This document shows, one piece after another, positions 1-64,000 of a DNA stretch of 64,000 nt; within the stretch, counting starts at the first letter, position 1; each line of letters begins with the position of its first letter. The position numbers and the translations under genes are program-made. The notes under the pieces were generated by a model, which was given only the letters and a program-made list of their open reading frames with translations, was not told the DNA's origin and searched no databases. The DNA comes from Rhodohalobacter mucosus (GTDB lineage Bacteria > Bacteroidota > Rhodothermia > Balneolales > Balneolaceae): the NCBI RefSeq assembly GCF_003150675.1, contig NZ_QGGB01000007.1, positions 124,001-188,000 on the forward strand. The letters run 5' to 3'.

Positions 1-1
1 A

Positions 2-1687
2 ACCAAATCAGAACCTGGATTTGAGATTTTTACTGTGAAAGCATGGGATTATGAAGAACTTCTTACCACGTATCATGACGCTCAGACTGTGGCGCGCGAA
101 GAGCATGTCCCGGTTCTGATTCATGTAGAGGATGTAACCCAGCCCCAGGGACATTCCACTTCAGGCTCTCATGAACGGTATAAAAACGAGGAACGGCTGG
201 AATGGGAAGTTGAACACTGCTGTATAAACAAATTTAAAAATTGGATCCAGAATGAAGGGATTGCAGGCAGCAAAAAACTGCAATCAATTGAAGATGAAGC
301 AAAAAAGGAGGTAAAAGAGGCGCAAAAAAGGGCATGGCAAACTTTCCAGGAGCCCATTAAACAGCAAAAAGAGGAGCTTCTGGCACTTTTCGATAGCCTT
401 TTACAGACTTATGGTGATCAAAACCGGCTGACCGAGATTCAAACTCAGCTAAAAAGAAAGAATAGTCCCCTCCGCAAGGATGTGATCTCTTCGGCAAGGA
501 GAGCTCTATTTGCATTGCGGGGTAAAGAGTCACAGGCCATGTCCGACCTTAAAAACTGGCTGGAGTCTCTGAATGAGGAAAACAATGAATTCTTTAATTC
601 AAATCTTTACAGCGAAACGCCAAAGTCACCCGTTCATGTGGAAGAAGTGCCGCCTCAGTACGATGAGGAAGCAAAAAAGGTGGATGGCAGAATGGTTCTT
701 CGCGATAATTTTGACACCCTGTTTGAAAAAAATCCCAATACGATTGTGTTCGGGGAGGATGTGGGAACACTCGGTGGAGTGAACCTGGGCCTTGAGGGTT
801 TGCAGGAAAAATATGGCAAACTGCGGGTAAGCGATACCGGGATCCGTGAAGCTACAATTCTGGGACAGGGTATGGGCATGGCTCTGCGGGGTCTGCGGCC
901 TATTGCAGAGATACAGTATCTGGATTATCTGCTCTATTGCTTTCAGGGCCTGAGCGATGATGTGGCAACGATCCGTTATCGTACTGTAGGCGGACAGGCT
1001 TATCCGCTTATTGTGAGAACAAGGGGCCACAGGCTGGAGGGAATCTGGCATTCCGGCTCACCAATGGGTGTGCTTGTAAATGGCCTTCGCGGAGTTCATG
1101 TATGCGTGCCAAGAAACCTGACTGATGCTGCAGGTTTCTACAATACCCTTTTGCAGGGAGACGACCCTGCACTGGTTATAGAGCCCCTCAACGCATACCG
1201 CCTCAAAGAAAAACTGCCCCAAAATCTTGGTGAATTTACAGTACCTCTCGGTATTCCGAAAATTATCCGGGAAGGCACGGATATTACCGTCGTATCCTAT
1301 GGCTCCACCTGTAATATTATTGAGAGCGTGCTCCCGGATCTGGAAGATGCAGGGATTTCGGTTGAACTGATTGATGTGAGGACACTACTGCCATTCGATC
1401 GCAACAACATGATCGTTGAATCACTGAAGAAAACGAATCGAATCCTTTTTGTTGACGAAGATGTGCCCGGAGGCGGTACAGGGTTTATGATGCAGCAGGT
1501 AATTGACGGGCAGGGCGGCTATCGTTATCTCGACAGCGAAGCAAAATGCCTGTCAGCTAAAGATCACCGCCCGGCATACGCATCCGACGGGGACTATTTT
1601 TCCAAACCGGCTGCCGAGGATATTATCGAAGCTATCTACGAAATCATGCATGAGGCGAACCCTGCGATGTACCCTTCAATAAGGTAA
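2..1687 (+). CDS. 2-oxoacid dehydrogenase E1 component, fused alpha/beta subunits (5' end outside window)
   Basis: This is the C-terminal part of a thiamine-diphosphate E1 enzyme that decarboxylates 2-oxoacids (pyruvate or branched-chain type) in the dehydrogenase complex. The frame is open from base 2, so the GTG at 35 is internal and the true start lies to the left. The first ~60 residues are the end of an alpha-subunit domain, with a GHSTSGSHERY stretch where alpha subunits carry their HSxxD-type loop. A charged helical linker follows. The beta subunit begins near VDGRMVLRDNF and includes VFGEDVG, an E-x-QYLDY segment and the C-terminal transketolase domain (DVRTLLPFD, EDVPGGG). Alpha-beta fusion in one chain is common in Bacteroidota. 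The exact substrate cannot be told from this part. Confidence 0.9.
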   Translation, partial: TKSEPGFEIFTVKAWDYEELLTTYHDAQTVAREEHVPVLIHVEDVTQPQGHSTSGSHERYKNEERLEWEVEHCCINKFKNWIQNEGIAGSKKLQSIEDEAKKEVKEAQKRAWQTFQEPIKQQKEELLALFDSLLQTYGDQNRLTEIQTQLKRKNSPLRKDVISSARRALFALRGKESQAMSDLKNWLESLNEENNEFFNSNLYSETPKSPVHVEEVPPQYDEEAKKVDGRMVLRDNFDTLFEKNPNTIVFGEDVGTLGGVNLGLEGLQEKYGKLRVSDTGIREATILGQGMGMALRGLRPIAEIQYLDYLLYCFQGLSDDVATIRYRTVGGQAYPLIVRTRGHRLEGIWHSGSPMGVLVNGLRGVHVCVPRNLTDAAGFYNTLLQGDDPALVIEPLNAYRLKEKLPQNLGEFTVPLGIPKIIREGTDITVVSYGSTCNIIESVLPDLEDAGISVELIDVRTLLPFDRNNMIVESLKKTNRILFVDEDVPGGGTGFMMQQVIDGQGGYRYLDSEAKCLSAKDHRPAYASDGDYFSKPAAEDIIEAIYEIMHEANPAMYPSIR

Positions 1688-1853
1688 CATTGCAGGTGAA
1701 GTGCATTATGTGAATCCGTGTGAAAGCTCATTTCTCTTAATCTTCTAGGGAAAGGAAATGCCCAAATTCATCTGAGCGGATGGCTTATGTATGGAGCAGG
1801 AAGGGCATGCATTGCAGATTGACTGCTGCGCAGCTACGGAGTTATTAAATGGC

Positions 1854-2762
1854 TCAAAGGATCATCCAGTCGAGGAAAATGAAGATCCAGATAATTGGCA
1901 GGTAAACAAACGAGGCGAACATCAGCGATTTGGCTGTAGGGTTGTCGCGGTAATACGAGAACCGGATGCCATACCAGATAAAGCCCAGTGTAGTAATGAT
2001 TGATCCTGAGAGATAGAGCCAGCCAAGCAGTTCCATCACATACAGCTTGTAAACTGTGGGAATTAAAATTAAGAGCGGAATCATAATCCAAAGCACAGTT
2101 TTTAATCCGCCCGGATCATTTTTTGGAAGCATTTTAAAACCTGCGTGCTCATAATCATCCCTGCAAACCCACGCAATTGCCATTACATGGGGGATTTGCC
2201 AGCAGTAAATGAGCCCAAACAGAATCCACATCCCGTGTTCAAAAACGGTGCCTGTAGCAGCAGCCCATCCTCCCACAACAGGCAAGGCGCCCGGAACAGC
2301 CCCGACAAATACATTAAGGGCGGAAATCCGTTTAAGAGGAGTATAGGCAAACAGATAGATGATGGTTGTGGCAAGGGATACAAGCCCTGCCACAAAGTTC
2401 ACCAGCACAATCAGGTAGATGAGCCCGGCTAAAATCAGTCCCATTGAGAAAATAAACCCGTTTCTGGCAGAAACCCTAGAATCAGGCAGAGGTCGTTTAC
2501 TTGTGCGGCGCATCAATCCGTCTACACCGCGTTCCATGAACATGTTGTGTGCGGCTGTACCGGAAGCGATCAGCCAGGTCCCGAGTGTAGCGTGCAGCAT
2601 CAGTGTAAAGCTGAAACCTGCCGCCGATCCCATAAGGAACCCGATGAGCATGCTGGCCACCACGGTAAAAGTAATGCCGGGCTTGGTCAGCTCAAAGTAG
2701 TCGCTGGCTATGTCCAGAAAAGTTCTGGGTGCGCTTCTGATTTCTGTATCGGTTTGACTCAT
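1854..2762 (-). CDS. ctaB: Protoheme IX farnesyltransferase (heme O synthase)
   Basis: It transfers a farnesyl group to heme B to give heme O, the precursor of heme A for aa3-type cytochrome oxidase. The 302-residue length is normal. The UbiA-type prenyl-diphosphate motif is visible: N73, E77, R78 and D81 (N-MFM-ER-GV-D), followed by RTSKRPLP at 86-93. The second conserved region is YTPLKRIS, then WQIPHVMAIAW and CRDDY. About nine hydrophobic segments are present. It starts at an ATG and runs away from ctaA across a 323-bp gap, so the two consecutive steps of heme A synthesis lie back to back. No cytochrome oxidase subunit genes are in the window. Confidence 0.95.
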   Translation of the reverse strand: MSQTDTEIRSAPRTFLDIASDYFELTKPGITFTVVASMLIGFLMGSAAGFSFTLMLHATLGTWLIASGTAAHNMFMERGVDGLMRRTSKRPLPDSRVSARNGFIFSMGLILAGLIYLIVLVNFVAGLVSLATTIIYLFAYTPLKRISALNVFVGAVPGALPVVGGWAAATGTVFEHGMWILFGLIYCWQIPHVMAIAWVCRDDYEHAGFKMLPKNDPGGLKTVLWIMIPLLILIPTVYKLYVMELLGWLYLSGSIITTLGFIWYGIRFSYYRDNPTAKSLMFASFVYLPIIWIFIFLDWMIL

Positions 2763-3085
2763 TGATCACTGTAAATTTTAATCGCCAAAAAATAACCAAT
2801 TTGAATCTGAATTGTTACTCAAAAGTTGGGCAATAGGATCCCGCCCGGTATATGGTTAAAACGGCTTCCCAATAACTCTTGAACCCTATATTACGTATTT
2901 AGAAACCTGACTTGATTACACTATGAATAAGTTATTATGTAAGAAATTTTTCGATCTGTGACGAATTCATTTAACAAGCTAATGGTTTAGGTGTTAACTT
3001 TAGCATGCACAGGCTGCTTAGTCTTAAAATTGCAGGTCAGCACGTTCAGGGCCAGTTAAGAATCTCATAGTTTCAAACAGATAAA
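2763..3085. other. Divergent intergenic region between ctaB and ctaA
   Basis: This 323-bp A/T-rich stretch must hold the promoters for both heme genes. No clear TTTG-N20-TAnnTTTG promoter, terminator hairpin or small gene was recognised in it on either strand. Confidence 0.5.
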
Positions 3086-4009
3086 ATGACATTAAATCTC
3101 TATCAAAAAACGGCTATAACCACAGTTATTGCAACGCTGGTTTTAATTTTTGTAGGAGGTTTGGTGAGAGCGTCCGGCGCGGGACTGGGTTGTCCGGACT
3201 GGCCGCAGTGCTTCGGTATGTGGATTCCGCCAACCAGTGCAGCAGAACTTCCCCCTCAATATGATGCATCACTGTTCAATCCGCTTCACACCTGGCTGGA
3301 GTATATCAATCGCCTGGTTGGGGTACTGATTGGACTGTTTATTACAGCTACATTTTTGATTTCATTCAGATATCGAAAATCAGACCCTGTAATAACGGCC
3401 TTTTCGGGTTTGGCATTTGTGTTGGTGATTTTTCAGGCATGGCTGGGCGGCCAGGTAGTCCGGTCGGGTCTGAGTGCAGGAATGATAACCATCCATATGC
3501 TTATGGCCATGACCATACTTGCAGTACTTTTGTATGCAAGTTTTCGGGCGATGAACAGCCGGCTGATTTCGCCTATTTCACCGTCTACACGGAAAACGCT
3601 GCTGTGGGTCTCGGGAGGGATTCTCTTCTTTACACTTATTCAGATGGTTCTCGGTACGCAGGTCAGAGAGGAGGTGGATGTAGCAAAAAATGTGCTTGAA
3701 CTCCCCCGGGAGGGATGGATTGAACACCTGGGTTTTATTTATGAGATCCACCGAAGTTTTTCATGGCTGGTGGTGATCCTGTCGGGTGCACTTATCTATT
3801 TTAACCGGAAATTGAACGTACCCGGACGCCTCAGTAAACTGGGATGGATCATCGGTGTACTGGTTTTGCTGCAGGTGATTGCCGGAATAGGTCTCGAAAG
3901 GCTGTTGATGCCCGGTGCTCTGCAGGTTGTTCACCTAACCGGAGTAGCCGTGCTGATATGTGCGGAACTGCTATACCTTCTAATCGCGGTATTCTCCAAA
4001 AAAACCTGA
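3086..4009 (+). CDS. ctaA: Heme A synthase (CtaA/COX15 family)
   Basis: It oxidises the C8 methyl of heme O to a formyl group, giving heme A. The 307-residue protein has about eight membrane segments and the loop cysteine pair GCPDWPQC (C36, C42). Expected heme-ligand histidines are visible in ITIHMLMAM, in IYEIHRSF and in LQVVHLTG. The first EXXHR-type motif reads EYINR (E72-R76), so its histidine is replaced by N75; a matching histidine is seen in the second half. This may be a lineage feature rather than a defect (inference). The ATG start is the first of the frame. The convergent MerR gene ends 8 bp after this stop. Confidence 0.93.
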   Translation: MTLNLYQKTAITTVIATLVLIFVGGLVRASGAGLGCPDWPQCFGMWIPPTSAAELPPQYDASLFNPLHTWLEYINRLVGVLIGLFITATFLISFRYRKSDPVITAFSGLAFVLVIFQAWLGGQVVRSGLSAGMITIHMLMAMTILAVLLYASFRAMNSRLISPISPSTRKTLLWVSGGILFFTLIQMVLGTQVREEVDVAKNVLELPREGWIEHLGFIYEIHRSFSWLVVILSGALIYFNRKLNVPGRLSKLGWIIGVLVLLQVIAGIGLERLLMPGALQVVHLTGVAVLICAELLYLLIAVFSKKT

Positions 4010-4016
4010 TTTTCGA

Positions 4017-4349
4017 TCAGAGTTTCTCAAGAAGCTTGTTCAGAAATAATTTTACTTCATTCAGATCTTTTTGCATTTCAGCAGTCAGAACCTGATTGCT
4101 TTCATTTGCGGGATCCTGGTCTTCTCCTTCAATTATTTTTTTGGCTCCCGCAGTACTGTACTTTTTCTCCTGAACCAGGTGTTTCAGTTTCAGTATCAGC
4201 GTAATGTCCTCCTCACGGTAGGTACGGTTGCCCGCCTTGTTTTTACGGGGGGAAAGATCTTTGAAAACGGTTTCCCAGTAACGGAGTACGTGTGGTTCAA
4301 TATCGGTGATTTCACTTACTTCACCGATTGAGTAATACAATTTCTTCAT
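4017..4349 (-). CDS. MerR-family transcriptional regulator
   Basis: A small regulator of 110 residues. The N-terminal winged helix-turn-helix is typical: YYSIGEVSEITDIEPHVLRYWE, followed by RTYREEDI. After it comes a helical segment (LILKLKHLVQEKKYSTAGAKKII) and a short acidic, coiled C-terminus. No cysteine cluster or ligand-binding domain is present, so an inducer cannot be proposed. It is of the short MerR-like type common in Bacteroidota. Transcription converges with ctaA; the nearest upstream gene (the glycosyltransferase at 4422) is divergent, leaving 72 bp for both promoters. Target genes are unknown. Confidence 0.88.
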   Translation of the reverse strand: MKKLYYSIGEVSEITDIEPHVLRYWETVFKDLSPRKNKAGNRTYREEDITLILKLKHLVQEKKYSTAGAKKIIEGEDQDPANESNQVLTAEMQKDLNEVKLFLNKLLEKL

Positions 4350-4421
4350 GGCAATGAAATCCTTTATTTTCAGCTTTGATCAAAAAGATATTCCATTCCA
4401 AAGTAATAAATTTGAAGACGA

Positions 4422-5390
4422 TTGGAGGAAAAAAAATCAGATATCGGGGAAAGCGATAAAAGCGGCTCTCCGGAGGTGAGTGTTGTAATACCGCTTCTGA
4501 ATGAAGAAAGCTCCCTGAGAGAACTTGCTCAACTCATTGGGAAGGCCTTGCAAGGGACTGCCTACGAAATTGTGTTTGTGGATGACGGTTCTACAGATGG
4601 TTCATGGGGTGTTATTCGGGAGTTGCATGCCCTGAACCCGAATGTCCGGGGAATCAGGCTTCGCCGAAACTATGGTAAAAGCGACGCTCTTCAGGCCGGT
4701 TTTGAGGAAGTCCGGGGTAAATATGTTGTAACCATGGATGCCGATTTACAGGACGATCCCAATGAGATCCCGGAAATGATAGAGATGCTGAAAGGCGGCA
4801 GTGATTTGGTAAGCGGATGGAAAAAGGTTCGTCATGATCCGATCACGAAAACGGTTCCCTCACGTTTCTTTAATGCGGTTACGCGATGGACAACCGGCAT
4901 CAGGCTCCACGACTTTAACTGCGGGCTGAAAGCATACCATCGAAAGGTGACGGACGAGATCTATCTTTATGGTGAACTCCACCGCTATGTTCCTCTTCTT
5001 GCAAAGTGGAAAGGGTTCGGGAATATTTCCGAAAAGCCCGTTAAGCATCATGCACGCAAATACGGGAAAACGAAATTCGGACTGTCAAGATTTCTGAACG
5101 GTTTTCTGGATCTGGTAACCCTGCTCTTCGTGAATCGGTACATGCAGCGCCCCATGCATTTCTTTGGACTTTTCGGAGTCATCTTTCTCATCGCCGGCGT
5201 GGCTATAAGCGGATATCTGGCCGTCATGAAAATCTTTTACGGAGAGAACCTGGGCGACCGCCCGCTGTTGTTTCTGGGCATTCTGCTCATTGTGGTCGGA
5301 GTTCAGTTCTTTTCCATTGGATTCCTGGGTGAGATGATCAACAAGGGGCAGGTAGACCGCCAGAAACCCTCTATCGCCTCCATACTCTGA
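4422..5390 (+). CDS. Family 2 glycosyltransferase, membrane-anchored (DPM1/GtrB-like)
   Basis: Probably transfers a sugar from a nucleotide donor to a polyprenyl phosphate or similar lipid. The GT-A fold is clear: VSVVIPLLNEE, the VDDGSTDGSW motif (D54-D55) and DADLQDDP, followed by a basic stretch and two C-terminal membrane helices (FFGLFGVIFLIAGVAISGY and PLLFLGILLIVVGVQFFSIGF), as in DPM1/GtrB-type enzymes. The most upstream start is TTG at 4422; an alternative GTG lies about 18 codons in, before the conserved VVIP, so the start is uncertain. The methyltransferase follows after only 10 bp, implying an operon for glycolipid or surface-polysaccharide work (inference). Confidence 0.87.
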   Translation: MEEKKSDIGESDKSGSPEVSVVIPLLNEESSLRELAQLIGKALQGTAYEIVFVDDGSTDGSWGVIRELHALNPNVRGIRLRRNYGKSDALQAGFEEVRGKYVVTMDADLQDDPNEIPEMIEMLKGGSDLVSGWKKVRHDPITKTVPSRFFNAVTRWTTGIRLHDFNCGLKAYHRKVTDEIYLYGELHRYVPLLAKWKGFGNISEKPVKHHARKYGKTKFGLSRFLNGFLDLVTLLFVNRYMQRPMHFFGLFGVIFLIAGVAISGYLAVMKIFYGENLGDRPLLFLGILLIVVGVQFFSIGFLGEMINKGQVDRQKPSIASIL

Positions 5391-5400
5391 CCAGCTGCTT

Positions 5401-6225
5401 ATGAGCCGTATCGCGTACGACCCCGTCAAGGATAAATTTGCACGTATCATCCGTCACTCGGAATTACTGAGGCGAATTTTTTATGCCACACTTGACCTGG
5501 TATTTTTGAGAAGCTGGCATATCAGAAAGGTACTACGTGAGCACTGCAGAAAGCTTGACCGGCAGGGCGAGTGGCGTTTACTGGATGCGGGATGTGGTTT
5601 CGGTCAGTATGATCGGTTTATTCTCGATGAATTTGATCATGTGAAGATTACATCCATAGATATTAAAGCCGACTACATTGAGGATAATACATCTTTTTTC
5701 AGCGAGCAGATTTCAGAGGGTAGAATCCGGTTTGATGTGGCTGATTTGCTTAATTACCAGGACGATACAGAGTATGACGCCGTAATCTGTATTGACGTGC
5801 TTGAACACATAGCAGAAGACAGAAAGGTAATGCGAAACCTTAGCCGTTGCATGAAACCGGGTGCATATTTTTTAATGCACTCGCCTTCGCACTACTCGGC
5901 TGAGGATGCGGACGAGGATGATTCGTTTGTGGATGAACATGCCAGAGCCGGGTATTCAAAGGAAGAAATCGGAAGCAAGCTGATGGAGTCGGATCTGCAT
6001 CCTCTGAAGATTCACTATACCTACGGGAAGTGGGGGCATCGCGCGTGGACGCTTTTGGTAAAATGGCCGATGGTATGGTTTACCCGGTTTGGCCTCCCGG
6101 CCGCCATTCCTCTGCTGATCTACTATCCGGTTGTAACACCTGTGTCGCTCTTGATGAATGCGGCCGATCTCTACACTGCAAATAAGAAAGGAACGGGGAT
6201 TTATGCACTTGCCCAAAAGATCTGA
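5401..6225 (+). CDS. Class I SAM-dependent methyltransferase
   Basis: A 274-residue methyltransferase. Motif I, LLDAGCGFGQYD (about residues 60-71), binds S-adenosylmethionine. SIDIKADYIE follows as motif II, then DAVICIDVLEHIAED and the post-motif strand MKPGAYFLMHSPS. The C-terminal third has a hydrophobic stretch (LPAAIPLLIYYPVVTPVSLLM), suggesting membrane contact. It starts at an ATG 10 bp after the glycosyltransferase, so the two are likely cotranscribed and act on the same lipid or glycan; the substrate cannot be read from the sequence. Confidence 0.85.
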   Translation: MSRIAYDPVKDKFARIIRHSELLRRIFYATLDLVFLRSWHIRKVLREHCRKLDRQGEWRLLDAGCGFGQYDRFILDEFDHVKITSIDIKADYIEDNTSFFSEQISEGRIRFDVADLLNYQDDTEYDAVICIDVLEHIAEDRKVMRNLSRCMKPGAYFLMHSPSHYSAEDADEDDSFVDEHARAGYSKEEIGSKLMESDLHPLKIHYTYGKWGHRAWTLLVKWPMVWFTRFGLPAAIPLLIYYPVVTPVSLLMNAADLYTANKKGTGIYALAQKI

Positions 6226-6242
6226 TCTCCCTGAACATTATT

Positions 6243-6533
6243 CTATTCGTTGAAAAAAAGCATCTCGTCTACCTCCTGTACCATCTTCCAGGAGATGGTT
6301 GACGTATCGAATACCAGGTGGAAATACCTTGCGCTATCCGTTTTTACCACGTAGTGATAGTGAAAACCTTTTCCAACACGCTCTCTGTGAACCTGGCGGA
6401 TCTGGGCAATCCGGTGTTTTTCCCCTTTTCTGGTTTCAAACCGGTATGGGGTGATGTGATGCCTTAAGGATGGATTTGCAAAACCTCTTACTACATTCAA
6501 TACATTGATCGGTGGATATTTCTCTTCACTCAT
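6243..6533 (-). CDS. Small hypothetical protein downstream of the SRAP gene
   Basis: A protein of 96 residues that I do not recognise. The start chosen is the ATG at 6533 (MSEEKYPPINVLNVVRG); a longer reading from 6581 adds 16 residues with no obvious value. It is soluble, with no signal peptide or membrane segment, and is rich in aromatic and basic residues (HHITPYRFETRKGEKHRI; GKGFHYHYVVKT; RYFHLVFD). The alternating pattern in the second half looks like beta strands. It lies 61 bp behind the SRAP gene on the same strand, so the two may be cotranscribed. The character resembles small nucleic-acid-binding proteins, but no function is claimed. Confidence 0.65.
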   Translation of the reverse strand: MSEEKYPPINVLNVVRGFANPSLRHHITPYRFETRKGEKHRIAQIRQVHRERVGKGFHYHYVVKTDSARYFHLVFDTSTISWKMVQEVDEMLFFNE

Positions 6534-6594
6534 AAACTGCTCCGTGTTAATGGAAAAACAGTTTACACATATATCACACATATATCAACCGCGG

Positions 6595-7278
6595 TCAGGA
6601 AAAAAGATCCTGATAGGGCTCAATCAGGCCCTCGCCCGTATTACGAGCGTTGTTAACGCGGGTATCTACCCGGTGATAGGTGATATCGTTATCTGGCCAG
6701 GGGTGAAGCAGATCCTGCAGCATATCTTCAGACTGGTTTTCAGGATTCAGCCAAATGCGAAGCTCGCTGTCGGCAAGCATAGCAGGCATACGGTCGTGAA
6801 GGTTCTGAATTGGCTTGTTGGCCGGAGTGGTTATGATGGTATAGCTGTTAACCACATCACCGGAATCCGATTTCCACGTCTCATACAATCCGGCCAGGTT
6901 TATCAGGGAAGATGCCTTTTGAGTAATATAGTGAGGTATTTTACCCGACGAGGTGTTCTTCCACTCATAAAACCCGCTGGCTGGTACCACGCAGCGCTGT
7001 GAACGGAACGGTTTGCTGAAAGACTTTTTCTTTGCAAGAGTTTCGCAGCGTGCATTAATCATTGAATAACCTGTATTGATGCTATCTGCCCAAAAGGGAA
7101 CCAGACCCCACCGGAAAAGATTGATTACCCGCCTGCCTTCATGAGAAAGCACAACGGGCATCTGTGCGGAAGGGGCCACATTATATTTAGGGCTGAATGT
7201 AAACGTGCCTTCCTGAACAGCACCGTATTTACGTTCCAGTTCTTCAAGAGTTGCTTTTAAAACGTATCGTCCGCACAT
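6595..7278 (-). CDS. yedK: SOS response-associated peptidase (SRAP; YedK/HMCES)
   Basis: SRAP proteins crosslink covalently to abasic sites in single-stranded DNA through the N-terminal cysteine, protecting replication forks. The start must be the ATG at 7278, because removal of Met exposes Cys2 in MCGRYVL; an upstream start at 7308 would bury it. Other active-site features are visible: SMINARCETL (Asn), GFYEWKN (Glu) and HDRMPAML (His). The 227-residue length fits the family. A small hypothetical gene follows 61 bp downstream. I saw no clear LexA-type operator in front. Confidence 0.94.
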   Translation of the reverse strand: MCGRYVLKATLEELERKYGAVQEGTFTFSPKYNVAPSAQMPVVLSHEGRRVINLFRWGLVPFWADSINTGYSMINARCETLAKKKSFSKPFRSQRCVVPASGFYEWKNTSSGKIPHYITQKASSLINLAGLYETWKSDSGDVVNSYTIITTPANKPIQNLHDRMPAMLADSELRIWLNPENQSEDMLQDLLHPWPDNDITYHRVDTRVNNARNTGEGLIEPYQDLFS

Positions 7279-7723
7279 AATATGGTTATTGATTGGATAT
7301 GGCCTCAATAAACGTGAATTCCATGAGAGGAATTGAACACCAAAAGGGGGGTGCTCATTACTATTCCTAACACCGGGCTGCCGTTAAATTACTAAATAGA
7401 TCCGACAGAATGCAGATAAACCGGGGTTACCGCAGCTGGTTTGTCGTAATGGCAGGCAGAAAAAAATATAGTTTTTGGTGAGTGATTAAGTATGGTTCAG
7501 GGTGCTGAGTTAAGCTGCTGTTCTCTTATTTCTTTTCGATTTACGAGTGAGGTCTGAATTGGTGGTACATGTGTAAATCCATGCTGCCCATTGAGAAATG
7601 GAAACGACAAACCTGCTGATTATTGCGGATTTTCAAAAAAATGCATTACTATTGTCTTTGGAGTTGCTATTCCTGTCCGGCCAATATGGTAAAGACCCGG
7701 CATAACTAAACAGTGGGGGATTG
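7279..7723. other. Intergenic region without a recognised gene
   Basis: This 445-bp stretch separates the divergent SRAP and cytochrome c genes. Only very short open frames are present, none with a convincing start context. It should contain both promoters; a loose match (TTG at 7623, TACTATTG at 7647, 21-bp spacer) lies 70 bp before the cytochrome gene. Confidence 0.45.
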
Positions 7724-8716
7724 ATGAAAAAAGTAGTGAGAATTGTGCTGTATCTGCTTATTGTGGTGATCGCAGCAACGGCAGGGGTTGTTGCATTCAT
7801 AGCTTTCGCCTTGCCAAATACGAAACCTGCCCCCGCGATGAGCATTGAATTAACGGAAGAACGCATAGAGAGGGGAGAGTATCTGGCAAATCATGTAATG
7901 CTCTGTATGGACTGCCATGCCGTTCGGGATTTCAGCCTTTACGCAGCACCCCCGAAACCGGGAACAGAAGGCGCAGGTGGGGACGTCTTCGATCAGAAAA
8001 TGGGTTTTCCGGGTCGGTTTGTATCGCGCAATCTTACACCTGCAGCACTTTCGGATTGGTCTGACGGTGAAATCTTCAGGGCGATAACGACGGGTGTATC
8101 CCGGGACGGTACAGCACTGTTTCCCGTGATGCCGTATCCCAATTATTCCAGGCTGGCTGAAGATGATATTCAGGCTGTTATTGCATATCTGAGAACGCTG
8201 GAACCTATCGAAAATGAATTGGAAGGATCAAAACCTGATTTTCCGGTCAGCGTACTGATCAATACAATGCCCGTGAAGGCAGACCTTCAGCCAAGGCCAT
8301 CAAAAGACGATGTGGTTAATTATGGAAGATATATCATTACAGCGGCGTCATGTGGTGACTGCCATACCAGAATGGAGAACGGAACGTATGTAGGAGAGCC
8401 CTATGCGGGCGGTAATGAATTTATAATGCCGGATGGATCTGTAGTGCGTGCAGCGAATCTGACTCCGCACGAGACCGGTATTGGCAACTGGACGGAAGAG
8501 TTGTTTATCAACCGATTCAAGATGTATGCCGATAGTTCGTACAATCCACACCTTGTTGAGGCAGGTGAAATGCAAACCATCATGCCCTGGCTTATGTATG
8601 CAGGCATGGATGAGGAAGATCTTTCAGCGATGTTTTCATACCTCCGCACTATTGAGCCGGTGGAAAACAAAGTTGTAAAATTTACACCGCCCCCCGAGTT
8701 TCAGGAAGGCGATTAA
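7724..8716 (+). CDS. Diheme c-type cytochrome, membrane-anchored
   Basis: An electron-transfer protein of 330 residues facing the periplasm. An N-terminal hydrophobic helix (VVRIVLYLLIVVIAATAGVVAFIAFAL) acts as a signal anchor. Two covalent heme sites are present: CMDCH (C61-H65) and CGDCH (C210-H214). Probable axial methionines lie in FPVMPYPNYSRL (M136) and TIMPWLMYAGM. Each half has the same layout, CXXCH then NLTP then W-(T/S)-x-(E/G)-E-(L/I)-F, so the protein is an internal duplication. The family resembles cytochrome c subunits of alcohol or sugar dehydrogenases, but no dehydrogenase gene is nearby. ATG 7724 is preferred over TTG 7721 because GGGGGA lies just upstream. Confidence 0.9.
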   Translation: MKKVVRIVLYLLIVVIAATAGVVAFIAFALPNTKPAPAMSIELTEERIERGEYLANHVMLCMDCHAVRDFSLYAAPPKPGTEGAGGDVFDQKMGFPGRFVSRNLTPAALSDWSDGEIFRAITTGVSRDGTALFPVMPYPNYSRLAEDDIQAVIAYLRTLEPIENELEGSKPDFPVSVLINTMPVKADLQPRPSKDDVVNYGRYIITAASCGDCHTRMENGTYVGEPYAGGNEFIMPDGSVVRAANLTPHETGIGNWTEELFINRFKMYADSSYNPHLVEAGEMQTIMPWLMYAGMDEEDLSAMFSYLRTIEPVENKVVKFTPPPEFQEGD

Positions 8717-8776
8717 ACTTATGAGGGCGTGCCGTAATAGGGTTGCTTCTCATTCCGCAAAAATATCCCCGGATAT

Positions 8777-9853
8777 TCAGGAAACCACAGCGCGGTAAAA
8801 GTCCAGATTGTCGAGAACGGCGCCCGTTCCGCGGACCACGGCTGTTAGCGGGTCTTCTGCAATGTGCACCGGCAGATCGGTCATCTCTGTTATTCTCTTA
8901 TCCAGATTTTTAAGCAGGGCACCGCCTCCGGCCAGAATGATCCCTCTGTCCAGGATATCAGCTGAGAGCTCAGGAGGTGTTTTCTCAAGTGATTTCACAA
9001 TAGCCTCGACAATGGCATTAACCGAGATGGAAATGGCTTCCCGCACATCCGCAGAAGTAATGTGAATGGTTTTGGGTATGCCGTTAACCAGGTCGCGGCC
9101 TTTAATATCCATCTCCAGCTCTTGTTCAAGAGGAGAAGCTGAACCGATCTCACATTTGATCTTTTCAGCTGTCCGTTCACCTATAAGAAGATTATGGGTC
9201 CTTCGGAAGTAGCTGATTATGTCATCGTTCAGTTTATCGCCTGCCAGGCGAACAGATTGTGCATGAACAATTCCTGAAAGAGCGATTACCGCAATCTCGG
9301 TTGTTCCGCCACCGATGTCAACGATCATATGGCCTTCCGGCTCATGAACGTTGAGGCCAACTCCGATAGCAGCAGCCATGGGCTCTTCAACAAGATAAAC
9401 CTCTTTTGCACCGGCATTCTCCGCACTGTCGCGCACAGCTCGTTTTTCAACGTCTGTAATACCGCTCGGCACACAGATCACAATTTGCCGGGTTGTGGAG
9501 TACCAGTTTTTCTTTACATTCTTGATCATACCCCTGATCATGTGTTCTGCAGCTTCAAAATCGGCAATCACACCGTCACGCAATGGTCTTACAGTCCTGA
9601 GTTTGCTGTGTGTTTTTTCATGCATAAACCAGGCTTCCTGACCTATACTGACAGGCATTCCGTCTGTGTTGAATGCGACAATGGAAGGTTCACGCAGTAC
9701 AATCCCATTGCGCTTGGAAGAAATCAGAGTATTTGCTGTACCAAGGTCAATTGCAATGTCATTGTAAAAGAGATCCAGCAAACCCGATTTTTTCTCTACA
9801 GGGTGAAGATTTCCGTTCTTGTAATGGGGATTTTCGGCTATAGCTGGTTCCAT
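8777..9853 (-). CDS. mreB: MreB/Mbl-type rod-shape actin homologue
   Basis: A bacterial actin that forms filaments under the inner membrane and directs elongation of the cell wall. The ATP-binding signatures are clear: IAIDLGTANTLI (phosphate 1), VDIGGGTTEIAVI (phosphate 2) and the adenosine motif ILAGGGALLKNLD. At 358 residues it is slightly longer than the usual ~345; the extra is an N-terminal stretch (MEPAIAENPHYKNGNLHP) before the actin fold. The usual partners mreC, mreD, pbp2 and rodA are absent on both sides, so this may be a second, stand-alone MreB. It is transcribed alone, 177 bp behind the SDR gene. Confidence 0.92.
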   Translation of the reverse strand: MEPAIAENPHYKNGNLHPVEKKSGLLDLFYNDIAIDLGTANTLISSKRNGIVLREPSIVAFNTDGMPVSIGQEAWFMHEKTHSKLRTVRPLRDGVIADFEAAEHMIRGMIKNVKKNWYSTTRQIVICVPSGITDVEKRAVRDSAENAGAKEVYLVEEPMAAAIGVGLNVHEPEGHMIVDIGGGTTEIAVIALSGIVHAQSVRLAGDKLNDDIISYFRRTHNLLIGERTAEKIKCEIGSASPLEQELEMDIKGRDLVNGIPKTIHITSADVREAISISVNAIVEAIVKSLEKTPPELSADILDRGIILAGGGALLKNLDKRITEMTDLPVHIAEDPLTAVVRGTGAVLDNLDFYRAVVS

Positions 9854-10030
9854 GGAGTGTTCTGATTAAGAGCTGAGAGAGTACGGTGCCATAAAGGTTC
9901 AGGCATTTGAGTATTAGTAAAGAGTAATCATGCCTGTATCCGTTACAAAATAATTCAATGCCTGCAGAGCCCGATTGGCTGCTTGTGTGAGGCAATGGCA
10001 GTGAAGTACAAAAACCGGATTGGTTACATA

Positions 10031-10717
10031 TTAGCCTGCGGTTTTACCCGGCTGGAGAGACCTGACCTGAATGTTGGTGTAGTGGTGATTTTTAGGCATA
10101 CTCAGAATGTGAATTACGGATTCAGCAAGATCACCGGGGCTAAGTTTATTCTTTTTTGAATCAGAAAAACCTGTATCAACAGAGCCCGGAGAGAGGCAGC
10201 TTACCTTTATTCCATAGTCGCGAAGCTCCAGATGAAGCGATTCTGTTAAACCCACAACTGCATGCTTGGTTGCACTATAGCAGGCCATTCCTGCTATGCC
10301 ATTTGTACCTGCACCGGATGAGACATTAATAATATGCCCTTCCTTTCTCTCCTTCATATCGGGCACCAGAAGCCTCGTGGTATAGAATATTCCGTGAACA
10401 TTGAGGTCGAAAAGGTTTCTCCAATCATCGGACGCCATATCTTCAAAACTACCTTTATAACCTGCCCCTGCATTATTAATGAGAATAGGTATGTGCCGGC
10501 CAAGTTTTGTTCTTGTATCCTCAAATCCTTGTTGAACGGAAAGCTCTTTTGTAAGATCGACAGAGAAGTGGTGAAAATTTTTGTGTGCAAATGCTTCAGG
10601 TTTGGTGCGGCTCCATCCTGCGACGACGGCTCCTTTTTCAATCAATGCCTTGGTTATTGAGAGTCCGATTCCGCGGCTTGCACCCGTTACCAATGCAGTC
10701 TTGTCTTTGATGTTCAT
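10031..10717 (-). CDS. Short-chain dehydrogenase/reductase (SDR)
   Basis: An NAD(P)-dependent oxidoreductase of the classical SDR class, 228 residues. Cofactor motif TGASRGIG at 11-18, structural motif NNAGAGYKG, catalytic Ser in NVSSGAGTNG and the YxxxK pair in YSATKHAV are all present; CLSPGSVDTGF follows as usual. The substrate is not predictable. It lies 23 bp downstream of the Pmp3-type gene on the same strand, so both could be on one transcript. It starts at an ATG. Confidence 0.9.
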   Translation of the reverse strand: MNIKDKTALVTGASRGIGLSITKALIEKGAVVAGWSRTKPEAFAHKNFHHFSVDLTKELSVQQGFEDTRTKLGRHIPILINNAGAGYKGSFEDMASDDWRNLFDLNVHGIFYTTRLLVPDMKERKEGHIINVSSGAGTNGIAGMACYSATKHAVVGLTESLHLELRDYGIKVSCLSPGSVDTGFSDSKKNKLSPGDLAESVIHILSMPKNHHYTNIQVRSLQPGKTAG

Positions 10718-10740
10718 ATGTGGTCGACGATTAATTTTAA

Positions 10741-10905
10741 TCAGGTATCGTGTTTAGCAATAACCCAAACAGCATGAATGATGCCCGGAATATAACCAAG
10801 AACGGTGAGCAGGATATTGAGCCAAAATGCTCCTCCGATTCCCACAGTCATAAAAACACCCACAGGTGGCAGAAGTATGGCAAGAATTAGACGGATTATA
10901 CTCAT
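10741..10905 (-). CDS. Pmp3/YqaE-family small membrane protein
   Basis: A 54-residue, two-helix membrane protein. It begins MSIIRLILAILLPPVGVFM, continues with a G/F/W-containing turn and LNILLTVLGYIPGIIHAVWVI, and ends in AKHDT. The PPVGVF and LGYIPGIIHA elements are the hallmark of the Pmp3/YqaE proteolipids, which in yeast and plants affect membrane potential and salt stress. The ATG at 10905 gives the full family length. The gene lies 23 bp upstream of the SDR gene on the same strand and downstream of the tRNA cluster. Confidence 0.9.
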   Translation of the reverse strand: MSIIRLILAILLPPVGVFMTVGIGGAFWLNILLTVLGYIPGIIHAVWVIAKHDT

Positions 10906-10979
10906 GAGATATTTGGTGTGGAGGTTAGCAGGTAAATGGAATTCAGCTTTAATAAAGGTAATCGAAGGCTAAAAAGAAA

Positions 10980-11006
10980 AATTGAAAAGGTGCAGAGGCA
11001 GCACCT
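10980..11006 (-). terminator. Probable intrinsic terminator for the minus-strand tRNA transcript
   Basis: Read on the minus strand, AGGTGC, a 6-7-nt loop and GCACCT form a hairpin directly followed by TTTTCAATTTTTC. It sits between the tRNA/tRNA-like array and the Pmp3 gene and would stop readthrough from the tRNAs. Confidence 0.6.
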
Positions 11007-11325
11007 GCCATAATCCAGGTCACCATCGGAAAATAGATCCTGGAAATTCAAAAAAAGGAGAGGAAGCGGATAAAAGGCTGGAAAAAAGGATATCTCTGAA
11101 TTAAGAACATTCGAGATAAGGAAGGGAATTGTAAACGTTTCCCATTCAGCGGAGGAATTTTTAAGTGGAACCCGGTGCTGCCGTTGTGAAAGGGTGCGGC
11201 AGTGAAAGTTGGAAAGGAAGTTCTTAGGACTGAGAAACCGGATACGGGCTCATGAATTCCAAGCCTATATCATTCGGAGTGTGGGATATTGGAATTTGGA
11301 ATTATTATCGCTGTGCGAAATTAAA

Positions 11326-11400
11326 GTACCGCGTACGGGATTTTCCCTCAGGGATCCCTATGGGGGAACCCGGTGCTGCCGCTGTGAAAGGATGCGGCAG
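11326..11400 (-). pseudogene. tRNA-Glu pseudogene with a 22-nt T-loop insertion (copy B)
   Basis: Read on the minus strand, the anticodon-arm region still contains CTTTCAC (TTC anticodon) inside a CTGCCGC/GCGGCAG stem, and the 3' side keeps AAATCCCGTACGCGGTACT as in the functional gene. Between GGGTTC and AAATCCCG, where the normal T-loop joins directly, there are 22 extra bases (11344-11365) containing the palindrome AGGGATCCCT. The 5' acceptor and D-arm are not recognisable, so it cannot fold as a normal tRNA. Confidence 0.75.
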
Positions 11401-11523
11401 TGAGAGCTGGAGAGGAAGTCGTTAGGACTGAGAGTCCGGAGAAGGGCTCATGAATTCCAAACCTATATCATTCGGAGTGTGGGATATTGGAATTTGAAAT
11501 TATTATCGCTGTGCGAAATTAAA

Positions 11524-11598
11524 GTACCGCGTACGGGATTTTCCCTCAGGGATCCCTATGGGGGAACCCGGTGCTGCCGTTGTGAAAGGGTGCGGCAG
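11524..11598 (-). pseudogene. tRNA-Glu pseudogene with the same T-loop insertion (copy C)
   Basis: Same structure as the neighbouring copy: intact 3' acceptor strand, the same 22-nt block at 11542-11563 at the same place in the T-loop, the CTTTCAC anticodon loop, and a lost 5' half. Its anticodon arm (CTGCCGCACC/AACGGCAG) differs from the other copy by a few bases but matches the truncated first unit at 11168-11202. Confidence 0.75.
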
Positions 11599-11722
11599 TG
11601 AATGTTGGAGAGGAAGTTGTTAGGACTGAGAGTCCGGAGAAGGGCTCATGAATTCCAAACCTATATCATTCGGAGTGTGGGATATTGGAATTTGGAATTA
11701 TCATCGCTGTGCGAAATTAAAG

Positions 11723-11795
11723 TACCGCGTACGGGATTTGAACCCGTGCTACCGCCGTGAAAGGGCGGCGTCCTAGACCCCTAGACGAACGCGGC
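11723..11795 (-). tRNA. tRNA-Glu (TTC), copy 1
   Basis: A complete 73-nt cloverleaf: acceptor GCCGCGT/ACGCGGT with a terminal G-U pair, D-arm GTC/GAC, anticodon stem CCGCC/GGCGG with loop CTTTCAC, and T-arm CGGG-TTCAAAT-CCCG. The CCA end is not encoded. It is the intact relative of the damaged repeats that follow it downstream. Confidence 0.93.
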
Positions 11796-11879
11796 TTATC
11801 CGTTGTGAAGCGTGTAAATTTACAGTGAATAATATAAATACGCTATACGCTTGCACACTGAGTAAATGTTCTTAGAAAA

Positions 11880-11957
11880 TGGGGAGCCTGATGGGATTTG
11901 AACCCACGGCCTCCAGGGCCACAACCTGGCGCTCTAACCAACTGAGCTACAGGCTCC
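11880..11957 (-). tRNA. tRNA-His (GTG)
   Basis: The cloverleaf has anticodon stem CCAGG/CCTGG with loop TTGTGGC, D-arm GCTC/GAGC and T-arm GTGGG-TTCAAAT-CCCAT. The extra 5' G (-1) opposite C73 that marks tRNA-His is present, and the bases after C73 read CCA, so the tail may be encoded. It lies between the two tRNA-Glu copies. Confidence 0.95.
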
Positions 11958-11992
11958 GTAAATGAAATTATCTTCGCTGTGCAAAGTTAAAG

Positions 11993-12065
11993 TACCGCGT
12001 ACGGGATTTGAACCCGTGCTACCGCCGTGAAAGGGCGGCGTCCTAGACCCCTAGACGAACGCGGC
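11993..12065 (-). tRNA. tRNA-Glu (TTC), copy 2
   Basis: The 73-nt gene reads identically to the tRNA-Glu at 11723 and even shares a similar downstream flank (GCTGTGCAAAGTTAAAG against GCTGTGCGAAATTAAAG), so it is a recent duplicate. The T-loop has no insertion. Confidence 0.93.
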
Positions 12066-12178
12066 TTTGGGTTGTTGATTTTTGATTGTCGGCTGTTGGA
12101 TGGCAACACATCGCCAACCGGTCAGGCCTATTGACTTATCAATCAAAAATCAACACTCATAAATCATCAATAAAAAAG

Positions 12179-12249
12179 AGGCGACAGGCGGATTCGAACC
12201 GCCGTACGAGGTTTTGCAGACCTCTGCCTAACCACTCGGCCATGTCGCC
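12179..12249 (-). tRNA. tRNA-Cys (GCA)
   Basis: 71-nt cloverleaf with acceptor GGCGACA/TGTCGCC, anticodon stem GAGGT/ACCTC with loop CTGCAAA, and T-arm GGCGG-TTCGAAT-CCGCC. CCA is not encoded. Confidence 0.95.
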
Positions 12250-12263
12250 TGTTAAATTATCAG

Positions 12264-12337
12264 TACGCCCGTCAGGACTCGAACCTGAAACCTACTGCTT
12301 AGAAGGCAGTTGCTCTATCCAGTTGAGCTACGGGCGC
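12264..12337 (-). tRNA. tRNA-Arg (TCT)
   Basis: 74-nt cloverleaf with acceptor GCGCCCG/CGGGCGT (terminal G-U), anticodon stem ACTGC/GCAGT with loop CTTCTAA, and T-arm CAGG-TTCGAGT-CCTG. CCA is not encoded. It lies 14 bp upstream of tRNA-Cys in the transcript. Confidence 0.94.
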
Positions 12338-12467
12338 CAAACCGGATAATTCAGAAATTTACAGTCATTTCCGGGTCCATACTTCAATAAAACATGTCAA
12401 ATAGTGAAAAATTTCTGGTCGCTCACATTAAACAAAACCAGAATTTTCTACTGTACAAAAAGTAAAG

Positions 12468-12541
12468 TCGGGGAGACAGGATTTGAACCTGCGACCCTCT
12501 GCTCCCAAAGCAGATGCGCTACCGGGCTGCGCTACTCCCCG
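12468..12541 (-). tRNA. tRNA-Pro (TGG)
   Basis: 74-nt cloverleaf with acceptor CGGGGAG/CTCCCCG, anticodon stem TCTGC/GCAGA with loop TTTGGGA and T-arm GCAGG-TTCAAAT-CCTGT. The unusual first pair C1-G72 is typical of bacterial tRNA-Pro. It is the first tRNA of the minus-strand cluster. Confidence 0.95.
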
Positions 12542-12732
12542 AATAAATCATGATGCACTGCATGGCTGCTAACCGAGGCAGTGAACAATCCGGTTTACAA
12601 GTATCATAATGTCAATGAGCTGATTTTGCCATTCGGCGGGGCTTCTGCGCCCTTCAAATCAGTTTGTCAAAAGAATTAAAAGATAAAGGATTTGAATTCT
12701 GAATGCAACGAGATGAGGTCAAATTCTTTAAG

Positions 12733-13692
12733 CTAATCTCTTATCTCCCTAAACATTTCCTGTATCAAGCCGGCGCCATAAGCCGTAAGCTGAATGAAAG
12801 CTGCGGGCACTGAAAGCAGAGCAACGTTGAGGCTTTTTGATATCCTGTAACTGTCGGTAAATAAGAGAGCGGCGTAGAGGAGATACAATAACGGGAGCAT
12901 ACCGGCAACCGGCACCCTTAAAACAAGAAAAAGCAGTGAAGCAGGTATACCGATCAGAAAAAGAACCGGGAGCAGATGGATTGTTTGAAGCTGGTCGGGA
13001 TAAAACCTCCGGATATTGACTCTTGCCCGGCCAAAGAAGTGAAGCTGCCGGAAAAACTGGCCAAAATTTGTGCGCCGTTTGTGGTAAACGTAGGCATCTG
13101 GAATAAGAGCCGTTCGAAATCCGGACTTAATGATTCGCAGGCTGAACTCAATATCTTCTCCCATTCTTGTAATTTTGTATCCTCCTGTTTGCTCAAAAAC
13201 CTCCCTTGAAATACCCATGTTAAAACTTCGGGGGTGAAACTGGCCGATTCTTTTCTTGCCGCCACGGATACCCCCGGTCGTCAATGGGGAGGTCATACTG
13301 TAACTGATGGCTTTCTGTACCGGTGTAAAAGACGGGTGAGCCCTGTCAGGACCACCCCAGCAATCTATCCTGGCCGACTTGATTTTTCGATTTACAGCTT
13401 CAAAATAGTGTTCGGGTATGATACAGTCTGAGTCAAATACGACAAAATATTCGCCCTTTGCGCGTTCAAATCCATAATTTCTTGAGAATCCTTGTCCGCT
13501 GTTTTCTTTATAGTAGTATCTTATATTCAGCTTGCCGGAATACCGTTCAGCAATGGATTCACATCGTTCATCCGAACCGTCCTCAATAATAAGAACTTCA
13601 AAATCGGTAAATGTCTGACGGGTAAGGCTGCTCAGCAGTTCGTTAATCTCATCCGGGCGATTGTATACCGGAACAATAATCGAGTAAAGCAT
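12733..13692 (-). CDS. Family 2 glycosyltransferase with C-terminal membrane helices
   Basis: A GT-A glycosyltransferase of 319 residues, probably making surface polysaccharide. Visible motifs are SIIVPVYNRPDEINELL at the N-terminus, IIEDGSDERC, the DSDCIIPEHYF metal site, and TRMGEDIEFSLRI as the acceptor/base region. The last ~80 residues hold two to three hydrophobic helices (LLPVLFLIGIPASLLFLVL; LPLLYLLYAALLF). It starts at an ATG and stands alone, divergent from the secreted protein at 13760 with a 67-bp gap. No other polysaccharide genes are adjacent, so the product is unknown. Confidence 0.87.
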   Translation of the reverse strand: MLYSIIVPVYNRPDEINELLSSLTRQTFTDFEVLIIEDGSDERCESIAERYSGKLNIRYYYKENSGQGFSRNYGFERAKGEYFVVFDSDCIIPEHYFEAVNRKIKSARIDCWGGPDRAHPSFTPVQKAISYSMTSPLTTGGIRGGKKRIGQFHPRSFNMGISREVFEQTGGYKITRMGEDIEFSLRIIKSGFRTALIPDAYVYHKRRTNFGQFFRQLHFFGRARVNIRRFYPDQLQTIHLLPVLFLIGIPASLLFLVLRVPVAGMLPLLYLLYAALLFTDSYRISKSLNVALLSVPAAFIQLTAYGAGLIQEMFREIRD

Positions 13693-13759
13693 GTATGCAT
13701 TTCATGAAGAAATTTTCGTTCTTTAGTGCCATCAATATAAAACATTATAGTTCCTTTCA

Positions 13760-14863
13760 ATGAAGCATCTGTTGGTTTTCGCCGTATTATCACTATCAAT
13801 TCAATCTGTTATTGCACAATCGGTAACCGTCTCAATTGCCGATGGACAAGCAGGAAGAACTGACGATCAGGTCGTTCTCAAATCCGGGGTTGCGGAAGTT
13901 ACAGGTAGCGATCTTTCAGTAAAAGGAAACAGGGTAACAAATACCATGTCCTGGTCGGTTTCTCCCGGTGGGAATAAAATCGGGGCGATGACAAGAAATG
14001 GTATGGTAGCTTACCGCATGCTCGACTATTACGGTAATTCAGTTGCAAATACGGAACTCGAATTTTTCAACTCTTCCGATGAAAGTATTGCGGTATACCA
14101 ATTTGATGACGGACGGGCCGTTGCGAGAGACAATATTGCCAACTTCACATTTTTTGATGCGGACGGTTCCGTAGTGTACTCCATATCAAATAGTTCACAG
14201 AGCTCAGGCGGAGAACAGATTTCCCGCCTTGCTGCCGATCCTGAAGGAAAAACTATCGTTCTGTATAATCCGGTAATCTCCTACGATAGCCGAACAGGAT
14301 CAAGAGCCCAGATTGTATATGGGCAAGGGGATGTTACAGAGTTTTTCAGATCTGACTCAAGGGAGATCAAACAGGTGCGTGTAGCGGATGATGGCCTGTT
14401 CATTACGGTTTTGACAAGCGGCCAGGCCAGCGACCGCGTGCATGTTTACGACCGCTTTGGAAACGAAATTCATACGATGGATCTTGAACCTGAACGGCTG
14501 GGTGTGACCCTGAGCGGGAGAGGAGAATTTCTTACTGCCTACGGTGCAGGGAGAGTGCAGGTATTTAACATCATAACAGGTGAAAGAGTAGGCAGCAGCA
14601 GCTCCCGGACAGCGATTCTCTACGGAGAATACATACCTGAAGATGAAACCATTCTTGTCTTTGGAGGAAATGCTTCCGGTTCATCCGTAGCCGATGCAAC
14701 CGTGATAGCAGTTCATGTGGGAAGGAGACAAATTGCAAGAACCAATCTTGACAGAACTGCGGTTATGCGGGAAAAAGATTATCTCTCTATTGTGCGAACG
14801 TCCACGGGAACTTACCGCATGAAAGGTCTGAATCAGGAACTTGAAATACGCACTTCATTTTAA
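13760..14863 (+). CDS. Secreted protein of unknown function, propeller-like
   Basis: A 367-residue exported protein with a signal peptide (MKHLLVFAVLSLSIQSVIAQ, cleavage after AQ). I do not recognise a named domain. The mature part is built from repeating short strands: 'G-N-K-I-G-A-M', 'DDGRAVARDN', 'ADPEGKTIVLYNP', 'VADDGLFITVLTSG', 'LSGRGEFLTAYGAGRVQVF'. This resembles the blades of a WD40/YVTN-type beta-propeller. There is no membrane segment, lipobox or sorting domain. It is divergent from the glycosyltransferase and convergent with clpC. Confidence 0.75.
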   Translation: MKHLLVFAVLSLSIQSVIAQSVTVSIADGQAGRTDDQVVLKSGVAEVTGSDLSVKGNRVTNTMSWSVSPGGNKIGAMTRNGMVAYRMLDYYGNSVANTELEFFNSSDESIAVYQFDDGRAVARDNIANFTFFDADGSVVYSISNSSQSSGGEQISRLAADPEGKTIVLYNPVISYDSRTGSRAQIVYGQGDVTEFFRSDSREIKQVRVADDGLFITVLTSGQASDRVHVYDRFGNEIHTMDLEPERLGVTLSGRGEFLTAYGAGRVQVFNIITGERVGSSSSRTAILYGEYIPEDETILVFGGNASGSSVADATVIAVHVGRRQIARTNLDRTAVMREKDYLSIVRTSTGTYRMKGLNQELEIRTSF

Positions 14864-14932
14864 AAAAAATGAAGGAAAACCGGCCGGTTGGACTATCAGT
14901 CAATGATGATCCGGGCCGGTTTGCTCAAGGCA
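14853..14932. terminator. Inverted repeats between the convergent secreted-protein and clpC genes
   Basis: Two nested signals lie here: CTTCATTTT/AAAATGAAG across the stop of the upstream gene, and AAACCGGCC (14877-14885) paired with GGCCGGTTT (14924-14932) at 38 nt distance. They could serve as a bidirectional terminator, but no long T-tract follows, so this is tentative. Confidence 0.4.
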
Positions 14933-14942
14933 AAAGCCGGGT

Positions 14943-17528
14943 TTATGCGCTGGCTTCTTGCTCAGATTCGGATTCAGTACCTGAATCTTCTTTTTCTCCG
15001 CTGCCGGAAGCTGTTTTCTCAGGTTCTGACCAGTCAAACTCTAGTCCGTCCCTGGATTTATTCATCTTTATCTTGACAATTGATCCAGCGGGATGTTCTA
15101 CGCCTAAGAGCTCTTCTGCAAGCGGATCTTCCACGTACTTTTGAATAGCTCTTTTTAGCGGTCGTGCACCAAACTTGGGGTCAAATCCTTTATCTGAAAT
15201 AAAATCTTTGGCTCCTTTGGTGATTTCAAGCTCATAGCCGAGATTTTCAATCCTGTTAAAGAGCTCCTCTGCAAGGATGTCAATAATTTTGAAGATATCC
15301 TCTTTTTCCAGCGGACGGAATGTAAGTACATCATCTATTCTGTTCAGAAACTCAGGGTTGAAAACCTTTTTCAGTGCATCCTGAATAGTTGATTTCATTT
15401 GGGCGTAGTCGAATGCCTCATCCGAGGACGAGAATCCAATGCCTTTACCCATGTTCCGGATGTCACGCGCGCCAATATTGGAGGTCATGATAATTATGGT
15501 ATTTCGGAAGTCCACTTTTCTGCCCAGACTGTCCGTGAGTATACCGTCATCGAGTACCTGAAGCAGGATATTGAACACATCAGGGTGGGCTTTCTCAATT
15601 TCGTCGAGCAATACAACACTGTAGGGTTTTCGACGGACTTTTTCTGTAAGTATTCCGCCTTCCTCATACCCCACATATCCGGGAGGAGCTCCAACCAGCC
15701 GCGAAACACTGAATTTCTCCATGTATTCACTCATATCGATTCGTATGAGAGCTTCCTCCTTGTCGAACAGATACTTCGCAAGTACTTTAGCCATTTCGGT
15801 TTTACCTACTCCGGTAGGTCCGAGGAAGATAAAGGAGCCTATTGGGCGAGCAGGATCTTTGAGTCCGGCGCGGGTTCTCTGAATTGCTTTTGTAAGCTTT
15901 TGAATAGCTTCGTTCTGGCCCACAATCTTGCTGCTGAGCTCATTCTGCATTTTGAGTAGTTTCTGGCCCTCTTTTTGTGAGATTTTATTGACCGGTACAC
16001 CACTCATCATTGCCACGACCGAAGCCACATCATCCTCACTTACATCAAAAACAATATGCTCTGATTCCTTCTCCCACTCTTTCTGAGCCTGATCAAGTTC
16101 TTCCATGAGGCGCTTCTCGGTATCCCGCAACCTGGCTGCTTCTTCGAACCGCTGTTTTTTCACCATGGAATTTTTCTCATGGCTGGTTTTGTCAATCTCC
16201 TCTTCAAGCTCCAGAATATGATCCGGTACGGTTATATTTGACAAGTGAACACGGGCGCCTACTTCATCAAGGGCATCGATAGCCTTATCGGGAAGGAAGT
16301 GATCCGTTACATACCGGTCGGTAAGTTTTACACAAGCTTCGATAGCTTCCGGTGTATATCGGACGCTGTGGTGCTTCTCATACTTGTTTTTAATCTGGTT
16401 GAGAATTTCCTTCGTTTCATCAACGGATGTGGGCTCAACCATAATTTTCTGAAAACGCCGCTCCAGAGCTCCATCTTTCTCAATGTACTGGCGATACTCA
16501 TTTAATGTTGTAGCACCGATTGCCTGCACTTCGCCCCGGGCCAGAGCGGGCTTCAGCATGTTGGACGCATCAAGGGAGCCGCTGGCGCCACCGGCACCTA
16601 CAATTGTGTGGAGCTCATCAATAAACAGAATCACATTGTCTGTTTTTTCAAGTTCACTCATCACGGCTTTCATACGCTCTTCGAACTGTCCGCGGTATTT
16701 GGTTCCTGCAACAAGTGCTGCAAGGTCGAGTGCTATTACGCGCTTATCATACAGAACTCGTGAGACCTTCCTTTCAACAATACGGGAAGCCAGTCCTTCG
16801 GCTATGGCTGTTTTACCGACTCCGGGCTCGCCGATCAGTACCGGGTTGTTCTTTTTCCGCCTGCTCAGTACCTGGGCTACGCGTTCAATTTCTTTTTCCC
16901 GGCCAATGATTGGGTCGAGTTTTCCATCTTCGGCCAGCTGGGTTAGATCCCTTCCAAAATTATCAAGTACGGGTGTTTTTGACTTTTCCATTTTCTTTTC
17001 TCGTGAACTGCCTGATGATTGAGATCCTCTTGGAGGTTGTGATATGCTTGCAGAAGCTGATCGGGCATCATCCTGATCCGTGTCGCGGGTATTGCCTGAA
17101 ATAATCATGTCGAGTTCTTCCCGGACTGCATCATAGGAGACGTTGAACTGCTGCAGGATCTGGGCCGCGATGTTTTCTTCATCGCGTAAAAGAGAAAGCA
17201 GCAGGTGTTCGGTTCCGATCGTGTCGCTTTTATAAAGTTTGGCTTCGAGGTATGTAATCCGTAAAACTTTTTCCGCCTGTTTGGTGAGGGGAATGTTGCC
17301 TACGGTGACTGTACCTCCGGTTCCTCGTACGGTGTCTTCAATGGTCTTTTTAAGCTTGAAAAGATCACAATCAAGATTCTTCAAAATACGAATCGCGACG
17401 CCGTCACCAAGCCGGACAATGCCCAGTATTAAATGTTCTGTACCGATGTAGTCATGACCCAGCCTGAGAGCCTCTTCCCGGCTGAACTGAATCACGTCTC
17501 GGACTTTACTAGAAAAATTACCCTCCAT
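14943..17528 (-). CDS. clpC: ATP-dependent Clp protease ATP-binding subunit ClpC
   Basis: An AAA+ unfoldase that feeds substrates to ClpP. The 861 residues run in ClpC order: two Clp-N repeats (about 1-145), a Ser-rich linker, AAA domain D1 with Walker [14 protein letters not shown] (233-245) and Walker [11 protein letters not shown], the UVR-containing coiled-coil middle domain ([14 protein letters not shown]), AAA domain D2 with GPTGVGKTE and [11 protein letters not shown], and the C-terminal D2-small domain. MGKGIGF supplies the tripeptide loop that docks on ClpP. The tail is acidic. A promoter with TTTG and TACTTTCG lies in the gap to gpmI, so it has its own transcript. No ClpP or McsB gene is nearby. 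Confidence 0.97.
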
Positions 17529-17616
17529 AACGGGACCTGCAGCGATTTAACTTATTAAAAAAAATTAGTTACTGAAATGGTAACGAGCGAACGAAACCTT
17601 TAGTTCATATACAGTA

Positions 17617-17648
17617 CGAAAGTAGTATGGAGCCATACGAAATGCAAA
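17617..17648 (-). promoter_or_regulatory. Bacteroidota-type promoter for clpC
   Basis: On the minus strand, TTTG (-33) is followed after exactly 20 bp by TACTTTCG, one base off the Bacteroidota -7 consensus TAnnTTTG. It lies ~90 bp before the clpC start. Confidence 0.5.
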
Positions 17649-17695
17649 CGAATTGGTAGAATATAAGGTGAATTCTGACGGCGGTGAAGTGAGTG

Positions 17696-19219
17696 TCAGA
17701 AGAGCGAACTGCCCGTCATCTCTTCGGGCTTTTCAATATTCATCATGTGGAGAAGAGTAGGGGCAACATCGGCAAGAATTCCCTGGGTAAGATCAACGCT
17801 TTTATCTTCACCTACAAGGATTACGGGAACGGGTGCAGTTGTGTGTGCCGTGTGCGGGCTGCCGTCTTTTTGAACAAGACAATCGGCGTTGCCGTGATCG
17901 GCAATGATCAGTACCTGGTAGCCGTGTTCGGTGGCTGTATTCACGACTCGTTTCAGCTGATGATCAACCGTTTCGACAGCTTTTATGGCCGCCTCCATAA
18001 CGCCGGTATGGCCAACCATATCCGGATTGGCAAAATTGAGTACCGCCAGGCTGTAGGTTTCTTTTTCAAGCTCCTCACAAAGACGGTTTGTAACCTCTTC
18101 AGCGCTCATTTCAGGTTTCAGGTCATAAGTAGCCACTTTTGGGCTCGGCACCATAATTCTGTCTTCCCCCGGATTGGGGATCTCCTCGCCGCCGTTGAAG
18201 AAATAGGTTACATGCGGGTATTTTTCTGTTTCCGCTATGCGAAGCTGCTTTAACCGGTGGGCACTCACTACTTCTCCCAGGGTATTTTTCAGACGAACGG
18301 GAGGGAATGCCACTTCGGCAAAGCTGTTGAACGTATCATCGTATGATGTAAACGTAACATAGTGCAGATCGAGTGGCCTGGTTTCAAAAGGAACATCTTC
18401 GTTCTGAAACAGAGCTTTTGTGATTTGCCGTGCTCGATCTCCGCGGATGTTATAAAAAATTACAACGTCGCCCTTTCTGATTCGGCTGTTCTCAGTTGTT
18501 TTAATGCGATGCGGGAGTATGAATTCATCCGTTATATCGTCATTGTAACTCTCACTGAAAACCTTTTCGGCCGAGTTGTACACCGCTCCTTTGCCGTCAA
18601 GAAGAAGTTCGTATGCTTTCCGGGTTCGTTCCCAGCGATTGTCGCGGTCCATAGCATAGTACCGCCCTACGATTGATGCGAGTGTTCCTGTACCGATTTC
18701 TTCTGCTTTCTCTTCAAATTGGCGGGCATATTCAGCGCCACCGTGAGGCGAAGTGTCGCGCCCGTCTGTGAAAGCGTGTACAAAAGTATGCTCGATGCCA
18801 AAATGGTGCGCCATTTCAAGCAGGGCGAAGAGGTGATTGTTATGACTGTGAACCCCTCCGTCAGAAAATAGCCCCATGATGTGAACGCGATTTCGGGAGG
18901 AGGCTTTTTCAAAAGCTTTAGTCAGAACGGAATTTTCAAAGAAATCCCCGTCACGAATTGATTTATTAATTCTGGAGAGCTCTTGCCATACAATTCTTCC
19001 GGCACCTATATTGAGGTGACCAACCTCTGAATTGCCAAACTGACCCTCAGGAAGCCCTACGCTTTCTCCGCTTGCAGAAAGCTTCGAGTTGGGGTAGTTA
19101 TTTATGAGGGAGTCGTAAAATGGTTTATCGGCCTTGTCAACAGCGCTAACGTCGGGATTGTCTGCAATCCCGAATCCGTCCAGAATTACCAGAAGAGCTT
19201 TCTTTGTTGTATTGGCCAA
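17696..19219 (-). CDS. gpmI: 2,3-bisphosphoglycerate-independent phosphoglycerate mutase
   Basis: It interconverts 3- and 2-phosphoglycerate in glycolysis using two metal ions and a phosphoserine. The 507-residue length is standard. The metal/catalytic motifs are all present: LVILDGFGIAD at the start, the nucleophile Ser64 in GQFGNSEVGHLN, TDGRDTSP, and the C-terminal LIIADHGNAD and TAHTTAPVP. The start is a TTG at 19219 that directly precedes ANTTKKALL. The gene begins only 11 bp after the rpsT stop, so rpsT and gpmI form an operon. Confidence 0.96.
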   Translation of the reverse strand: MANTTKKALLVILDGFGIADNPDVSAVDKADKPFYDSLINNYPNSKLSASGESVGLPEGQFGNSEVGHLNIGAGRIVWQELSRINKSIRDGDFFENSVLTKAFEKASSRNRVHIMGLFSDGGVHSHNNHLFALLEMAHHFGIEHTFVHAFTDGRDTSPHGGAEYARQFEEKAEEIGTGTLASIVGRYYAMDRDNRWERTRKAYELLLDGKGAVYNSAEKVFSESYNDDITDEFILPHRIKTTENSRIRKGDVVIFYNIRGDRARQITKALFQNEDVPFETRPLDLHYVTFTSYDDTFNSFAEVAFPPVRLKNTLGEVVSAHRLKQLRIAETEKYPHVTYFFNGGEEIPNPGEDRIMVPSPKVATYDLKPEMSAEEVTNRLCEELEKETYSLAVLNFANPDMVGHTGVMEAAIKAVETVDHQLKRVVNTATEHGYQVLIIADHGNADCLVQKDGSPHTAHTTAPVPVILVGEDKSVDLTQGILADVAPTLLHMMNIEKPEEMTGSSLF

Positions 19220-19230
19220 AGGAGAGGGGA

Positions 19231-19482
19231 TTACAGATTATTAACGTGCCGGGTAAGTTTCGCTTTTTTGCGGGCCGCGTTGTTGCTGTGGATAATCCCT
19301 TTATTAGTAAGTTTGTCAATATAACTGGTTGCAGCTTTAAGATGCTTCTCAGCTGACTCTTTATCAGTTGCGTTGAGAACATTCTTTATCAGTGTTCTCA
19401 TTCTTGAGCGACGGGTGTTGTTGTGCTTTTTACGCTTTTCGTCTTGTCGAAGGCGCTTGATTGCTGATTTATGCTGTGGCAT
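19231..19482 (-). CDS. rpsT: 30S ribosomal protein S20
   Basis: Binds 16S rRNA in the small ribosomal subunit. The protein has 83 residues, is very basic and begins MPQHKSAIKRLRQDEKRK-HNN, the family signature. It ends TRHVNNL, a typical helical tail. The transcript continues into gpmI. The upstream region holds a promoter shaped TTG-N20-TAATTTTG. Confidence 0.96.
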   Translation of the reverse strand: MPQHKSAIKRLRQDEKRKKHNNTRRSRMRTLIKNVLNATDKESAEKHLKAATSYIDKLTNKGIIHSNNAARKKAKLTRHVNNL

Positions 19483-19529
19483 AATGCATTGGTGATTACA
19501 GTTGAATACTCGTTATCTTAAACAGATTC

Positions 19530-19560
19530 CAAAATTACGGGTTCTGAATCCAACTTACAA
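19530..19560 (-). promoter_or_regulatory. Bacteroidota-type promoter for rpsT-gpmI
   Basis: Minus strand: CTTG, 20-bp spacer, then TAATTTTG, which fits TAnnTTTG fully. It lies about 50 bp in front of the rpsT start and is the clearest promoter in the window. Confidence 0.55.
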
Positions 19561-19610
19561 GAATGGATTGAATGTTAGACTATAAAAATTTATTTTAACT
19601 GTTCTCTGAA

Positions 19611-20276
19611 ATGATCATTGTCATCGATGGGCCGGCCGGGTCCGGAAAAAGTTCTACCGCCAAAGCGATAGCCAACAGCCTTCATATTCAGTTCCTGGAT
19701 TCAGGGGCTTTGTACAGGGCGTTAACATATCTGTGGTTGAGGCGTGGAAAACCGGATAAAGCCGAATTCTTTGAAAATCTGTCTGAAATTGAATTGCAAA
19801 CCGATTACAGCAATCAGGTTTTTCATGTTCAAGCCAACGGTGAAAATATCACCGATAAGATCCGGTTACAGGAAGTTGCAAATCATGTGAGTGAAATTGC
19901 CTCTGATCCAAGATCGCGTTCGTTTGTAAATGGTTACATGAAAAAATTGGTTGCACAGGGTGTTTTTGTAGCTGACGGGCGCGACCTGGGTACGGCCGTC
20001 TTTCCGGATGCCGAACTGAAATTTTACATGGATGCGTCACTCGATGAACGCGCAGCGCGCCGGTTCAAAGAGATCGAAGGCACAGAAAACGACGTTACCC
20101 TGGAACAGGTGAAACAGAATCTTGCAGAACGTGATCACAAAGACTCAAACAGGAAAAGTGATCCGCTTCGCAAGGCTGAAGACGCTATTGTAGTAGATAC
20201 CTCAGGCAAGTCATTTGAAGAACAGCTCTCGGAGATGCTGGAGATCATTGACGAAGAACTTAAACTGAAACCTTAA
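19611..20276 (+). CDS. cmk: Cytidylate kinase
   Basis: Phosphorylates CMP and dCMP using ATP. The 221-residue protein starts MIIVIDGPAGSGKSSTAK, whose P-loop (7-15) is diagnostic, followed by FLDSGALYRALTY and VADGRDLGTAVFPDA; the lid with ERDHKDSNRKSDPL is present. It is adjacent to rpsA (55-bp gap), the classic cmk-rpsA order of bacteria. Confidence 0.97.
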   Translation: MIIVIDGPAGSGKSSTAKAIANSLHIQFLDSGALYRALTYLWLRRGKPDKAEFFENLSEIELQTDYSNQVFHVQANGENITDKIRLQEVANHVSEIASDPRSRSFVNGYMKKLVAQGVFVADGRDLGTAVFPDAELKFYMDASLDERAARRFKEIEGTENDVTLEQVKQNLAERDHKDSNRKSDPLRKAEDAIVVDTSGKSFEEQLSEMLEIIDEELKLKP

Positions 20277-20331
20277 TTAAAAATCCCGTTTCGAACGTCG
20301 GGACGTGGCTCTGTTTTAACAAATAACCTAA

Positions 20332-22290
20332 ATGACTGAAGAACTAAACAATAAAGAAGAACTGAACGAAGAAGCTGAAGCTGCAGCTGAAACCAAAGAG
20401 ACAGAAGCAGCAGAAACAGCCGTGATTGCAGAAGAAGCCGGCAGTGAAAAACAAGAGAATGAAGATGAAGAAGTTGCCGTAGCCGCAGAAGAGGAAAATA
20501 CCATCCACACATTTGACGGTGAGGTTGAGGGTAAAACCTACACCTTTGATGAACTGCAGGCAGCATCAGAAGACTATACCGATGAGGAATTTCATGAGCT
20601 CGCGGGCATGTATGAGAACACGCTCAGTGAAATTGAAGAAAAAGAGATTGTTACCGGAATTGTAGTTTCCGTAGATGAAAAATATGTCATTGTTGACATC
20701 GGTTTTAAATCAGAAGGAATTGTTCCCGCCAACGAATTTTCAAACAAGGTACTTGAAAATCTCCAGCCCGGTGATGAAGTGGAAGTGTTTCTCGACAGGG
20801 TTGAAGACCGTGAAGGCCAGCTTATTCTCTCCAGAAAGAAAGCTGACATACTTCAGGCCTGGGAGACAATTGAAAAAGCTCACGAGACCGGAGAAGTAAT
20901 CGAAGGTTATATTCAACGCCGCATTAAAGGCGGTATGGTTGTGGATATTTTCGGCATCGATGCCTTCCTGCCCGGCTCACAAATTGACGTACGTCCTGTT
21001 CGCGACTTTGACGCCTATGTGGGCAAAACCATGGAGTTCCAGATTGTGAAGCTCAACATGCAGGCTGAAAACGTTGTGGTATCGCACCGTGCGCTTATTG
21101 AAAGCGATCTGGAAGATCAGCGTCAGGAAATTCTTGAAACCATCGAAGCCGGTCAGGTTCTCGAGGGTATAGTTAAAAACATTACCGACTTCGGTGTGTT
21201 CATCGATCTTGGTGGTGTTGACGGACTGCTTCACATCACGGATCTCTCCTGGGGTCGCGTAGATCATCCGGAAGAGATTGTGCGGCTTGACCAGCGAATG
21301 AACGTAGCGGTTATTGACTTTGATGAGGATTCAAAGCGTGTATCCCTTGGACTGAAGCAGCTTCAGCCGCATCCGTGGGACGATATTGATATCAAATATC
21401 CCGAAAACATGCGAGTTCAGGGCCGCGTGGTATCCATAGCAGATTACGGAGCATTCATTGAGCTTGAAAAAGGTGTTGAAGGCCTGATTCACATTAGTGA
21501 AATGAGCTGGACCCAGCATATCAAACATCCCTCTCAGCTTGTTCAGAAAGATGACATTATTGAGTGTGTTGTTCTGAACATCAATGAGGAGGAGAAAAAG
21601 ATTTCCCTGGGCGTGAAGCAGCTTGAGAAAGATCCATGGGAAGATCTTGCAGAGCGCTACCCAATCGGATCCAAGCATAAGGGTGTAGTTCGTAACCTCA
21701 CCAACTTTGGTGTATTTATTGAGCTTGAGCCCGGAATTGACGGTCTGGTACACGTATCTGATCTCAGCTGGACAGAAAACGTAGATCACCCCAATGAAGT
21801 GGTTGACAAAGGTCAGGAGCTGGAAGTCGTAATTCTGGCTATCGATTTTGAAAATCGACGCATTACACTTGGCCATAAGCAGGTTCAGGACAACCCCTGG
21901 GAACAGTATGCAGAGGAGTACGGCCTGGGTGCGAAGGTAGAAGGAAAGGTTACCAAAATTACCGACAAGGGTATGTTCATTGAACTGCCTTTGGGAGTGG
22001 ATGCCTTTCTTGCTGCTGACAAGCTTGCTGAACCGGTCGACAGTCTTAAAGACGCATTCAGTGAAGGTGATACCGTCGCAGGGTTTGTTGCAGAATTTGA
22101 TGAGCCCAGCAAAACGATTGAAATATCACAAGTTGAAGGCGAGCTGAAGAAAGCCAAATCCAAGACAAGGAAGAAGGTGAAAAGCGAAAACGTTGAAACC
22201 GGAACACCGACACTTGGTGAAGTTTCAGGTCTTGCCGAAAAGCTTGCTGAAAAGGAAAAGAAAGACAAAGAAGCTGATGAAGAGGAGTAA
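20332..22290 (+). CDS. rpsA: 30S ribosomal protein S1
   Basis: Binds mRNA and helps translation initiation. The 652-residue protein has six S1 repeats starting near residues 100, 185, 275, 360, 450 and 535; the third to fifth are the most canonical (for example GVFIDLGGVDGLLHITDLSW). It begins with about 60 residues rich in Glu and Ala (EELNNKEELNEEAEAAAETKE), longer than in E. coli, and ends in a Lys/Glu-rich tail. A strong terminator follows. Confidence 0.97.
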   Translation: MTEELNNKEELNEEAEAAAETKETEAAETAVIAEEAGSEKQENEDEEVAVAAEEENTIHTFDGEVEGKTYTFDELQAASEDYTDEEFHELAGMYENTLSEIEEKEIVTGIVVSVDEKYVIVDIGFKSEGIVPANEFSNKVLENLQPGDEVEVFLDRVEDREGQLILSRKKADILQAWETIEKAHETGEVIEGYIQRRIKGGMVVDIFGIDAFLPGSQIDVRPVRDFDAYVGKTMEFQIVKLNMQAENVVVSHRALIESDLEDQRQEILETIEAGQVLEGIVKNITDFGVFIDLGGVDGLLHITDLSWGRVDHPEEIVRLDQRMNVAVIDFDEDSKRVSLGLKQLQPHPWDDIDIKYPENMRVQGRVVSIADYGAFIELEKGVEGLIHISEMSWTQHIKHPSQLVQKDDIIECVVLNINEEEKKISLGVKQLEKDPWEDLAERYPIGSKHKGVVRNLTNFGVFIELEPGIDGLVHVSDLSWTENVDHPNEVVDKGQELEVVILAIDFENRRITLGHKQVQDNPWEQYAEEYGLGAKVEGKVTKITDKGMFIELPLGVDAFLAADKLAEPVDSLKDAFSEGDTVAGFVAEFDEPSKTIEISQVEGELKKAKSKTRKKVKSENVETGTPTLGEVSGLAEKLAEKEKKDKEADEEE

Positions 22291-22329
22291 GAGACTCTGA
22301 CATCGGTAATTTGTAAAGCTTGCACAAAA

Positions 22330-22357
22330 AAGGCTCCATTCAGGAGCCTTTTTTTTT
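22330..22357 (+). terminator. Intrinsic terminator after rpsA
   Basis: AGGCTCC-ATTC-AGGAGCCT forms a perfect stem with a four-base loop and is followed by eight T residues, 40 bp after the rpsA stop. Confidence 0.92.
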
Positions 22358-22379
22358 ATCCACTAAGTTTATCAGTGAT

Positions 22380-22631
22380 TCACTTGTCGATATAGAAATA
22401 GATCAAATTCTTTGAGCTGTCAGAATTACTGCGGATCTTCGTATTGTTCTCTTTGTTGTACGTGTAGGCAATATTTCTGATAGAGTTCAACTCTTTCTTG
22501 TCACTGTACTTAATTTGCAGTGCATCCCCGCCCGGCTTTAAATCACCCAGTTTCTCTTTTAATTTGGAATATTTGGAACTGCTTTTTCTGGAAACACGTA
22601 CTTTTGAGCGGGGAACAAGTTTTACTTTCAT
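22380..22631 (-). CDS. Small basic hypothetical protein
   Basis: An 83-residue protein that I do not recognise. It is highly basic in its first half (KVKLVPRSKVRVSRKSSSKYSKLKEKL) and hydrophilic throughout, ending in a strand-like NLIYFYIDK. The second half (LQIKYSDKKELNSIRNIAYTYNKENNTKIRSN) resembles a small alpha/beta domain. It has no signal or membrane segment. It stands alone between two plus- and minus-strand housekeeping genes, with an AT-rich 246-bp upstream region. A nucleic-acid-binding role is possible from charge only (inference). Confidence 0.7.
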   Translation of the reverse strand: MKVKLVPRSKVRVSRKSSSKYSKLKEKLGDLKPGGDALQIKYSDKKELNSIRNIAYTYNKENNTKIRSNSDSSKNLIYFYIDK

Positions 22632-22877
22632 GATATGGAGGTCAGTTATTTGATATAATTAAAAATATATCCTGACATAAAAATATAAAAATCTCTCAAA
22701 ATCAACCCGAACAACCCCGAATAATAAAAGTATTTGATTACGGTCTTTACTTAATCCGGTTTTATATTTTTGATATAAATGCCGACAGACCTGAACTATA
22801 GAGAGATACTATTGTTTGGATGTAAACTAGCTTGAAGTATTTAATGACGGTTCGAAATCGGTTGAAAAATAAACCGT

Positions 22878-23876
22878 TTATGGAACCTGTACAGATGAAA
22901 GGATCTTTTGTACAATATCTTCAGGTGAAATATCTTCTGCCTCAGCCTCAAAAGTGGGTATAATTCTGTGACGCAAAACATCCTGTGCAATCACTCTTAC
23001 ATCCTCCGGAGTAACATAGGCACGGTGTTCCATGAAGGCATGTGCCCGTGCTGCAAGATTCATATTGATGGAGGCTCTTGGTGAAGCACCGAAACTGATT
23101 AACTCCTTCAGATCGGCCATATCGAAGCGGTCAGGATATCGGGTCGCGAAAATTAAATCAACGATATAGCGCTCCACTTTCTCGTCTGTATAAATTTCAT
23201 TAATTACGTCACGGGCTTTTAGAATGGTTTCGGCATCGGTAACCGGTTTCAGTTCCGGTTTTTGCCCTGTTTTAGCCATACGACGCATAATCTCAAGTTC
23301 TTCACTCTCGGTTGGATATCCAACTTTGAGTTTCAGCATAAAGCGATCAACCTGAGCTTCAGGCAGATTATAGGTCCCTTCCTGTTCAACCGGATTTTGC
23401 GTGGCAAGAACGAGAAAAGGTGCTTCAAGGGGAAACGTGGTTTCGCTTATGGTAACCTGCTTCTCCTGCATTGCTTCAAGGAGTGCACTCTGCACTTTGG
23501 CCGGAGATCGGTTGATTTCGTCAGCCAGTACAATATTTGCAAAGATAGGACCCTTTTTGACGGTGAACTGCGACTCCTTCTGATTATAGATCAGGGTTCC
23601 GATCAGATCGGCCGGCAAAAGATCGGGTGTAAACTGGATCCGTTGAAATTTGGTGTTGATCACTTTTGCCAGGGATGAGACGGTAAGTGTTTTCGCAAGT
23701 CCCGGAACGCCCTCAAGCAATACGTGCCCGTCGGCAAGCAGACCGATCAGCAGGCGGTCAATCATATACCTCTGACCTACAATTACCTTATCAAGTTCAC
23801 TGTATATGTCATCGATAAATGCACTGTGGAGCTCAATTTTCTCGCCCAGTGCGCGCATATCCACATCGTTGCTCAT
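22878..23876 (-). CDS. MoxR-family AAA+ ATPase
   Basis: MoxR ATPases act as chaperones for assembling or activating other proteins, usually with a partner von Willebrand factor A (vWA) protein. The 332-residue sequence has Walker A GVPGLAKT (56-63), IQFTPDLLPADLIGT, Walker B IVLADEINRSPAKVQSALLEAMQE, sensor 1 LATQNPVEQEGTYNLPEAQ-DRF and the arginine-rich sensor 2 region ISFGASPRASI. DUF58 or vWA (Bat) genes, often next to moxR, are not adjacent here. It starts at an ATG. Its client is unknown. Confidence 0.93.
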   Translation of the reverse strand: MSNDVDMRALGEKIELHSAFIDDIYSELDKVIVGQRYMIDRLLIGLLADGHVLLEGVPGLAKTLTVSSLAKVINTKFQRIQFTPDLLPADLIGTLIYNQKESQFTVKKGPIFANIVLADEINRSPAKVQSALLEAMQEKQVTISETTFPLEAPFLVLATQNPVEQEGTYNLPEAQVDRFMLKLKVGYPTESEELEIMRRMAKTGQKPELKPVTDAETILKARDVINEIYTDEKVERYIVDLIFATRYPDRFDMADLKELISFGASPRASINMNLAARAHAFMEHRAYVTPEDVRVIAQDVLRHRIIPTFEAEAEDISPEDIVQKILSSVQVP

Positions 23877-24023
23877 TAGGAATCTTTACTATGGGTTAAC
23901 TTTAATTTTTGATACATTCATCGGCTGTAAATGGCAACTAAAGAACGAATAATTTCAATCAGCTGCAAAGAGATTGCACGTAAACGGGTTTCGTTAGGGT
24001 GTTCTGCATAAACAGTATTCACT

Positions 24024-24839
24024 ATGGATTTATTACAGGCAATTTTATTGGGGATACTTCAGGGAATTACCGAGTTTCTTCCCGTCAGCAGTTCAGGGCA
24101 CCTGGCCCTGGCGCGGGCACTTGTCGGCAGAGAGCTGGTTCCGGGGATAACATTTGAAATTGTTGTCCACTTCGGTTCTTTCTGCAGTATTGCATTCTAT
24201 TTTCGGGAACGGTTATTCGCTATTCTGAAAGATTTATTTACAAGCTTGACACCGTCAGGAATAAAAGCAGGAAGACTTCGCACTGACGGAAATACACGGT
24301 ACAGTTTCATCATTCTGCTAAGTATGATACCTGCCATGCTGGTAGGTTTTACACTAAAGGATCAAGTGGAAGAGATCTTTATGAATCCTGTAATGGTATC
24401 GGGTATGCTGCTTGTAACCGGTACACTTCTCTTTTCGACAAAATTTGTTAAGCACCCTAAAAATGAAGTGGATGTAAAAAGAGGTCTGATAATGGGCGTG
24501 GCACAGGCATTTGCCATCCTGCCCGGCATTTCGCGATCCGGTTCAACCATCTCTGTGGGGCTTTTCAGCGGAGTAAAAAGGGAGAGCGTGGCTGATTTTT
24601 CCTTTTTAATGGTTCTTCCCGTACTGGCTGGTGCCATGCTGCTTGAGCTACTGGAAATAGCACAAAACGGGATTGAATATGGAGCGGTACTTGCTTTAAT
24701 CGGTGGATTTGTTGCATCCTTTACGTCCGGTTACCTGTCTCTGAAATATCTGATTATCCTGCTCAGAAAAGACAAATTCTATTTATTCTCATTCTATTGC
24801 TGGGCGGTTGGTATTGCAGGATTGATTTATTTCATTTAA
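24024..24839 (+). CDS. uppP: Undecaprenyl-diphosphatase (UppP/BacA)
   Basis: A membrane enzyme that removes a phosphate from undecaprenyl diphosphate, recycling the lipid carrier of cell-wall synthesis. It has 271 residues and about seven membrane helices. Both signature motifs are there: GITEFLPVSSSGHLALA (E17-H26 region) and PGISRSGSTIS. The ATG start gives the normal N-terminus MDLLQAILLGILQG. The nuoJK pair follows after 78 bp on the same strand, but a functional link is not evident. Confidence 0.96.
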   Translation: MDLLQAILLGILQGITEFLPVSSSGHLALARALVGRELVPGITFEIVVHFGSFCSIAFYFRERLFAILKDLFTSLTPSGIKAGRLRTDGNTRYSFIILLSMIPAMLVGFTLKDQVEEIFMNPVMVSGMLLVTGTLLFSTKFVKHPKNEVDVKRGLIMGVAQAFAILPGISRSGSTISVGLFSGVKRESVADFSFLMVLPVLAGAMLLELLEIAQNGIEYGAVLALIGGFVASFTSGYLSLKYLIILLRKDKFYLFSFYCWAVGIAGLIYFI

Positions 24840-24917
24840 TCACTAAAAGTGCAAGGGTTCCCTTGATGCCATTTTTAAATTTGGCTACCTTAGATGCCGT
24901 CTAATCAAACCTGAAAA

Positions 24918-25439
24918 ATGGAAATATACATTTTTGTCGTTCTGTCTGTTCTCGCCATTGCATCGGCACTGGGCATGGTAATGTCGAACAGCACAGTAAA
25001 CAGTGCACTATTGCTCGTGGTAAATCTGGTAACTCTTTCGGGTGTATACCTTCTGCTCCAGGCTCAGTTCCTGGCACTTATCCAGATTCTGGTCTATGCG
25101 GGAGCAATTATGGTGCTTTTTCTCTTCGTAATTATGCTCTTGAACGTTGACAAAGAGGAGAGCCTTTTTGACAAGTTCAGAGTGAAATACCTTTTGGCCT
25201 TTTTGTTGGGTGTGATTGTATTTGCACAGATTTTATACAGTATTGGCGGTGTAACGGATATGCTGCCGGAGATCTCCTCCGAAATGATACAGGTGGGTAC
25301 CGTCGAATCCCTGGGGGATGTGCTTTACACAGACTATCTTTTTGCATTTGAAATGACCGCTATACTGCTAACCGCTGCCGTTGTAGGAGCTCTTATGGTT
25401 GCCCAATTTAAGACGAAGCAAACCGGAGAAACAGAATGA
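24918..25439 (+). CDS. nuoJ: NADH-quinone oxidoreductase subunit J
   Basis: A hydrophobic subunit of the membrane arm of complex I. It has 173 residues with five predicted membrane helices; the first two helices ([21 protein letters not shown] and [20 protein letters not shown]) and [26 protein letters not shown] carry the conserved NuoJ pattern. The stop codon overlaps the start of nuoK (ATGA). No other nuo genes are near, so complex I genes are dispersed in this genome. Confidence 0.94.
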
Positions 25440-25738
25440 TAGGAATTGATTGGTATCTTGCCCTAAGCGCTGTCCTCTTTGTGATTGGCATGATCGGTGT
25501 ACTTATTCGGCGGAATGCGATTGTCATTTTTATGTGCATTGAATTGATGCTGAATTCCGTGAACCTCGCTTTGATCTCTTTTAGTGCCTATCATGGTGAT
25601 GTGGCAGGTCAGATTCTCGTATTTTTCTCGCTTTCTGTAGCTGCTGCAGAAGCTGTTGTGGGACTGGCTATTATCATTGCAATCTTCCGGAACAATCTCT
25701 CCGTAGACATTACAAGGGTGAACCTGCTGCGTTGGTAA
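25436..25738 (+). CDS. nuoK: NADH-quinone oxidoreductase subunit K
   Basis: A 100-residue, three-helix subunit of complex I that lines a half-channel in the proton pathway. The conserved glutamate is seen in [19 protein letters not shown], and the second acidic position in [19 protein letters not shown]. The gene shares four bases with nuoJ, so translation is coupled. The next gene is an unrelated minus-strand transporter. Confidence 0.96.
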
Positions 25739-25937
25739 ACAGACCATGTTCTGTGTTACCGCAAATCTGAATATTCATTTGCAGTTGCCTATCTCAGAGG
25801 CTTCAGAATATAGTTTGTGCTGTCCGTTTCAACCGTCTGTGTGAATGGAATATGTATCCGTGTGGGTAAGAGAATGGAGCGTGCAGTATTGCAATTTCCC
25901 GGAATCCCATGGGCTCTAATCTAACCGCCGGTATTCA

Positions 25938-27167
25938 CTATTCCATATCGTGTTCAGCGGGGGTATCGTCAATGGTATCAGCATGCGCTTTGCCGGGTCG
26001 AATCAGAAAGATGCAAACCAGCAGAAATAGAACACCGGCCAGGGCTGTGACATAGAATGTACCTTCGAGGCTGATATGCAGATAGACCAGCCCCAAAACA
26101 TAGGGCCCCAATGCCTGTCCGACCCGCATAACCATCCAGTTCACGGAAAGAAAAGCAGCCCGGAAATCGCTGGGGGCATAACCTGTAAGCAGATTCAGAA
26201 TGCTTGGAATATTCATACCCTGTGCTACACCGAAGAGGCTGATCGGCAGAATAAAGTACCAGATATTATCAATTACAGGTACCATAAAGAAGATAATGGA
26301 ATAAAGCAGTGCAGCTGCTGTAATGAGGTTTTTTTCACTGAATCGCAGTGCAAGTTTTCCAAGCTGAGCGGATGTGATTGCCGTAACCAGGGATGAACCC
26401 GATAAAATCACACCTATGGCAAATGAACTCTGACCAAATTTTTCGTCCAGCAGAATTGTAAAAAAGGTAATGTAACCTCCATAAAGTATGATGAATGTAA
26501 GGAACATACCCAGAAACAATCCAAGCACCATTTTTGACATCAGCGCGGATCTGATTTCGCGGAAGTAAAGCTTCATTTCCATTCCGTTTCCCGTGTTTTC
26601 CTGTTTGAGAAAGAAAAGGGCAACGAGTCCAACAGGAAGTGCCAGCAGGCTGAGAAAAAACGGGTAATACCATCCCATTATCGCGAGCGCGCCTCCGATA
26701 GCCGGATATAGTGCCGTTCCTATACTGAGAACGCTCCCGTTATATCCCATTACAACCGCGCGTTTATGCCCTTCGTAAAGATCACCGATAAGGGTGAGAT
26801 TAAGAACTCCCAGGGCTGCACTTCCAATACCCTGAAATACCCGAAAAAGAAGCAACTGGTTAAAACTGTCAGCGTAGGCACAAGCCGTTCCTGCAATTCC
26901 AAACAGGAATAGTGAAGGGACCAGGATAACTTTTCTGCTGTACCGGTCGGCCAGAATTCCAAATATAGGCGTGAAAAAGATTCCGGGCAGGGTAAAAAAT
27001 GTAATGAGCAGCCCGATTTGTGCAGATGAAACGCCTAAAGAACGCGCTATGGATGGGAAAGCTGGAGCAATACTTGAAACTCCCATTACTGCAGAGAGCG
27101 TTATACCAAAAATGATATAAACGTTGAACTCCTTAAAGGGTGATACTTGCTGCCTGGTCGTATTCAA
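25938..27167 (-). CDS. Major facilitator superfamily transporter (DHA1-like efflux type)
   Basis: A 409-residue, 12-helix transporter. The MFS motif A loop between helices 2 and 3 reads GILADRYSRKVILV and the motif C-like region in helix 5 (GIGTALYPAIGGALA) points to a drug:proton antiporter. The N-terminal pattern is SIAPAFPSIARSLGVSSAQIG, as in Bcr/CmlA or tetracycline-type pumps. The start is a TTG at 27167. No adjacent regulator is present on the same strand, and the compound exported is unknown. Confidence 0.88.
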   Translation of the reverse strand: MNTTRQQVSPFKEFNVYIIFGITLSAVMGVSSIAPAFPSIARSLGVSSAQIGLLITFFTLPGIFFTPIFGILADRYSRKVILVPSLFLFGIAGTACAYADSFNQLLLFRVFQGIGSAALGVLNLTLIGDLYEGHKRAVVMGYNGSVLSIGTALYPAIGGALAIMGWYYPFFLSLLALPVGLVALFFLKQENTGNGMEMKLYFREIRSALMSKMVLGLFLGMFLTFIILYGGYITFFTILLDEKFGQSSFAIGVILSGSSLVTAITSAQLGKLALRFSEKNLITAAALLYSIIFFMVPVIDNIWYFILPISLFGVAQGMNIPSILNLLTGYAPSDFRAAFLSVNWMVMRVGQALGPYVLGLVYLHISLEGTFYVTALAGVLFLLVCIFLIRPGKAHADTIDDTPAEHDME

Positions 27168-27450
27168 AAAAAATGAGGATTGTAGTTGGGTTAGTTTAAC
27201 CTGTCATAGTTAAACTGCCGTCTATGCAGGGCCGGTGCAATATAAAATAAAAAACAGTCAGGGTTCGACTCTTCATATGTCCGTTCAGTTTTATTGGATT
27301 GGATGGGTTGCGTTGGCAGCCTGATAGAACGTATTTTGTAAATTGTGAGTTACAATTAACCCTGAGCATAAAATTAGGTTAAAAAGTTTCAGGTAATCTT
27401 TGTACAATTGCGGGGATTGAAATACTAATAAATAGAATCACAGACACGAT

Positions 27451-28206
27451 TTGCTAATAAAAAATCAGGTGCTCTCTGATATAGAAAGCAAAAAGTATAC
27501 GATAAAATTTGCCAGAACAGAAGATGAGGTCGATGCTGCCCTTCAGCTGAGGTACCGTGTTTTCAAAGAGGAACTGGAGCGTCAGTTTACTTTTTCCGGG
27601 GAACGGGATAAAGATGAATATGATGATCAGGCCCATCACCTGATTGTTGTGGATAATGATTCAGAGCAAGTTATCGGTACCTACAGATTGCAAACATACG
27701 AGCAGGCCAAAGCGGGCAACGGTTTTGTCAGCGAAAAACGTTTCAGGCTTGATCAGTTTCCGGACCATGTAATAAAAAATGCAGTGGAAGTGGGCAGAGC
27801 CTGTATTAGTCCGGAGCACAGAAGCGGAAGAGTTCTTTTTCTGCTTTGGAAAGGTTTTGCCGGTTATTTGACTCACTTCGAGAAACGCTATCTTTTCGGG
27901 TACGCAGCTTTTGGAACAACCGACTTTGGACTCATTCTCAATACCTGCAGATACCTCAGGGAAAGGGGGTATTACCATCCGGATTTTTACATTGAGGCAA
28001 AACCCGAATACAAGATCAACCCGGACCTGAAATATGAAAAATCGGACAAGATTGACCTTCCTCCACTTTTTGAAAACTATCTGAACGTTGATTCCACCGT
28101 TTGCAGTGAGCCATCCTTTGATAAAGAGCTGATGCTTGCCCACTGTTTGATTCTGCTTGACGTTGAAAACATATCCGACAGAACCAGAAAACTCTTTTTC
28201 GGCTGA
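27451..28206 (+). CDS. olsB: GNAT-family acyltransferase, OlsB-like (ornithine lipid synthesis)
   Basis: A 251-residue protein of the OlsB class, which acylates the alpha-amino group of ornithine with 3-hydroxy-fatty acid to give lyso-ornithine lipid. The family pattern is visible: IKFARTEDEVDAALQLRYRVFKEEL, GTYRLQTYEQAK, VEVGRACISPEHRSGRVLFLLWKGFAGYL, LFGYAAFGTTDFG and the C-terminal DPDFYIEAKPEY-like stretch. A putative OlsA follows 70 bp downstream, which supports the assignment. The start is TTG at 27451; GTG at 27469 is an alternative. Ornithine lipids replace phospholipids under phosphate limitation. Confidence 0.75.
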   Translation: MLIKNQVLSDIESKKYTIKFARTEDEVDAALQLRYRVFKEELERQFTFSGERDKDEYDDQAHHLIVVDNDSEQVIGTYRLQTYEQAKAGNGFVSEKRFRLDQFPDHVIKNAVEVGRACISPEHRSGRVLFLLWKGFAGYLTHFEKRYLFGYAAFGTTDFGLILNTCRYLRERGYYHPDFYIEAKPEYKINPDLKYEKSDKIDLPPLFENYLNVDSTVCSEPSFDKELMLAHCLILLDVENISDRTRKLFFG

Positions 28207-28276
28207 TTTTTTTTGGATTTGAGCGGTAATCATCCGTGCTTTTATCTGCACGCTGTCAAATCAACTTACACTACAG

Positions 28277-29056
28277 ATGCGAAAATTCAGATCCATATTC
28301 AGGGTTTCATTGCTGATAGTGTTCACAATGATGACGTATCTGCTCTACCTGGTACCCTATCTTTTTTTCAGGTTGGCCGGATTTAATTACCATCCCCTGC
28401 GTAATCTCCATATGCGCACCTGGTCGAGAGGGGTGTCGAGAATCCTGAATATCAAAATCAATGTAGAGGGCAAAGCCCCCGAGCCGCCGTTCTTCCTGGT
28501 GTCGAACCATCTGAGCTATATTGATATCGTACCCATGTTTCTGAACCTGAAATGCACATTTGTTGCAAAGAAAGAGGTAAGAAGCTGGCCTGTACTTGGC
28601 TTTATGGTTGCAACCATGGGGGTTATATTTGTAGACAGATCACGTAAACGGGACGTAAAGCGCGTAAATTCGATTCTAACGAATAGTCTTACCCGGTACC
28701 AGGGTGTGGTTGTATTCCCGGAGGGAACCACTTCTGGGGGAGAGAAGATACTGCCATTCAGGCCGCCGCTTCTTGAATTCCCTTCAACCATGGAGATTCC
28801 GGTTTACTATGCATCGATTCGCTATGAAACAGATACCGAAAGAGGCGACCTGCCGGCAGAACGCAGTGTTTGTTTCTATGGTGCAAGGGATCCATTCCAC
28901 AAACATGTGATGATGCTTGCGGCCAATCGCAGAATAAATTGCACGATGAGTTTTTCAGATACGCCGGTTACCAGAAAAAACCGAAAGGAGCTGGCCAATG
29001 AACTTCAGGAAAGGGTGAGTGAACTATTTGAACCAATGGAATCATCAAAGGGATAA
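28277..29056 (+). CDS. olsA: 1-acylglycerol-3-phosphate-type O-acyltransferase, OlsA-like
   Basis: A PlsC-family acyltransferase of 259 residues. The catalytic HX4D motif is H78-LSYI-D83 and the acceptor site FPEGTTSGG is downstream; KKEVRSWPVLGFM fits the third block. An N-terminal helix anchors it (LLIVFTMMTYLLYLVPYLFF). Next to the OlsB-like gene it would O-acylate lyso-ornithine lipid; alone it could also be a plain phospholipid acyltransferase. It starts at an ATG and ends 131 bp before the acidic lipoprotein gene. Confidence 0.8.
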   Translation: MRKFRSIFRVSLLIVFTMMTYLLYLVPYLFFRLAGFNYHPLRNLHMRTWSRGVSRILNIKINVEGKAPEPPFFLVSNHLSYIDIVPMFLNLKCTFVAKKEVRSWPVLGFMVATMGVIFVDRSRKRDVKRVNSILTNSLTRYQGVVVFPEGTTSGGEKILPFRPPLLEFPSTMEIPVYYASIRYETDTERGDLPAERSVCFYGARDPFHKHVMMLAANRRINCTMSFSDTPVTRKNRKELANELQERVSELFEPMESSKG

Positions 29057-29187
29057 ATACTTGTCAAGCCGGGCTTTTAAAAAAAAATTAAACATGACTA
29101 GGGGGGAGGGTGCGTGTGATCTGTACTATACACACATGACCATACACGCATAATAATAATTCAATCAAATCACTTAACCCCAGAATT

Positions 29188-30336
29188 ATGAACATGTTTA
29201 AAAAAATACTCCCATTCTCACTGCTTGCAGCTGTGCTTTTTGCCGGATGTGATGTAATGGACACTAACCTGGACACAGAGCCTAAATTGCAGGTTCAGAT
29301 GCAGGTCAATTCCACAGGTTCCTTTGCTAAACAACTAACAGCAAGCCAGGATGTTACCAGCTTAGAGATCACAGAAGTGAAGCTTTATGTTGAAGACTTT
29401 GAACTTGACGGAACGCGCGGTACCGAAGATTTTGAGCTGGAAGATATCATCGTAAATCTGCCGCTTGACGGTACCCCTCTGGTAATCACGGAAAAGGAGA
29501 TTCCCGCCGGCTTTTATGATGAATTTGAGCTGGAAGTGGAACGACCGGACGATGATGAATTTGTATCCGATACCGATATCATTGATGAATCTGGTCGCTA
29601 TTCCATTGTAGTAAAAGGTGCCTTTAACGGTGAAAACTTCATGTATCGCTCGAAAGAGGACTTTGAAATTGAAATGGAATTGCATCCGCCTCTCGAAGTA
29701 GGTGAAAACGAGAATACAGCGGTTGTCGTTGAAATTGATATTGACAAATGGTTCCGTGACTCATCAGGCAACCATCTGGATCCGAATGACGATAATAACA
29801 GGGACAATATCGACAGCAATATTGAAAATTCATTCGAAGGGTACGAGGATGATGAGGATGATGACGACAAATCTGAAGATTCTGAAAAGGCAGAAGCCAA
29901 GGCTTACTTCAATAATACAGGTGTTGATTCAGACGCCAGTGGGTATGCTGAGCTTGAGAAACGCACGTACCGAACCGAATTCAAGGTAGAAATTGAAGAC
30001 CTGGATGTCGGAACGTATGAATTATGGGTTGCCGGTGAAATGCGTGCTGAAATTGAGGTAAAGCAGGATGAAGACGGCACAGAAGGTGAGATCGAATTTC
30101 GCAATCCTGCAGAATCTGGTAAGCCAATGCTGGACTTTGACCCGTTGGGTGAGCTGATTACCATTGAACAGGACGGCACCGTGTTCCTTTCAGTTGAGTT
30201 CCCTGCTGAATTGACATACGACGACGACGATGACGATGATGAAGAAGATGACGATGACGATGATGATGACGACGATGATGAAGATGATGATAACGACGAC
30301 GATGACGACGACGATGATGATGAAGATGATGACTAA
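29188..30336 (+). CDS. Aspartate-rich lipoprotein A
   Basis: A 382-residue lipoprotein: signal peptide with lipobox LFAGC (Cys21). The first domain (25-220) is beta-rich and resembles DUF4382-type lipoprotein domains (LQVQMQVN, SLEITEVKLYVEDFELDG, FYDEFELEVE); this family call is tentative. A Glu/Asp/Lys linker (about 218-240) leads to a second, shorter domain of ~100 residues (YELWVAGEMRAEIEV, GKPMLDFDPLGELITI). The C-terminus is a stretch of ~39 residues, nearly all Asp with a few Glu and one Asn. The first domain is closely related to that of the next gene. A binding role for calcium or other cations is possible (inference). Confidence 0.82.
   Translation: MNMFKKILPFSLLAAVLFAGCDVMDTNLDTEPKLQVQMQVNSTGSFAKQLTASQDVTSLEITEVKLYVEDFELDGTRGTEDFELEDIIVNLPLDGTPLVITEKEIPAGFYDEFELEVERPDDDEFVSDTDIIDESGRYSIVVKGAFNGENFMYRSKEDFEIEMELHPPLEVGENENTAVVVEIDIDKWFRDSSGNHLDPNDDNNRDNIDSNIENSFEGYEDDEDDDDKSEDSEKAEAKAYFNNTGVDSDASGYAELEKRTYRTEFKVEIEDLDVGTYELWVAGEMRAEIEVKQDEDGTEGEIEFRNPAESGKPMLDFDPLGELITIEQDGTVFLSVEFPAELTYDDDDDDDEEDDDDDDDDDDDEDDDNDDDDDDDDDEDDD
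30219..30333 (+). repeat. GAY triplet tract encoding the poly-Asp tail
   Basis: About 38 codons of GAC/GAT with a few GAA and one AAC. The codons vary between GAC and GAT, so it is not a perfect microsatellite, but its repetitive form makes length changes by slippage likely. Confidence 0.8.
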
Positions 30337-30363
30337 GTCGGCGTTTTAAATCGAACCTTTCAA

Positions 30364-30397
30364 GCCTGCCGGAGTAGTACCCGGCAGGTTTTTTTAT
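30364..30397 (+). terminator. Intrinsic terminator after lipoprotein A
   Basis: GCCTGCCGG and CCGGCAGG form a strong stem around AGTAGTAC, followed by seven T residues, 27 bp after the stop. Confidence 0.9.
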
Positions 30398-30621
30398 TTC
30401 ATAACGGGACGCTGCCGGCTTAAGCAAGAAACGATTCTGATGAAGGTGGTTTTTTGCCTCCCGGAATTGCTAACCTCCTGCTGCATCTATGGGATTGCCC
30501 GCAAATAGACTGATAAATCTGAGGTGGATAATAAATGAGTTTGCGATTAGGGGTAAGGCGGGTTCTCATCTGTAATACTTACACAACACAATACATAGAA
30601 ACTTTACCTAAACAGAGAACG

Positions 30622-31329
30622 ATGTTTCGAATAATAAAAACCATACCCCTTATACTGCTTACAGGCCTGATTGCCGCATCATGTGATTCAACCAGCTCCG
30701 TACCTGGAGAGGAAGCCTCACTGATGCTGCAGATGCAGGTGCAAACACAAAACATTACTGCCAAATATGTCCAGGGTCAACAGGATGTGTCCGGGCTGAC
30801 TATTGATGAAGTGAAGCTTTACATTGATGAGATGGAGCTGGAAAGCATCGAGAATGATTCACTCGATTTTGAGATAGAAGATTTCATCGTAAACCTGCCA
30901 CTGGATGGTTCCCCGCTTACGCTTACCGAACAGGCACTGCCGCAGGGCATCTATGATGAATTTGAACTCGAAATTGAAAAAGCTGAAGATGACATAAACG
31001 TCAGCGATAGCGATTTCAGAGACGAAACCGGCACATATTCACTTGTTGTACTGGGAACTTTTAACGGTGAAAGCTTCATATTTCGGTCTACGGATGACTT
31101 TGAGCTGGAACTGGAGCTGAATCCACCTCTTGAGCTTACCGGGGGAGAGAGCTCGATTCTTCAGGTAACAGCAGATGTATCAAGCTGGTTCAAGGGTGCA
31201 TCCGGTGAAGATCTGGATCCAAATAATGCTGATAATTTTGAGACCATCAATCAGAACATTGAAAACTCATTCGAAGGATATGAGGATGATGTTGATGACG
31301 ATGATGATGACGATGGTGATGATGACTAA
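30622..31329 (+). CDS. Aspartate-rich lipoprotein B (paralogue)
   Basis: A 235-residue lipoprotein whose start is the ATG at 30622 (MFRIIKTIPLILLTGLIAASC); an upstream ATG at 30535 would hide the signal peptide behind 29 residues. The lipobox gives Cys21. It is a paralogue of the preceding gene: both share EVKLY(V/I), VNLPLDG(T/S)PL, YDEFELE, SFEGYEDD and the same order of strands. It ends after the first domain with a short Asp tail (VDDDDDDDGDDD), where the longer paralogue has an Asp-rich linker. It has its own terminator and similar leader DNA, so it arose by tandem duplication. Function unknown. Confidence 0.82.
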   Translation: MFRIIKTIPLILLTGLIAASCDSTSSVPGEEASLMLQMQVQTQNITAKYVQGQQDVSGLTIDEVKLYIDEMELESIENDSLDFEIEDFIVNLPLDGSPLTLTEQALPQGIYDEFELEIEKAEDDINVSDSDFRDETGTYSLVVLGTFNGESFIFRSTDDFELELELNPPLELTGGESSILQVTADVSSWFKGASGEDLDPNNADNFETINQNIENSFEGYEDDVDDDDDDDGDDD

Positions 31330-31359
31330 TTCAAGTTTGTAATACCCCGAATAAGCCAA

Positions 31360-31402
31360 GGGCCAGCCGGTAGATCATCGGCCGGCCTTTCTTTTTTTCT
31401 CC
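31360..31402 (+). terminator. Probable intrinsic terminator after lipoprotein B
   Basis: GGCCAGCCGG with CGGCCGGCC forms a stem with one mismatch around TAGATCAT, followed by a T-rich run (TTTCTTTTTTTCT). Confidence 0.75.
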
Positions 31403-31838
31403 AAATGTTGATCTCTTGAGAGTGCAAAATTAAGTCTGTTTAAGTTGCTTCAATAAAAAAATAAGTAAAACAAGCTTGAAACAACCTGATTCAGATAGAT
31501 TTCAGATAAGTGTCTTGGAGCAGTTAAATGGGGAGAATGTCTGTCTGGTGAAGAAGGGGTGTTCGCTCCCGAACTAAAAATATTTTTTTCGGAGATGCCC
31601 TAAAGCCAGACATGTGCGCTAATTTAGGCACCGGGCAGGTATGAAGTGGCAATTATCGGTAAGGCAAATGCAACAAAACGGAAAAAAGGTTTCATTTCAT
31701 TGCTTGACTACCTTTTAATATGTTAATACTACTTCAATGACCTTTGACCGTAACACTTATTTGGAAGAATTGAGCATGCAAAGGCTTCGCCCATAACTCT
31801 GCGTTTTTCATCTCATGTAATGGTCAATTTTTGAAATC

Positions 31839-31869
31839 ATAAATCATTGTTATTTCTTCAATGATTTAT
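31839..31869. promoter_or_regulatory. Inverted repeat, candidate operator upstream of the AraC gene
   Basis: Perfect 11-bp arms with a nine-base loop just before the AraC frame opens. The octamer ATAAATCA in its left arm recurs at 32678-32685 in the intercistronic hairpin before the metallo-hydrolase gene, so both may be sites of one regulator (inference). Confidence 0.4.
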
Positions 31870-31970
31870 TGAAACATATATTTCCATAAATTTTCGCAAA
31901 AACAATCCAAAATACACTTTGTATTCTAGATGATTGTCTGATTTTTCAGGGTCAGCATGGCAGATCAGAA

Positions 31971-32654
31971 ATGCATGCTCATCACTATGTTCAATATGGT
32001 CTGAGTAATTCTGATTCTATTAAACTCAGCTCCGAAGAATGGGCTGAGTCAATACGAGTACGGGCATTTATTGTGCCTTCTGATGTATCTCATCAGATAG
32101 AGTTAGACGGTTCAGAAAAAGTGCTCATGATTTGGCTGGATCCTGAATTTTCAATCAAGAGGTCGATGACTGATGCAGATATTATAAATACTTCCTTAGG
32201 GAGTCTTGAATCTGATTTAAAACCATATGCTGTGCAAACTTTGAATTGTGAATCAGCAAATCAAATTCGGGGGATTATTACAGGTTGGCCTGCAGCAGAC
32301 GCTATGGATAAACTGGACAACCGGATTTCTGAAAGTATTAAGTGGATTAAAAGTCGCGTAAAAGATCAAACGATAACGGTAGAACATTTGGCTGAAACTG
32401 TCTATCTAAGTCCGGGAAGGTTGATGCATCTGTTCTCTGAGCAAATAGGTATTCCGATACGTAAATACATTTTGTGGCAGCGACTACGGGCCGCACTCCT
32501 CAAGCTGGCTGATGGAGAGTCTATCACTGAAGCTGCCTACTATGCCGGTTTCACGGATTCTCCTCATATGAATAGGGTTTTTAAAGCAAATTTTGGCATT
32601 ACTCCATCAAAAATATTCAAGAACAGCAGGTTCATACAAGTGATTGGCTGTTGA
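31971..32654 (+). CDS. AraC-family transcriptional regulator
   Basis: A regulator with an N-terminal cupin-like ligand domain and a C-terminal double helix-turn-helix (ITVEHLAETVYLSPGRLMHLFSEQIGIP and ITEAAYYAGFTDSPHMNRVFKANFG). From the ATG at 31971 it is 227 residues, but the frame is open back to 31890 and encodes LCILDDCLIFQGQHGRSE directly before MHAHHYVQY. That segment matches the usual first strands of such cupin domains (a D-x-L-x-F-x-G then H-x-H pattern), so the real protein probably starts further up, perhaps at CTG 31938 or ATT 31890, or the gene has lost its start codon. It is 46 bp upstream of the metallo-hydrolase. Confidence 0.82.
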   Translation: MHAHHYVQYGLSNSDSIKLSSEEWAESIRVRAFIVPSDVSHQIELDGSEKVLMIWLDPEFSIKRSMTDADIINTSLGSLESDLKPYAVQTLNCESANQIRGIITGWPAADAMDKLDNRISESIKWIKSRVKDQTITVEHLAETVYLSPGRLMHLFSEQIGIPIRKYILWQRLRAALLKLADGESITEAAYYAGFTDSPHMNRVFKANFGITPSKIFKNSRFIQVIGC

Positions 32655-32663
32655 CCATGATAT

Positions 32664-32696
32664 CCTATAGCTGAACAATAAATCAGTTATAGGAGG
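32664..32696 (+). promoter_or_regulatory. Hairpin overlapping the ribosome-binding site of the metallo-hydrolase gene
   Basis: CCTATAGCTGA (32664-32674) and TCAGTTATAGG (32683-32693) form an 11-bp stem (one G-U pair in RNA) around ACAATAAA. The Shine-Dalgarno AGGAGG at 32691-32696 overlaps the 3' arm by three bases and lies 4 bp before the ATG at 32701. In RNA this could mask the site; in DNA it could be an operator. Confidence 0.55.
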
Positions 32697-32700
32697 TATT

Positions 32701-33522
32701 ATGGAAATTTTCCCACTACAAACAGGGTCTGTTAAGGTAAAGAAAGCTCAAAAATCACGTGAAAAAGGAGGGATGTTACGTGTTCTCACTTCTGAAAAAT
32801 GGACAGACTGGTTGCCTATTTATGCCTGGTTGATCAAGCACCCTGAAGGAACATTTGTAGTTGACACCGGAGAAACTTCTTTAACATCCCGTAGCGGTTA
32901 TTTTCCCAAATGGCACCCTTATTATCGATATGCGGTCAAGATGGATGTATCCAGAGATGATGAAATTGACCGACAATTGGCTCGATATAATGTTGACTCC
33001 AAAGATGTTGATAAAGTAATACTCACACATTTTCATACAGATCACGCAGGTGGACTGTATCATTTTTCAAACAGTGATATCCTTGTACCCAAATCAGAAT
33101 ATCAGAATGCAAAGGGCACAATAGGAAAATTGAGAGGTTACCTGCCGCAGCATTGGAAGGATTGGTTTAAACCCGATGAAATTGAATTTAAAAAACAGAA
33201 TTATGGTCCGTTTGCAGAGTCATACCCTGTAACCAAAGATGGAAGCATTATGGCAGTACCAACTCCAGGTCATACTCCGGGTCATCTTTCAGTGGTTGCT
33301 GATACCGGTGATAAAAAAGTATTCCTGGCCGGAGATACCAGTTATACAGAGCAACTACTAATAAATCTCCAACCGGACGGAGTAACTCCTGACACAAAAC
33401 AGTCGTTAGATACACAAATGAAGATATTGAAACTGGCTGAACAGGGTCCGGTTATATATTTACCTTCACATGATCCTGAGGCATCTCGTAGACTCAGTAC
33501 AAATAAAACTTTAGCTGTATAA
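32701..33522 (+). CDS. MBL-fold metallo-hydrolase, N-acyl homoserine lactonase-like
   Basis: A 273-residue zinc hydrolase of the metallo-beta-lactamase fold. The metal motif HFHTDH is at H110-H115, with further ligands in PTPGHTPGHLS, LAGDTSYTE and LPSHDPEA. Sequence layout (MLRVL..., a D-T-G in strand 3, a long insert before HxHxDH) resembles AHL lactonases such as AiiA/AttM, which open the lactone ring of quorum signals. Other lactones or phosphonates are possible substrates. It has one of the strongest Shine-Dalgarno sites of the window and probably shares a transcript with the AraC gene, which may respond to its substrate (inference). Confidence 0.83.
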   Translation: MEIFPLQTGSVKVKKAQKSREKGGMLRVLTSEKWTDWLPIYAWLIKHPEGTFVVDTGETSLTSRSGYFPKWHPYYRYAVKMDVSRDDEIDRQLARYNVDSKDVDKVILTHFHTDHAGGLYHFSNSDILVPKSEYQNAKGTIGKLRGYLPQHWKDWFKPDEIEFKKQNYGPFAESYPVTKDGSIMAVPTPGHTPGHLSVVADTGDKKVFLAGDTSYTEQLLINLQPDGVTPDTKQSLDTQMKILKLAEQGPVIYLPSHDPEASRRLSTNKTLAV

Positions 33523-33863
33523 AGAATTAAAAAATATGGGAGTGAAGTATAGGTTGGTTCATAATGAATGATTATAACCAGGTTAAAACTATAAGTTGAA
33601 TAGGATTCCCATACGCCGTGATTGCAGCATAGCGGGGATTGATGGAATTTTGCGCTGACCAATAAATCCATCTTTGATTTCCCGGTAGTAATTAGAGCGA
33701 AAAAAGTTCTTGATTTATAATCATGAATATACACGTAGGCCTATCAATGCAAATACGCTTACACCGTTACTCTATGCGTGACAGGTCAGTCTGAAATGAT
33801 CAGCCCTTTACGCCTTATGACTTGCTAAGGATTCAATAGATAGGACTGAGAGAGTACAAACAT
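33523..33863. other. Intergenic region between convergent metallo-hydrolase and TonB-receptor genes
   Basis: 341 bp between convergent stops. No gene, tRNA or strong terminator hairpin was recognised; an open frame here on the minus strand overlaps the 3' end of the metallo-hydrolase and shows no family pattern. Confidence 0.5.
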
Positions 33864-36518
33864 TCAAAAACTGACAGAAATCTTAAAAGAGGGCTGAAAT
33901 CCCAGGTCAAGAACATCAACCGGTATGGGACTCAGGCGGGGCACAGGTTGTGTGTCATCAAAATTAAATGCGTAATCGCGGTACCAAACATTGTCGTTGT
34001 CGAGCAGATTATAAAGTGTAATTTCTGCCTTAATATTGGTGTTTCCGGCCGTTACAGCGTAAGAGATTCCCGCGTCAAGGCGCCGGTAGGAATCAAGTCG
34101 CCGCGTTGTGGTGTCACTGCCGAATGTATAGAGTTTATTTGGCGCTCCGCTCATCATAAGCCAGGAGAAATACAGATTTGGGCCATTATTTACAGAGTAT
34201 TCGGCCGTGGCCGTGTATGTGTGGGTTCGATCCCAATCGGCAAAGAATGGCTCCCCTTCAAGAAGAAATGGGTTGGTAAAGGTCATTTCTGAGAGTACAT
34301 ATGTGTGCGTAAGCCTTAAGCGGTTCAAACTATTACGAAGCAGAAGCTCGATGCCCCGTGCTTCTCCGTTATTTTGATAAAACCAGGGAGTTTCTGAGAA
34401 TGTGTTTGCAAGCGATCGGGTATTTAATTCATGACTTCTCAGATTTTCGTACTCTTTCAGGTAGGCTTCAGCCTGAAGGTAAAACCAGGATGCAGGGGTA
34501 AATGAAAAGCCTGCAAGATATTGATCCGATGCAGCTGGTGGCTGGTTTGCGGTCGAAAGTGTCCAGACATCAGCGGTTGTATTATTCTGGAGGGTTACTT
34601 TATGAAGGAACTGAATATTTCTTGAATACCCGGCGTAAAGCTTCAGTTGTGAAACCGGAAGTAAGGTGAGCTTCCCCCGGGGGGCATAATAAAAATCTTT
34701 ACCCAGTGTGTAGTAGTGTGTGCGTATTCCTGCCTGCAGCTCCAGAAATGAAAATGGTTTCCACCGATTTTGAAGATAAAAATCTGCCAGATGCGCTCCC
34801 GTTTCGCTTGAATAAGATGGGCGGTCAAAAGATTGTTCACTGTATTCGGCATAATAGTAGTTCCAGTTTGCACCGATATTCAGCGTAAGATTGGTCAGGT
34901 TTAGCTGAACATCCTGATGCATGCGAAATTCATTCATTGCGCTTCGGTTAAGGAAAGGATATGCAAAAACCAATACAGACTCAGAACCACCTGAATCGGA
35001 GATCCGGCTGTAAATAAAATCATCCTTCCCAAAATCAGTTGTATAAGCGCTAAGGCCTAATAGAGTGGAACTGAAGAGCGATCTGCTCAGTTCTCGTTCA
35101 TACCTCATGCTTGCAAGTGCATTGAACCACTCATTGCGCGACTCGATATCTTCTAATACAAATCTGCTGTCAGCTGAAAGTGATCTCGTCTGCCGCTGGG
35201 CGGTTTGAGATATGTTGTTACCTCCAAAATATCCGCTGAGTATTAGCCTGTCAGCTTGTTTGCCTTCCAGATAGAGCTTACCGTGCAGATCATAAAAATG
35301 AGCCGACTGATCGCCGGGCTCTACAACGTCATTGGTAAAATCGGGCTGATCTCCGGGCACTTTTCTTGGCCGCTCAATATTGAGTCCCCATCGGATCAGT
35401 TCCGGATTGTTGAACCAGGAAATCTGGTCCAGATAGGAGGTTCTTGCAGACAGGAGCCAGCTGCCGCGGTTTCCCAGCGGACCATTCAGTGTGCCATTGA
35501 TGCTTGTATTGCTGATTCCTGCACTTATTTCAGTTTGGTTCATTGATCCTGTACGGGTAATCAGGTTCAGTGTGCCGCCGGTAGGTGTGTCGATTTGAGC
35601 AGGGGATACACCGTAGTAAAAACCTGCCGATTGAATGGCATCGGGATTAAAACTGTCGAGCAGCCCAAACAGATGGCTCTGATTGAAGATGCTCATACCG
35701 TCCAGTAGTACCCTGAAACCGTCCGGAGTTGATCCCCGAATGTTGAGCCCGTTGTTGATAGCTGCACTTTTGGATACGGCCGGGAGGCTCTGAAGAGCCC
35801 TGATGGAATTTGCTTCACCCAGCGGGCTGAAGCGTGCTGCATCCAAAAGCCCGGAAAGCAGTGAATCAGACGGATTGTATCCTGTAAATCCGGATATCAC
35901 GATCTCCTTTCCCGTATAAGAGGTGGGTGAAAGTCTTACGGTTAAATCGTTGACGATGGGCGTTTCAGCGGGCTTGACGGTTAGAGTGCGTTTCTCAAAA
36001 CCAAGGTATGAAACAGTAAGTGTCAGGGAATCGCCGGGAGATCTTTCCCGAATGTTAAAAATTCCGGAAGTATTCGTTGTTACGCCCTTCAGATTTCCAT
36101 CGATCTGCCAGCTTACAGTGGCGAATGGAAGCCTTTCCCCGGTACTTGCATCTACTACCTGTCCGTTGATGCTTACAGATCTTGATCTGTTACTTTCTGA
36201 GTGGAACCTGACCAGCAATACCTGCTTGCGATCATCGTCAACTACAGCATCTATATTCTGCTCTTTAAGACGGCTTGTAAGACGGTTAAGTATGTCGGTT
36301 GTATCACCTGAGGTCGAAAAATCCAGGGTTATCCCTGCCACTTGCGATTCGCGATACAGAAAGTAATACCCTGTCTCTTCCTGAATGGAAATAAGAATTT
36401 TTTTAAGGGGAGCAGGGTCCGGAGAGCCATTTGATTGACTATATGCAGAGGACGGCAGTAAAACAAAAAAGATAAGCAGATATACTGCCCATCCCCGGAA
36501 TTCTGGCTTAGTCGTCAT
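33864..36518 (-). CDS. TonB-dependent outer-membrane receptor with STN and carboxypeptidase-like domains
   Basis: An outer-membrane importer of 884 residues. After the signal peptide (cleavage near AYSQ) comes an STN signalling domain (KKILISIQEETGYYFLYRESQVAG... to ~110), as found in receptors that signal to FecR. A carboxypeptidase-regulatory-like domain (INGQVVDASTGERLPFATVSW) follows, then the plug (GLNIRGSTPDGFRVLLDGMSIFNQ) and a beta-barrel ending in PSFKISVSF, the C-terminal phenylalanine that marks outer-membrane insertion. No SusD partner follows. It is the last gene of the ECF-lipoprotein-FecR operon, so it is likely the sensor; the ligand is unknown. Confidence 0.93.
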   Translation of the reverse strand: MTTKPEFRGWAVYLLIFFVLLPSSAYSQSNGSPDPAPLKKILISIQEETGYYFLYRESQVAGITLDFSTSGDTTDILNRLTSRLKEQNIDAVVDDDRKQVLLVRFHSESNRSRSVSINGQVVDASTGERLPFATVSWQIDGNLKGVTTNTSGIFNIRERSPGDSLTLTVSYLGFEKRTLTVKPAETPIVNDLTVRLSPTSYTGKEIVISGFTGYNPSDSLLSGLLDAARFSPLGEANSIRALQSLPAVSKSAAINNGLNIRGSTPDGFRVLLDGMSIFNQSHLFGLLDSFNPDAIQSAGFYYGVSPAQIDTPTGGTLNLITRTGSMNQTEISAGISNTSINGTLNGPLGNRGSWLLSARTSYLDQISWFNNPELIRWGLNIERPRKVPGDQPDFTNDVVEPGDQSAHFYDLHGKLYLEGKQADRLILSGYFGGNNISQTAQRQTRSLSADSRFVLEDIESRNEWFNALASMRYERELSRSLFSSTLLGLSAYTTDFGKDDFIYSRISDSGGSESVLVFAYPFLNRSAMNEFRMHQDVQLNLTNLTLNIGANWNYYYAEYSEQSFDRPSYSSETGAHLADFYLQNRWKPFSFLELQAGIRTHYYTLGKDFYYAPRGKLTLLPVSQLKLYAGYSRNIQFLHKVTLQNNTTADVWTLSTANQPPAASDQYLAGFSFTPASWFYLQAEAYLKEYENLRSHELNTRSLANTFSETPWFYQNNGEARGIELLLRNSLNRLRLTHTYVLSEMTFTNPFLLEGEPFFADWDRTHTYTATAEYSVNNGPNLYFSWLMMSGAPNKLYTFGSDTTTRRLDSYRRLDAGISYAVTAGNTNIKAEITLYNLLDNDNVWYRDYAFNFDDTQPVPRLSPIPVDVLDLGFQPSFKISVSF

Positions 36519-36565
36519 AGCTTATACGAGTGCCCCTTTCGCTGCTGTTATAGTTTTATTGACCG

Positions 36566-37564
36566 TCAATTTACCCTGAATTCATACTCTCCGCTATCTG
36601 TTTCAATGAAACTGCCGCCAAGAACGGTGCCAAGATCCCTGAGGGTTTGTTCCCGGTTGTCAAGCATCACCGAGCCTCCCAAAAGTTCATTTTCAAGAGA
36701 TGAGGGTACATCTATGCGAATGCCGTAGTGAAATTCAAGTTCATTGAGAATATCGTTAAGAGCGCGGTTACGGAAGGTGAGGCGGTTCTGTGTCCACTCT
36801 GTTATTTCGTCAGCGTTCGAGGTAAAAGGACCACTCAAAGTTAGAGCATCCGTAATCTCAGCTGCCTGTCCCGGTTCAAGGACGACCTCTTCGCTTGATT
36901 CTGTGTTAGCAAAACGAACTGATCCTTCAATCAGATCCACTCTTGTCCGGTCATCCCTCTCATAGAGGTTAAATCGGGTTCCCAAAACGGTTACCTCACC
37001 CCGTCCGGCTAAGACGCTAAACTCCCTGGAAGTGTTTCTTGAAACTGAAAATAGAGCCTCACCGTCGAGCCTGTACAGTTGTTTATTTTCAGAAAGGGAT
37101 ATTTCGTATATGGAAGAGTTGGGCCGCAGTGTAACCAACGATCCGTCAGTCAATTCAACTACCCGGACAGAGGTATCGGCGGAAGCAAGAAGCTCAGGGC
37201 CGGACTCCCTGATGAGCATGACCGTAATCAAGGATGAAACTACAAGCAGCAAAACCGCAGCCGCTGCTTTAAACCACAAGCTTCCTGTATCAAATGGCAA
37301 TATACGGGCATTCCTTCCTGTCCTTTCGTTGGTTTCCGATGTGACGTTAATTTCAGACTGAAGCTGCTCCCAGACACGATCTTTGCCTGTGATTGTAACG
37401 GAAGATTCCAGCCGGTCAAATTCCTCTTTGGATGTTTTGAGAAGGCGGTAGAGCGGATCCTGTATCTCACCGGCCGACACAGCCCCTTCAAGCATCCTGG
37501 AATGAGCTTGTGCAAGCACTCTGTCGGGGCTGTTTTCCGGTAATATGTCGGTATTTTCGGTCAT
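36566..37564 (-). CDS. FecR-family anti-sigma factor
   Basis: Controls the neighbouring ECF sigma factor in response to the TonB receptor. It has 332 residues: a cytosolic N-terminal part (about 1-100), one membrane helix (FKAAAAVLLLVVSSLITVMLI, about 106-127), and a periplasmic FecR domain with DGSLVTLRPNSSI, VTVLGTRFNLYERDD and VDLIEGSVRF, plus a C-terminal domain (NDILNELEFHYGIRID). It lies between the DUF5666-like lipoprotein (27-bp gap) and the TonB receptor (47-bp gap) and is cotranscribed. Confidence 0.93.
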   Translation of the reverse strand: MTENTDILPENSPDRVLAQAHSRMLEGAVSAGEIQDPLYRLLKTSKEEFDRLESSVTITGKDRVWEQLQSEINVTSETNERTGRNARILPFDTGSLWFKAAAAVLLLVVSSLITVMLIRESGPELLASADTSVRVVELTDGSLVTLRPNSSIYEISLSENKQLYRLDGEALFSVSRNTSREFSVLAGRGEVTVLGTRFNLYERDDRTRVDLIEGSVRFANTESSEEVVLEPGQAAEITDALTLSGPFTSNADEITEWTQNRLTFRNRALNDILNELEFHYGIRIDVPSSLENELLGGSVMLDNREQTLRDLGTVLGGSFIETDSGEYEFRVN

Positions 37565-37591
37565 TCCTGCTTTACTTGTGCCTATAGTCTG

Positions 37592-39265
37592 TTAGTCGTC
37601 TCCTTCCCCTTCACCTTCATCATCGTCATCATCATCGCTCTCATCAAATTCTACCTGGAGAGCAATCCATAAGTTGTTGGAAGAATCAAAGTAGATAGTT
37701 GCTGCAGCCTCTACGTTGATTCCTTGTGAAAGTGCGGTTTCCACATCCTGCAGGGTTGCGATTTTGTCCGGATTGATCACAGTTTCGTCTGTGATTTTGA
37801 TCGTCTTTCCGCTTAGAACGGTGAAGGTATTATCGGTACCGTCAACAGATACAACCGGTTCATCAATTTCCTGTACATTGTACGTAAATTCCACTTCCTC
37901 AACGATGAGCCTGCCCGTTGTTGTTTCAACAACGAATTTTCCATCAGCAAATACGGGTAGGCTGTCTTCAATAGCATTCTGTACTTCCTGGAGGGATAAG
38001 AAATCACTGTCGTCATCAATTTCTGAGGTTTCAGTCAGATAATAAGTATCACCCGACTGAACGGTGAAGGCATTGTCGTTCAGGTTCACCGATAGTATGG
38101 CTTCTTCAAACTCGTTGGAATCATCTTCAAATTCCACTTCAGAGGCTGTCCAAAGGTTCTCGCTCTCTTGATCTCTGATATAATCACCCTCCGCTTTAAC
38201 GCGATTGTTTTCGCTGAGTGCAGCTGCCACCTCCTGCAGTGAAAAGTAGTCACCGTCATCTTCAATCAAGGTTTCTGCTGTCAACCTGATTCTTTGTCCG
38301 TTCGCAAGGACAAAAATATTCTGAGTCAGATTCACTTCGGCAATCCGCCCTTCAAACTCATCATCATCAAAAACGGTGCCTTTATCCAGGCGGACCCGGA
38401 AAACATCAAAAAAGTTTCGAAATTTTAGCAGTGCTGTACCATCGCCTGCAAACTCAAGTGTTCCGTTTACGATCTTGGTACCTTCAGATGCAGATCCGTT
38501 TTCTCTTATTGTGGATTCATAGCTGAGAGCTCCGGTTACTCCCGATCTGAAATTCCTGTTAGCTTCCACATTCTCTTTGTTGATGGAGACATTCAGAAAA
38601 TTCATATCCAGTATATACTCTCTTTCGAGACGGCTTCCGTCTGGTTGAATGATCGAGAAAAATCCCTCCCCCGAGTGAATGCCATCGATCAGTAAATTCG
38701 GACTTGCACCTGATATCCCGTCAATGAAAAAGCGGTCAACCCGTGAAAAAACGGAGAGCTTGTCTGTGGTTTCAATGCTTCCTGATTTAGAGGATAAAAA
38801 TTCTACGGATTCAATGGAGCTGAAATTTTCGACAGGATTTTCAATCAGGTTGCCCTGGCTGTTTCTGAATGTGTAGGTAAGTGAAACATCACTGCTCACC
38901 TGCTGACTACCGATCACTTCTTCTTTAACGTACCCCACATTATGCTTTCCTGTGACAGGATCATATGAATAACTGTAGTTCTGCAGGTTCGTTTCAGATC
39001 TCAGGGAAAGAATGGAGGGGCCTTGCCGCAATCCTTCAGCATCAGGAACCGCAAAAGCTTCTGTAAAGTTGGAGAGTACTCCGTTCTCGCTTTCTGAAAC
39101 AGATTCACCGATAATCTGTCCGGCAATTCTGAATTCGTTTTCATTTACCGGCAAGGCGCCATTATTGAGGTTATCAATTGTGCATGCATGCAGCAGAATG
39201 GCTGCTGAAGCCAGTAAAAGCGGGAAAATAAATGAGTTGAACCGTATTTTGGTTGATTGCATCAT
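37592..39265 (-). CDS. Lipoprotein with DUF5666-like repeats and an acidic tail
   Basis: A 557-residue surface lipoprotein (lipobox ILLHAC, Cys28). The N-terminal half is a beta-rich domain of unknown kind. The C-terminal half has three repeats of about 75-80 residues, each shaped 'V-x-L-x-x-N-x-F-x-V-x-x-G-x-x-x-x-L-T-x-x-T-x-I-x-D-D-x-D-(Y/F)-(F/L)-S-L-Q-E-V', as in DUF5666 domains. It ends in DESDDDDDDEGEGEGDD. It sits between an ECF sigma factor and FecR, a place where a ligand-binding or sensing partner would fit (inference). The acidic tail recalls the two Asp-rich lipoproteins at 29-31 kb, though the domains differ. Confidence 0.78.
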   Translation of the reverse strand: MMQSTKIRFNSFIFPLLLASAAILLHACTIDNLNNGALPVNENEFRIAGQIIGESVSESENGVLSNFTEAFAVPDAEGLRQGPSILSLRSETNLQNYSYSYDPVTGKHNVGYVKEEVIGSQQVSSDVSLTYTFRNSQGNLIENPVENFSSIESVEFLSSKSGSIETTDKLSVFSRVDRFFIDGISGASPNLLIDGIHSGEGFFSIIQPDGSRLEREYILDMNFLNVSINKENVEANRNFRSGVTGALSYESTIRENGSASEGTKIVNGTLEFAGDGTALLKFRNFFDVFRVRLDKGTVFDDDEFEGRIAEVNLTQNIFVLANGQRIRLTAETLIEDDGDYFSLQEVAAALSENNRVKAEGDYIRDQESENLWTASEVEFEDDSNEFEEAILSVNLNDNAFTVQSGDTYYLTETSEIDDDSDFLSLQEVQNAIEDSLPVFADGKFVVETTTGRLIVEEVEFTYNVQEIDEPVVSVDGTDNTFTVLSGKTIKITDETVINPDKIATLQDVETALSQGINVEAAATIYFDSSNNLWIALQVEFDESDDDDDDEGEGEGDD

Positions 39266-39349
39266 GTTTCTGAATCAGGATATTAATATCGCGTCTACCT
39301 TAAGTACAGATGAAGGGGCAGTGTCCCCCTAATGCCAAGGACAAATTTA

Positions 39350-39976
39350 TTACAAAAATCGATTCAAAATTTCGTCACCGTAAACTGTTTTAAGGCCTTC
39401 TCGTATATCTCTGAATGCAAGCGCCATATGGTTTTCAACGGTTTTAATACTGATGCCTATTGTTTCTGCAGTCTCCTTGTAGGTAAACTCTTTCATAAAA
39501 CAGAGCTGAAAAACGGTTCCGCGCTTTTCAGGCATAGCAACAATTAATCGCTGAATCTGATTAAGCAGCTCCCTGTGCTCCATTTCTTTTTCCGTAGTTT
39601 TTGCTGAACCGGAAGCTGAATCCTCAGCAGGGTCTGTATTTTGGTCAAACTTTGAATGATACTCAATGTGGTTTAACATTCTGGTGTAGGCTATGCGAAA
39701 AAGAAAGGCTCTCAATGATTTGGTTTCATCAATCGTGTTTCTTTTTTCCCATATCATCAAAAAAGCTCGTTGTGTGAGATCCTGTGCCTCATCATGATTC
39801 ATGCCCCGGCTTATCAGAAAGCGATAAACGGGCTCATAATGACGATCAAAAAATGTTTCAAAAGCTTTCTGATCACCCTTCCTTATCGCAATCGATAATT
39901 CGCGATCGTCCAGTTCGCCGCTTTTTGAAAGAGCGAGAATCAGGAAAACAGATTCTATTCCGGGCAGGTGTAGCAC
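39350..39976 (-). CDS. ECF-type RNA polymerase sigma factor (FecI-like)
   Basis: A sigma-70 family extracytoplasmic-function factor of 208 residues. Region 2 is DRHYEPVYRFLISRGMNHDEAQDLTQRAFLMIWEKR and region 4 is MPEKRGTVFQLCFMKEFTYKETAETIGISIKTVENHM. The only canonical start is GTG at 39976, which adds ~25 unusual residues before LDDRELSIAIRKGDQ; a CTG just before DDRELS would give the family's normal N-terminus. It heads the operon with the lipoprotein, FecR and receptor and probably activates its own operon. Confidence 0.9.
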   Translation of the reverse strand: MLHLPGIESVFLILALSKSGELDDRELSIAIRKGDQKAFETFFDRHYEPVYRFLISRGMNHDEAQDLTQRAFLMIWEKRNTIDETKSLRAFLFRIAYTRMLNHIEYHSKFDQNTDPAEDSASGSAKTTEKEMEHRELLNQIQRLIVAMPEKRGTVFQLCFMKEFTYKETAETIGISIKTVENHMALAFRDIREGLKTVYGDEILNRFL

Positions 39977-40199
39977 GTGTGTAGGTTTGGCTTATGTTGC
40001 TAAAAAAATAAAATCTACACTATTTTTTTGTGTAACTGCAAATAAAGCTGATAGAATGATATGCAGTAGCGATTGACCTCTTTTGATTTTCAGTTTTATC
40101 ATGTGCAGACAGACTCAATACAAGGCTTCAGAAATTTCTATCTCTTTACTCTGAACCACATTATATTTGACAACATTTTTAACGTAACGGAGTGTAAGT

Positions 40200-41870
40200 T
40201 TGAGCGATCAGAAGATTATTTTTTCGATGGTTGGGGTAAGTAAGGTCTACAAACCGAACAAAACGGTATTGAAAGACATCTACCTCTCATTTTTCTATGG
40301 CGCCAAGATCGGTGTTCTTGGTTTAAACGGTGCAGGGAAAAGTACATTATTGAGGATTATTGCCGGAGAGGACGAAGATTATCTTGGAGAGATTTCGCGG
40401 CAGAAGGGAATTTCGTTCGGCTATCTTTCACAGGAACCACAGCTCGATGATTCCAAAACGGTAAAAGAGATTGTGGAAGAAGGTGTGCAGGAAACCATAA
40501 ATCTGATTAAGGAATATGAAGCCGTAAATGAGGGTTTCAGCGATCCGGATGCCGATTTTGATGCACTTATTGAAAAGCAAACAAAACTTCAGGAGAAGAT
40601 AGACAGGATAGGGGCGTGGGATATCGATTCGAAACTTGAACAGGCAATGGATGCACTGCGGTGTCCGCCGGGCGATACAAGTATAGAGGTGCTTTCGGGC
40701 GGTGAGCGGCGAAGAGTAGCGCTCTGCAGGCTGCTTCTTAAAAAGCCCGATGTTCTCTTGCTCGACGAACCTACCAACCATCTGGACGCGGAGTCAGTAG
40801 GCTGGCTGGAACAGCATCTGGGCCGCTATGAAGGAACCGTTATCGCCGTAACCCATGATCGCTATTTTCTGGATAATGTGGCGGGATGGATCCTGGAGCT
40901 CGACCGGGGTGAAGGTATACCGTTTAAGGGTAATTACACTTCATGGCTGGAACAAAAGCAAGAGCGGCTGGCTGTAGAGGAAAAACAGGAGTCGAAGCGC
41001 CAGAAAACACTGAAACAGGAGCTGGAGTGGATACGGCAAAACCCTAAAGGGAGGCGCGCGAAGAGTAAAGCAAGAATAAATTCCTATGAGGAGCTTCTTT
41101 CAGAAGAGCATCAAAAAGTGCGTGATGAGATGGAAATATTTATTCCTGCGGGCCCCAGGCTTGGCGATAAGGTGATTGTTGCCGACCACGTTAGCAAAGG
41201 GTATGGTAATAAACTGCTGGTAGAAGAGATGAATTTCGATCTGCCTCCCGGAGGTATTGTTGGAGTGATCGGTCCGAACGGTGCGGGTAAAACCACTCTT
41301 TTCAAAATGATTACCGGCGAAGTAAAACCTGACAGCGGAACCATTTCAATCGGAGATACGGTAAAATTGGGATATGTGGACCAGAAACGTCCGCTCGATC
41401 CATCCAAGTCCATTTGGGAGGAGATATCGGGAGGCCAGGATTTGATTAAACTGGGAAATCGTGAGGTAAACTCAAGGGCCTATGTGGCACGATTTAATTT
41501 CAGCGGGGGGGATCAGCAGAAAAAGGTCAATGAAATATCAGGTGGTGAACGAAACCGGGTGCACCTGGCAAAAATGCTTAAGGAGGGGGCCAACGTGCTG
41601 TTGCTGGATGAGCCTACCAACGACCTCGATGTAAATACGTTGCGGGCGCTGGAAGAAGCCATGCTCGAATTTGCAGGTTGTGTTGTTGTTATTTCGCATG
41701 ATCGTTGGTTTCTCGACCGTGTTGCAACCCACATACTCGCTTTCGAGGGGAACAGCCAGGTTTATTGGTTTGAGGGCAATTACCAGGAATATGAGGAAAA
41801 CAAACGTCAACGGTTGGGAATTGATGAAGATCAACCGGTTCGGATCAAGTATAAAAAGCTAACGAGATAG
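40200..41870 (+). CDS. ettA: Energy-dependent translational throttle protein EttA (ABC-F)
   Basis: An ABC-F ATPase that binds the ribosomal E site and modulates the first elongation step according to ATP:ADP. The 556 residues hold two ATP-binding cassettes: Walker A GLNGAGKST (41-49) and GPNGAGKTT, signature LSGGERRRVALCRLLL and ISGGERNRVHLAKML, both with LLLDEPTN(H/D)LD. The arm and linker (EYEAVNEGFSDPDADFDALIEKQTKLQEK; AKSKARINSYEELL) match EttA specifically. The start is TTG at 40200, giving MSDQKIIFSMVGVSK. Confidence 0.96.
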   Translation: MSDQKIIFSMVGVSKVYKPNKTVLKDIYLSFFYGAKIGVLGLNGAGKSTLLRIIAGEDEDYLGEISRQKGISFGYLSQEPQLDDSKTVKEIVEEGVQETINLIKEYEAVNEGFSDPDADFDALIEKQTKLQEKIDRIGAWDIDSKLEQAMDALRCPPGDTSIEVLSGGERRRVALCRLLLKKPDVLLLDEPTNHLDAESVGWLEQHLGRYEGTVIAVTHDRYFLDNVAGWILELDRGEGIPFKGNYTSWLEQKQERLAVEEKQESKRQKTLKQELEWIRQNPKGRRAKSKARINSYEELLSEEHQKVRDEMEIFIPAGPRLGDKVIVADHVSKGYGNKLLVEEMNFDLPPGGIVGVIGPNGAGKTTLFKMITGEVKPDSGTISIGDTVKLGYVDQKRPLDPSKSIWEEISGGQDLIKLGNREVNSRAYVARFNFSGGDQQKKVNEISGGERNRVHLAKMLKEGANVLLLDEPTNDLDVNTLRALEEAMLEFAGCVVVISHDRWFLDRVATHILAFEGNSQVYWFEGNYQEYEENKRQRLGIDEDQPVRIKYKKLTR

Positions 41871-42063
41871 GCATTGAAAGCGCGCTGCTCGATTCTCTGA
41901 GGGATTGGCATTTTTTTTGGATCCCGCAGAAGAGTCACAATGATAACATTCGGAGTCTCGCAGATTGGATTTCTGAAGAGGGAAATGTGCTTTAGGTTGA
42001 TTTTTCAAAAATCTGCGAAAGCACCTGAAGCGCAATATCAGGCCGGATTTGCAGATAACTATC

Positions 42064-42495
42064 TTAAAGGCCGATTAACCTGAATAACAGGTACATCCCC
42101 AGAATGGATTTCAGGCTCCATAGAAGGGTCCGCCAGCGATTGGATGAGACCAGCTTTTTCGCAATGCTCTCTTTGTATCCCCCGGCCAGTTTTTCATGCA
42201 GGGGTACCTGGATAAAAAAGGTTATGAGCCATACCAAAACGACCACTCCAAGGCCTATTCGGTGCAACATCAAATAAGGAATGGTGCTGAGTGAGAGTAA
42301 AATCGAAGATCCTAGCTCAACCAGCATCACGGGAACCACGACAATCGATATTCTGGATTTGTGGAAGCTCATCCATGTTGAATAACTTTTCTTTTCAAAG
42401 CCGTGAAAAGCCGGGTAGTGCACAATCTGGACTGTCCATATCAACCCGCATAAAAAAAAGCTGCTGAACAGATTAAGAATCAGGGTGAGTTCCAC
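42064..42495 (-). CDS. Four-helix integral membrane protein of unknown function
   Basis: A 143-residue membrane protein that I do not recognise as a named family. It has four hydrophobic helices: ILNLFSSFFLCGLIWTVQIV, VVVPVMLVELGSSILLSL, IGLGVVVLVWLITFFI and LWSLKSILGMYLLFRLIGL. Conserved-looking features are WTVQIVHYPAF at the end of helix 1 and FIQVPLHEKLAGGY after helix 3, which recall DUF1772-type proteins. It starts at a GTG (42495), divergent from aspS by 87 bp. Confidence 0.7.
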   Translation of the reverse strand: MELTLILNLFSSFFLCGLIWTVQIVHYPAFHGFEKKSYSTWMSFHKSRISIVVVPVMLVELGSSILLSLSTIPYLMLHRIGLGVVVLVWLITFFIQVPLHEKLAGGYKESIAKKLVSSNRWRTLLWSLKSILGMYLLFRLIGL

Positions 42496-42582
42496 AGTGA
42501 GGTAAGCGAATGGTTTCAGGATTCTGTATTTTTACCGTCTTGAATAGGAAACGACTTTATAAGCACTAAATCAATATATTTT

Positions 42583-44358
42583 ATGAGCTGGAACCGAACC
42601 CACACCTGTGGTGAACTTACAAGCGATGATAAAGGAGAAGAAGTTGTACTGAACGGGTGGGTTTCAACGCGGCGGGATCTTGGCGGATTAATCTTCATCG
42701 ATCTTCGCGACCGTTACGGAATTACTCAGATCCGTTTCGATGAGACCAACAGCAAGCTTCACAGTATGGCTGAAAATTTACGGTCGGAATATGTAATAGG
42801 TGTCAGGGGCACGGTAATCAACCGCAGCAAGGAGACTATCAACCCGAATATGAAAACGGGTGAGATTGAGGTTGATGTATCTGATATGCAGATCTACTCA
42901 AGGGCGGAAACCACGCCTTTTGAGATCAAAGAGGATATATCTACAAATGAAGAGATCCGAATGCGGTACCGCTATTTGGATCTTCGCCGCCCCGACCTCC
43001 AGAAGAATATGCTTCTGCGATCGCAGGTAACACAAACGGTACGGAATTTCTATCATGACCGGCAGTTTGCTGAGATAGAAACGCCGGTTCTGATGAAATC
43101 GACGCCGGAAGGTGCGCGGGATTACCTGGTACCAAGCCGGGTAAACCCGGGTAAATTTTTTGCACTCCCCCAAAGCCCGCAAACCTATAAGCAGATCCTG
43201 ATGGTTGCAGGCATGGATCGCTACTTCCAGATTGTTAAATGTTTCAGGGACGAAGATTTACGCGCCGACAGGCAGCCTGAATTCACCCAGATAGATGTTG
43301 AAATGTCGTTTGTTGACGAAGGCGAGATTTTTTCTATCCACGAAAAACTGATGAAAACGATCTGGAAAAAGCATCTGAATACAGATATTGACGCGTCATT
43401 TCCCAGAATGACATACCGTGAGGCTTTGGAAACTTACGGAACCGACAAACCGGATCTCCGGTTTGGAGTGCCGATTCACGATATTTCGGATGTTGTAAAA
43501 GATTCCGGCTTCAAGATTTTCAATACAACGGTGCAGAAAGGAGGCCGTGTGGTTTCGATAACCGTGCCGGGTGAGGGAACGCTGGGCCGAGGGGCGCTCG
43601 ACAGGCTTACAGACAAGGCTGTATCTCAGGCAGGTGCCGCAGGCATGATATTTATGCGCCTGGATGGTGGAGAAATCACGTGCAGCGTTGGCAAGTTCCT
43701 GGATGATGAAACCATGCAAAAAATGGCTGACGAATCGGGAGCAAAAGACGGAGACCTGGTACTGATCCTGGCAGGTCCGGCGCCCGATGTATACAAGCAG
43801 ATGGGTTCGCTGCGTCTCATAGTGGGTAATGATTTTAACCTGATCAACAGATCCCTATTAAAGTTTCTTTGGGTAACGGATTTTCCGCTTGTTGAGTGGT
43901 CGAAGGAGGATAAAAGATATTATGCCCTGCACCATCCGTTTACAGCGCCCAGACCTGAAGACATCGACAAACTGGAGTCCGATCCTGAACAAGTGAATGC
44001 AAGGGCATACGATTTGGTTCTGAACGGTAACGAAATTGGAGGTGGCTCAATCAGGATTCATGATCATGAGGTTCAGCGCCGGGTATTCCGTGTGCTGGGC
44101 ATTGATGAGGAAGAAGCAGATGAGAAGTTCGGTTTTCTTCTGGATGCCTTCAAATATGGCGCCCCGCCCCACGGAGGGATTGCTCTCGGACTTGACCGAA
44201 TGATTATGCTGATGGCAGGAGCCAACAGTTTAAGAGACGTCATTGCGTTTCCAAAAAATCAAAAAGCGCAAAGTCTGATGGACAACTCACCGAGCGAGGT
44301 GGACGAAAAGCAGCTTAAAGAACTGCATATCGCCCTGCGTAAACCTGCTCCAGACTGA
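42583..44358 (+). CDS. aspS: Aspartate--tRNA ligase
   Basis: Charges tRNA-Asp. The 591-residue length marks the bacterial type with the GAD insertion. N-terminal OB-fold anticodon domain (VVLNGWVSTRRDLGGLIFIDLRDRYG), class II motif 2 (FRDEDLRADRQPEFTQID), and motif 3 GIALGLDRMIMLMAG are all present. It starts at an ATG. The DUF429 gene follows 48 bp later on the same strand. Confidence 0.97.
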   Translation: MSWNRTHTCGELTSDDKGEEVVLNGWVSTRRDLGGLIFIDLRDRYGITQIRFDETNSKLHSMAENLRSEYVIGVRGTVINRSKETINPNMKTGEIEVDVSDMQIYSRAETTPFEIKEDISTNEEIRMRYRYLDLRRPDLQKNMLLRSQVTQTVRNFYHDRQFAEIETPVLMKSTPEGARDYLVPSRVNPGKFFALPQSPQTYKQILMVAGMDRYFQIVKCFRDEDLRADRQPEFTQIDVEMSFVDEGEIFSIHEKLMKTIWKKHLNTDIDASFPRMTYREALETYGTDKPDLRFGVPIHDISDVVKDSGFKIFNTTVQKGGRVVSITVPGEGTLGRGALDRLTDKAVSQAGAAGMIFMRLDGGEITCSVGKFLDDETMQKMADESGAKDGDLVLILAGPAPDVYKQMGSLRLIVGNDFNLINRSLLKFLWVTDFPLVEWSKEDKRYYALHHPFTAPRPEDIDKLESDPEQVNARAYDLVLNGNEIGGGSIRIHDHEVQRRVFRVLGIDEEEADEKFGFLLDAFKYGAPPHGGIALGLDRMIMLMAGANSLRDVIAFPKNQKAQSLMDNSPSEVDEKQLKELHIALRKPAPD

Positions 44359-44406
44359 GCAAAACGTACAGATTGCACTTAATTTTAATACAAAGTTAAA
44401 GAACCA

Positions 44407-45111
44407 TTGAAAACTGCCGGAATAGATGGCTGTAAAGCCGGTTGGCTTTTGATCACATTTGACAAGGAGCCGGCCTACAACGTATTGAGAACGGACGAAG
44501 ATCTGAAGAAGGCGCTTGAAGAGTACGAGCGTGTTTTTATTGATATGCCAATCGGTTTGGAGGATGAAAACTATACGCGTGAATGCGACAGACTGCTCCG
44601 CGAAAAACTCGGTTCGGAATACGCTTCAAGCGTGTTCAGCCCGCCCATACGCCCGGCACTGCATGCTCCCTCTTATGCTGAAGCCAATATGCAGAGTTAT
44701 GAATTCACTGAAAAGAAACTGACTTTGCAGGCATGGAACATAACGCCTAAAATCAGGCTGTTGGATCAGCTTCTGATTCAAAATCCATCCTGGCGGGAAA
44801 AGGTACTGGAAAGCCATCCTGAAATCCTGTTTATGAAGTTGAACGGGGGGATGATTTATCAAAAGAAGAATACAAAAAAGGGGATACGGCACAGGCTTGA
44901 CCTGGTAACCGGCCGCGAGCCTGTGGCAGCGGACTTTTTCCGCGATATCAAAGAAGAGTATCGTAGAAATGAAGTGGAAGAGGACGACATTGTGGATGCA
45001 ATGGCGCTTGCACTCGGAGCTTTGCAATCGATAAAGAAGGGAATTAAAACACTTCCTGAAAACCCGGAAAAAGATTCAGAGGGCCTGCCAAAGGCAATTC
45101 ACTACGTATAG
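44407..45111 (+). CDS. DUF429 domain-containing protein, predicted RNase H-like nuclease
   Basis: A 234-residue protein of the DUF429 family, predicted to have an RNase H-like fold; biochemical function is not established. The start is TTG at 44407 and leads straight into MKTAGIDGCKAGWLLI, the family N-terminus with its acidic residue. Further conserved parts are VFIDMPIGL, CDRLLRE, SSVFSPPIRPAL, LESHPEILFMKLNG and DDIVDAMALALGAL near the C-terminus. It lies 48 bp after aspS and may share its transcript. Confidence 0.85.
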   Translation: MKTAGIDGCKAGWLLITFDKEPAYNVLRTDEDLKKALEEYERVFIDMPIGLEDENYTRECDRLLREKLGSEYASSVFSPPIRPALHAPSYAEANMQSYEFTEKKLTLQAWNITPKIRLLDQLLIQNPSWREKVLESHPEILFMKLNGGMIYQKKNTKKGIRHRLDLVTGREPVAADFFRDIKEEYRRNEVEEDDIVDAMALALGALQSIKKGIKTLPENPEKDSEGLPKAIHYV

Positions 45112-45235
45112 ATGAAGGCCATTCATCAAAACCTATTCATCACTTGCGGGCTTACAGAGTGAGAATTATTGTTAGGGCGCAGAAAATTTAGGCCGGCAGA
45201 GGTTTGAAATATCTATGTAGTCTTTTTTGGTGGAT

Positions 45236-46681
45236 TTACCGGTTCAGAATCTTTTTGTACTTAACACCTGCCTGGTAAACCCGGTTCACGCCATTAAATG
45301 CCGCTATTCGGTATGCCTCCGAATAGGTTGGATAATTCAGAACGTTCTCGATAAAATACTTGATGGATCCCTCGTTCGACATAACCGCCTGACCCAAGTG
45401 AATCAGATCTGTTGCCTGGCTGCCAATAATATGCACCCCGATAAGTTTGAGGTCATCGGTCTTGAAGACCAGTTTTAGCAGACCTTCCGTTTCATAACTT
45501 ACGTCGGCCTGGGTGGTATTCTGGTATTGGGCTCTTCCTACCGTAACATCAATTCCCATCTCTTTTGCCTTCTGTTCGGTGAGCCCGATTGCAGCAATTT
45601 CCGGAATAGAATAGATCCCGAACGGAGTGTCGCCCGAAGGAGATTCATTCGGCATATCGAACATTGCGCAGGAAGCCAGACGCCCCTGTACAAATGACGC
45701 TGCAGCCGAAGAGGGGTTTCCAATTACATCGCCCGCAGCATATATGGACGGTACCGTGGTTCTCAGTGAGTCATCCGCTGAGATATAACCGAACTCATCG
45801 ACCTCGATATCCAGTTTGTCGCTCCACAATGATTCTGTATTGGGTTTTTTGCCACCAACATAGAGGATATGATCGGTTTCCGAAACCTGCATACGGTCTG
45901 TATCGTTTTGTTTGAAGGCAACTTCCATGCATGTTCTCAGGGCATTCCTGCTGACGCTTTTCACCTCCGATTCCCAGAATATCTGGATATTCCTTTTGTT
46001 CAGAATATGTACAAGTTCATCCTTTATTTCACTGTCAAGAAAAGTGAGAATATCTGATGTATCACTTAAAATTGTAATGCGTGTGCCAAGGGCTGCAAAT
46101 ATGGTTGCGTACTCAAATGCAATTACACCGCTCCCCACAATCACCAGCCGCCGGGGAATATGCGTAAGCCCCAATATGGAGTCATAATCCAATACGTTTT
46201 TGTGATCGATCTCAAAATTGTCTGGTTCTTTGGGACTGCTTCCGGTAGAAATGAGGATGTGATCGGCTGTGTAGGTCTGTACTTTGTTGAGGTGGTCGCT
46301 CACTTCCACAGTGTGTTCATCCAGAATAGTACCGCGCCCCCTGGCCGTATCAATTTTATTCTTGATGATATCCCGTTTTACTTTCTTGTTCTTACTCTCC
46401 AGGATTGTTTTTTTGTAAAGAAGCAGGTCCTCCATCCGAAACTTTTCGTAAGGCTTTCGCCCTTTTTCATCCCCAAATTGAGCATGAAACTTTTGAATCA
46501 GATTGGCCGCTTCACGCAATGCTTTGCTGGGTACGGTTCCTTTATGAAGCCATGTACCGCCCAAACGGCTTGTGTCTGCTTCTACGATTAATACGTTTTT
46601 ATCGAATTTTGTGCTCTGCATTGCACAAGAGAAACCGGCAGGGCCACTGCCGAGAATGATTACATCGTAATCGTAAGCCAT
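45236..46681 (-). CDS. sthA: Soluble pyridine nucleotide transhydrogenase (SthA)
   Basis: An FAD enzyme that exchanges electrons between NADPH and NAD+. The 481-residue chain has the FAD site YDVIILGSGPAGFSCA (6-20) and the NAD site VIVGSGVIAFEYATIF; AAGDVIG binds the flavin again, and FNYPT-like C-terminal NVLNYPTYSEAYRIAAFNGVNRVY is typical of SthA. Where related disulfide reductases carry CxxxxC, this protein reads GGTWLHKGTVPSKAL (41-55): both cysteines are missing, consistent with a transhydrogenase rather than a lipoamide dehydrogenase. It starts at an ATG, divergent from sodA. Confidence 0.9.
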   Translation of the reverse strand: MAYDYDVIILGSGPAGFSCAMQSTKFDKNVLIVEADTSRLGGTWLHKGTVPSKALREAANLIQKFHAQFGDEKGRKPYEKFRMEDLLLYKKTILESKNKKVKRDIIKNKIDTARGRGTILDEHTVEVSDHLNKVQTYTADHILISTGSSPKEPDNFEIDHKNVLDYDSILGLTHIPRRLVIVGSGVIAFEYATIFAALGTRITILSDTSDILTFLDSEIKDELVHILNKRNIQIFWESEVKSVSRNALRTCMEVAFKQNDTDRMQVSETDHILYVGGKKPNTESLWSDKLDIEVDEFGYISADDSLRTTVPSIYAAGDVIGNPSSAAASFVQGRLASCAMFDMPNESPSGDTPFGIYSIPEIAAIGLTEQKAKEMGIDVTVGRAQYQNTTQADVSYETEGLLKLVFKTDDLKLIGVHIIGSQATDLIHLGQAVMSNEGSIKYFIENVLNYPTYSEAYRIAAFNGVNRVYQAGVKYKKILNR

Positions 46682-46773
46682 ATTTGCCGTTTAGAATTAT
46701 GAATATTGATGAGTTGAATTTACCGATGACGCATTCCCTCATCAAACAAAATGTAATGTTTAATTTAAAAAAG

Positions 46774-46805
46774 TTTGATGGAACGTTTTTTACGCAGTAG
46801 TTTTT
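46774..46805 (+). promoter_or_regulatory. Bacteroidota-type promoter for the superoxide dismutase gene
   Basis: TTTG, exactly 20 bp, then TAGTTTTT, one base off TAnnTTTG. It lies about 87 bp before the ATG at 46892. Confidence 0.5.
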
Positions 46806-46891
46806 CTTAATAGAGGATGGAATTACGTAACGCATTGCTCTCAATAGCGTTGCAGAAATTTAAATTAAAACGAATAAACGGAAAAACTGAT

Positions 46892-47500
46892 ATGTCTTTC
46901 AAACTACCAGACTTACCTTACGATTTTGATGCTCTTGAGCCGAGCATAGATGCGCGAACGATGGAGATTCACCATGGAAAACACCATCAGGGGTATACTA
47001 ATAAGCTGAATGCCGCTTTGGAAGGGCATGAATTTGCCGATCTTCCTGTCGAAGAGGTGCTTAGAAGGATCAATGAAGTGCCTCAGGAAGTGCGTCAGGC
47101 CGTAATTAACAACGGCGGCGGTTATGCCAACCACAAATTATTCTGGACAGTATTGTCTCCGAACGGCGGCGGTGAACCTTCAGGTGAGCTTGCTGATGCC
47201 ATAGACAAGGCTTTCGGCAGTTTCGATGAATTTAAGGATACATTCAAAAGTACTGCTACCTCACAATTCGGATCCGGTTGGGGATGGCTTTGCGTAGATG
47301 GAAACGGCGGTTTGAAAGTACTTTCAACCGCTAACCAGGACAGCCCGCTTATGAATGGCCTTACGCCTATCCTTGGTGTTGATGTCTGGGAACATGCATA
47401 CTACCTGCACTATCAGAATCGCAGACCGGATTATGTGGATGCATTCTGGAACGTAGTAAAATGGGATCAGGTAGCAAAAAACTATGCAGACGCCAAATAA
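46892..47500 (+). CDS. sodA: Superoxide dismutase, Mn type
   Basis: Dismutates superoxide. The start is the ATG at 46892 ([20 protein letters not shown]); the reading from 46817 would add 25 residues not found in the family. The 202-residue protein has metal-binding histidines in EIHHGKHHQ (H27) and the [11 protein letters not shown] motif. The residue pattern points to the manganese type: Gly-Gly rather than Gln in [13 protein letters not shown], and Gln in TANQDSPLM. Cambialistic use of Fe cannot be excluded. No signal peptide, so it acts in the cytosol. Confidence 0.94.
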
Positions 47501-47546
47501 GGTGACCTGACATTCTGCACTAGCGTGCAGATAAATGATGTACTAT

Positions 47547-47585
47547 AAATGCCACCCGCTTCAACTGCGCGGTGGCATTTTTTTT
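47547..47585 (+). terminator. Intrinsic terminator after sodA
   Basis: AAATGCCACC...GGTGGCATTT closes around CGCTTCAACTGCG and is followed by eight T residues. Confidence 0.9.
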
Positions 47586-47594
47586 GCAATCGGT

Positions 47595-48422
47595 CTAACG
47601 CAGATCCAGTCTTACCCATTTTTCAAATTCCCCAAGACTCCGGCTTATATCCTGTCTTCTCGGCTGCCGCTGTCTTTGATTGCCATAAATGCCGCGCTGC
47701 CGATCCATCGTTGGGCTGTAGTCGCTATCGGTATTTATTCTGAAGGAGGGGGTTTCAACAGCCAGCCCAAGCCAAACGTCATTACCGTTGAATCCATAAA
47801 TGGAGTCACCGTTTCTGGGGATTTTCAACTCCAGTGAGATATACCTGCTTCGATTATCAGCCGCAATTTGCATGCCATCCACTTCAATCCGGGTCTGATC
47901 TACAAACGCGTATTCCGGATTTCTTCCATCCGGTCTTTCCACAATCAGAATTCTGTCGAATATCTGTTCTTCAAGATTTTCCAGCATGTCCAGGTTCGCA
48001 GGCTTCGAAAACCAATCCGACTCTGTGAGAAAATCATTAAACACCGCAGGATTTTCGCGCAGCAGATTAAAAGAACCCGATGGATAACCCACTCCGGTTT
48101 TATTTCGCTCCTCTTCATTATCGCTCAGATACACAATCAACCCCGACTGCCTGATTGTGCGATCCCTGAACGGGCTGGTAATTTCAATGAAGAGATACAG
48201 ATTCTGTTCATCATACCTCGCGTAGTAGTTAATGCCCTCTTCAGGCATGATGAGTGTCTCGCCCGTGTCCCAGTCGGACAGGCTGCCGTCAATTACAGGA
48301 GTATCCGATGTCTCCGGAGGGGTAATGGTGCTTGTACTTCCACATGCTGCAAAAAAAATCAGTGATGCAGACAGCAAAAAAAATAAAGCAAAAACATTAA
48401 AATTGAATTTTCTGCGAATCAT
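47595..48422 (-). CDS. Lipoprotein with a CBM9-like domain
   Basis: A 275-residue lipoprotein with signal peptide and lipobox FFAAC (Cys27). The main domain begins VIDGSLSDWDTGETLIMPEEGINYYARYDEQNLYLFIEI, the pattern of CBM9/DUF1083-type carbohydrate-binding folds ('DG.. .DW' then a strand ending in YD..NLY). It continues with strands such as GLIVYLSDN and SRYISLELKIPRNG, then ends in a basic, Gln/Arg-rich stretch (RQRGIYGNQRQRQPRRQD). No catalytic residues are seen. It is convergent with sodA, with a terminator between, and divergent from the bacilliredoxin gene. Confidence 0.78.
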   Translation of the reverse strand: MIRRKFNFNVFALFFLLSASLIFFAACGSTSTITPPETSDTPVIDGSLSDWDTGETLIMPEEGINYYARYDEQNLYLFIEITSPFRDRTIRQSGLIVYLSDNEEERNKTGVGYPSGSFNLLRENPAVFNDFLTESDWFSKPANLDMLENLEEQIFDRILIVERPDGRNPEYAFVDQTRIEVDGMQIAADNRSRYISLELKIPRNGDSIYGFNGNDVWLGLAVETPSFRINTDSDYSPTMDRQRGIYGNQRQRQPRRQDISRSLGEFEKWVRLDLR

Positions 48423-48556
48423 ATGTGGTTATTTATTGCTTTGAAATTGAAAAATGACAGAACCGGAAACCGAATCACAGGCTCCAAAAAATGATGAATT
48501 TTTCATATCTTAAGCCCGAATTAAAGATAACAATCTAATTTTAATCAACACATAAT

Positions 48557-49003
48557 ATGCAATTTGGATTTGGTGTAGGCCCCGACACGTCCTGGATGAG
48601 AAAAGAACTCACCGACCTTGGCATTGAGGAACTTAAAACTCCCGAGGATGTTGACCGGGCCATGAAAGAATACAACAATGGAACCATGTTAATGGTGATC
48701 AATTCAGTGTGCGGCTGTGCAGCAGGCAATGCACGACCCGGTGCCGCCATAGCACTGGAGCAGTCTGAAATCAAACCGGACCATTTGGTTACTGTCTTTG
48801 CCGGCCAGGATAAGGAAGCAACGGCACGTGCAAGAGAATATTTCAGTGAGTACCCTCCATCCTCACCTTCATTTGCTTATTTCGTAGATGGTGAGATTAA
48901 AGCGATGGTTCCGCGGCACCGCATTGAAGGCCGTACACGCGAAGAGGTTGCACAGGATCTTAAAATGGTATTTGACGCCTTTAAAGGAAAAGAGTCTGCA
49001 TAA
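48557..49003 (+). CDS. BrxA/BrxB-family bacilliredoxin (YphP/YqiW-like)
   Basis: A 148-residue thiol protein that removes bacillithiol from protein cysteines in low-GC Gram-positives and Bacteroidota. The redox motif CGC (C52-C54) is in VINSVCGCAAGNARPGAAIAL, and the C-terminal half has VFAGQDKEATARAREYF and PPSSPSFAYFVDGEIKAMVPRHRIEGR, family hallmarks. It implies that this organism uses bacillithiol. It starts at an ATG; a strong terminator follows. Confidence 0.93.
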   Translation: MQFGFGVGPDTSWMRKELTDLGIEELKTPEDVDRAMKEYNNGTMLMVINSVCGCAAGNARPGAAIALEQSEIKPDHLVTVFAGQDKEATARAREYFSEYPPSSPSFAYFVDGEIKAMVPRHRIEGRTREEVAQDLKMVFDAFKGKESA

Positions 49004-49033
49004 GCGCTGCTCGATCTTCCTGTAAACCTGATT

Positions 49034-49070
49034 AAAAAGCCTTTCAGAACTCTGAAAGGCTTTTTTTATT
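49034..49070. terminator. Bidirectional terminator between the bacilliredoxin and SulP genes
   Basis: AAAAAGCCTTTCAGA and TCTGAAAGGCTTTTTTT form a long stem with T-runs on both strands, suiting both the gene before it and the convergent SulP gene. Confidence 0.92.
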
Positions 49071-49109
49071 TTAAACAATACCATCTGAGCCCCCGCTGTG
49101 AAAGCCCAT

Positions 49110-50894
49110 TCAATCCATACGATTCAGGTACGCATCCAATCTGCTCTCTGATTTTTCACTGCCGGATTCGTCATCAGAGCTGTCGCTGTCTGACTGATCC
49201 AGTTTTTTCAACAGGTAGGTAACAGCTGCATGGGGACTTCTGTGAAAGTGGGTACCCCCAAGCTCCCGTGCGAGACCCGATCGGGTTAACAGGACCTGCA
49301 CAGGTGTCTTTAAGCCTGCAAAATGCAGCTCTATCTGCCAGTCCTCCAGGGTTCGTGTAACAGACCGGAGTGCGTCAATTGCGGTCGTATCCATATCATT
49401 AATGCTTTTTCCATCGATGATTACAGCACGAATCTGTTTGCTTCGCTCACCGCTCTGCTGCAGTATAAAATCTTTTATGTAGTCTGCATTGTTGAAGGCC
49501 AGTGATGAATCAAAACGAAGAATCAGAAGCTCATCAACGGGTTCTGCGTTTTCGTTTCGGTTCATATCCCTGAACGTCCGGGTGCCTTTTATGTGGCCAA
49601 GTACAGCCAAATTGGGCCGGCTTGTCCGATACAGCATCATAAAAAGAGAAGCTCCAATACCCATCAGTATCCCTTCCTGAATGCCGATAAATATAATGCT
49701 GAAAAACGTAAAGACAGCTATATATGCATCATCGGGTTTGGTTTTGAAAAAATATCTCAACTCACTGATACTGATCAGTGAAAGAGAAGCCATTATAATA
49801 ATTGCAGCGAGAGCGGGTACGGGAATAAAATAGAAGAGCGGTGTTAGGAACAGGAGTGTAAGCGCAATGACAGCAGCACAAACAACATTTGAAAGGGAGC
49901 TTTTGGTACCGGCCTGATCACTTACAGCCGTTCTGGTAAAACTTGCCGAAATGGGTGGGCTCTGAAAAAAACTGCCGACCATATTTGCCATTCCCAGCGC
50001 AAAAAACTCTCTGTTAGCACTAATCGGATACTTATACTTGTTGCCGAATGATTTACCGAGTGAAATCACAGACATCAGCTGTATAAGCACCAGTGTGGTA
50101 ACGGTTGGAATCAGACGTCGAACATCTTCAAGCGTGAACTCATGAATGCGAAATGACGGAAGACCTGAAGGAATAATACCAATTACATCTACCTGATTTT
50201 TGTCCAGATTGAAATACCACACTGCAAGTCCGCCTGATGCAAGCAGCAGAAGTGCCCTTGGAAACAGGGGGTTGATTTTTTTCAGTATCAAAAGGAGCAA
50301 AATGCCTGAAAAACCAATTCCAAATGCGGTAAGATTGATCAGTTCAATCTGATCGAGCAGCTGTAAAAACAGAACTGTAACATATTGTGATCGCTCAAAT
50401 TCCAACCCCATCAGGTTGCCCAGCTGACTGAAACCGATGATGATAGGTGCAGCAGCCATAAATCCATATATGACAGGTTTTGAAAGCAAATTCACCAAAA
50501 ACCCCATGCGCAAGAGTGAAAATGTTACATGCACGATGCCAACAAGAAGGGTAAGCAGCAACACGACAGAGACGTAGGCATCTGACCCGGGTTCAGCTAT
50601 CAGAGAAGCTCCGGAAGCGATAATGATCATATCAGTAGCTACAATACCCAGGGCCAGATGGCGGGAAGTTCCGAACAGTGGATATACAAGGAGCGGTATG
50701 AGAGACCCGTACAGGCCATATATCGGAGAGAGCCCTGCAATAACCGCGTAAGCCATAACCTGGGGAACTTCAATCACCCCAACGGTGATACCCGATTTAA
50801 GATCTGCGGAAAAATCTTTTTTAGTGTAACCCGGCAGCCAATTAAGTATGGTCAATTGGTTTTTCAGCCAGGAGATGAGATCAGAAACATTCAT
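49110..50894 (-). CDS. SulP-family anion transporter with STAS domain
   Basis: An inner-membrane anion permease (sulfate, bicarbonate or similar) of 594 residues. About 12-14 membrane helices are preceded by the SulP start KSGITVGVIEVPQVMAYAVIAGLSPIYGLYGS; ANMVGSFFQSPPISASFTRTAVSDQAG is the conserved core. The cytosolic STAS domain (about 440-560) contains LRFDSSLAFNNADYIKDF and AVIIDGKSINDMDTTAIDAL, which resembles anti-sigma antagonists and regulates transport. It ends with an acidic/Ser-rich tail. The substrate is unknown. Confidence 0.92.
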   Translation of the reverse strand: MNVSDLISWLKNQLTILNWLPGYTKKDFSADLKSGITVGVIEVPQVMAYAVIAGLSPIYGLYGSLIPLLVYPLFGTSRHLALGIVATDMIIIASGASLIAEPGSDAYVSVVLLLTLLVGIVHVTFSLLRMGFLVNLLSKPVIYGFMAAAPIIIGFSQLGNLMGLEFERSQYVTVLFLQLLDQIELINLTAFGIGFSGILLLLILKKINPLFPRALLLLASGGLAVWYFNLDKNQVDVIGIIPSGLPSFRIHEFTLEDVRRLIPTVTTLVLIQLMSVISLGKSFGNKYKYPISANREFFALGMANMVGSFFQSPPISASFTRTAVSDQAGTKSSLSNVVCAAVIALTLLFLTPLFYFIPVPALAAIIIMASLSLISISELRYFFKTKPDDAYIAVFTFFSIIFIGIQEGILMGIGASLFMMLYRTSRPNLAVLGHIKGTRTFRDMNRNENAEPVDELLILRFDSSLAFNNADYIKDFILQQSGERSKQIRAVIIDGKSINDMDTTAIDALRSVTRTLEDWQIELHFAGLKTPVQVLLTRSGLARELGGTHFHRSPHAAVTYLLKKLDQSDSDSSDDESGSEKSESRLDAYLNRMD

Positions 50895-50999
50895 CTGGTA
50901 AAATGCGTGAACGAAACGAAACGGATGCAGCTACTGAAAATGTAAAATATATTTTCCCATTCAAAAAGAGTTGCGCGGGAATACATTGCAAAAGGTATG

Positions 51000-53078
51000 T
51001 CAGCTTTTCAGATACTGTTTCTTAAGTTCCTCGATGTCGTCCTTTTCACCAATAATGGACAGCTCGTCATCTTCTCTAAGAACCGTATTACCATGCGGAA
51101 ATATGATTTGCCCGCTGCGTTTGATTATGGTGATCAGACTTTCTCCGGGCAACACGAGATCTTTAACTTTTTTGTGAATAAGTTCACTTGTGTTGCCTTT
51201 TGAGTAGATCGTCAGGTTTATAAACCTCTCATCCCTGAGAAGGATTTCACGCAGTTCAGCTTCATCTTTTGCATCATTCCAGCGGGAACAGAAATCAACG
51301 CTGTCTATCATTTCTGCCAGGTGAGCAAGTATCCTGAGATGCTGTCCAGATTTCTTATTGGAGCTTACAAGATAGATCAGTGCGTGGAGCACATCGTCAT
51401 CACTCTCTTCGGTATCTGCTACATTTACAACATTCTCATTATCTATTCTGATTCCCTCTTTTACTCTGACCAGTACGATTTCCGTATCAGTACCGGAATC
51501 TATGCGAATGTGCTTAAGGCCTGTATTATTGCCGACGGGAAGCACGCCCTCTGATGATTCATCATGAAAAAGTTCAACCAGGGTATTCGTGGGCAGGCCA
51601 ACACGATCTGCGAGTCGTTCTGATACTCGCTCGGTTATCTCTTCAATCTGCTCAGCTTCCTGAAGCTCAATCACGATAGATCTGCCGACAGCTCTTTCGT
51701 ATGGATCTTCTTTTCTGAGTCCTTTTTCGCGGAGAATACCCCTCATCTCCCATTCCAGCTCTTCATACTGCATTTTACCCAAACGGGCATGAACATGGAA
51801 AATGGCTCCAGAGCGTTTCACTTTTTTTGAAGCATAGTAGTGGAAGTATGCAATGCATGCTATAATCAATCCAAGAGTGAAAAGTACCGAAAGCACGCCC
51901 ATCTCGGCAATCAGCCATATACTGATTAAGATGCCTGCAACCTGAGTCCAGGGATAGAGAGGAGATTTGAAACCGGGGTCGTACTCTTCAATACGGCTTT
52001 CCCTCATGATAATAACGGCCAGGTTCAGCAGGCCGAATATCAACAGCATAAAGGCGCTGGCAAGTTTGGCAATATCCTCCACATTCAGAACCAGGATAAA
52101 AAAGATCATTACCGATGATGTTACCAGAATTGCAATGGTTGGTGTACTGTGCCTGCCTATTGCGGACAGATCTTTCCAAAGCAGATTGTCTCTGGCCATT
52201 GCAAACGGATATCGTGCAGCCGACATAATTCCTGCATTTCCGGTTGATGCAAAAGCGGCGATAGCTGCAATTACAATAAGTATGATTCCCGCCTGAAATG
52301 GCATCCAGTCGAGAAATTGGCCGGCGGCAGTTGCTACGGGAGTAAGATCTTCTCTTAGGCTGTCGGGGTTTAAAACAGCGACCATAATGAAAACCCCAAC
52401 CACATAAACAACGGTGGCCGTTATGAGAGAGAGGATCATTCCCAGCGGAATATTACGGTCGGGATTCTGTACCTCCTCCGAAACACTGGCAACCTGGGTC
52501 AGACCTGCATAGGAGACGAAGACAAGCCCAACTGTGCCTATTAACCCCTCAAATCCAAAGGGGGTGAAGGGCTTGAACTGGTTTTCCACAGTATCATAAA
52601 ATCCAAGGCTGAATATTTCTGCCAGTCCGGCAATCACGAAAAAAATCAGTATGGAGACCAGAGTAACAACAAGTATGCCCTGCAGCCCGGATGTTTTCTT
52701 GACGCCGAAGATGTTTAAAGCGGTAAAAAAAAGCGTGAACGCAACAGCTACGGGTTTGATCGGAATCTCGTAGAATATGGCGAGGTAAGCCCCCATTCCC
52801 ACCAGGGCAAATGCACTTTTAAAAATAAGCGCCATCCAGGTGCCAAGCCCGCCAACCGTGCCCACCATGGGTCCCAGACTTCGGTCGAGAAAGTAGTATG
52901 GCCCTCCGGCTCTGGGCATGGCGGTAGAGAGTTCAGCTGCGCTGAGCATGGCAGGTAATACCATGATACCGCCAATCAAATAGGCCAATACTACAGAGGG
53001 CCCCGCCTGGGCGCTAGCAAGGCCGGGGAGTAGAAAAAACCCTGAGCTAAACATAGCCCCGGTGCTGATCGCGTACAC
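51000..53078 (-). CDS. Amino acid permease fused to EIIA-like and RCK-C-like domains
   Basis: A 692-residue APC-superfamily transporter with 12 helices: GAMFSSGFFLLPGLASAQAGPS in helix 1 and AELSTAMPRAGGPYYFLDR in helix 2 are typical. The C-terminal ~290 residues are cytosolic and regulatory: an EIIA-type segment (LHALIYLVSSNKKSGQHLRILAHLAEMI) and a C-terminal TrkA-C/RCK-C fold (KVKDLVLPGESLITIIKRSGQ...REDDELSIIGEKDDIEELKKQYL). The only canonical start is GTG 53078, but the frame upstream encodes NKKRLKKELNLFD, the normal lead-in of helix 1, so translation likely begins earlier (ATT 53126 is a candidate). The transported amino acid is not known. Confidence 0.87.
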   Translation of the reverse strand: MYAISTGAMFSSGFFLLPGLASAQAGPSVVLAYLIGGIMVLPAMLSAAELSTAMPRAGGPYYFLDRSLGPMVGTVGGLGTWMALIFKSAFALVGMGAYLAIFYEIPIKPVAVAFTLFFTALNIFGVKKTSGLQGILVVTLVSILIFFVIAGLAEIFSLGFYDTVENQFKPFTPFGFEGLIGTVGLVFVSYAGLTQVASVSEEVQNPDRNIPLGMILSLITATVVYVVGVFIMVAVLNPDSLREDLTPVATAAGQFLDWMPFQAGIILIVIAAIAAFASTGNAGIMSAARYPFAMARDNLLWKDLSAIGRHSTPTIAILVTSSVMIFFILVLNVEDIAKLASAFMLLIFGLLNLAVIIMRESRIEEYDPGFKSPLYPWTQVAGILISIWLIAEMGVLSVLFTLGLIIACIAYFHYYASKKVKRSGAIFHVHARLGKMQYEELEWEMRGILREKGLRKEDPYERAVGRSIVIELQEAEQIEEITERVSERLADRVGLPTNTLVELFHDESSEGVLPVGNNTGLKHIRIDSGTDTEIVLVRVKEGIRIDNENVVNVADTEESDDDVLHALIYLVSSNKKSGQHLRILAHLAEMIDSVDFCSRWNDAKDEAELREILLRDERFINLTIYSKGNTSELIHKKVKDLVLPGESLITIIKRSGQIIFPHGNTVLREDDELSIIGEKDDIEELKKQYLKS

Positions 53079-53289
53079 ATCGAATAGGTTCAGCTCTTTT
53101 TTGAGTCTCTTTTTATTGAGTAAAATGGCTGCTTCAGTTAGGTTAAGCCGTACACATCCAGCGTGCTATCGATATCAATTCTGAATAACCGGCGTTGGTT
53201 CGGTTTATATTAATCGCTTGACCTTTTCAAATCAACCAGAAACAATTCCGTTCCGAAAAAAGAAATTTAGTTGGCTTTTCTCTAAAAAA

Positions 53290-55449
53290 CTATGTGTTGA
53301 ATACAATTACGGGGCAGTCAGACATCTGAATAATGTTTTCAACACGTGGACCCAGGTAGAGTCTGCTTGAACCCGGCCGGATATTCGTCCCGATAATAAT
53401 GAGATCCATCATGTTGCTTTCTGCAACTTCCCTGATTACCTCTTCCGGTGCGTCACCCCAACGAACCATAGCTTCCGTAGATACTCCAAATGCGGTGCCC
53501 AGCTCCTTTAGTTCATTTACCATTTCGTGTGCAAACAGATTCTTGTTCTGAACCTGCTGTTTCTTGAGATAATGATTCGGGCTGGCATCATTCATGATCA
53601 CATTAAGAGCGAGCACCTCTTTCGATCTGTCCGGTCTGGCAATGAAAAATGCAAGTTCAGCAGCATTTTTGGATGCTTTACTCCCATTTGTAGGAACAAG
53701 AATCCTTTGTGGGGACCATGATTCGGGTATGCTGCCGGCTTTTACAATCATGGTGGGGCAGGGTGCAAAGCGCGTTATGAAATCGACAATGGGGCTGAAA
53801 AGGTGATTGCTGTCATCGCTCTGTTCGGTAGCACCCAAAATTATCAGGTCATAATCCTTTTTGGATTCATCCAGGATCACATCACCCGGTTTGTCGCTCA
53901 CAACGACTTTCTTCAACACCTCTTTGATATTGAACCCGGAGGCAAGCTGGTTCAGATATTTTTCGCACTGTGATTTATTTCCTTCCTCAACCACGGAAAT
54001 CAAGGTAAGCGATAAATCGGTTTCCTTGCCAATCAGCTCAAGTAGTTTGGCTTCGGTTGTCTGTATCTCGTTCTGCATGTCGGCATCCATTTTACGCGAC
54101 CGTACCGGAAGCAGCACGCGGTGGATGTCGGCTACCATGCTTTCTGATTCAAGCTCTTCTTTCTTCAGCCTCTCTTTTTCTTCTTCTCCTATTTCAACGC
54201 GTTTCAGAACGTATCGAAGGGCAACGGGTGCCATCAGTGAGGTGGCAATGGCCATCACCACAATGATAGAAAACATATCCTGGGACAAAATACCCAGCCG
54301 GAGGCCGATCGTGGCAATAATAATTTCCATGGCTCCGCGTGCATTTAATCCTGCCCCGAAACTGAGTGAGGTCCAGTGATCCTTCCCGCCGATTACACGC
54401 GCACCAAAATATGTGCCCACCACCTTTCCGATGGTAGCAATGCCGATCACCACCAGGGTTATCAGGATCAAAGTTGTATCAAAAAGATTGATAATATTGA
54501 CCTTTAAACCCGCAACCGCAAAAAAGACCGGGGCAAAAATACCAAGAGCAAGGCTTTCCAGTTTGTGGATAACATCTTCCGGAAGCCGCGGCATCATGCC
54601 GAAGATAATTCCCATCACAAAAGCACCCAGGATGGCTTCAAGATTTAATAGCTGGGTAATGGCACCCCACAGAAATGCAAGTATGATGACCAGCGACAGG
54701 AGCCTGTCAGAACTGATAATTTCATCCTGAACATATGTGAGCAGCTTTCTCACCATCCACCGGCCAATAGTGAAGCTGAGTATCAGAAAGGCCAGCACGC
54801 TCCCGACCGTAGTAAGCACAGTACCGGTAGTTACGGCATCGCCGGCTGCGATACCGGCAACTGTTGAGAGCATAATCCAGCCAATGGTGTCGTCGCTCAT
54901 ACCGGCAGCCAGAATGGTTTGACCAATGTCCCGACGCATCAGGTTCATATCCATCAAAACCTTTGCAATAACGGGTATGGCTGAGATTGCCATTGCTGTA
55001 GCTACAAAGAGAGAGAAAACCAACCGTTCATTCGAATCGGCAAGCAGAAAGTCGGGAAGATTCTGGCCCAAAAAGAATCCGGTAATAAAGGTAACCGTAA
55101 TACCCCCGAATGAGACCCCAATGGCTGTTTTGGCGTGACGTTTAATCAACTGAATATCGGTTTCAAGGCCCGTGATAAGCAGGAGAAACATGGCGCCCAA
55201 AAGCGATATGACCTCCAAAAGATAGCCCTGTACCTCTGTTTGGGGGATAACGAGCTCGTTCACAACCGGGAAGAGGCCGGATAAGAGGGATGGCCCAAGC
55301 AGTATACCAGCCAGAATTTCACCGATTACAGAGGGCTGACCAAGCCGTGTGGCTATCTCTCCGAGTGCCCGGGCAACAAAAAGTAAGATAGCAACCTGCA
55401 AAACAAGCAGAAAAATGTCATGATGCGGAGCAGCTGAAAATACGTCCAT
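53290..55449 (-). CDS. CPA2-family cation:proton antiporter with universal stress protein domains
   Basis: A 719-residue KefB/NapA-type Na+ or K+/H+ antiporter. The first ~400 residues form 12-13 helices with the family pattern (GEILAGILLGPSLL; ITGLETDIQLIKRHAK; LDANARGAMEI-like GAGLNARGAMEIIIATIGL). The remaining ~290 residues hold two universal stress protein (USP) domains: the first includes VLLPVRSRK...IILGATEQSD and the second RILVPTNGSKASKNAAELAF...LIIIGTNIRPGSSRLYLGP with the nucleotide-binding G-x2-G-x9-G-(S/T) type motif. It starts at an ATG and forms a run with the APC and SulP transporters on one strand. Confidence 0.92.
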   Translation of the reverse strand: MDVFSAAPHHDIFLLVLQVAILLFVARALGEIATRLGQPSVIGEILAGILLGPSLLSGLFPVVNELVIPQTEVQGYLLEVISLLGAMFLLLITGLETDIQLIKRHAKTAIGVSFGGITVTFITGFFLGQNLPDFLLADSNERLVFSLFVATAMAISAIPVIAKVLMDMNLMRRDIGQTILAAGMSDDTIGWIMLSTVAGIAAGDAVTTGTVLTTVGSVLAFLILSFTIGRWMVRKLLTYVQDEIISSDRLLSLVIILAFLWGAITQLLNLEAILGAFVMGIIFGMMPRLPEDVIHKLESLALGIFAPVFFAVAGLKVNIINLFDTTLILITLVVIGIATIGKVVGTYFGARVIGGKDHWTSLSFGAGLNARGAMEIIIATIGLRLGILSQDMFSIIVVMAIATSLMAPVALRYVLKRVEIGEEEKERLKKEELESESMVADIHRVLLPVRSRKMDADMQNEIQTTEAKLLELIGKETDLSLTLISVVEEGNKSQCEKYLNQLASGFNIKEVLKKVVVSDKPGDVILDESKKDYDLIILGATEQSDDSNHLFSPIVDFITRFAPCPTMIVKAGSIPESWSPQRILVPTNGSKASKNAAELAFFIARPDRSKEVLALNVIMNDASPNHYLKKQQVQNKNLFAHEMVNELKELGTAFGVSTEAMVRWGDAPEEVIREVAESNMMDLIIIGTNIRPGSSRLYLGPRVENIIQMSDCPVIVFNT

Positions 55450-55847
55450 TACAAATGAAGTTAGGGTGAATCGGGATGGTTAAATGATTAAATTTTCGTC
55501 ACTAGATGATAGAATCAAGTTTTTACAACACACCCGTATAATATAGCATTTCCAAGGAATAGTAGAATGGCCGGAATATTAAAATATTTGGTGAACCTGC
55601 AATCCAGACACACATTTTAAGGGTGCACAAGGATATCCGGAACCCGACTAAGCCGATAAGCTTCAGCAGTTTTCTTTCATTAAGTCGGAGAAGCATGTGC
55701 CGGATAACCTGGCTGACTCATTACAAATAAATTTCAGGCTAAAGTGAATCGGATGTGTATATTTGACCCCGGCTGCAGGGATATCATTTGGTGTGCCCGG
55801 AAATATTTTCGCAGAAAAATGAGGACAGAAAAGATTATGCCAGATCC
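55450..55847. other. Intergenic region between the antiporter and hydantoinase genes
   Basis: About 398 bp between divergent genes. No gene was recognised; a longer reading of the hydantoinase frame starts at TTG 55788 and would use the last part. Promoter elements were not clear. Confidence 0.5.
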
Positions 55848-58800
55848 ATGTTGAGTGAGGGCCAGAACACTCCTTTCAAACTCTTTATTGATACGGGCGG
55901 TACATTTACGGACTGTATTGCTGTGGACGCGAATGGAAACACACATCGATGCAAGGTACTCAGTAACAGTACAATACGGTGTTATGCCACCATTGCGAAT
56001 AACAAAAAGACGGTTCTTACAGATACCGGGTATAGCGTGAAAAAGGATTTTTACGAAGGCTATACGTTTGCTCTTACAGGCCGGCCGGATGATGCATATA
56101 AAATTATCTCTTCATCCGAAGGTGGTTCATCGCTGGAGCTCGACAGGGAACTTACTTCGATATCCAGTAACAAATTTCCCGCTATCATCAGCAGTCCCGA
56201 AGAGGCACCTGTATTTGCATCAAGGCTGATTACAAAAACCGCCCTCAACGAGAACTTCCCGGATATACAGATGCGGCTGGCTACAACCAAAGGCACCAAC
56301 TCGCTTCTGGAAAGAGAAGGAGGGAAAACCCTTTTTTTGATAACGGAAGGATTTGCTGACCTGCTTCGGATCAGAAATCAGCAGCGTCCAGATCTTTTTA
56401 CACTTAATATCAGAAAGCCGCAGCCTTTCTTTCATTCCCTCTTGGAGGTGCCCGCCCGAATGGACTCAGAGGGCACTATCATCAGGCCGTTGGATACCGC
56501 CTTGCTCAGGAAGAGGCTGCAGCCGCACCTTGAGGGAGTGAACGCCGCCGCCGTTTGCCTTATGCACGGATACAGAAATCCGGATCATGAGCGTCAAGTC
56601 CGACAACTATTAACTGAACTGGGAATTGAACGCATATCCCTTTCATCTGATCTCAGTTCAGCCATTAAAATCGTACCCCGTGCCATTTCATCAGATATCA
56701 ATGCATTTTTAGCGCCCGTAATGGAGTTGTACCTGGAAAATATCTCTCAAACTGTGGGTGGAACATCACTCAGGGTGATGACCAGCGCGGGGACCCTGGC
56801 TGCTTCCGAAACCTATAAACCGGTAGATGGTCTTCTCAGCGGGCCGGCCGGCGGAGTTACCGGAGCAGCAGCCATTGGGAAACGGAATGGATTTCACAAA
56901 ATAATTACGTTCGACATGGGCGGCACAAGCACCGACGTGTCCAGATATGACAGCGGAATTGACCAGGTTTACGAACACAGAGTAGGCGATGCTGAACTTG
57001 TTTCTCCGGCCGTGGATATCGAAACCGTAGCAGCGGGCGGCGGGTCTGTTTGTGGATTTGATGGCATCAGCCTTACTGTTGGACCCGGAAGTGCGGGGGC
57101 CGATCCCGGCCCGGCATGCTATGGGTTGGGTGGCCCACTTACGCTCACGGATGTAAATTTGCTCTCAGGCCGTCTTCATCCGGATAATTTCAGGATATCC
57201 ATTCAGATTGAAGCTGCAGAAAGTGCCCTTGAAAAAGTACTGAATCAGGTGAATGCTTCCCGTGAGACGGCTCTTGAGCGCAAGGACCTGCTTTCCGGAT
57301 ATCTGGAGATCGCAAATGAGCGTATGGCCCAGGCAATACGGAGTATCTCTATCCAGAAAGGATTTAATCCTTCGGAATATGCGATGGTCGCTTTTGGAGG
57401 GGCAGGGGCACAGCATGCTCTGTCAGTTGCAGACAAGCTGGATATGCTATCCGTACTGATACCGTCAGATGCAGGACTCCTGAGCGCATATGGCCTGAAA
57501 CGGGCACTCAGGGAGGAGATCGCACTGAGTCAGGTACTAATGAATTTAAATGAGTTTGCCTGTGAGATTGAAGAACGTTTCAATCAGCTTGAAAAGAGTG
57601 CACAAAGCCGTCTGACGAATCAGGGTGTTGACCCGAATTACATGGAAACAGTACACCGATTGATTTTCCTTCGATTTTCGGGACAAGACACCTCACTTGA
57701 AATTGAATGGAGCCCTTCTGATGATGCAGTATCTATTTCAAAAAAATTCAGTGCTTCATACAAAGATCAGTATGGGCACATGCCGGCAGGTCGTGTAATC
57801 GAGGTTGAAGCTGTTCGTGTTATCGTGAGAGAGCTGGATATGGAGAGTGAATCTGTTTCAGATGAGACGGCATCGCATGGAATGGACACATCGGCGCCCT
57901 TGGAAACGGCAGATATGAACAGTGAAACAGACGTTGCGTGTAAGGTATATCATAACCGCGATCTGAAGCCCGGTGACAAGATATTGGGGCCCTCCATGGT
58001 ATTAGATCCTTTCAGCACACTGCTGATCGACAAAGGGTGGCGAGCCCGCATGCTGCAGGATCGAACATGGCATATTGTTAAACAGAATACCGCTCAGAAT
58101 GTGCACGATAAATCTTCAGGCCGCTCCCGCGAAGTGAATCTCCAGCTTTATATCAACCGTTTCAGGTCCGCAGCTGATCAAATGGGAGAGATGCTCCGTA
58201 AAACAGCTCTCTCCGTTAATGTAAAGGAGAGGCTTGATTATTCGTGCGCTCTTCTCGACCGCAACGGATACCTTGTTGTGAATGCGCCTCATATCCCGGT
58301 TCATCTGGGAGCCATGGGAACATGTGTGAGATCATTGATTCAGCAAATCGAAAACGGTTCAGAGTCGTTTATAAACGGAAGCGGAGAAGAGACAGATTTT
58401 GAAGAAGGTGATGTTATCATTACCAATCATCCGGGATATGGAGGGTCTCACCTGCCAGACGTAACCATTGTAACCCCTGTTTTTTTTAAGGGAGAAAAAA
58501 TAGGGTATGTAGCAAGCAGGGCTCATCATTCTGAAATTGGGGGGAAGCGGCCGGGATCGATGCCGCCCGATGCCCGCAACCTGGAGGAGGAGGGTGTTGT
58601 TATTCCCCCGGCATTTCTGGCGCGAAGAGGTAAATTTTTCTGGAACGAAATTCGCCATATGCTGGAAAACAGTCCATGGCCAAGCAGGGCGGTAAATGAA
58701 AATATTGCAGATATGGAAGCTGCAGTTGCAGCCAATCACAGGGGGGTTGCTGAACTCAACAAGCTGGCCGGTACCTATGGAAGTACGGAGCTGGTTCAGT

Positions 58801-59711
58801 ACATGGAAGAAATTCGTCACTATGCATCCCGGAGAATGAAGCGCGCGCTGAGTAAACTTGGAACGGGTTCGTATTCTGCATCGGAACGGCTGGATGACGG
58901 ATCAAAACTGGAGGTACTCTGTGAACTCACAAAAAACGGCCTTCGTGTCGACTTTTCCGGAACTTCTCCTGTAACGGATGGGAACCTGAATGCGAACCCC
59001 TCTATAGTGAACAGCGTACTGATGTATGTTCTGAGGCTGATTATCGATGAGCCGCTTCCTCTCAATGATGGAATACTTGATCCCGTAGAGGTCATTTTAC
59101 CGGAGTGCATGCTGAATCCAGATTTTTCAGGCAGCGCAGCAGAATGTCCTGCCGTAGTCGGAGGCAATACGGAAACGAGCCAGCGCCTTACCGATACACT
59201 CCTGAAAGCCTTCGGTCTCTCCGCATGCAGTTACGGAACCATGAATAATGTGCTATTTGGAGATGATACATTTGGCTACTACGAAACGGTGGCAGGAGGA
59301 ACCGGAGCAGGCGACGGCTTTCATGGAGCGGATGCCGTTCATCAGCATATGACCAATACCCGTGCAGCTGACCCGGAAGTTCTTGAGTACCGATATCCGG
59401 TCAGACTTGAAAGGTATGAAGTACGGAGAGGGTCCGGCGGTATCGGTGCCTGGAATGGCGGAAACGGTATTACACGGGAGATGACCTTTTTGAAGCCTGT
59501 GAGCCTGTCTGTTCTTACCCAGCACAGAATCATAGAGCCCTATGGTCTAATGGGGGGCGGAACGGGCAGCAGCGGAGTACAGTATGTGGTAAGAAAAGGA
59601 AAGGATAACGAAGATAAACTGTCCTGGCGCGATGGCGCTGAACTGAATACGGGCGACAGATTTATACTGAAAACACCTGGTGGGGGCGGATATGGTAAAA
59701 AGGACAGCTGA
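55848..59711 (+). CDS. Single-chain hydantoinase/5-oxoprolinase-type protein (HyuA-HyuB fusion)
   Basis: An ATP-dependent ring-opening amidohydrolase, of 1287 residues from ATG 55848 (a TTG at 55788 would add 20 residues without homology). The N-terminal HyuA part has FKLFIDTGGTFTDCIAVDANG and the second actin-like phosphate motif ITFDMGGTSTDVSRYD. The C-terminal HyuB part starts near NLQLYINRFRSAADQMGEMLRKTALSVNVKERLDYSCALLD and contains DVIITNHPGYGGSHLPDVTIVTPVF and PAVVGGNTETSQRLTD. One continuous chain resembles eukaryotic 5-oxoprolinase, which opens 5-oxoproline to glutamate; hydantoin or related substrates remain possible. No transporter of such compounds is adjacent. Confidence 0.92.
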   Translation: MLSEGQNTPFKLFIDTGGTFTDCIAVDANGNTHRCKVLSNSTIRCYATIANNKKTVLTDTGYSVKKDFYEGYTFALTGRPDDAYKIISSSEGGSSLELDRELTSISSNKFPAIISSPEEAPVFASRLITKTALNENFPDIQMRLATTKGTNSLLEREGGKTLFLITEGFADLLRIRNQQRPDLFTLNIRKPQPFFHSLLEVPARMDSEGTIIRPLDTALLRKRLQPHLEGVNAAAVCLMHGYRNPDHERQVRQLLTELGIERISLSSDLSSAIKIVPRAISSDINAFLAPVMELYLENISQTVGGTSLRVMTSAGTLAASETYKPVDGLLSGPAGGVTGAAAIGKRNGFHKIITFDMGGTSTDVSRYDSGIDQVYEHRVGDAELVSPAVDIETVAAGGGSVCGFDGISLTVGPGSAGADPGPACYGLGGPLTLTDVNLLSGRLHPDNFRISIQIEAAESALEKVLNQVNASRETALERKDLLSGYLEIANERMAQAIRSISIQKGFNPSEYAMVAFGGAGAQHALSVADKLDMLSVLIPSDAGLLSAYGLKRALREEIALSQVLMNLNEFACEIEERFNQLEKSAQSRLTNQGVDPNYMETVHRLIFLRFSGQDTSLEIEWSPSDDAVSISKKFSASYKDQYGHMPAGRVIEVEAVRVIVRELDMESESVSDETASHGMDTSAPLETADMNSETDVACKVYHNRDLKPGDKILGPSMVLDPFSTLLIDKGWRARMLQDRTWHIVKQNTAQNVHDKSSGRSREVNLQLYINRFRSAADQMGEMLRKTALSVNVKERLDYSCALLDRNGYLVVNAPHIPVHLGAMGTCVRSLIQQIENGSESFINGSGEETDFEEGDVIITNHPGYGGSHLPDVTIVTPVFFKGEKIGYVASRAHHSEIGGKRPGSMPPDARNLEEEGVVIPPAFLARRGKFFWNEIRHMLENSPWPSRAVNENIADMEAAVAANHRGVAELNKLAGTYGSTELVQYMEEIRHYASRRMKRALSKLGTGSYSASERLDDGSKLEVLCELTKNGLRVDFSGTSPVTDGNLNANPSIVNSVLMYVLRLIIDEPLPLNDGILDPVEVILPECMLNPDFSGSAAECPAVVGGNTETSQRLTDTLLKAFGLSACSYGTMNNVLFGDDTFGYYETVAGGTGAGDGFHGADAVHQHMTNTRAADPEVLEYRYPVRLERYEVRRGSGGIGAWNGGNGITREMTFLKPVSLSVLTQHRIIEPYGLMGGGTGSSGVQYVVRKGKDNEDKLSWRDGAELNTGDRFILKTPGGGGYGKKDS

Positions 59712-59774
59712 AGTCAGTAAGCTTACAGATACCCTTGAAAAGTGCCCGGAATTATGATCACAGAGATTAATTTA

Positions 59775-60857
59775 TCAGTTTGAAAAATCGGGTTGGGGGA
59801 TCCCATTTCGGCGAAGTACCGTTCTGTTGTCTTCATAAAAATCAGCAATCTGATTGATGTCCACTCCAAAGGAAATCCCGTAATTTATGCGCGAGGTTTC
59901 CTGAATGATCGGTATTCCGGTAAAGGGGCGACCGTGACTCATTTCAATACCCTGTCTATAATCAGGGGAAAGATAAAACTCTTTTTCAGCTGAGGCGGAT
60001 GTGAGCACTCCCATCCACTCAAGCCCGCGTCCGTCATTGCGAACCGTAAACATGGGACCCCCGCTAAAACCACGGTTGAAAATGGCATCTACGGCAAACG
60101 TTCTGCGACTGTTGATCTCTTGCTTGCTTACCATTCCGCTGGTAACCATTCGGACTCCCCTTGGATAACCAAGCACATATACTCTGTCGGTCCAGTCCAG
60201 TTTATCAAAATCTCCGGCAGAAATAGCCAGTGGTTCAAGGCCGGGGTCACCATCTCGTCCCCATCTGTAGAGTAAAACGGCCAGATCCATTACAGGATCA
60301 TTTGCAAGAACCTCAAACTCAAAAACACTGTTGCCTCCAAAAAAGAAGTGGCTTACAGATTCTTTAATCGACACCGCTTCTACCCATCGATCGTCTTCCG
60401 ATGGGTTTTGGGGAGCGTAGTGGTAAACCGTATCGGGAAAGGTAACCGTATGGGAAGCAGTAAAGAGCGATGAGTAACCGTTTCCGTTCGACATGATAAT
60501 TGCGGTGCCCGCATTGGAATGCGACTCGATAAATGTATGTGCGGATAGTGATTCCAGATTCACCGTATCTGCCTGCGTTTCAGTAAGCCCTGAACCTGAA
60601 TGAAGCTGATACGTTCGATAGGTAACCGTATTCTGAATACGCACAACCGAGTCGAAGCCTTCTTTGATCTGATCTCTTATCAGGTCCGAGCCTGTATCAC
60701 TCAGGTAAGTGTTTGTACGGTCGGTGTATGGAATGATGGTTTCGCCGGAGCCCGAACAACCCGTAACTGCCGGCAGTACAGGCAGTAAAAAAATGATGAG
60801 CCCAATAATTTGGCAGCAGTATTTGTTTTTATCCGATCCGAACACGTTCTTCAACAT
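59775..60857 (-). CDS. Trypsin-like serine-protease lipoprotein
   Basis: A 360-residue lipoprotein (signal peptide, Cys34 in AVTGC) with a trypsin-like fold. The likely catalytic triad is His136 (SLFTASHTV), Asp191 (VMDLAVLL) and Ser265 (NRGFSGGPMF). It looks like a DegP/S1-type serine peptidase without a PDZ domain. The region between the lipobox and the protease is rich in Thr and Ser. Since all three residues are present it is probably active, in the periplasm or at the outer membrane. It is divergent from the Nramp gene. Confidence 0.85.
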   Translation of the reverse strand: MLKNVFGSDKNKYCCQIIGLIIFLLPVLPAVTGCSGSGETIIPYTDRTNTYLSDTGSDLIRDQIKEGFDSVVRIQNTVTYRTYQLHSGSGLTETQADTVNLESLSAHTFIESHSNAGTAIIMSNGNGYSSLFTASHTVTFPDTVYHYAPQNPSEDDRWVEAVSIKESVSHFFFGGNSVFEFEVLANDPVMDLAVLLYRWGRDGDPGLEPLAISAGDFDKLDWTDRVYVLGYPRGVRMVTSGMVSKQEINSRRTFAVDAIFNRGFSGGPMFTVRNDGRGLEWMGVLTSASAEKEFYLSPDYRQGIEMSHGRPFTGIPIIQETSRINYGISFGVDINQIADFYEDNRTVLRRNGIPQPDFSN

Positions 60858-60991
60858 TACGTTTCAGCCAGCATGGATCACGGGTTCCAGGATGCATGCT
60901 TTTCATTACCATAATAATCAGAATCTATCAAAGATTGTAAATAAGCAGATATTACCTGAAGGATCGTTTACTACATATTCTATTCTGGTCG

Positions 60992-62254
60992 GTGATTTCG
61001 GCAGCTTTTATCGGTCCCGGCACGGTAACTACCGCTGCATCTTCCGGGGCAGGTTATGGTTATGCACTCATCTGGGCTCTCATATTTTCAACATTTGCCT
61101 GCTATATTTTGCAGGAAACATCCGCCAGAATAACGGTCGCATCGGGGAAAAACCTTGGAGAGGCCATGAGGCTTATTTACGGCGGAACAGTTCCGGGCAA
61201 GATTCTCATCTATCTGTCGCTCGCTGCAATCATAACCGGCTGTGCAGCTTTTGAGGCGGGTAATATATTGGGGGCGGCTGCAGGAATTAAACTGGTTTTA
61301 CCCGGTATACCGAATGTACTGATTGTTTCGGCCATCGGGTTAACGGCAGGATTGCTGCTGTGGGCAGGTTCCGTTCGGCAGATTGCACTTGTGCTTGGAG
61401 TGATTGTAGCGTTTCTGGGTGTCTGCTTTCTGATAACGGCATTTATGGTACCTGCGGATCCCAGAGGCCTTATTACAGGGGCTGCCGTGCCGTCTATTCC
61501 CTCCGGGTCGGAGCTCCTGGTACTTGGATTGATAGGCACAACGGTTGTACCCTATAACCTTTTTCTCGGGTCGGGAATGAAGCACGGCCAGACTGCTGCT
61601 GAGATGAAGGTGAGCCTCTTCATTGCAATCGGACTGGGAGGACTCATCTCAATCGCGGTGCTTATAACGGGTACGGCCATTGCGGGATCATTCACTTTTG
61701 GAGCCCTCGCGGATGAATTGGCCAGGCTGATAGGCCCTGCCGGTCCATGGCTTTTGGGTGCCGGTCTTTTTGGAGCAGGACTCAGCTCTACGCTTACGGC
61801 TGCACTTGCGGCTTCTGTAACCGCATCTTCCATTTTCGGACAGGTTGAGAATACCGGCAACTGGACCCCAGAAAGTGCGAAATTCAGACTGGTATGGGGA
61901 TTTGTGCTTGTTACGGGTATGGTATTCGGATTACTGCAAGTACAACCCGTTCCTGTAATAATCCTTGCACAGGCCCTGAACGGAGTTTTTCTGCCGCTCA
62001 TCGCGGTTGTACTGTTCCTGCTGATCAATCATTATGGGCTGATACCGCCTTCATATCAAAACGGATGGCTCTATAATTTACTTACATCCATTGTGGTGTA
62101 TCTAACATTCCTGATAGGATGCACGAACCTGATACGAGTCTACACATCATTGACGGGAAGCACGCAGCCGGCACAATCCTGGATTGTCGGGATCTCACTG
62201 GTACTGTTTTTAATCATTTGCGGTCCTGCTATCGGCAGAATTGTGCGGTCATAA
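60992..62254 (+). CDS. Divergent Nramp-family divalent-metal transporter homologue
   Basis: An 11-helix transporter of 420 residues, with the Nramp scaffold: GYGYALIWALIFSTFACYILQETSARITVASGKNLGEAMR follows helix 1 as in DraNramp. The metal-binding residues are replaced: the helix-1 DPGN motif reads GPGT (G8, T11) and helix-6 MPH reads VPY (V186, Y188), so Mn2+/Fe2+ binding is doubtful. The first canonical start, GTG 60992, cuts into helix 1: the open frame from 60941 encodes YYLKDRLLHILFWSV, the natural lead-in, so the real start may be CTG 60956 or ATT 60977. Confidence 0.85.
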   Translation: MISAAFIGPGTVTTAASSGAGYGYALIWALIFSTFACYILQETSARITVASGKNLGEAMRLIYGGTVPGKILIYLSLAAIITGCAAFEAGNILGAAAGIKLVLPGIPNVLIVSAIGLTAGLLLWAGSVRQIALVLGVIVAFLGVCFLITAFMVPADPRGLITGAAVPSIPSGSELLVLGLIGTTVVPYNLFLGSGMKHGQTAAEMKVSLFIAIGLGGLISIAVLITGTAIAGSFTFGALADELARLIGPAGPWLLGAGLFGAGLSSTLTAALAASVTASSIFGQVENTGNWTPESAKFRLVWGFVLVTGMVFGLLQVQPVPVIILAQALNGVFLPLIAVVLFLLINHYGLIPPSYQNGWLYNLLTSIVVYLTFLIGCTNLIRVYTSLTGSTQPAQSWIVGISLVLFLIICGPAIGRIVRS

Positions 62255-62332
62255 TCGGATAGGGTCTGTTTTTCCATTTCGGGTATAGCTGAATTTTAAG
62301 GGGTAATTCCGTATTCTTTATGCCCTTTCAGA

Positions 62333-63514
62333 ATGAACTATTACCTGATGTTTGAACCCGGCCTTATTGAAAAATTTAAGGAGTTAAAAACCCCTTTTTA
62401 TTACTACGACCTGGAGCTGCTTAAGCGTACCCTGCAGGAGGTAAAAGTACACGGAATCGACAAGGGATTTCATGTACACTATGCAGTAAAAGCAAATTTT
62501 AATGTTGAACTGCTTAAAATAATACGTCAGTCGGGGATGGGTGTCGACTGCGTGAGCGGTCCTGAAATTGAACGTGCTGTCGAGACGGGGTTCAGTCCGT
62601 CCCAGATTGCATTTGCCGGGGTAGGTAAAACCGATGATGAAATTCGAACGGGGTTGAAGCACAATATCTTCTCTTTTAACTGTGAATCGCTTCAGGAGCT
62701 TGAGGTGCTTAACGGGCTGGCTGAAAAAGAGGGACGCACAGCCAGTGTGTCAATTCGACTGAATCCAAATGTGGAAGCGAAAACGCATCGATACATCACC
62801 ACAGGTCTCAATGAGAATAAGTTTGGTATTACAATCGAAAAGTTACCGATGCTATTTTCCATTCTGCCTGAACTGGATCATTTGAAACTGACGGGGATAC
62901 ATTTTCATATAGGATCGCAGATCACCGAGCTGAAACCATACTACGACCTTTGCGAAAAAGTTGAAATTGTTCAACGCCTTTTTGAAAAGGAGGGACACAA
63001 ACTGCAGCACATAAATGTGGGTGGAGGATACGGCATTAATTATCTTGAACCGGATGCAGAACCCATTCCGGATTTTAAAGCATTCTTCCAGGTTTTTGAA
63101 GAGAATCTGACTCTTAGAAAGAATCAGCAGCTGCATTTTGAACTTGGAAGAAGTGTTGTTGGCCAGTGCGGGAGTCTTATATCGAGGGTACTCTATATCA
63201 AAGAAGGTCTTGAGACCAATTTTGCAGTACTTGATGCCGGGATGACTGAACTCATTCGGCCTGCTCTCTACCAGGCAATGCATCGTGTGGATTCGCTTAC
63301 ATCAAACATGTCACCAAAAATGTATGATGTAGTGGGCCCTATTTGCGAATCATCGGATACATTTCGTCAGGGAGTCTGGCTTCCGGAACTCAGGCGCGGC
63401 GATTTGGTGGCTATACGCAGTGCGGGCGCCTATGGGGAGGTAATGAGCAGCGGGTTTAATCTCAGGGAGAGGATTCGTTCATATTATTCGGATTTTGCAA
63501 AATCCACATTATAG
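62333..63514 (+). CDS. lysA: Diaminopimelate decarboxylase
   Basis: PLP enzyme of fold III that decarboxylates meso-diaminopimelate to lysine. The 393-residue protein has the PLP lysine K53 in HVHYAVKANFNVELL, the PLP-phosphate site in HFHIGSQI and INVGGGYGINY, ELGRSVVGQCG, and the catalytic Cys region VVGPICESSDTF, with DLVAIRSAGAYGEVMSS near the end. Carboxynorspermidine decarboxylase is related but lacks this exact pattern. It starts at an ATG. Confidence 0.93.
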   Translation: MNYYLMFEPGLIEKFKELKTPFYYYDLELLKRTLQEVKVHGIDKGFHVHYAVKANFNVELLKIIRQSGMGVDCVSGPEIERAVETGFSPSQIAFAGVGKTDDEIRTGLKHNIFSFNCESLQELEVLNGLAEKEGRTASVSIRLNPNVEAKTHRYITTGLNENKFGITIEKLPMLFSILPELDHLKLTGIHFHIGSQITELKPYYDLCEKVEIVQRLFEKEGHKLQHINVGGGYGINYLEPDAEPIPDFKAFFQVFEENLTLRKNQQLHFELGRSVVGQCGSLISRVLYIKEGLETNFAVLDAGMTELIRPALYQAMHRVDSLTSNMSPKMYDVVGPICESSDTFRQGVWLPELRRGDLVAIRSAGAYGEVMSSGFNLRERIRSYYSDFAKSTL

Positions 63515-64000
63515 AAACCGCCTGAATAAATAGTTACCGAAGATTTTATTTTTCCGGACCCATTTCAGGTCAGGGTGTGCTGTCTGGTGCAATCAATTTA
63601 CACCGGTATGCAGCTTATAAAAAAATATCTCCGTGTATGTTCTAAAGATATTGGTGATCGTATTCGAAAAGGGTAAACCATGAGCTCCTTCTTACGAAGA
63701 CCCTCTTGTAATCAACCGGATTCTGCATTGATTTATCTTTAAAAACTATATACAAAATCAAAAATTTTGCACTTTATGAAACGATCAGAAAAGCACCCTA
63801 TCTGCTGATATACAATAAAATATAGCAGTTTCACCTTTAAAAAAGCGCTTTTCTGACCACTTGTATATGAGATATATATATTGCGTTAACAATTCCGGGT
63901 GATTACTCTGTACATTATAACTGGTTGTAATATCAGTTGTATACAAATTCACACGTAATTGGTGAACAGATCAAACAAATGGGATTTTTATGAAAGCAAA
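63515..64000. other. AT-rich region at the right edge with an inverted repeat
   Basis: 486 bp with no complete gene. A perfect inverted repeat, TCAGAAAAGC (63785-63794) and GCTTTTCTGA (63847-63856), encloses a second imperfect one, CTGCTGATA/TATAGCAG. Several ATATACAA/TTGTATAC-like words surround it. An ATG at 63990 followed by AAAGCAAA may be the start of the next gene, but only a few codons are visible. Confidence 0.6.

Follow-up and report, generated by a model that had tools for sequence, protein, structure and literature searches.

A 22-nt twin-hairpin block in the T-loops of decayed tRNA-Glu copies of Rhodohalobacter mucosus: a probable micro-mobile element of hairpin tips

The window analysed here, that is, the whole stretch of 64,000 nucleotides from Rhodohalobacter mucosus, carries on its minus strand an intact tRNA-Glu(TTC) gene followed by a tandem array in which the 3′ tail of the tRNA recurs and a 22-nt block interrupts the T-loop. 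The locus raises the question of what this block is, and of how it came to sit in the same place in successive units. The features involved are the following:

11722..11795, minus strand: intact tRNA-Glu(TTC), from which the tails derive (ARAGORN; Rfam tRNA, 61.4 bits)
11167..11739, minus strand: tandem array of 2.9 units of 198 bp (TRF, sequence comparison)
11542..11563, minus strand: 22-nt twin-hairpin insert in the T-loop, in the unit closest to the intact tRNA (sequence)
11344..11365, minus strand: second, identical 22-nt twin-hairpin insert, also between T-loop positions 56 and 57 (sequence)
11564..11598, minus strand: decayed tRNA-Glu copy with a recognisable anticodon arm and the 5′ strand of the T-stem, ending in GGGTTC (sequence; no covariance-model hit)
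11366..11400, minus strand: second decayed tRNA-Glu copy, laid out like the one at 11564..11598 (sequence; no covariance-model hit)
11167..11202, minus strand: outermost decayed tRNA-Glu copy and end of the array (sequence)
10988..11006, minus strand: terminator-like hairpin past the array, the sole one in 10700-12800 (scan; weak, 1 found against 2.1 expected in shuffles)
11992..12065, minus strand: second intact tRNA-Glu(TTC) (ARAGORN)
11880..11956, minus strand: tRNA-His(GTG), between the two intact tRNA-Glu genes (ARAGORN)

The intact tRNA-Glu(TTC) at 11722-11795 has the array on its downstream side, and TRF describes this array (11167-11739) as 2.9 copies with a period of 198, 94% matches and zero indels, in agreement with the original prediction of 198-bp tandem units directly downstream of this gene. 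Read on the minus strand, a unit runs from T-loop position 57 to the tRNA-Glu 3′ end, continues through a spacer into a decayed tRNA-Glu copy and stops at T-loop position 56. At both inner junctions, the 22-nt block splits GGGTTC|AAATCCCG on the minus strand with zero bases lost, the insertion point being between T-loop positions 56 and 57; both blocks, with their flanks intact, had been placed at exactly 11344-11365 and 11542-11563. The outermost unit ends one base into the place where the insert of the other two begins. A search of the window with 20 of the insert's 22 bases, allowing up to three mismatches, recovered only the two array blocks (0.01 matches expected). The three units differ pairwise at 13, 24 and 23 positions (both comparisons with the third unit include its end inside the intact tRNA), which makes a simple assembly copy unlikely. 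The regions around the two intact tRNA-Glu genes, 11963-12067 and 11693-11797, share 96% identity.

The earlier description of the units as tRNA-Glu pseudogenes stands as far as the 3′ tails, the recognisable anticodon arm and the decayed 5′ half are concerned, but not as a covariance-model tRNA: up to E = 5, the tRNA models matched nothing in 11000-11800 except the intact tRNA-Glu, and the units form no complete cloverleaf even when the insert is left out. With no model hit to its units, the window array also gives no support to a tRNA-like non-coding RNA, which had been offered for it as an alternative, although arrays in relatives may be of this kind. Rfam matched only intact or cut-off tRNAs in the window array and seven other loci, and its RtT model gave no hit at gathering score in the window and those seven loci, nor any up to E = 5 in 11000-11800. 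A simple terminator scan found no terminator between the intact tRNA-Glu and the array, nor within the array, and the terminator-like site beyond it, at 11006-10988, is at chance level; to judge from the letters, transcriptional read-through from the tRNA into the array is possible.

It had been proposed to look for the 198-bp unit and the 22-mer in relatives. The unit as a whole was found in the genome of R. mucosus only, which bears out part of one outcome that had been named beforehand as refuting the original prediction, the absence of the unit in relatives. The relatives gave short matches; some of these contained the 22-nt block, and pattern searches were therefore made, which revealed a dispersed 22-mer family. 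The strict pattern CCCNNNGGGATYCCNNNGGG was found in 19 of the 92 genomes of the family, which belong to 5 of its 21 genera, and a genome has at most 43 copies; the reversed control matched nowhere. At the level of the phylum, the strict 20-mer was found in 25 of 394 genomes (reversed control, 1), and the T-loop form with at most one mismatch in 22 of 394 genomes and 15 of 172 genera (control, 0). Within the family, the T-loop pattern with up to two mismatches, in a list that gives some places twice, once per strand, reaches 18 of 92 genomes and 7 of 21 genera, again with no control hit. The sample comprises one genome per species, so that these comparisons are between species only. Carriage of the element by viruses was considered and rejected, as viral contigs did not contain the exact T-loop form. 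In the literature searched, which comprised titles, abstract openings and passages with few subscription papers, no description of a 22-nt twin-hairpin element was met.

When one mismatch is allowed, the own genome contains 41 copies, of which 28 are exact and 13 use that mismatch, and loci were centred on 40 of the 41, the second window copy not being centred. The element has an intergenic bias: 4 of the 40 copies fall within an open reading frame of at least 150 codons, compared with 1572 of 2000 positions drawn at random from these loci. The flanks of the 40 copies tend to pair with each other, with a mean flank-flank duplex value of −6.80 against −4.92 (sd 0.38) in 200 re-pairings, of which the best reached −5.88; many single copies are without strongly pairing flanks. 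As a separate observation, the stretch G000:C6:224956-237232 holds six twin hairpins spaced 2.1 to 2.9 kb, several then with GTGCGGTG-like host stems.

The window insert reads CCCC-ATA-GGGA-TCCC-TGA-GGGA on the minus strand, and the architecture of the element can be written as Y-SSS-NNN-S'S'S'-A-T-SSS-NNN-S'S'S'-R, that is, two adjoining 11-nt minihairpins with a nearly constant AT centre. A stem-free search, in which only GGTTC, the central AT and RAWTCC were fixed, returned 146 hits and 131 distinct T-loop inserts. The numbers of these inserts with 0 to 6 Watson-Crick pairs were 16, 27, 30, 16, 5, 8 and 29, a two-peaked distribution that is independent of any preselection for pairing; with equal base frequencies, 0.03 inserts with all six pairs and 0.58 with five would be expected, against the 29 and 8 found. 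Among the 37 inserts with five or six pairs, the first stem is CCC/GGG in 14, GCC/GGC in 12, CGC/GCG in 4 and TCC/GGA in 4, and the second CCC/GGG in 28, GCC/GGC in 2 and ACC/GGT in 2, the others being imperfect. The stems covary: the twin adjoining hairpins score 0.308 against 0.101 when shuffled, a value reached by 0 of 500 shuffles, although the 37 inserts were preselected on twin-hairpin pairing, which favours that structure. Slid versions of the twin-hairpin structure score at most 0.080, and two of five covariation measures (both-side changes and further pair types) are not clearly above shuffles (79 of 500 and 39 of 500, respectively). A single long hairpin was also considered as the structure of the element and was rejected since its covariation (0.043, reached by 314 of 500 shuffles) is at shuffle level, though energy folding of eight stretches mostly gave a long rod, not twin hairpins.

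Outside tRNA genes, empty and filled places of insertion can be compared within one genome. Five of the 40 copies (L102, L137, L141, L148 and L155) lie within variants of the palindrome CCCCTCT/AGAGGGG. The own genome contains 46 sites of the form CCCCTCT-N(0-30)-AGAGGGG, and the gap is 2 in 42 of them, 24 in 4 and takes no other value; the gain is therefore exactly 22 bp. Among the fetched loci, 33 of these sites are distinct in sequence, the four filled ones included. One filled site (C10:82703) contains a variant of the element in which the first or second stem differs (GCC/GGC). Since the four filled sites have different flanks and two of them are matched by near-identical empty places (L148 by L124/L288, and L155 by L137), separate insertions are the best reading. 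The 2+22 spacing recurs in L125, L129, L145 and L146, where another host palindrome, GGGGAAT/ATTCCCC, is filled; an empty copy of this palindrome was found in 1 of 331 loci (L145). No duplication or loss of the target was seen at the insertions. The first host palindrome, CCCCTCTNNAGAGGGG, with its 42 empty sites (for example, G000:C8:24653/24776 and 33162/33285), often lies near CACACCCCT and is often paired at about 123 bp; by analogy, this palindrome family may be REPIN- or MITE-like.

In tRNA sequences, the places of insertion are equally precise and include three loops. A tRNA-Ser array of G009 (L175) combines an intact gene with copies that carry 22 nt in the anticodon loop (CTTG^AAAACC), one of which has an additional 22 nt in the T-loop (GTTC^GAATCC); the same two places are used in G005 (L177), within a 174-bp tandem repeat. 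The own genome provides a D-loop case (L139), in which a spare tRNA-Ser has 22 nt at GGTC^GAATGC. The anticodon loop of this spare copy (around 1539-1564) holds a different hairpin pair with the AT centre kept (CACGTAGTG-AT-CCGCCGGTTGGCGG), which suggests further families of the twin-hairpin architecture, and an intact tRNA-Ser 300 bp on provides the empty sequence for both inserts. T-loop insertions occur in Glu or His tails of G017, G058 and G075, and tRNA-His tails with such an insert are present in G017, G022 and G075.

A survey of 81 distinct tRNAs, from which loci of the ClpC-like gene search were left out, gave 52 distinct extra tRNA tails (position 57 onward), 44 of them with a twin hairpin; this is not a rate, as the loci were mostly selected by patterns that require the insert. 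Forty-two of the 44 lie downstream of the matched intact tRNA and the other two (L300) downstream of another tRNA-Ser, and the isotypes represented are Ser, Glu, Asn, Pro, Ala, His, Met, Phe, Thr, Arg and Gly. Among the eight tails without a full twin hairpin, L215 and L313 end in an apparent half of one. Loci picked for GIY-YIG genes contributed four tails without the insert (L187, L252 and two in L260) and one with it (L258). These insert-free tails are candidate empty sites (L260:870 and 1137, minus strand; L252:1500; L187:1783, minus strand). When the 22-mer was removed in silico, 48 of 52 sites yielded no tRNA, and 3 of 52 only a neighbouring intact tRNA-His that is also found with the insert present. 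At L229 (G091:C5, minus strand, about 669-575), ARAGORN finds a complete tRNA-Thr(CGT) cloverleaf only without the 22-nt T-loop insert, whose first stem is imperfect and whose centre is GT instead of AT; here the element may have entered a tRNA gene that was whole but dispensable. Hairpins of a second class (GCGAAAGCA-GTGCTTTCGC, with variants) were noticed immediately 5′ of the T-stem (GGTTC) of tRNA tails at L205, L221, L241 and L244; they also occur in apparent tRNA-Arg fragments (L012, around 1545 and 2235, and L015:1-45).

Tandem arrays of tails were also found elsewhere. In G350, which belongs to another family, an intact tRNA-Thr is followed by 11 twin-hairpin units of about 113 bp, each made of the tRNA tail, a terminator-like hairpin, the T-stem and the twin hairpin, and G091 has five such units of 111 bp after a tRNA-Pro. 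The tyrT-tyrV locus of E. coli K-12 (L325) resembles the window array in that a 178-bp unit which includes the tRNA 3′ tail is present in 3.1 tandem copies after an intact tRNA-Tyr. Its extra tails start at about T-loop position 58, and the three tRNA-Tyr tails of the repeats are preceded by the small palindromes CCCGAAGGG and GCGCAGCGC, a layout like that of the twin-hairpin arrays. The two differ in that no 22-nt AT-centred twin hairpin was found at the E. coli locus, where the RttR RNA and a small protein are annotated.

All these observations can be integrated in one explanation, to which we give a probability of about 0.75: the 22-nt block would be a non-autonomous micro-mobile element set into hairpin tips, and the array would then have been built by recombination. 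In this model, each gain adds exactly 22 bp at the tip of a sequence able to form a hairpin, namely in the T-, anticodon- or D-loop of a tRNA or at the apex of a dispersed palindrome; the element would be moved by an activity supplied from elsewhere and would enter at single-stranded tips. Most economically, the element would be joined into a single-stranded hairpin loop, whether of extruded DNA or of RNA, and the product would then be replicated or reverse transcribed. In the window, the T-loop of a tRNA-Glu copy already in decay would have received the element, after which the repeated tRNA 3′ tails would have recombined unequally to give the 198-bp tandem array. In tRNA sequences, the inserts are mostly found in spare, partial copies downstream of an intact gene, presumably because hits on a sole working gene are lost by selection. 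The small mobile or recombination-driven element that the original prediction had put forward is thus strongly supported by the dispersed 22-mer family, by the empty and filled sites and by its recurrence in tRNA loops of other species.

A more far-reaching version is offered tentatively, as we hold it to be doubtful: Bacteroidota-type bacteria would harbour a class of mobile elements of 22 nt whose insertion into the loops of folded nucleic acid follows structure, not sequence, with a step perhaps taken on RNA and followed by reverse copying. Such an RNA-level step, similar to reverse splicing into tRNA and hairpin transcripts, is considered because tRNA loops are prime targets and the insertion is clean. 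On the favoured explanation, the element would rank with the smallest mobile DNAs and would combine an exceptionally clean record of empty and filled sites with a directly checkable target rule (the hairpin tip and, in the tRNA T-loop, the place between positions 56 and 57). A phenomenon described in cyanobacteria and mitochondria would thereby be extended to a further lineage of bacteria, and there may be a bearing on the question why arrays of tRNA tails such as that of E. coli tyrT begin at the T-loop.

Among the alternatives, the one that fares best, though unlikely, is that the T-loop tails are expressed as RNAs with a function (decoys or sponges consisting of the T-arm, the acceptor strand and a terminator) and that the twin hairpin is a conserved part of this RNA instead of an insertion. 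It would fit the covarying stems and the presence of tail arrays after an intact tRNA in different families (the 11 units of G350, each of which keeps the tail, the terminator-like hairpin and the twin hairpin, and the 5 units of G091). However, members of the 22-mer family also occupy precise positions in anticodon and D-loops and fill 4 of 46 palindromes that are not tRNAs, and tails without the twin hairpin exist; within the window array, moreover, the scan detected no terminator, and Rfam recognised only intact or cut-off tRNAs there and at the seven other loci.

Two further alternatives concern the activity that moves the element. That a small GIY-YIG endonuclease is the helper, opening the loops of tRNAs or hairpins with a cut by which the twin hairpin gets in or spreads, is quite unlikely in our estimate. 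The idea draws on six insert sites (five in T-loops and one in an anticodon loop; G032:C44, G027:C66, G009:C286, G059:C13, G059:C25 and G091:C21) that lie beside tRNA tails at 55-144 bp from a GIY-YIG match, and on a frame that by eye looks like GIY-YIG (L139:1539-1862) between the spare and the intact tRNA-Ser. Yet only 1 of 30 GIY-YIG loci has the strict element, and 7 have an intact tRNA; GIY-YIG matches, UvrC-type ones included, occur in 90 of 92 genomes and are abundant in some without the strict element (10 in G001 and 14 in G030), and the gene and the insert may both just favour the downstream side of tRNA genes. It is likewise hardly probable that the element is a relic of a REP/REPIN moved by RAYT (Y1) transposases, although it is a pair of small hairpins, Y1 genes are present in 65 of 92 family genomes and the host palindromes often stand in pairs about 123 bp apart. 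Copies and Y1 counts appear by eye to be unrelated (G009, 98% complete, has 15 copies and no Y1 hit; G001 has 17 Y1 and 0 copies), inspection by eye of the ends of the 40 copies showed no GTAG-type tetranucleotide, and an element of 22 nt is small for a REP pair, a single REP measuring 20-40 bp (PMC3733652). Since the Y1 genome counts do not track the copies of the element, RAYT/Y1 was rejected as the mobiliser at the level of genome counts.

The notion that the tails are scars of integrative elements using the tRNA T-loop as attachment site, the 22-mer being a left-over att, would account for tails that start at the T-loop and for the position of 42 of 44 insert-bearing tails downstream of the matched intact tRNA, and integration-derived tRNA fragments are common (PMC9897764). 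We regard it as very improbable: it leaves unexplained the 22-mer family in anticodon and D-loops and in dispersed palindromes, as well as the different stems with kept pairing at one place. Finally, assemblers fail at repeats and the own genome is in 17 contigs, but an assembly error (collapse or expansion) or a chance local duplication of the 22-mer, either of which would have undone the original prediction, is of negligible probability in view of units that differ at 13 to 24 sites, of same-place inserts of this kind in other assemblies and of the dispersed family.

The micro-mobile element favoured here resembles several known systems in kind: by analogy, it may work like an SDR or a double-hairpin element. 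The SDR families that Elhai et al. in 2008 reportedly described in Nostoc and relatives are said to measure 21-27 nt, to occur in mixed contexts, sometimes nested, and to share, in three families, a secondary structure backed by compensatory changes. The 22-nt element is also dispersed, lies in the 20-30 nt range and has a common secondary structure with compensatory change. It is, moreover, also precise at a defined site (42 empty and 4 filled of 46), just as the insertion point of SDR5 lies precisely between nucleotides 3 and 4 of the HIP1 sequence (PMC4390886). The two differ in target, which is an octamer for SDR5 and the tips of hairpins, three tRNA loops included, for our element, and in host, the SDRs being cyanobacterial and the element belonging to a Bacteroidota-type lineage; they are likened here by their descriptions.

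With the hairpin elements of mitochondria the likeness is one of architecture only, that is, a pair of hairpins side by side in which the stems are conserved and the loops free. PMC4478555, PMC2800124 and PMC2670323 describe such elements, some of them double, dispersed in noncoding DNA, with conserved stems, freer loops and nested palindromes. Those elements belong to organelle genomes, whereas the present host is bacterial, and no membership is claimed; the yeast GC42 unit has 42 nt and the Volvox repeats average about 50 nt, compared with 22 nt here, and a putative target duplication is given for the GC clusters, unlike the 22-nt element, where none was seen. The element is also short, dispersed, hairpin-forming and intergenic like REPs and REPINs, but it is smaller, sits in the tips of other hairpins and shows no link to a transposase in genome counts. 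Background on REPINs and on elements in tRNA genes is found in PMC3116915 and PMC4755523, respectively.

Two minor observations concern other parts of the window. A search with the neighbouring ClpC-like gene led to distant relatives only, and TRF reported at 30218-30332 of the window a low-complexity tandem repeat of GAT/GACGAT.
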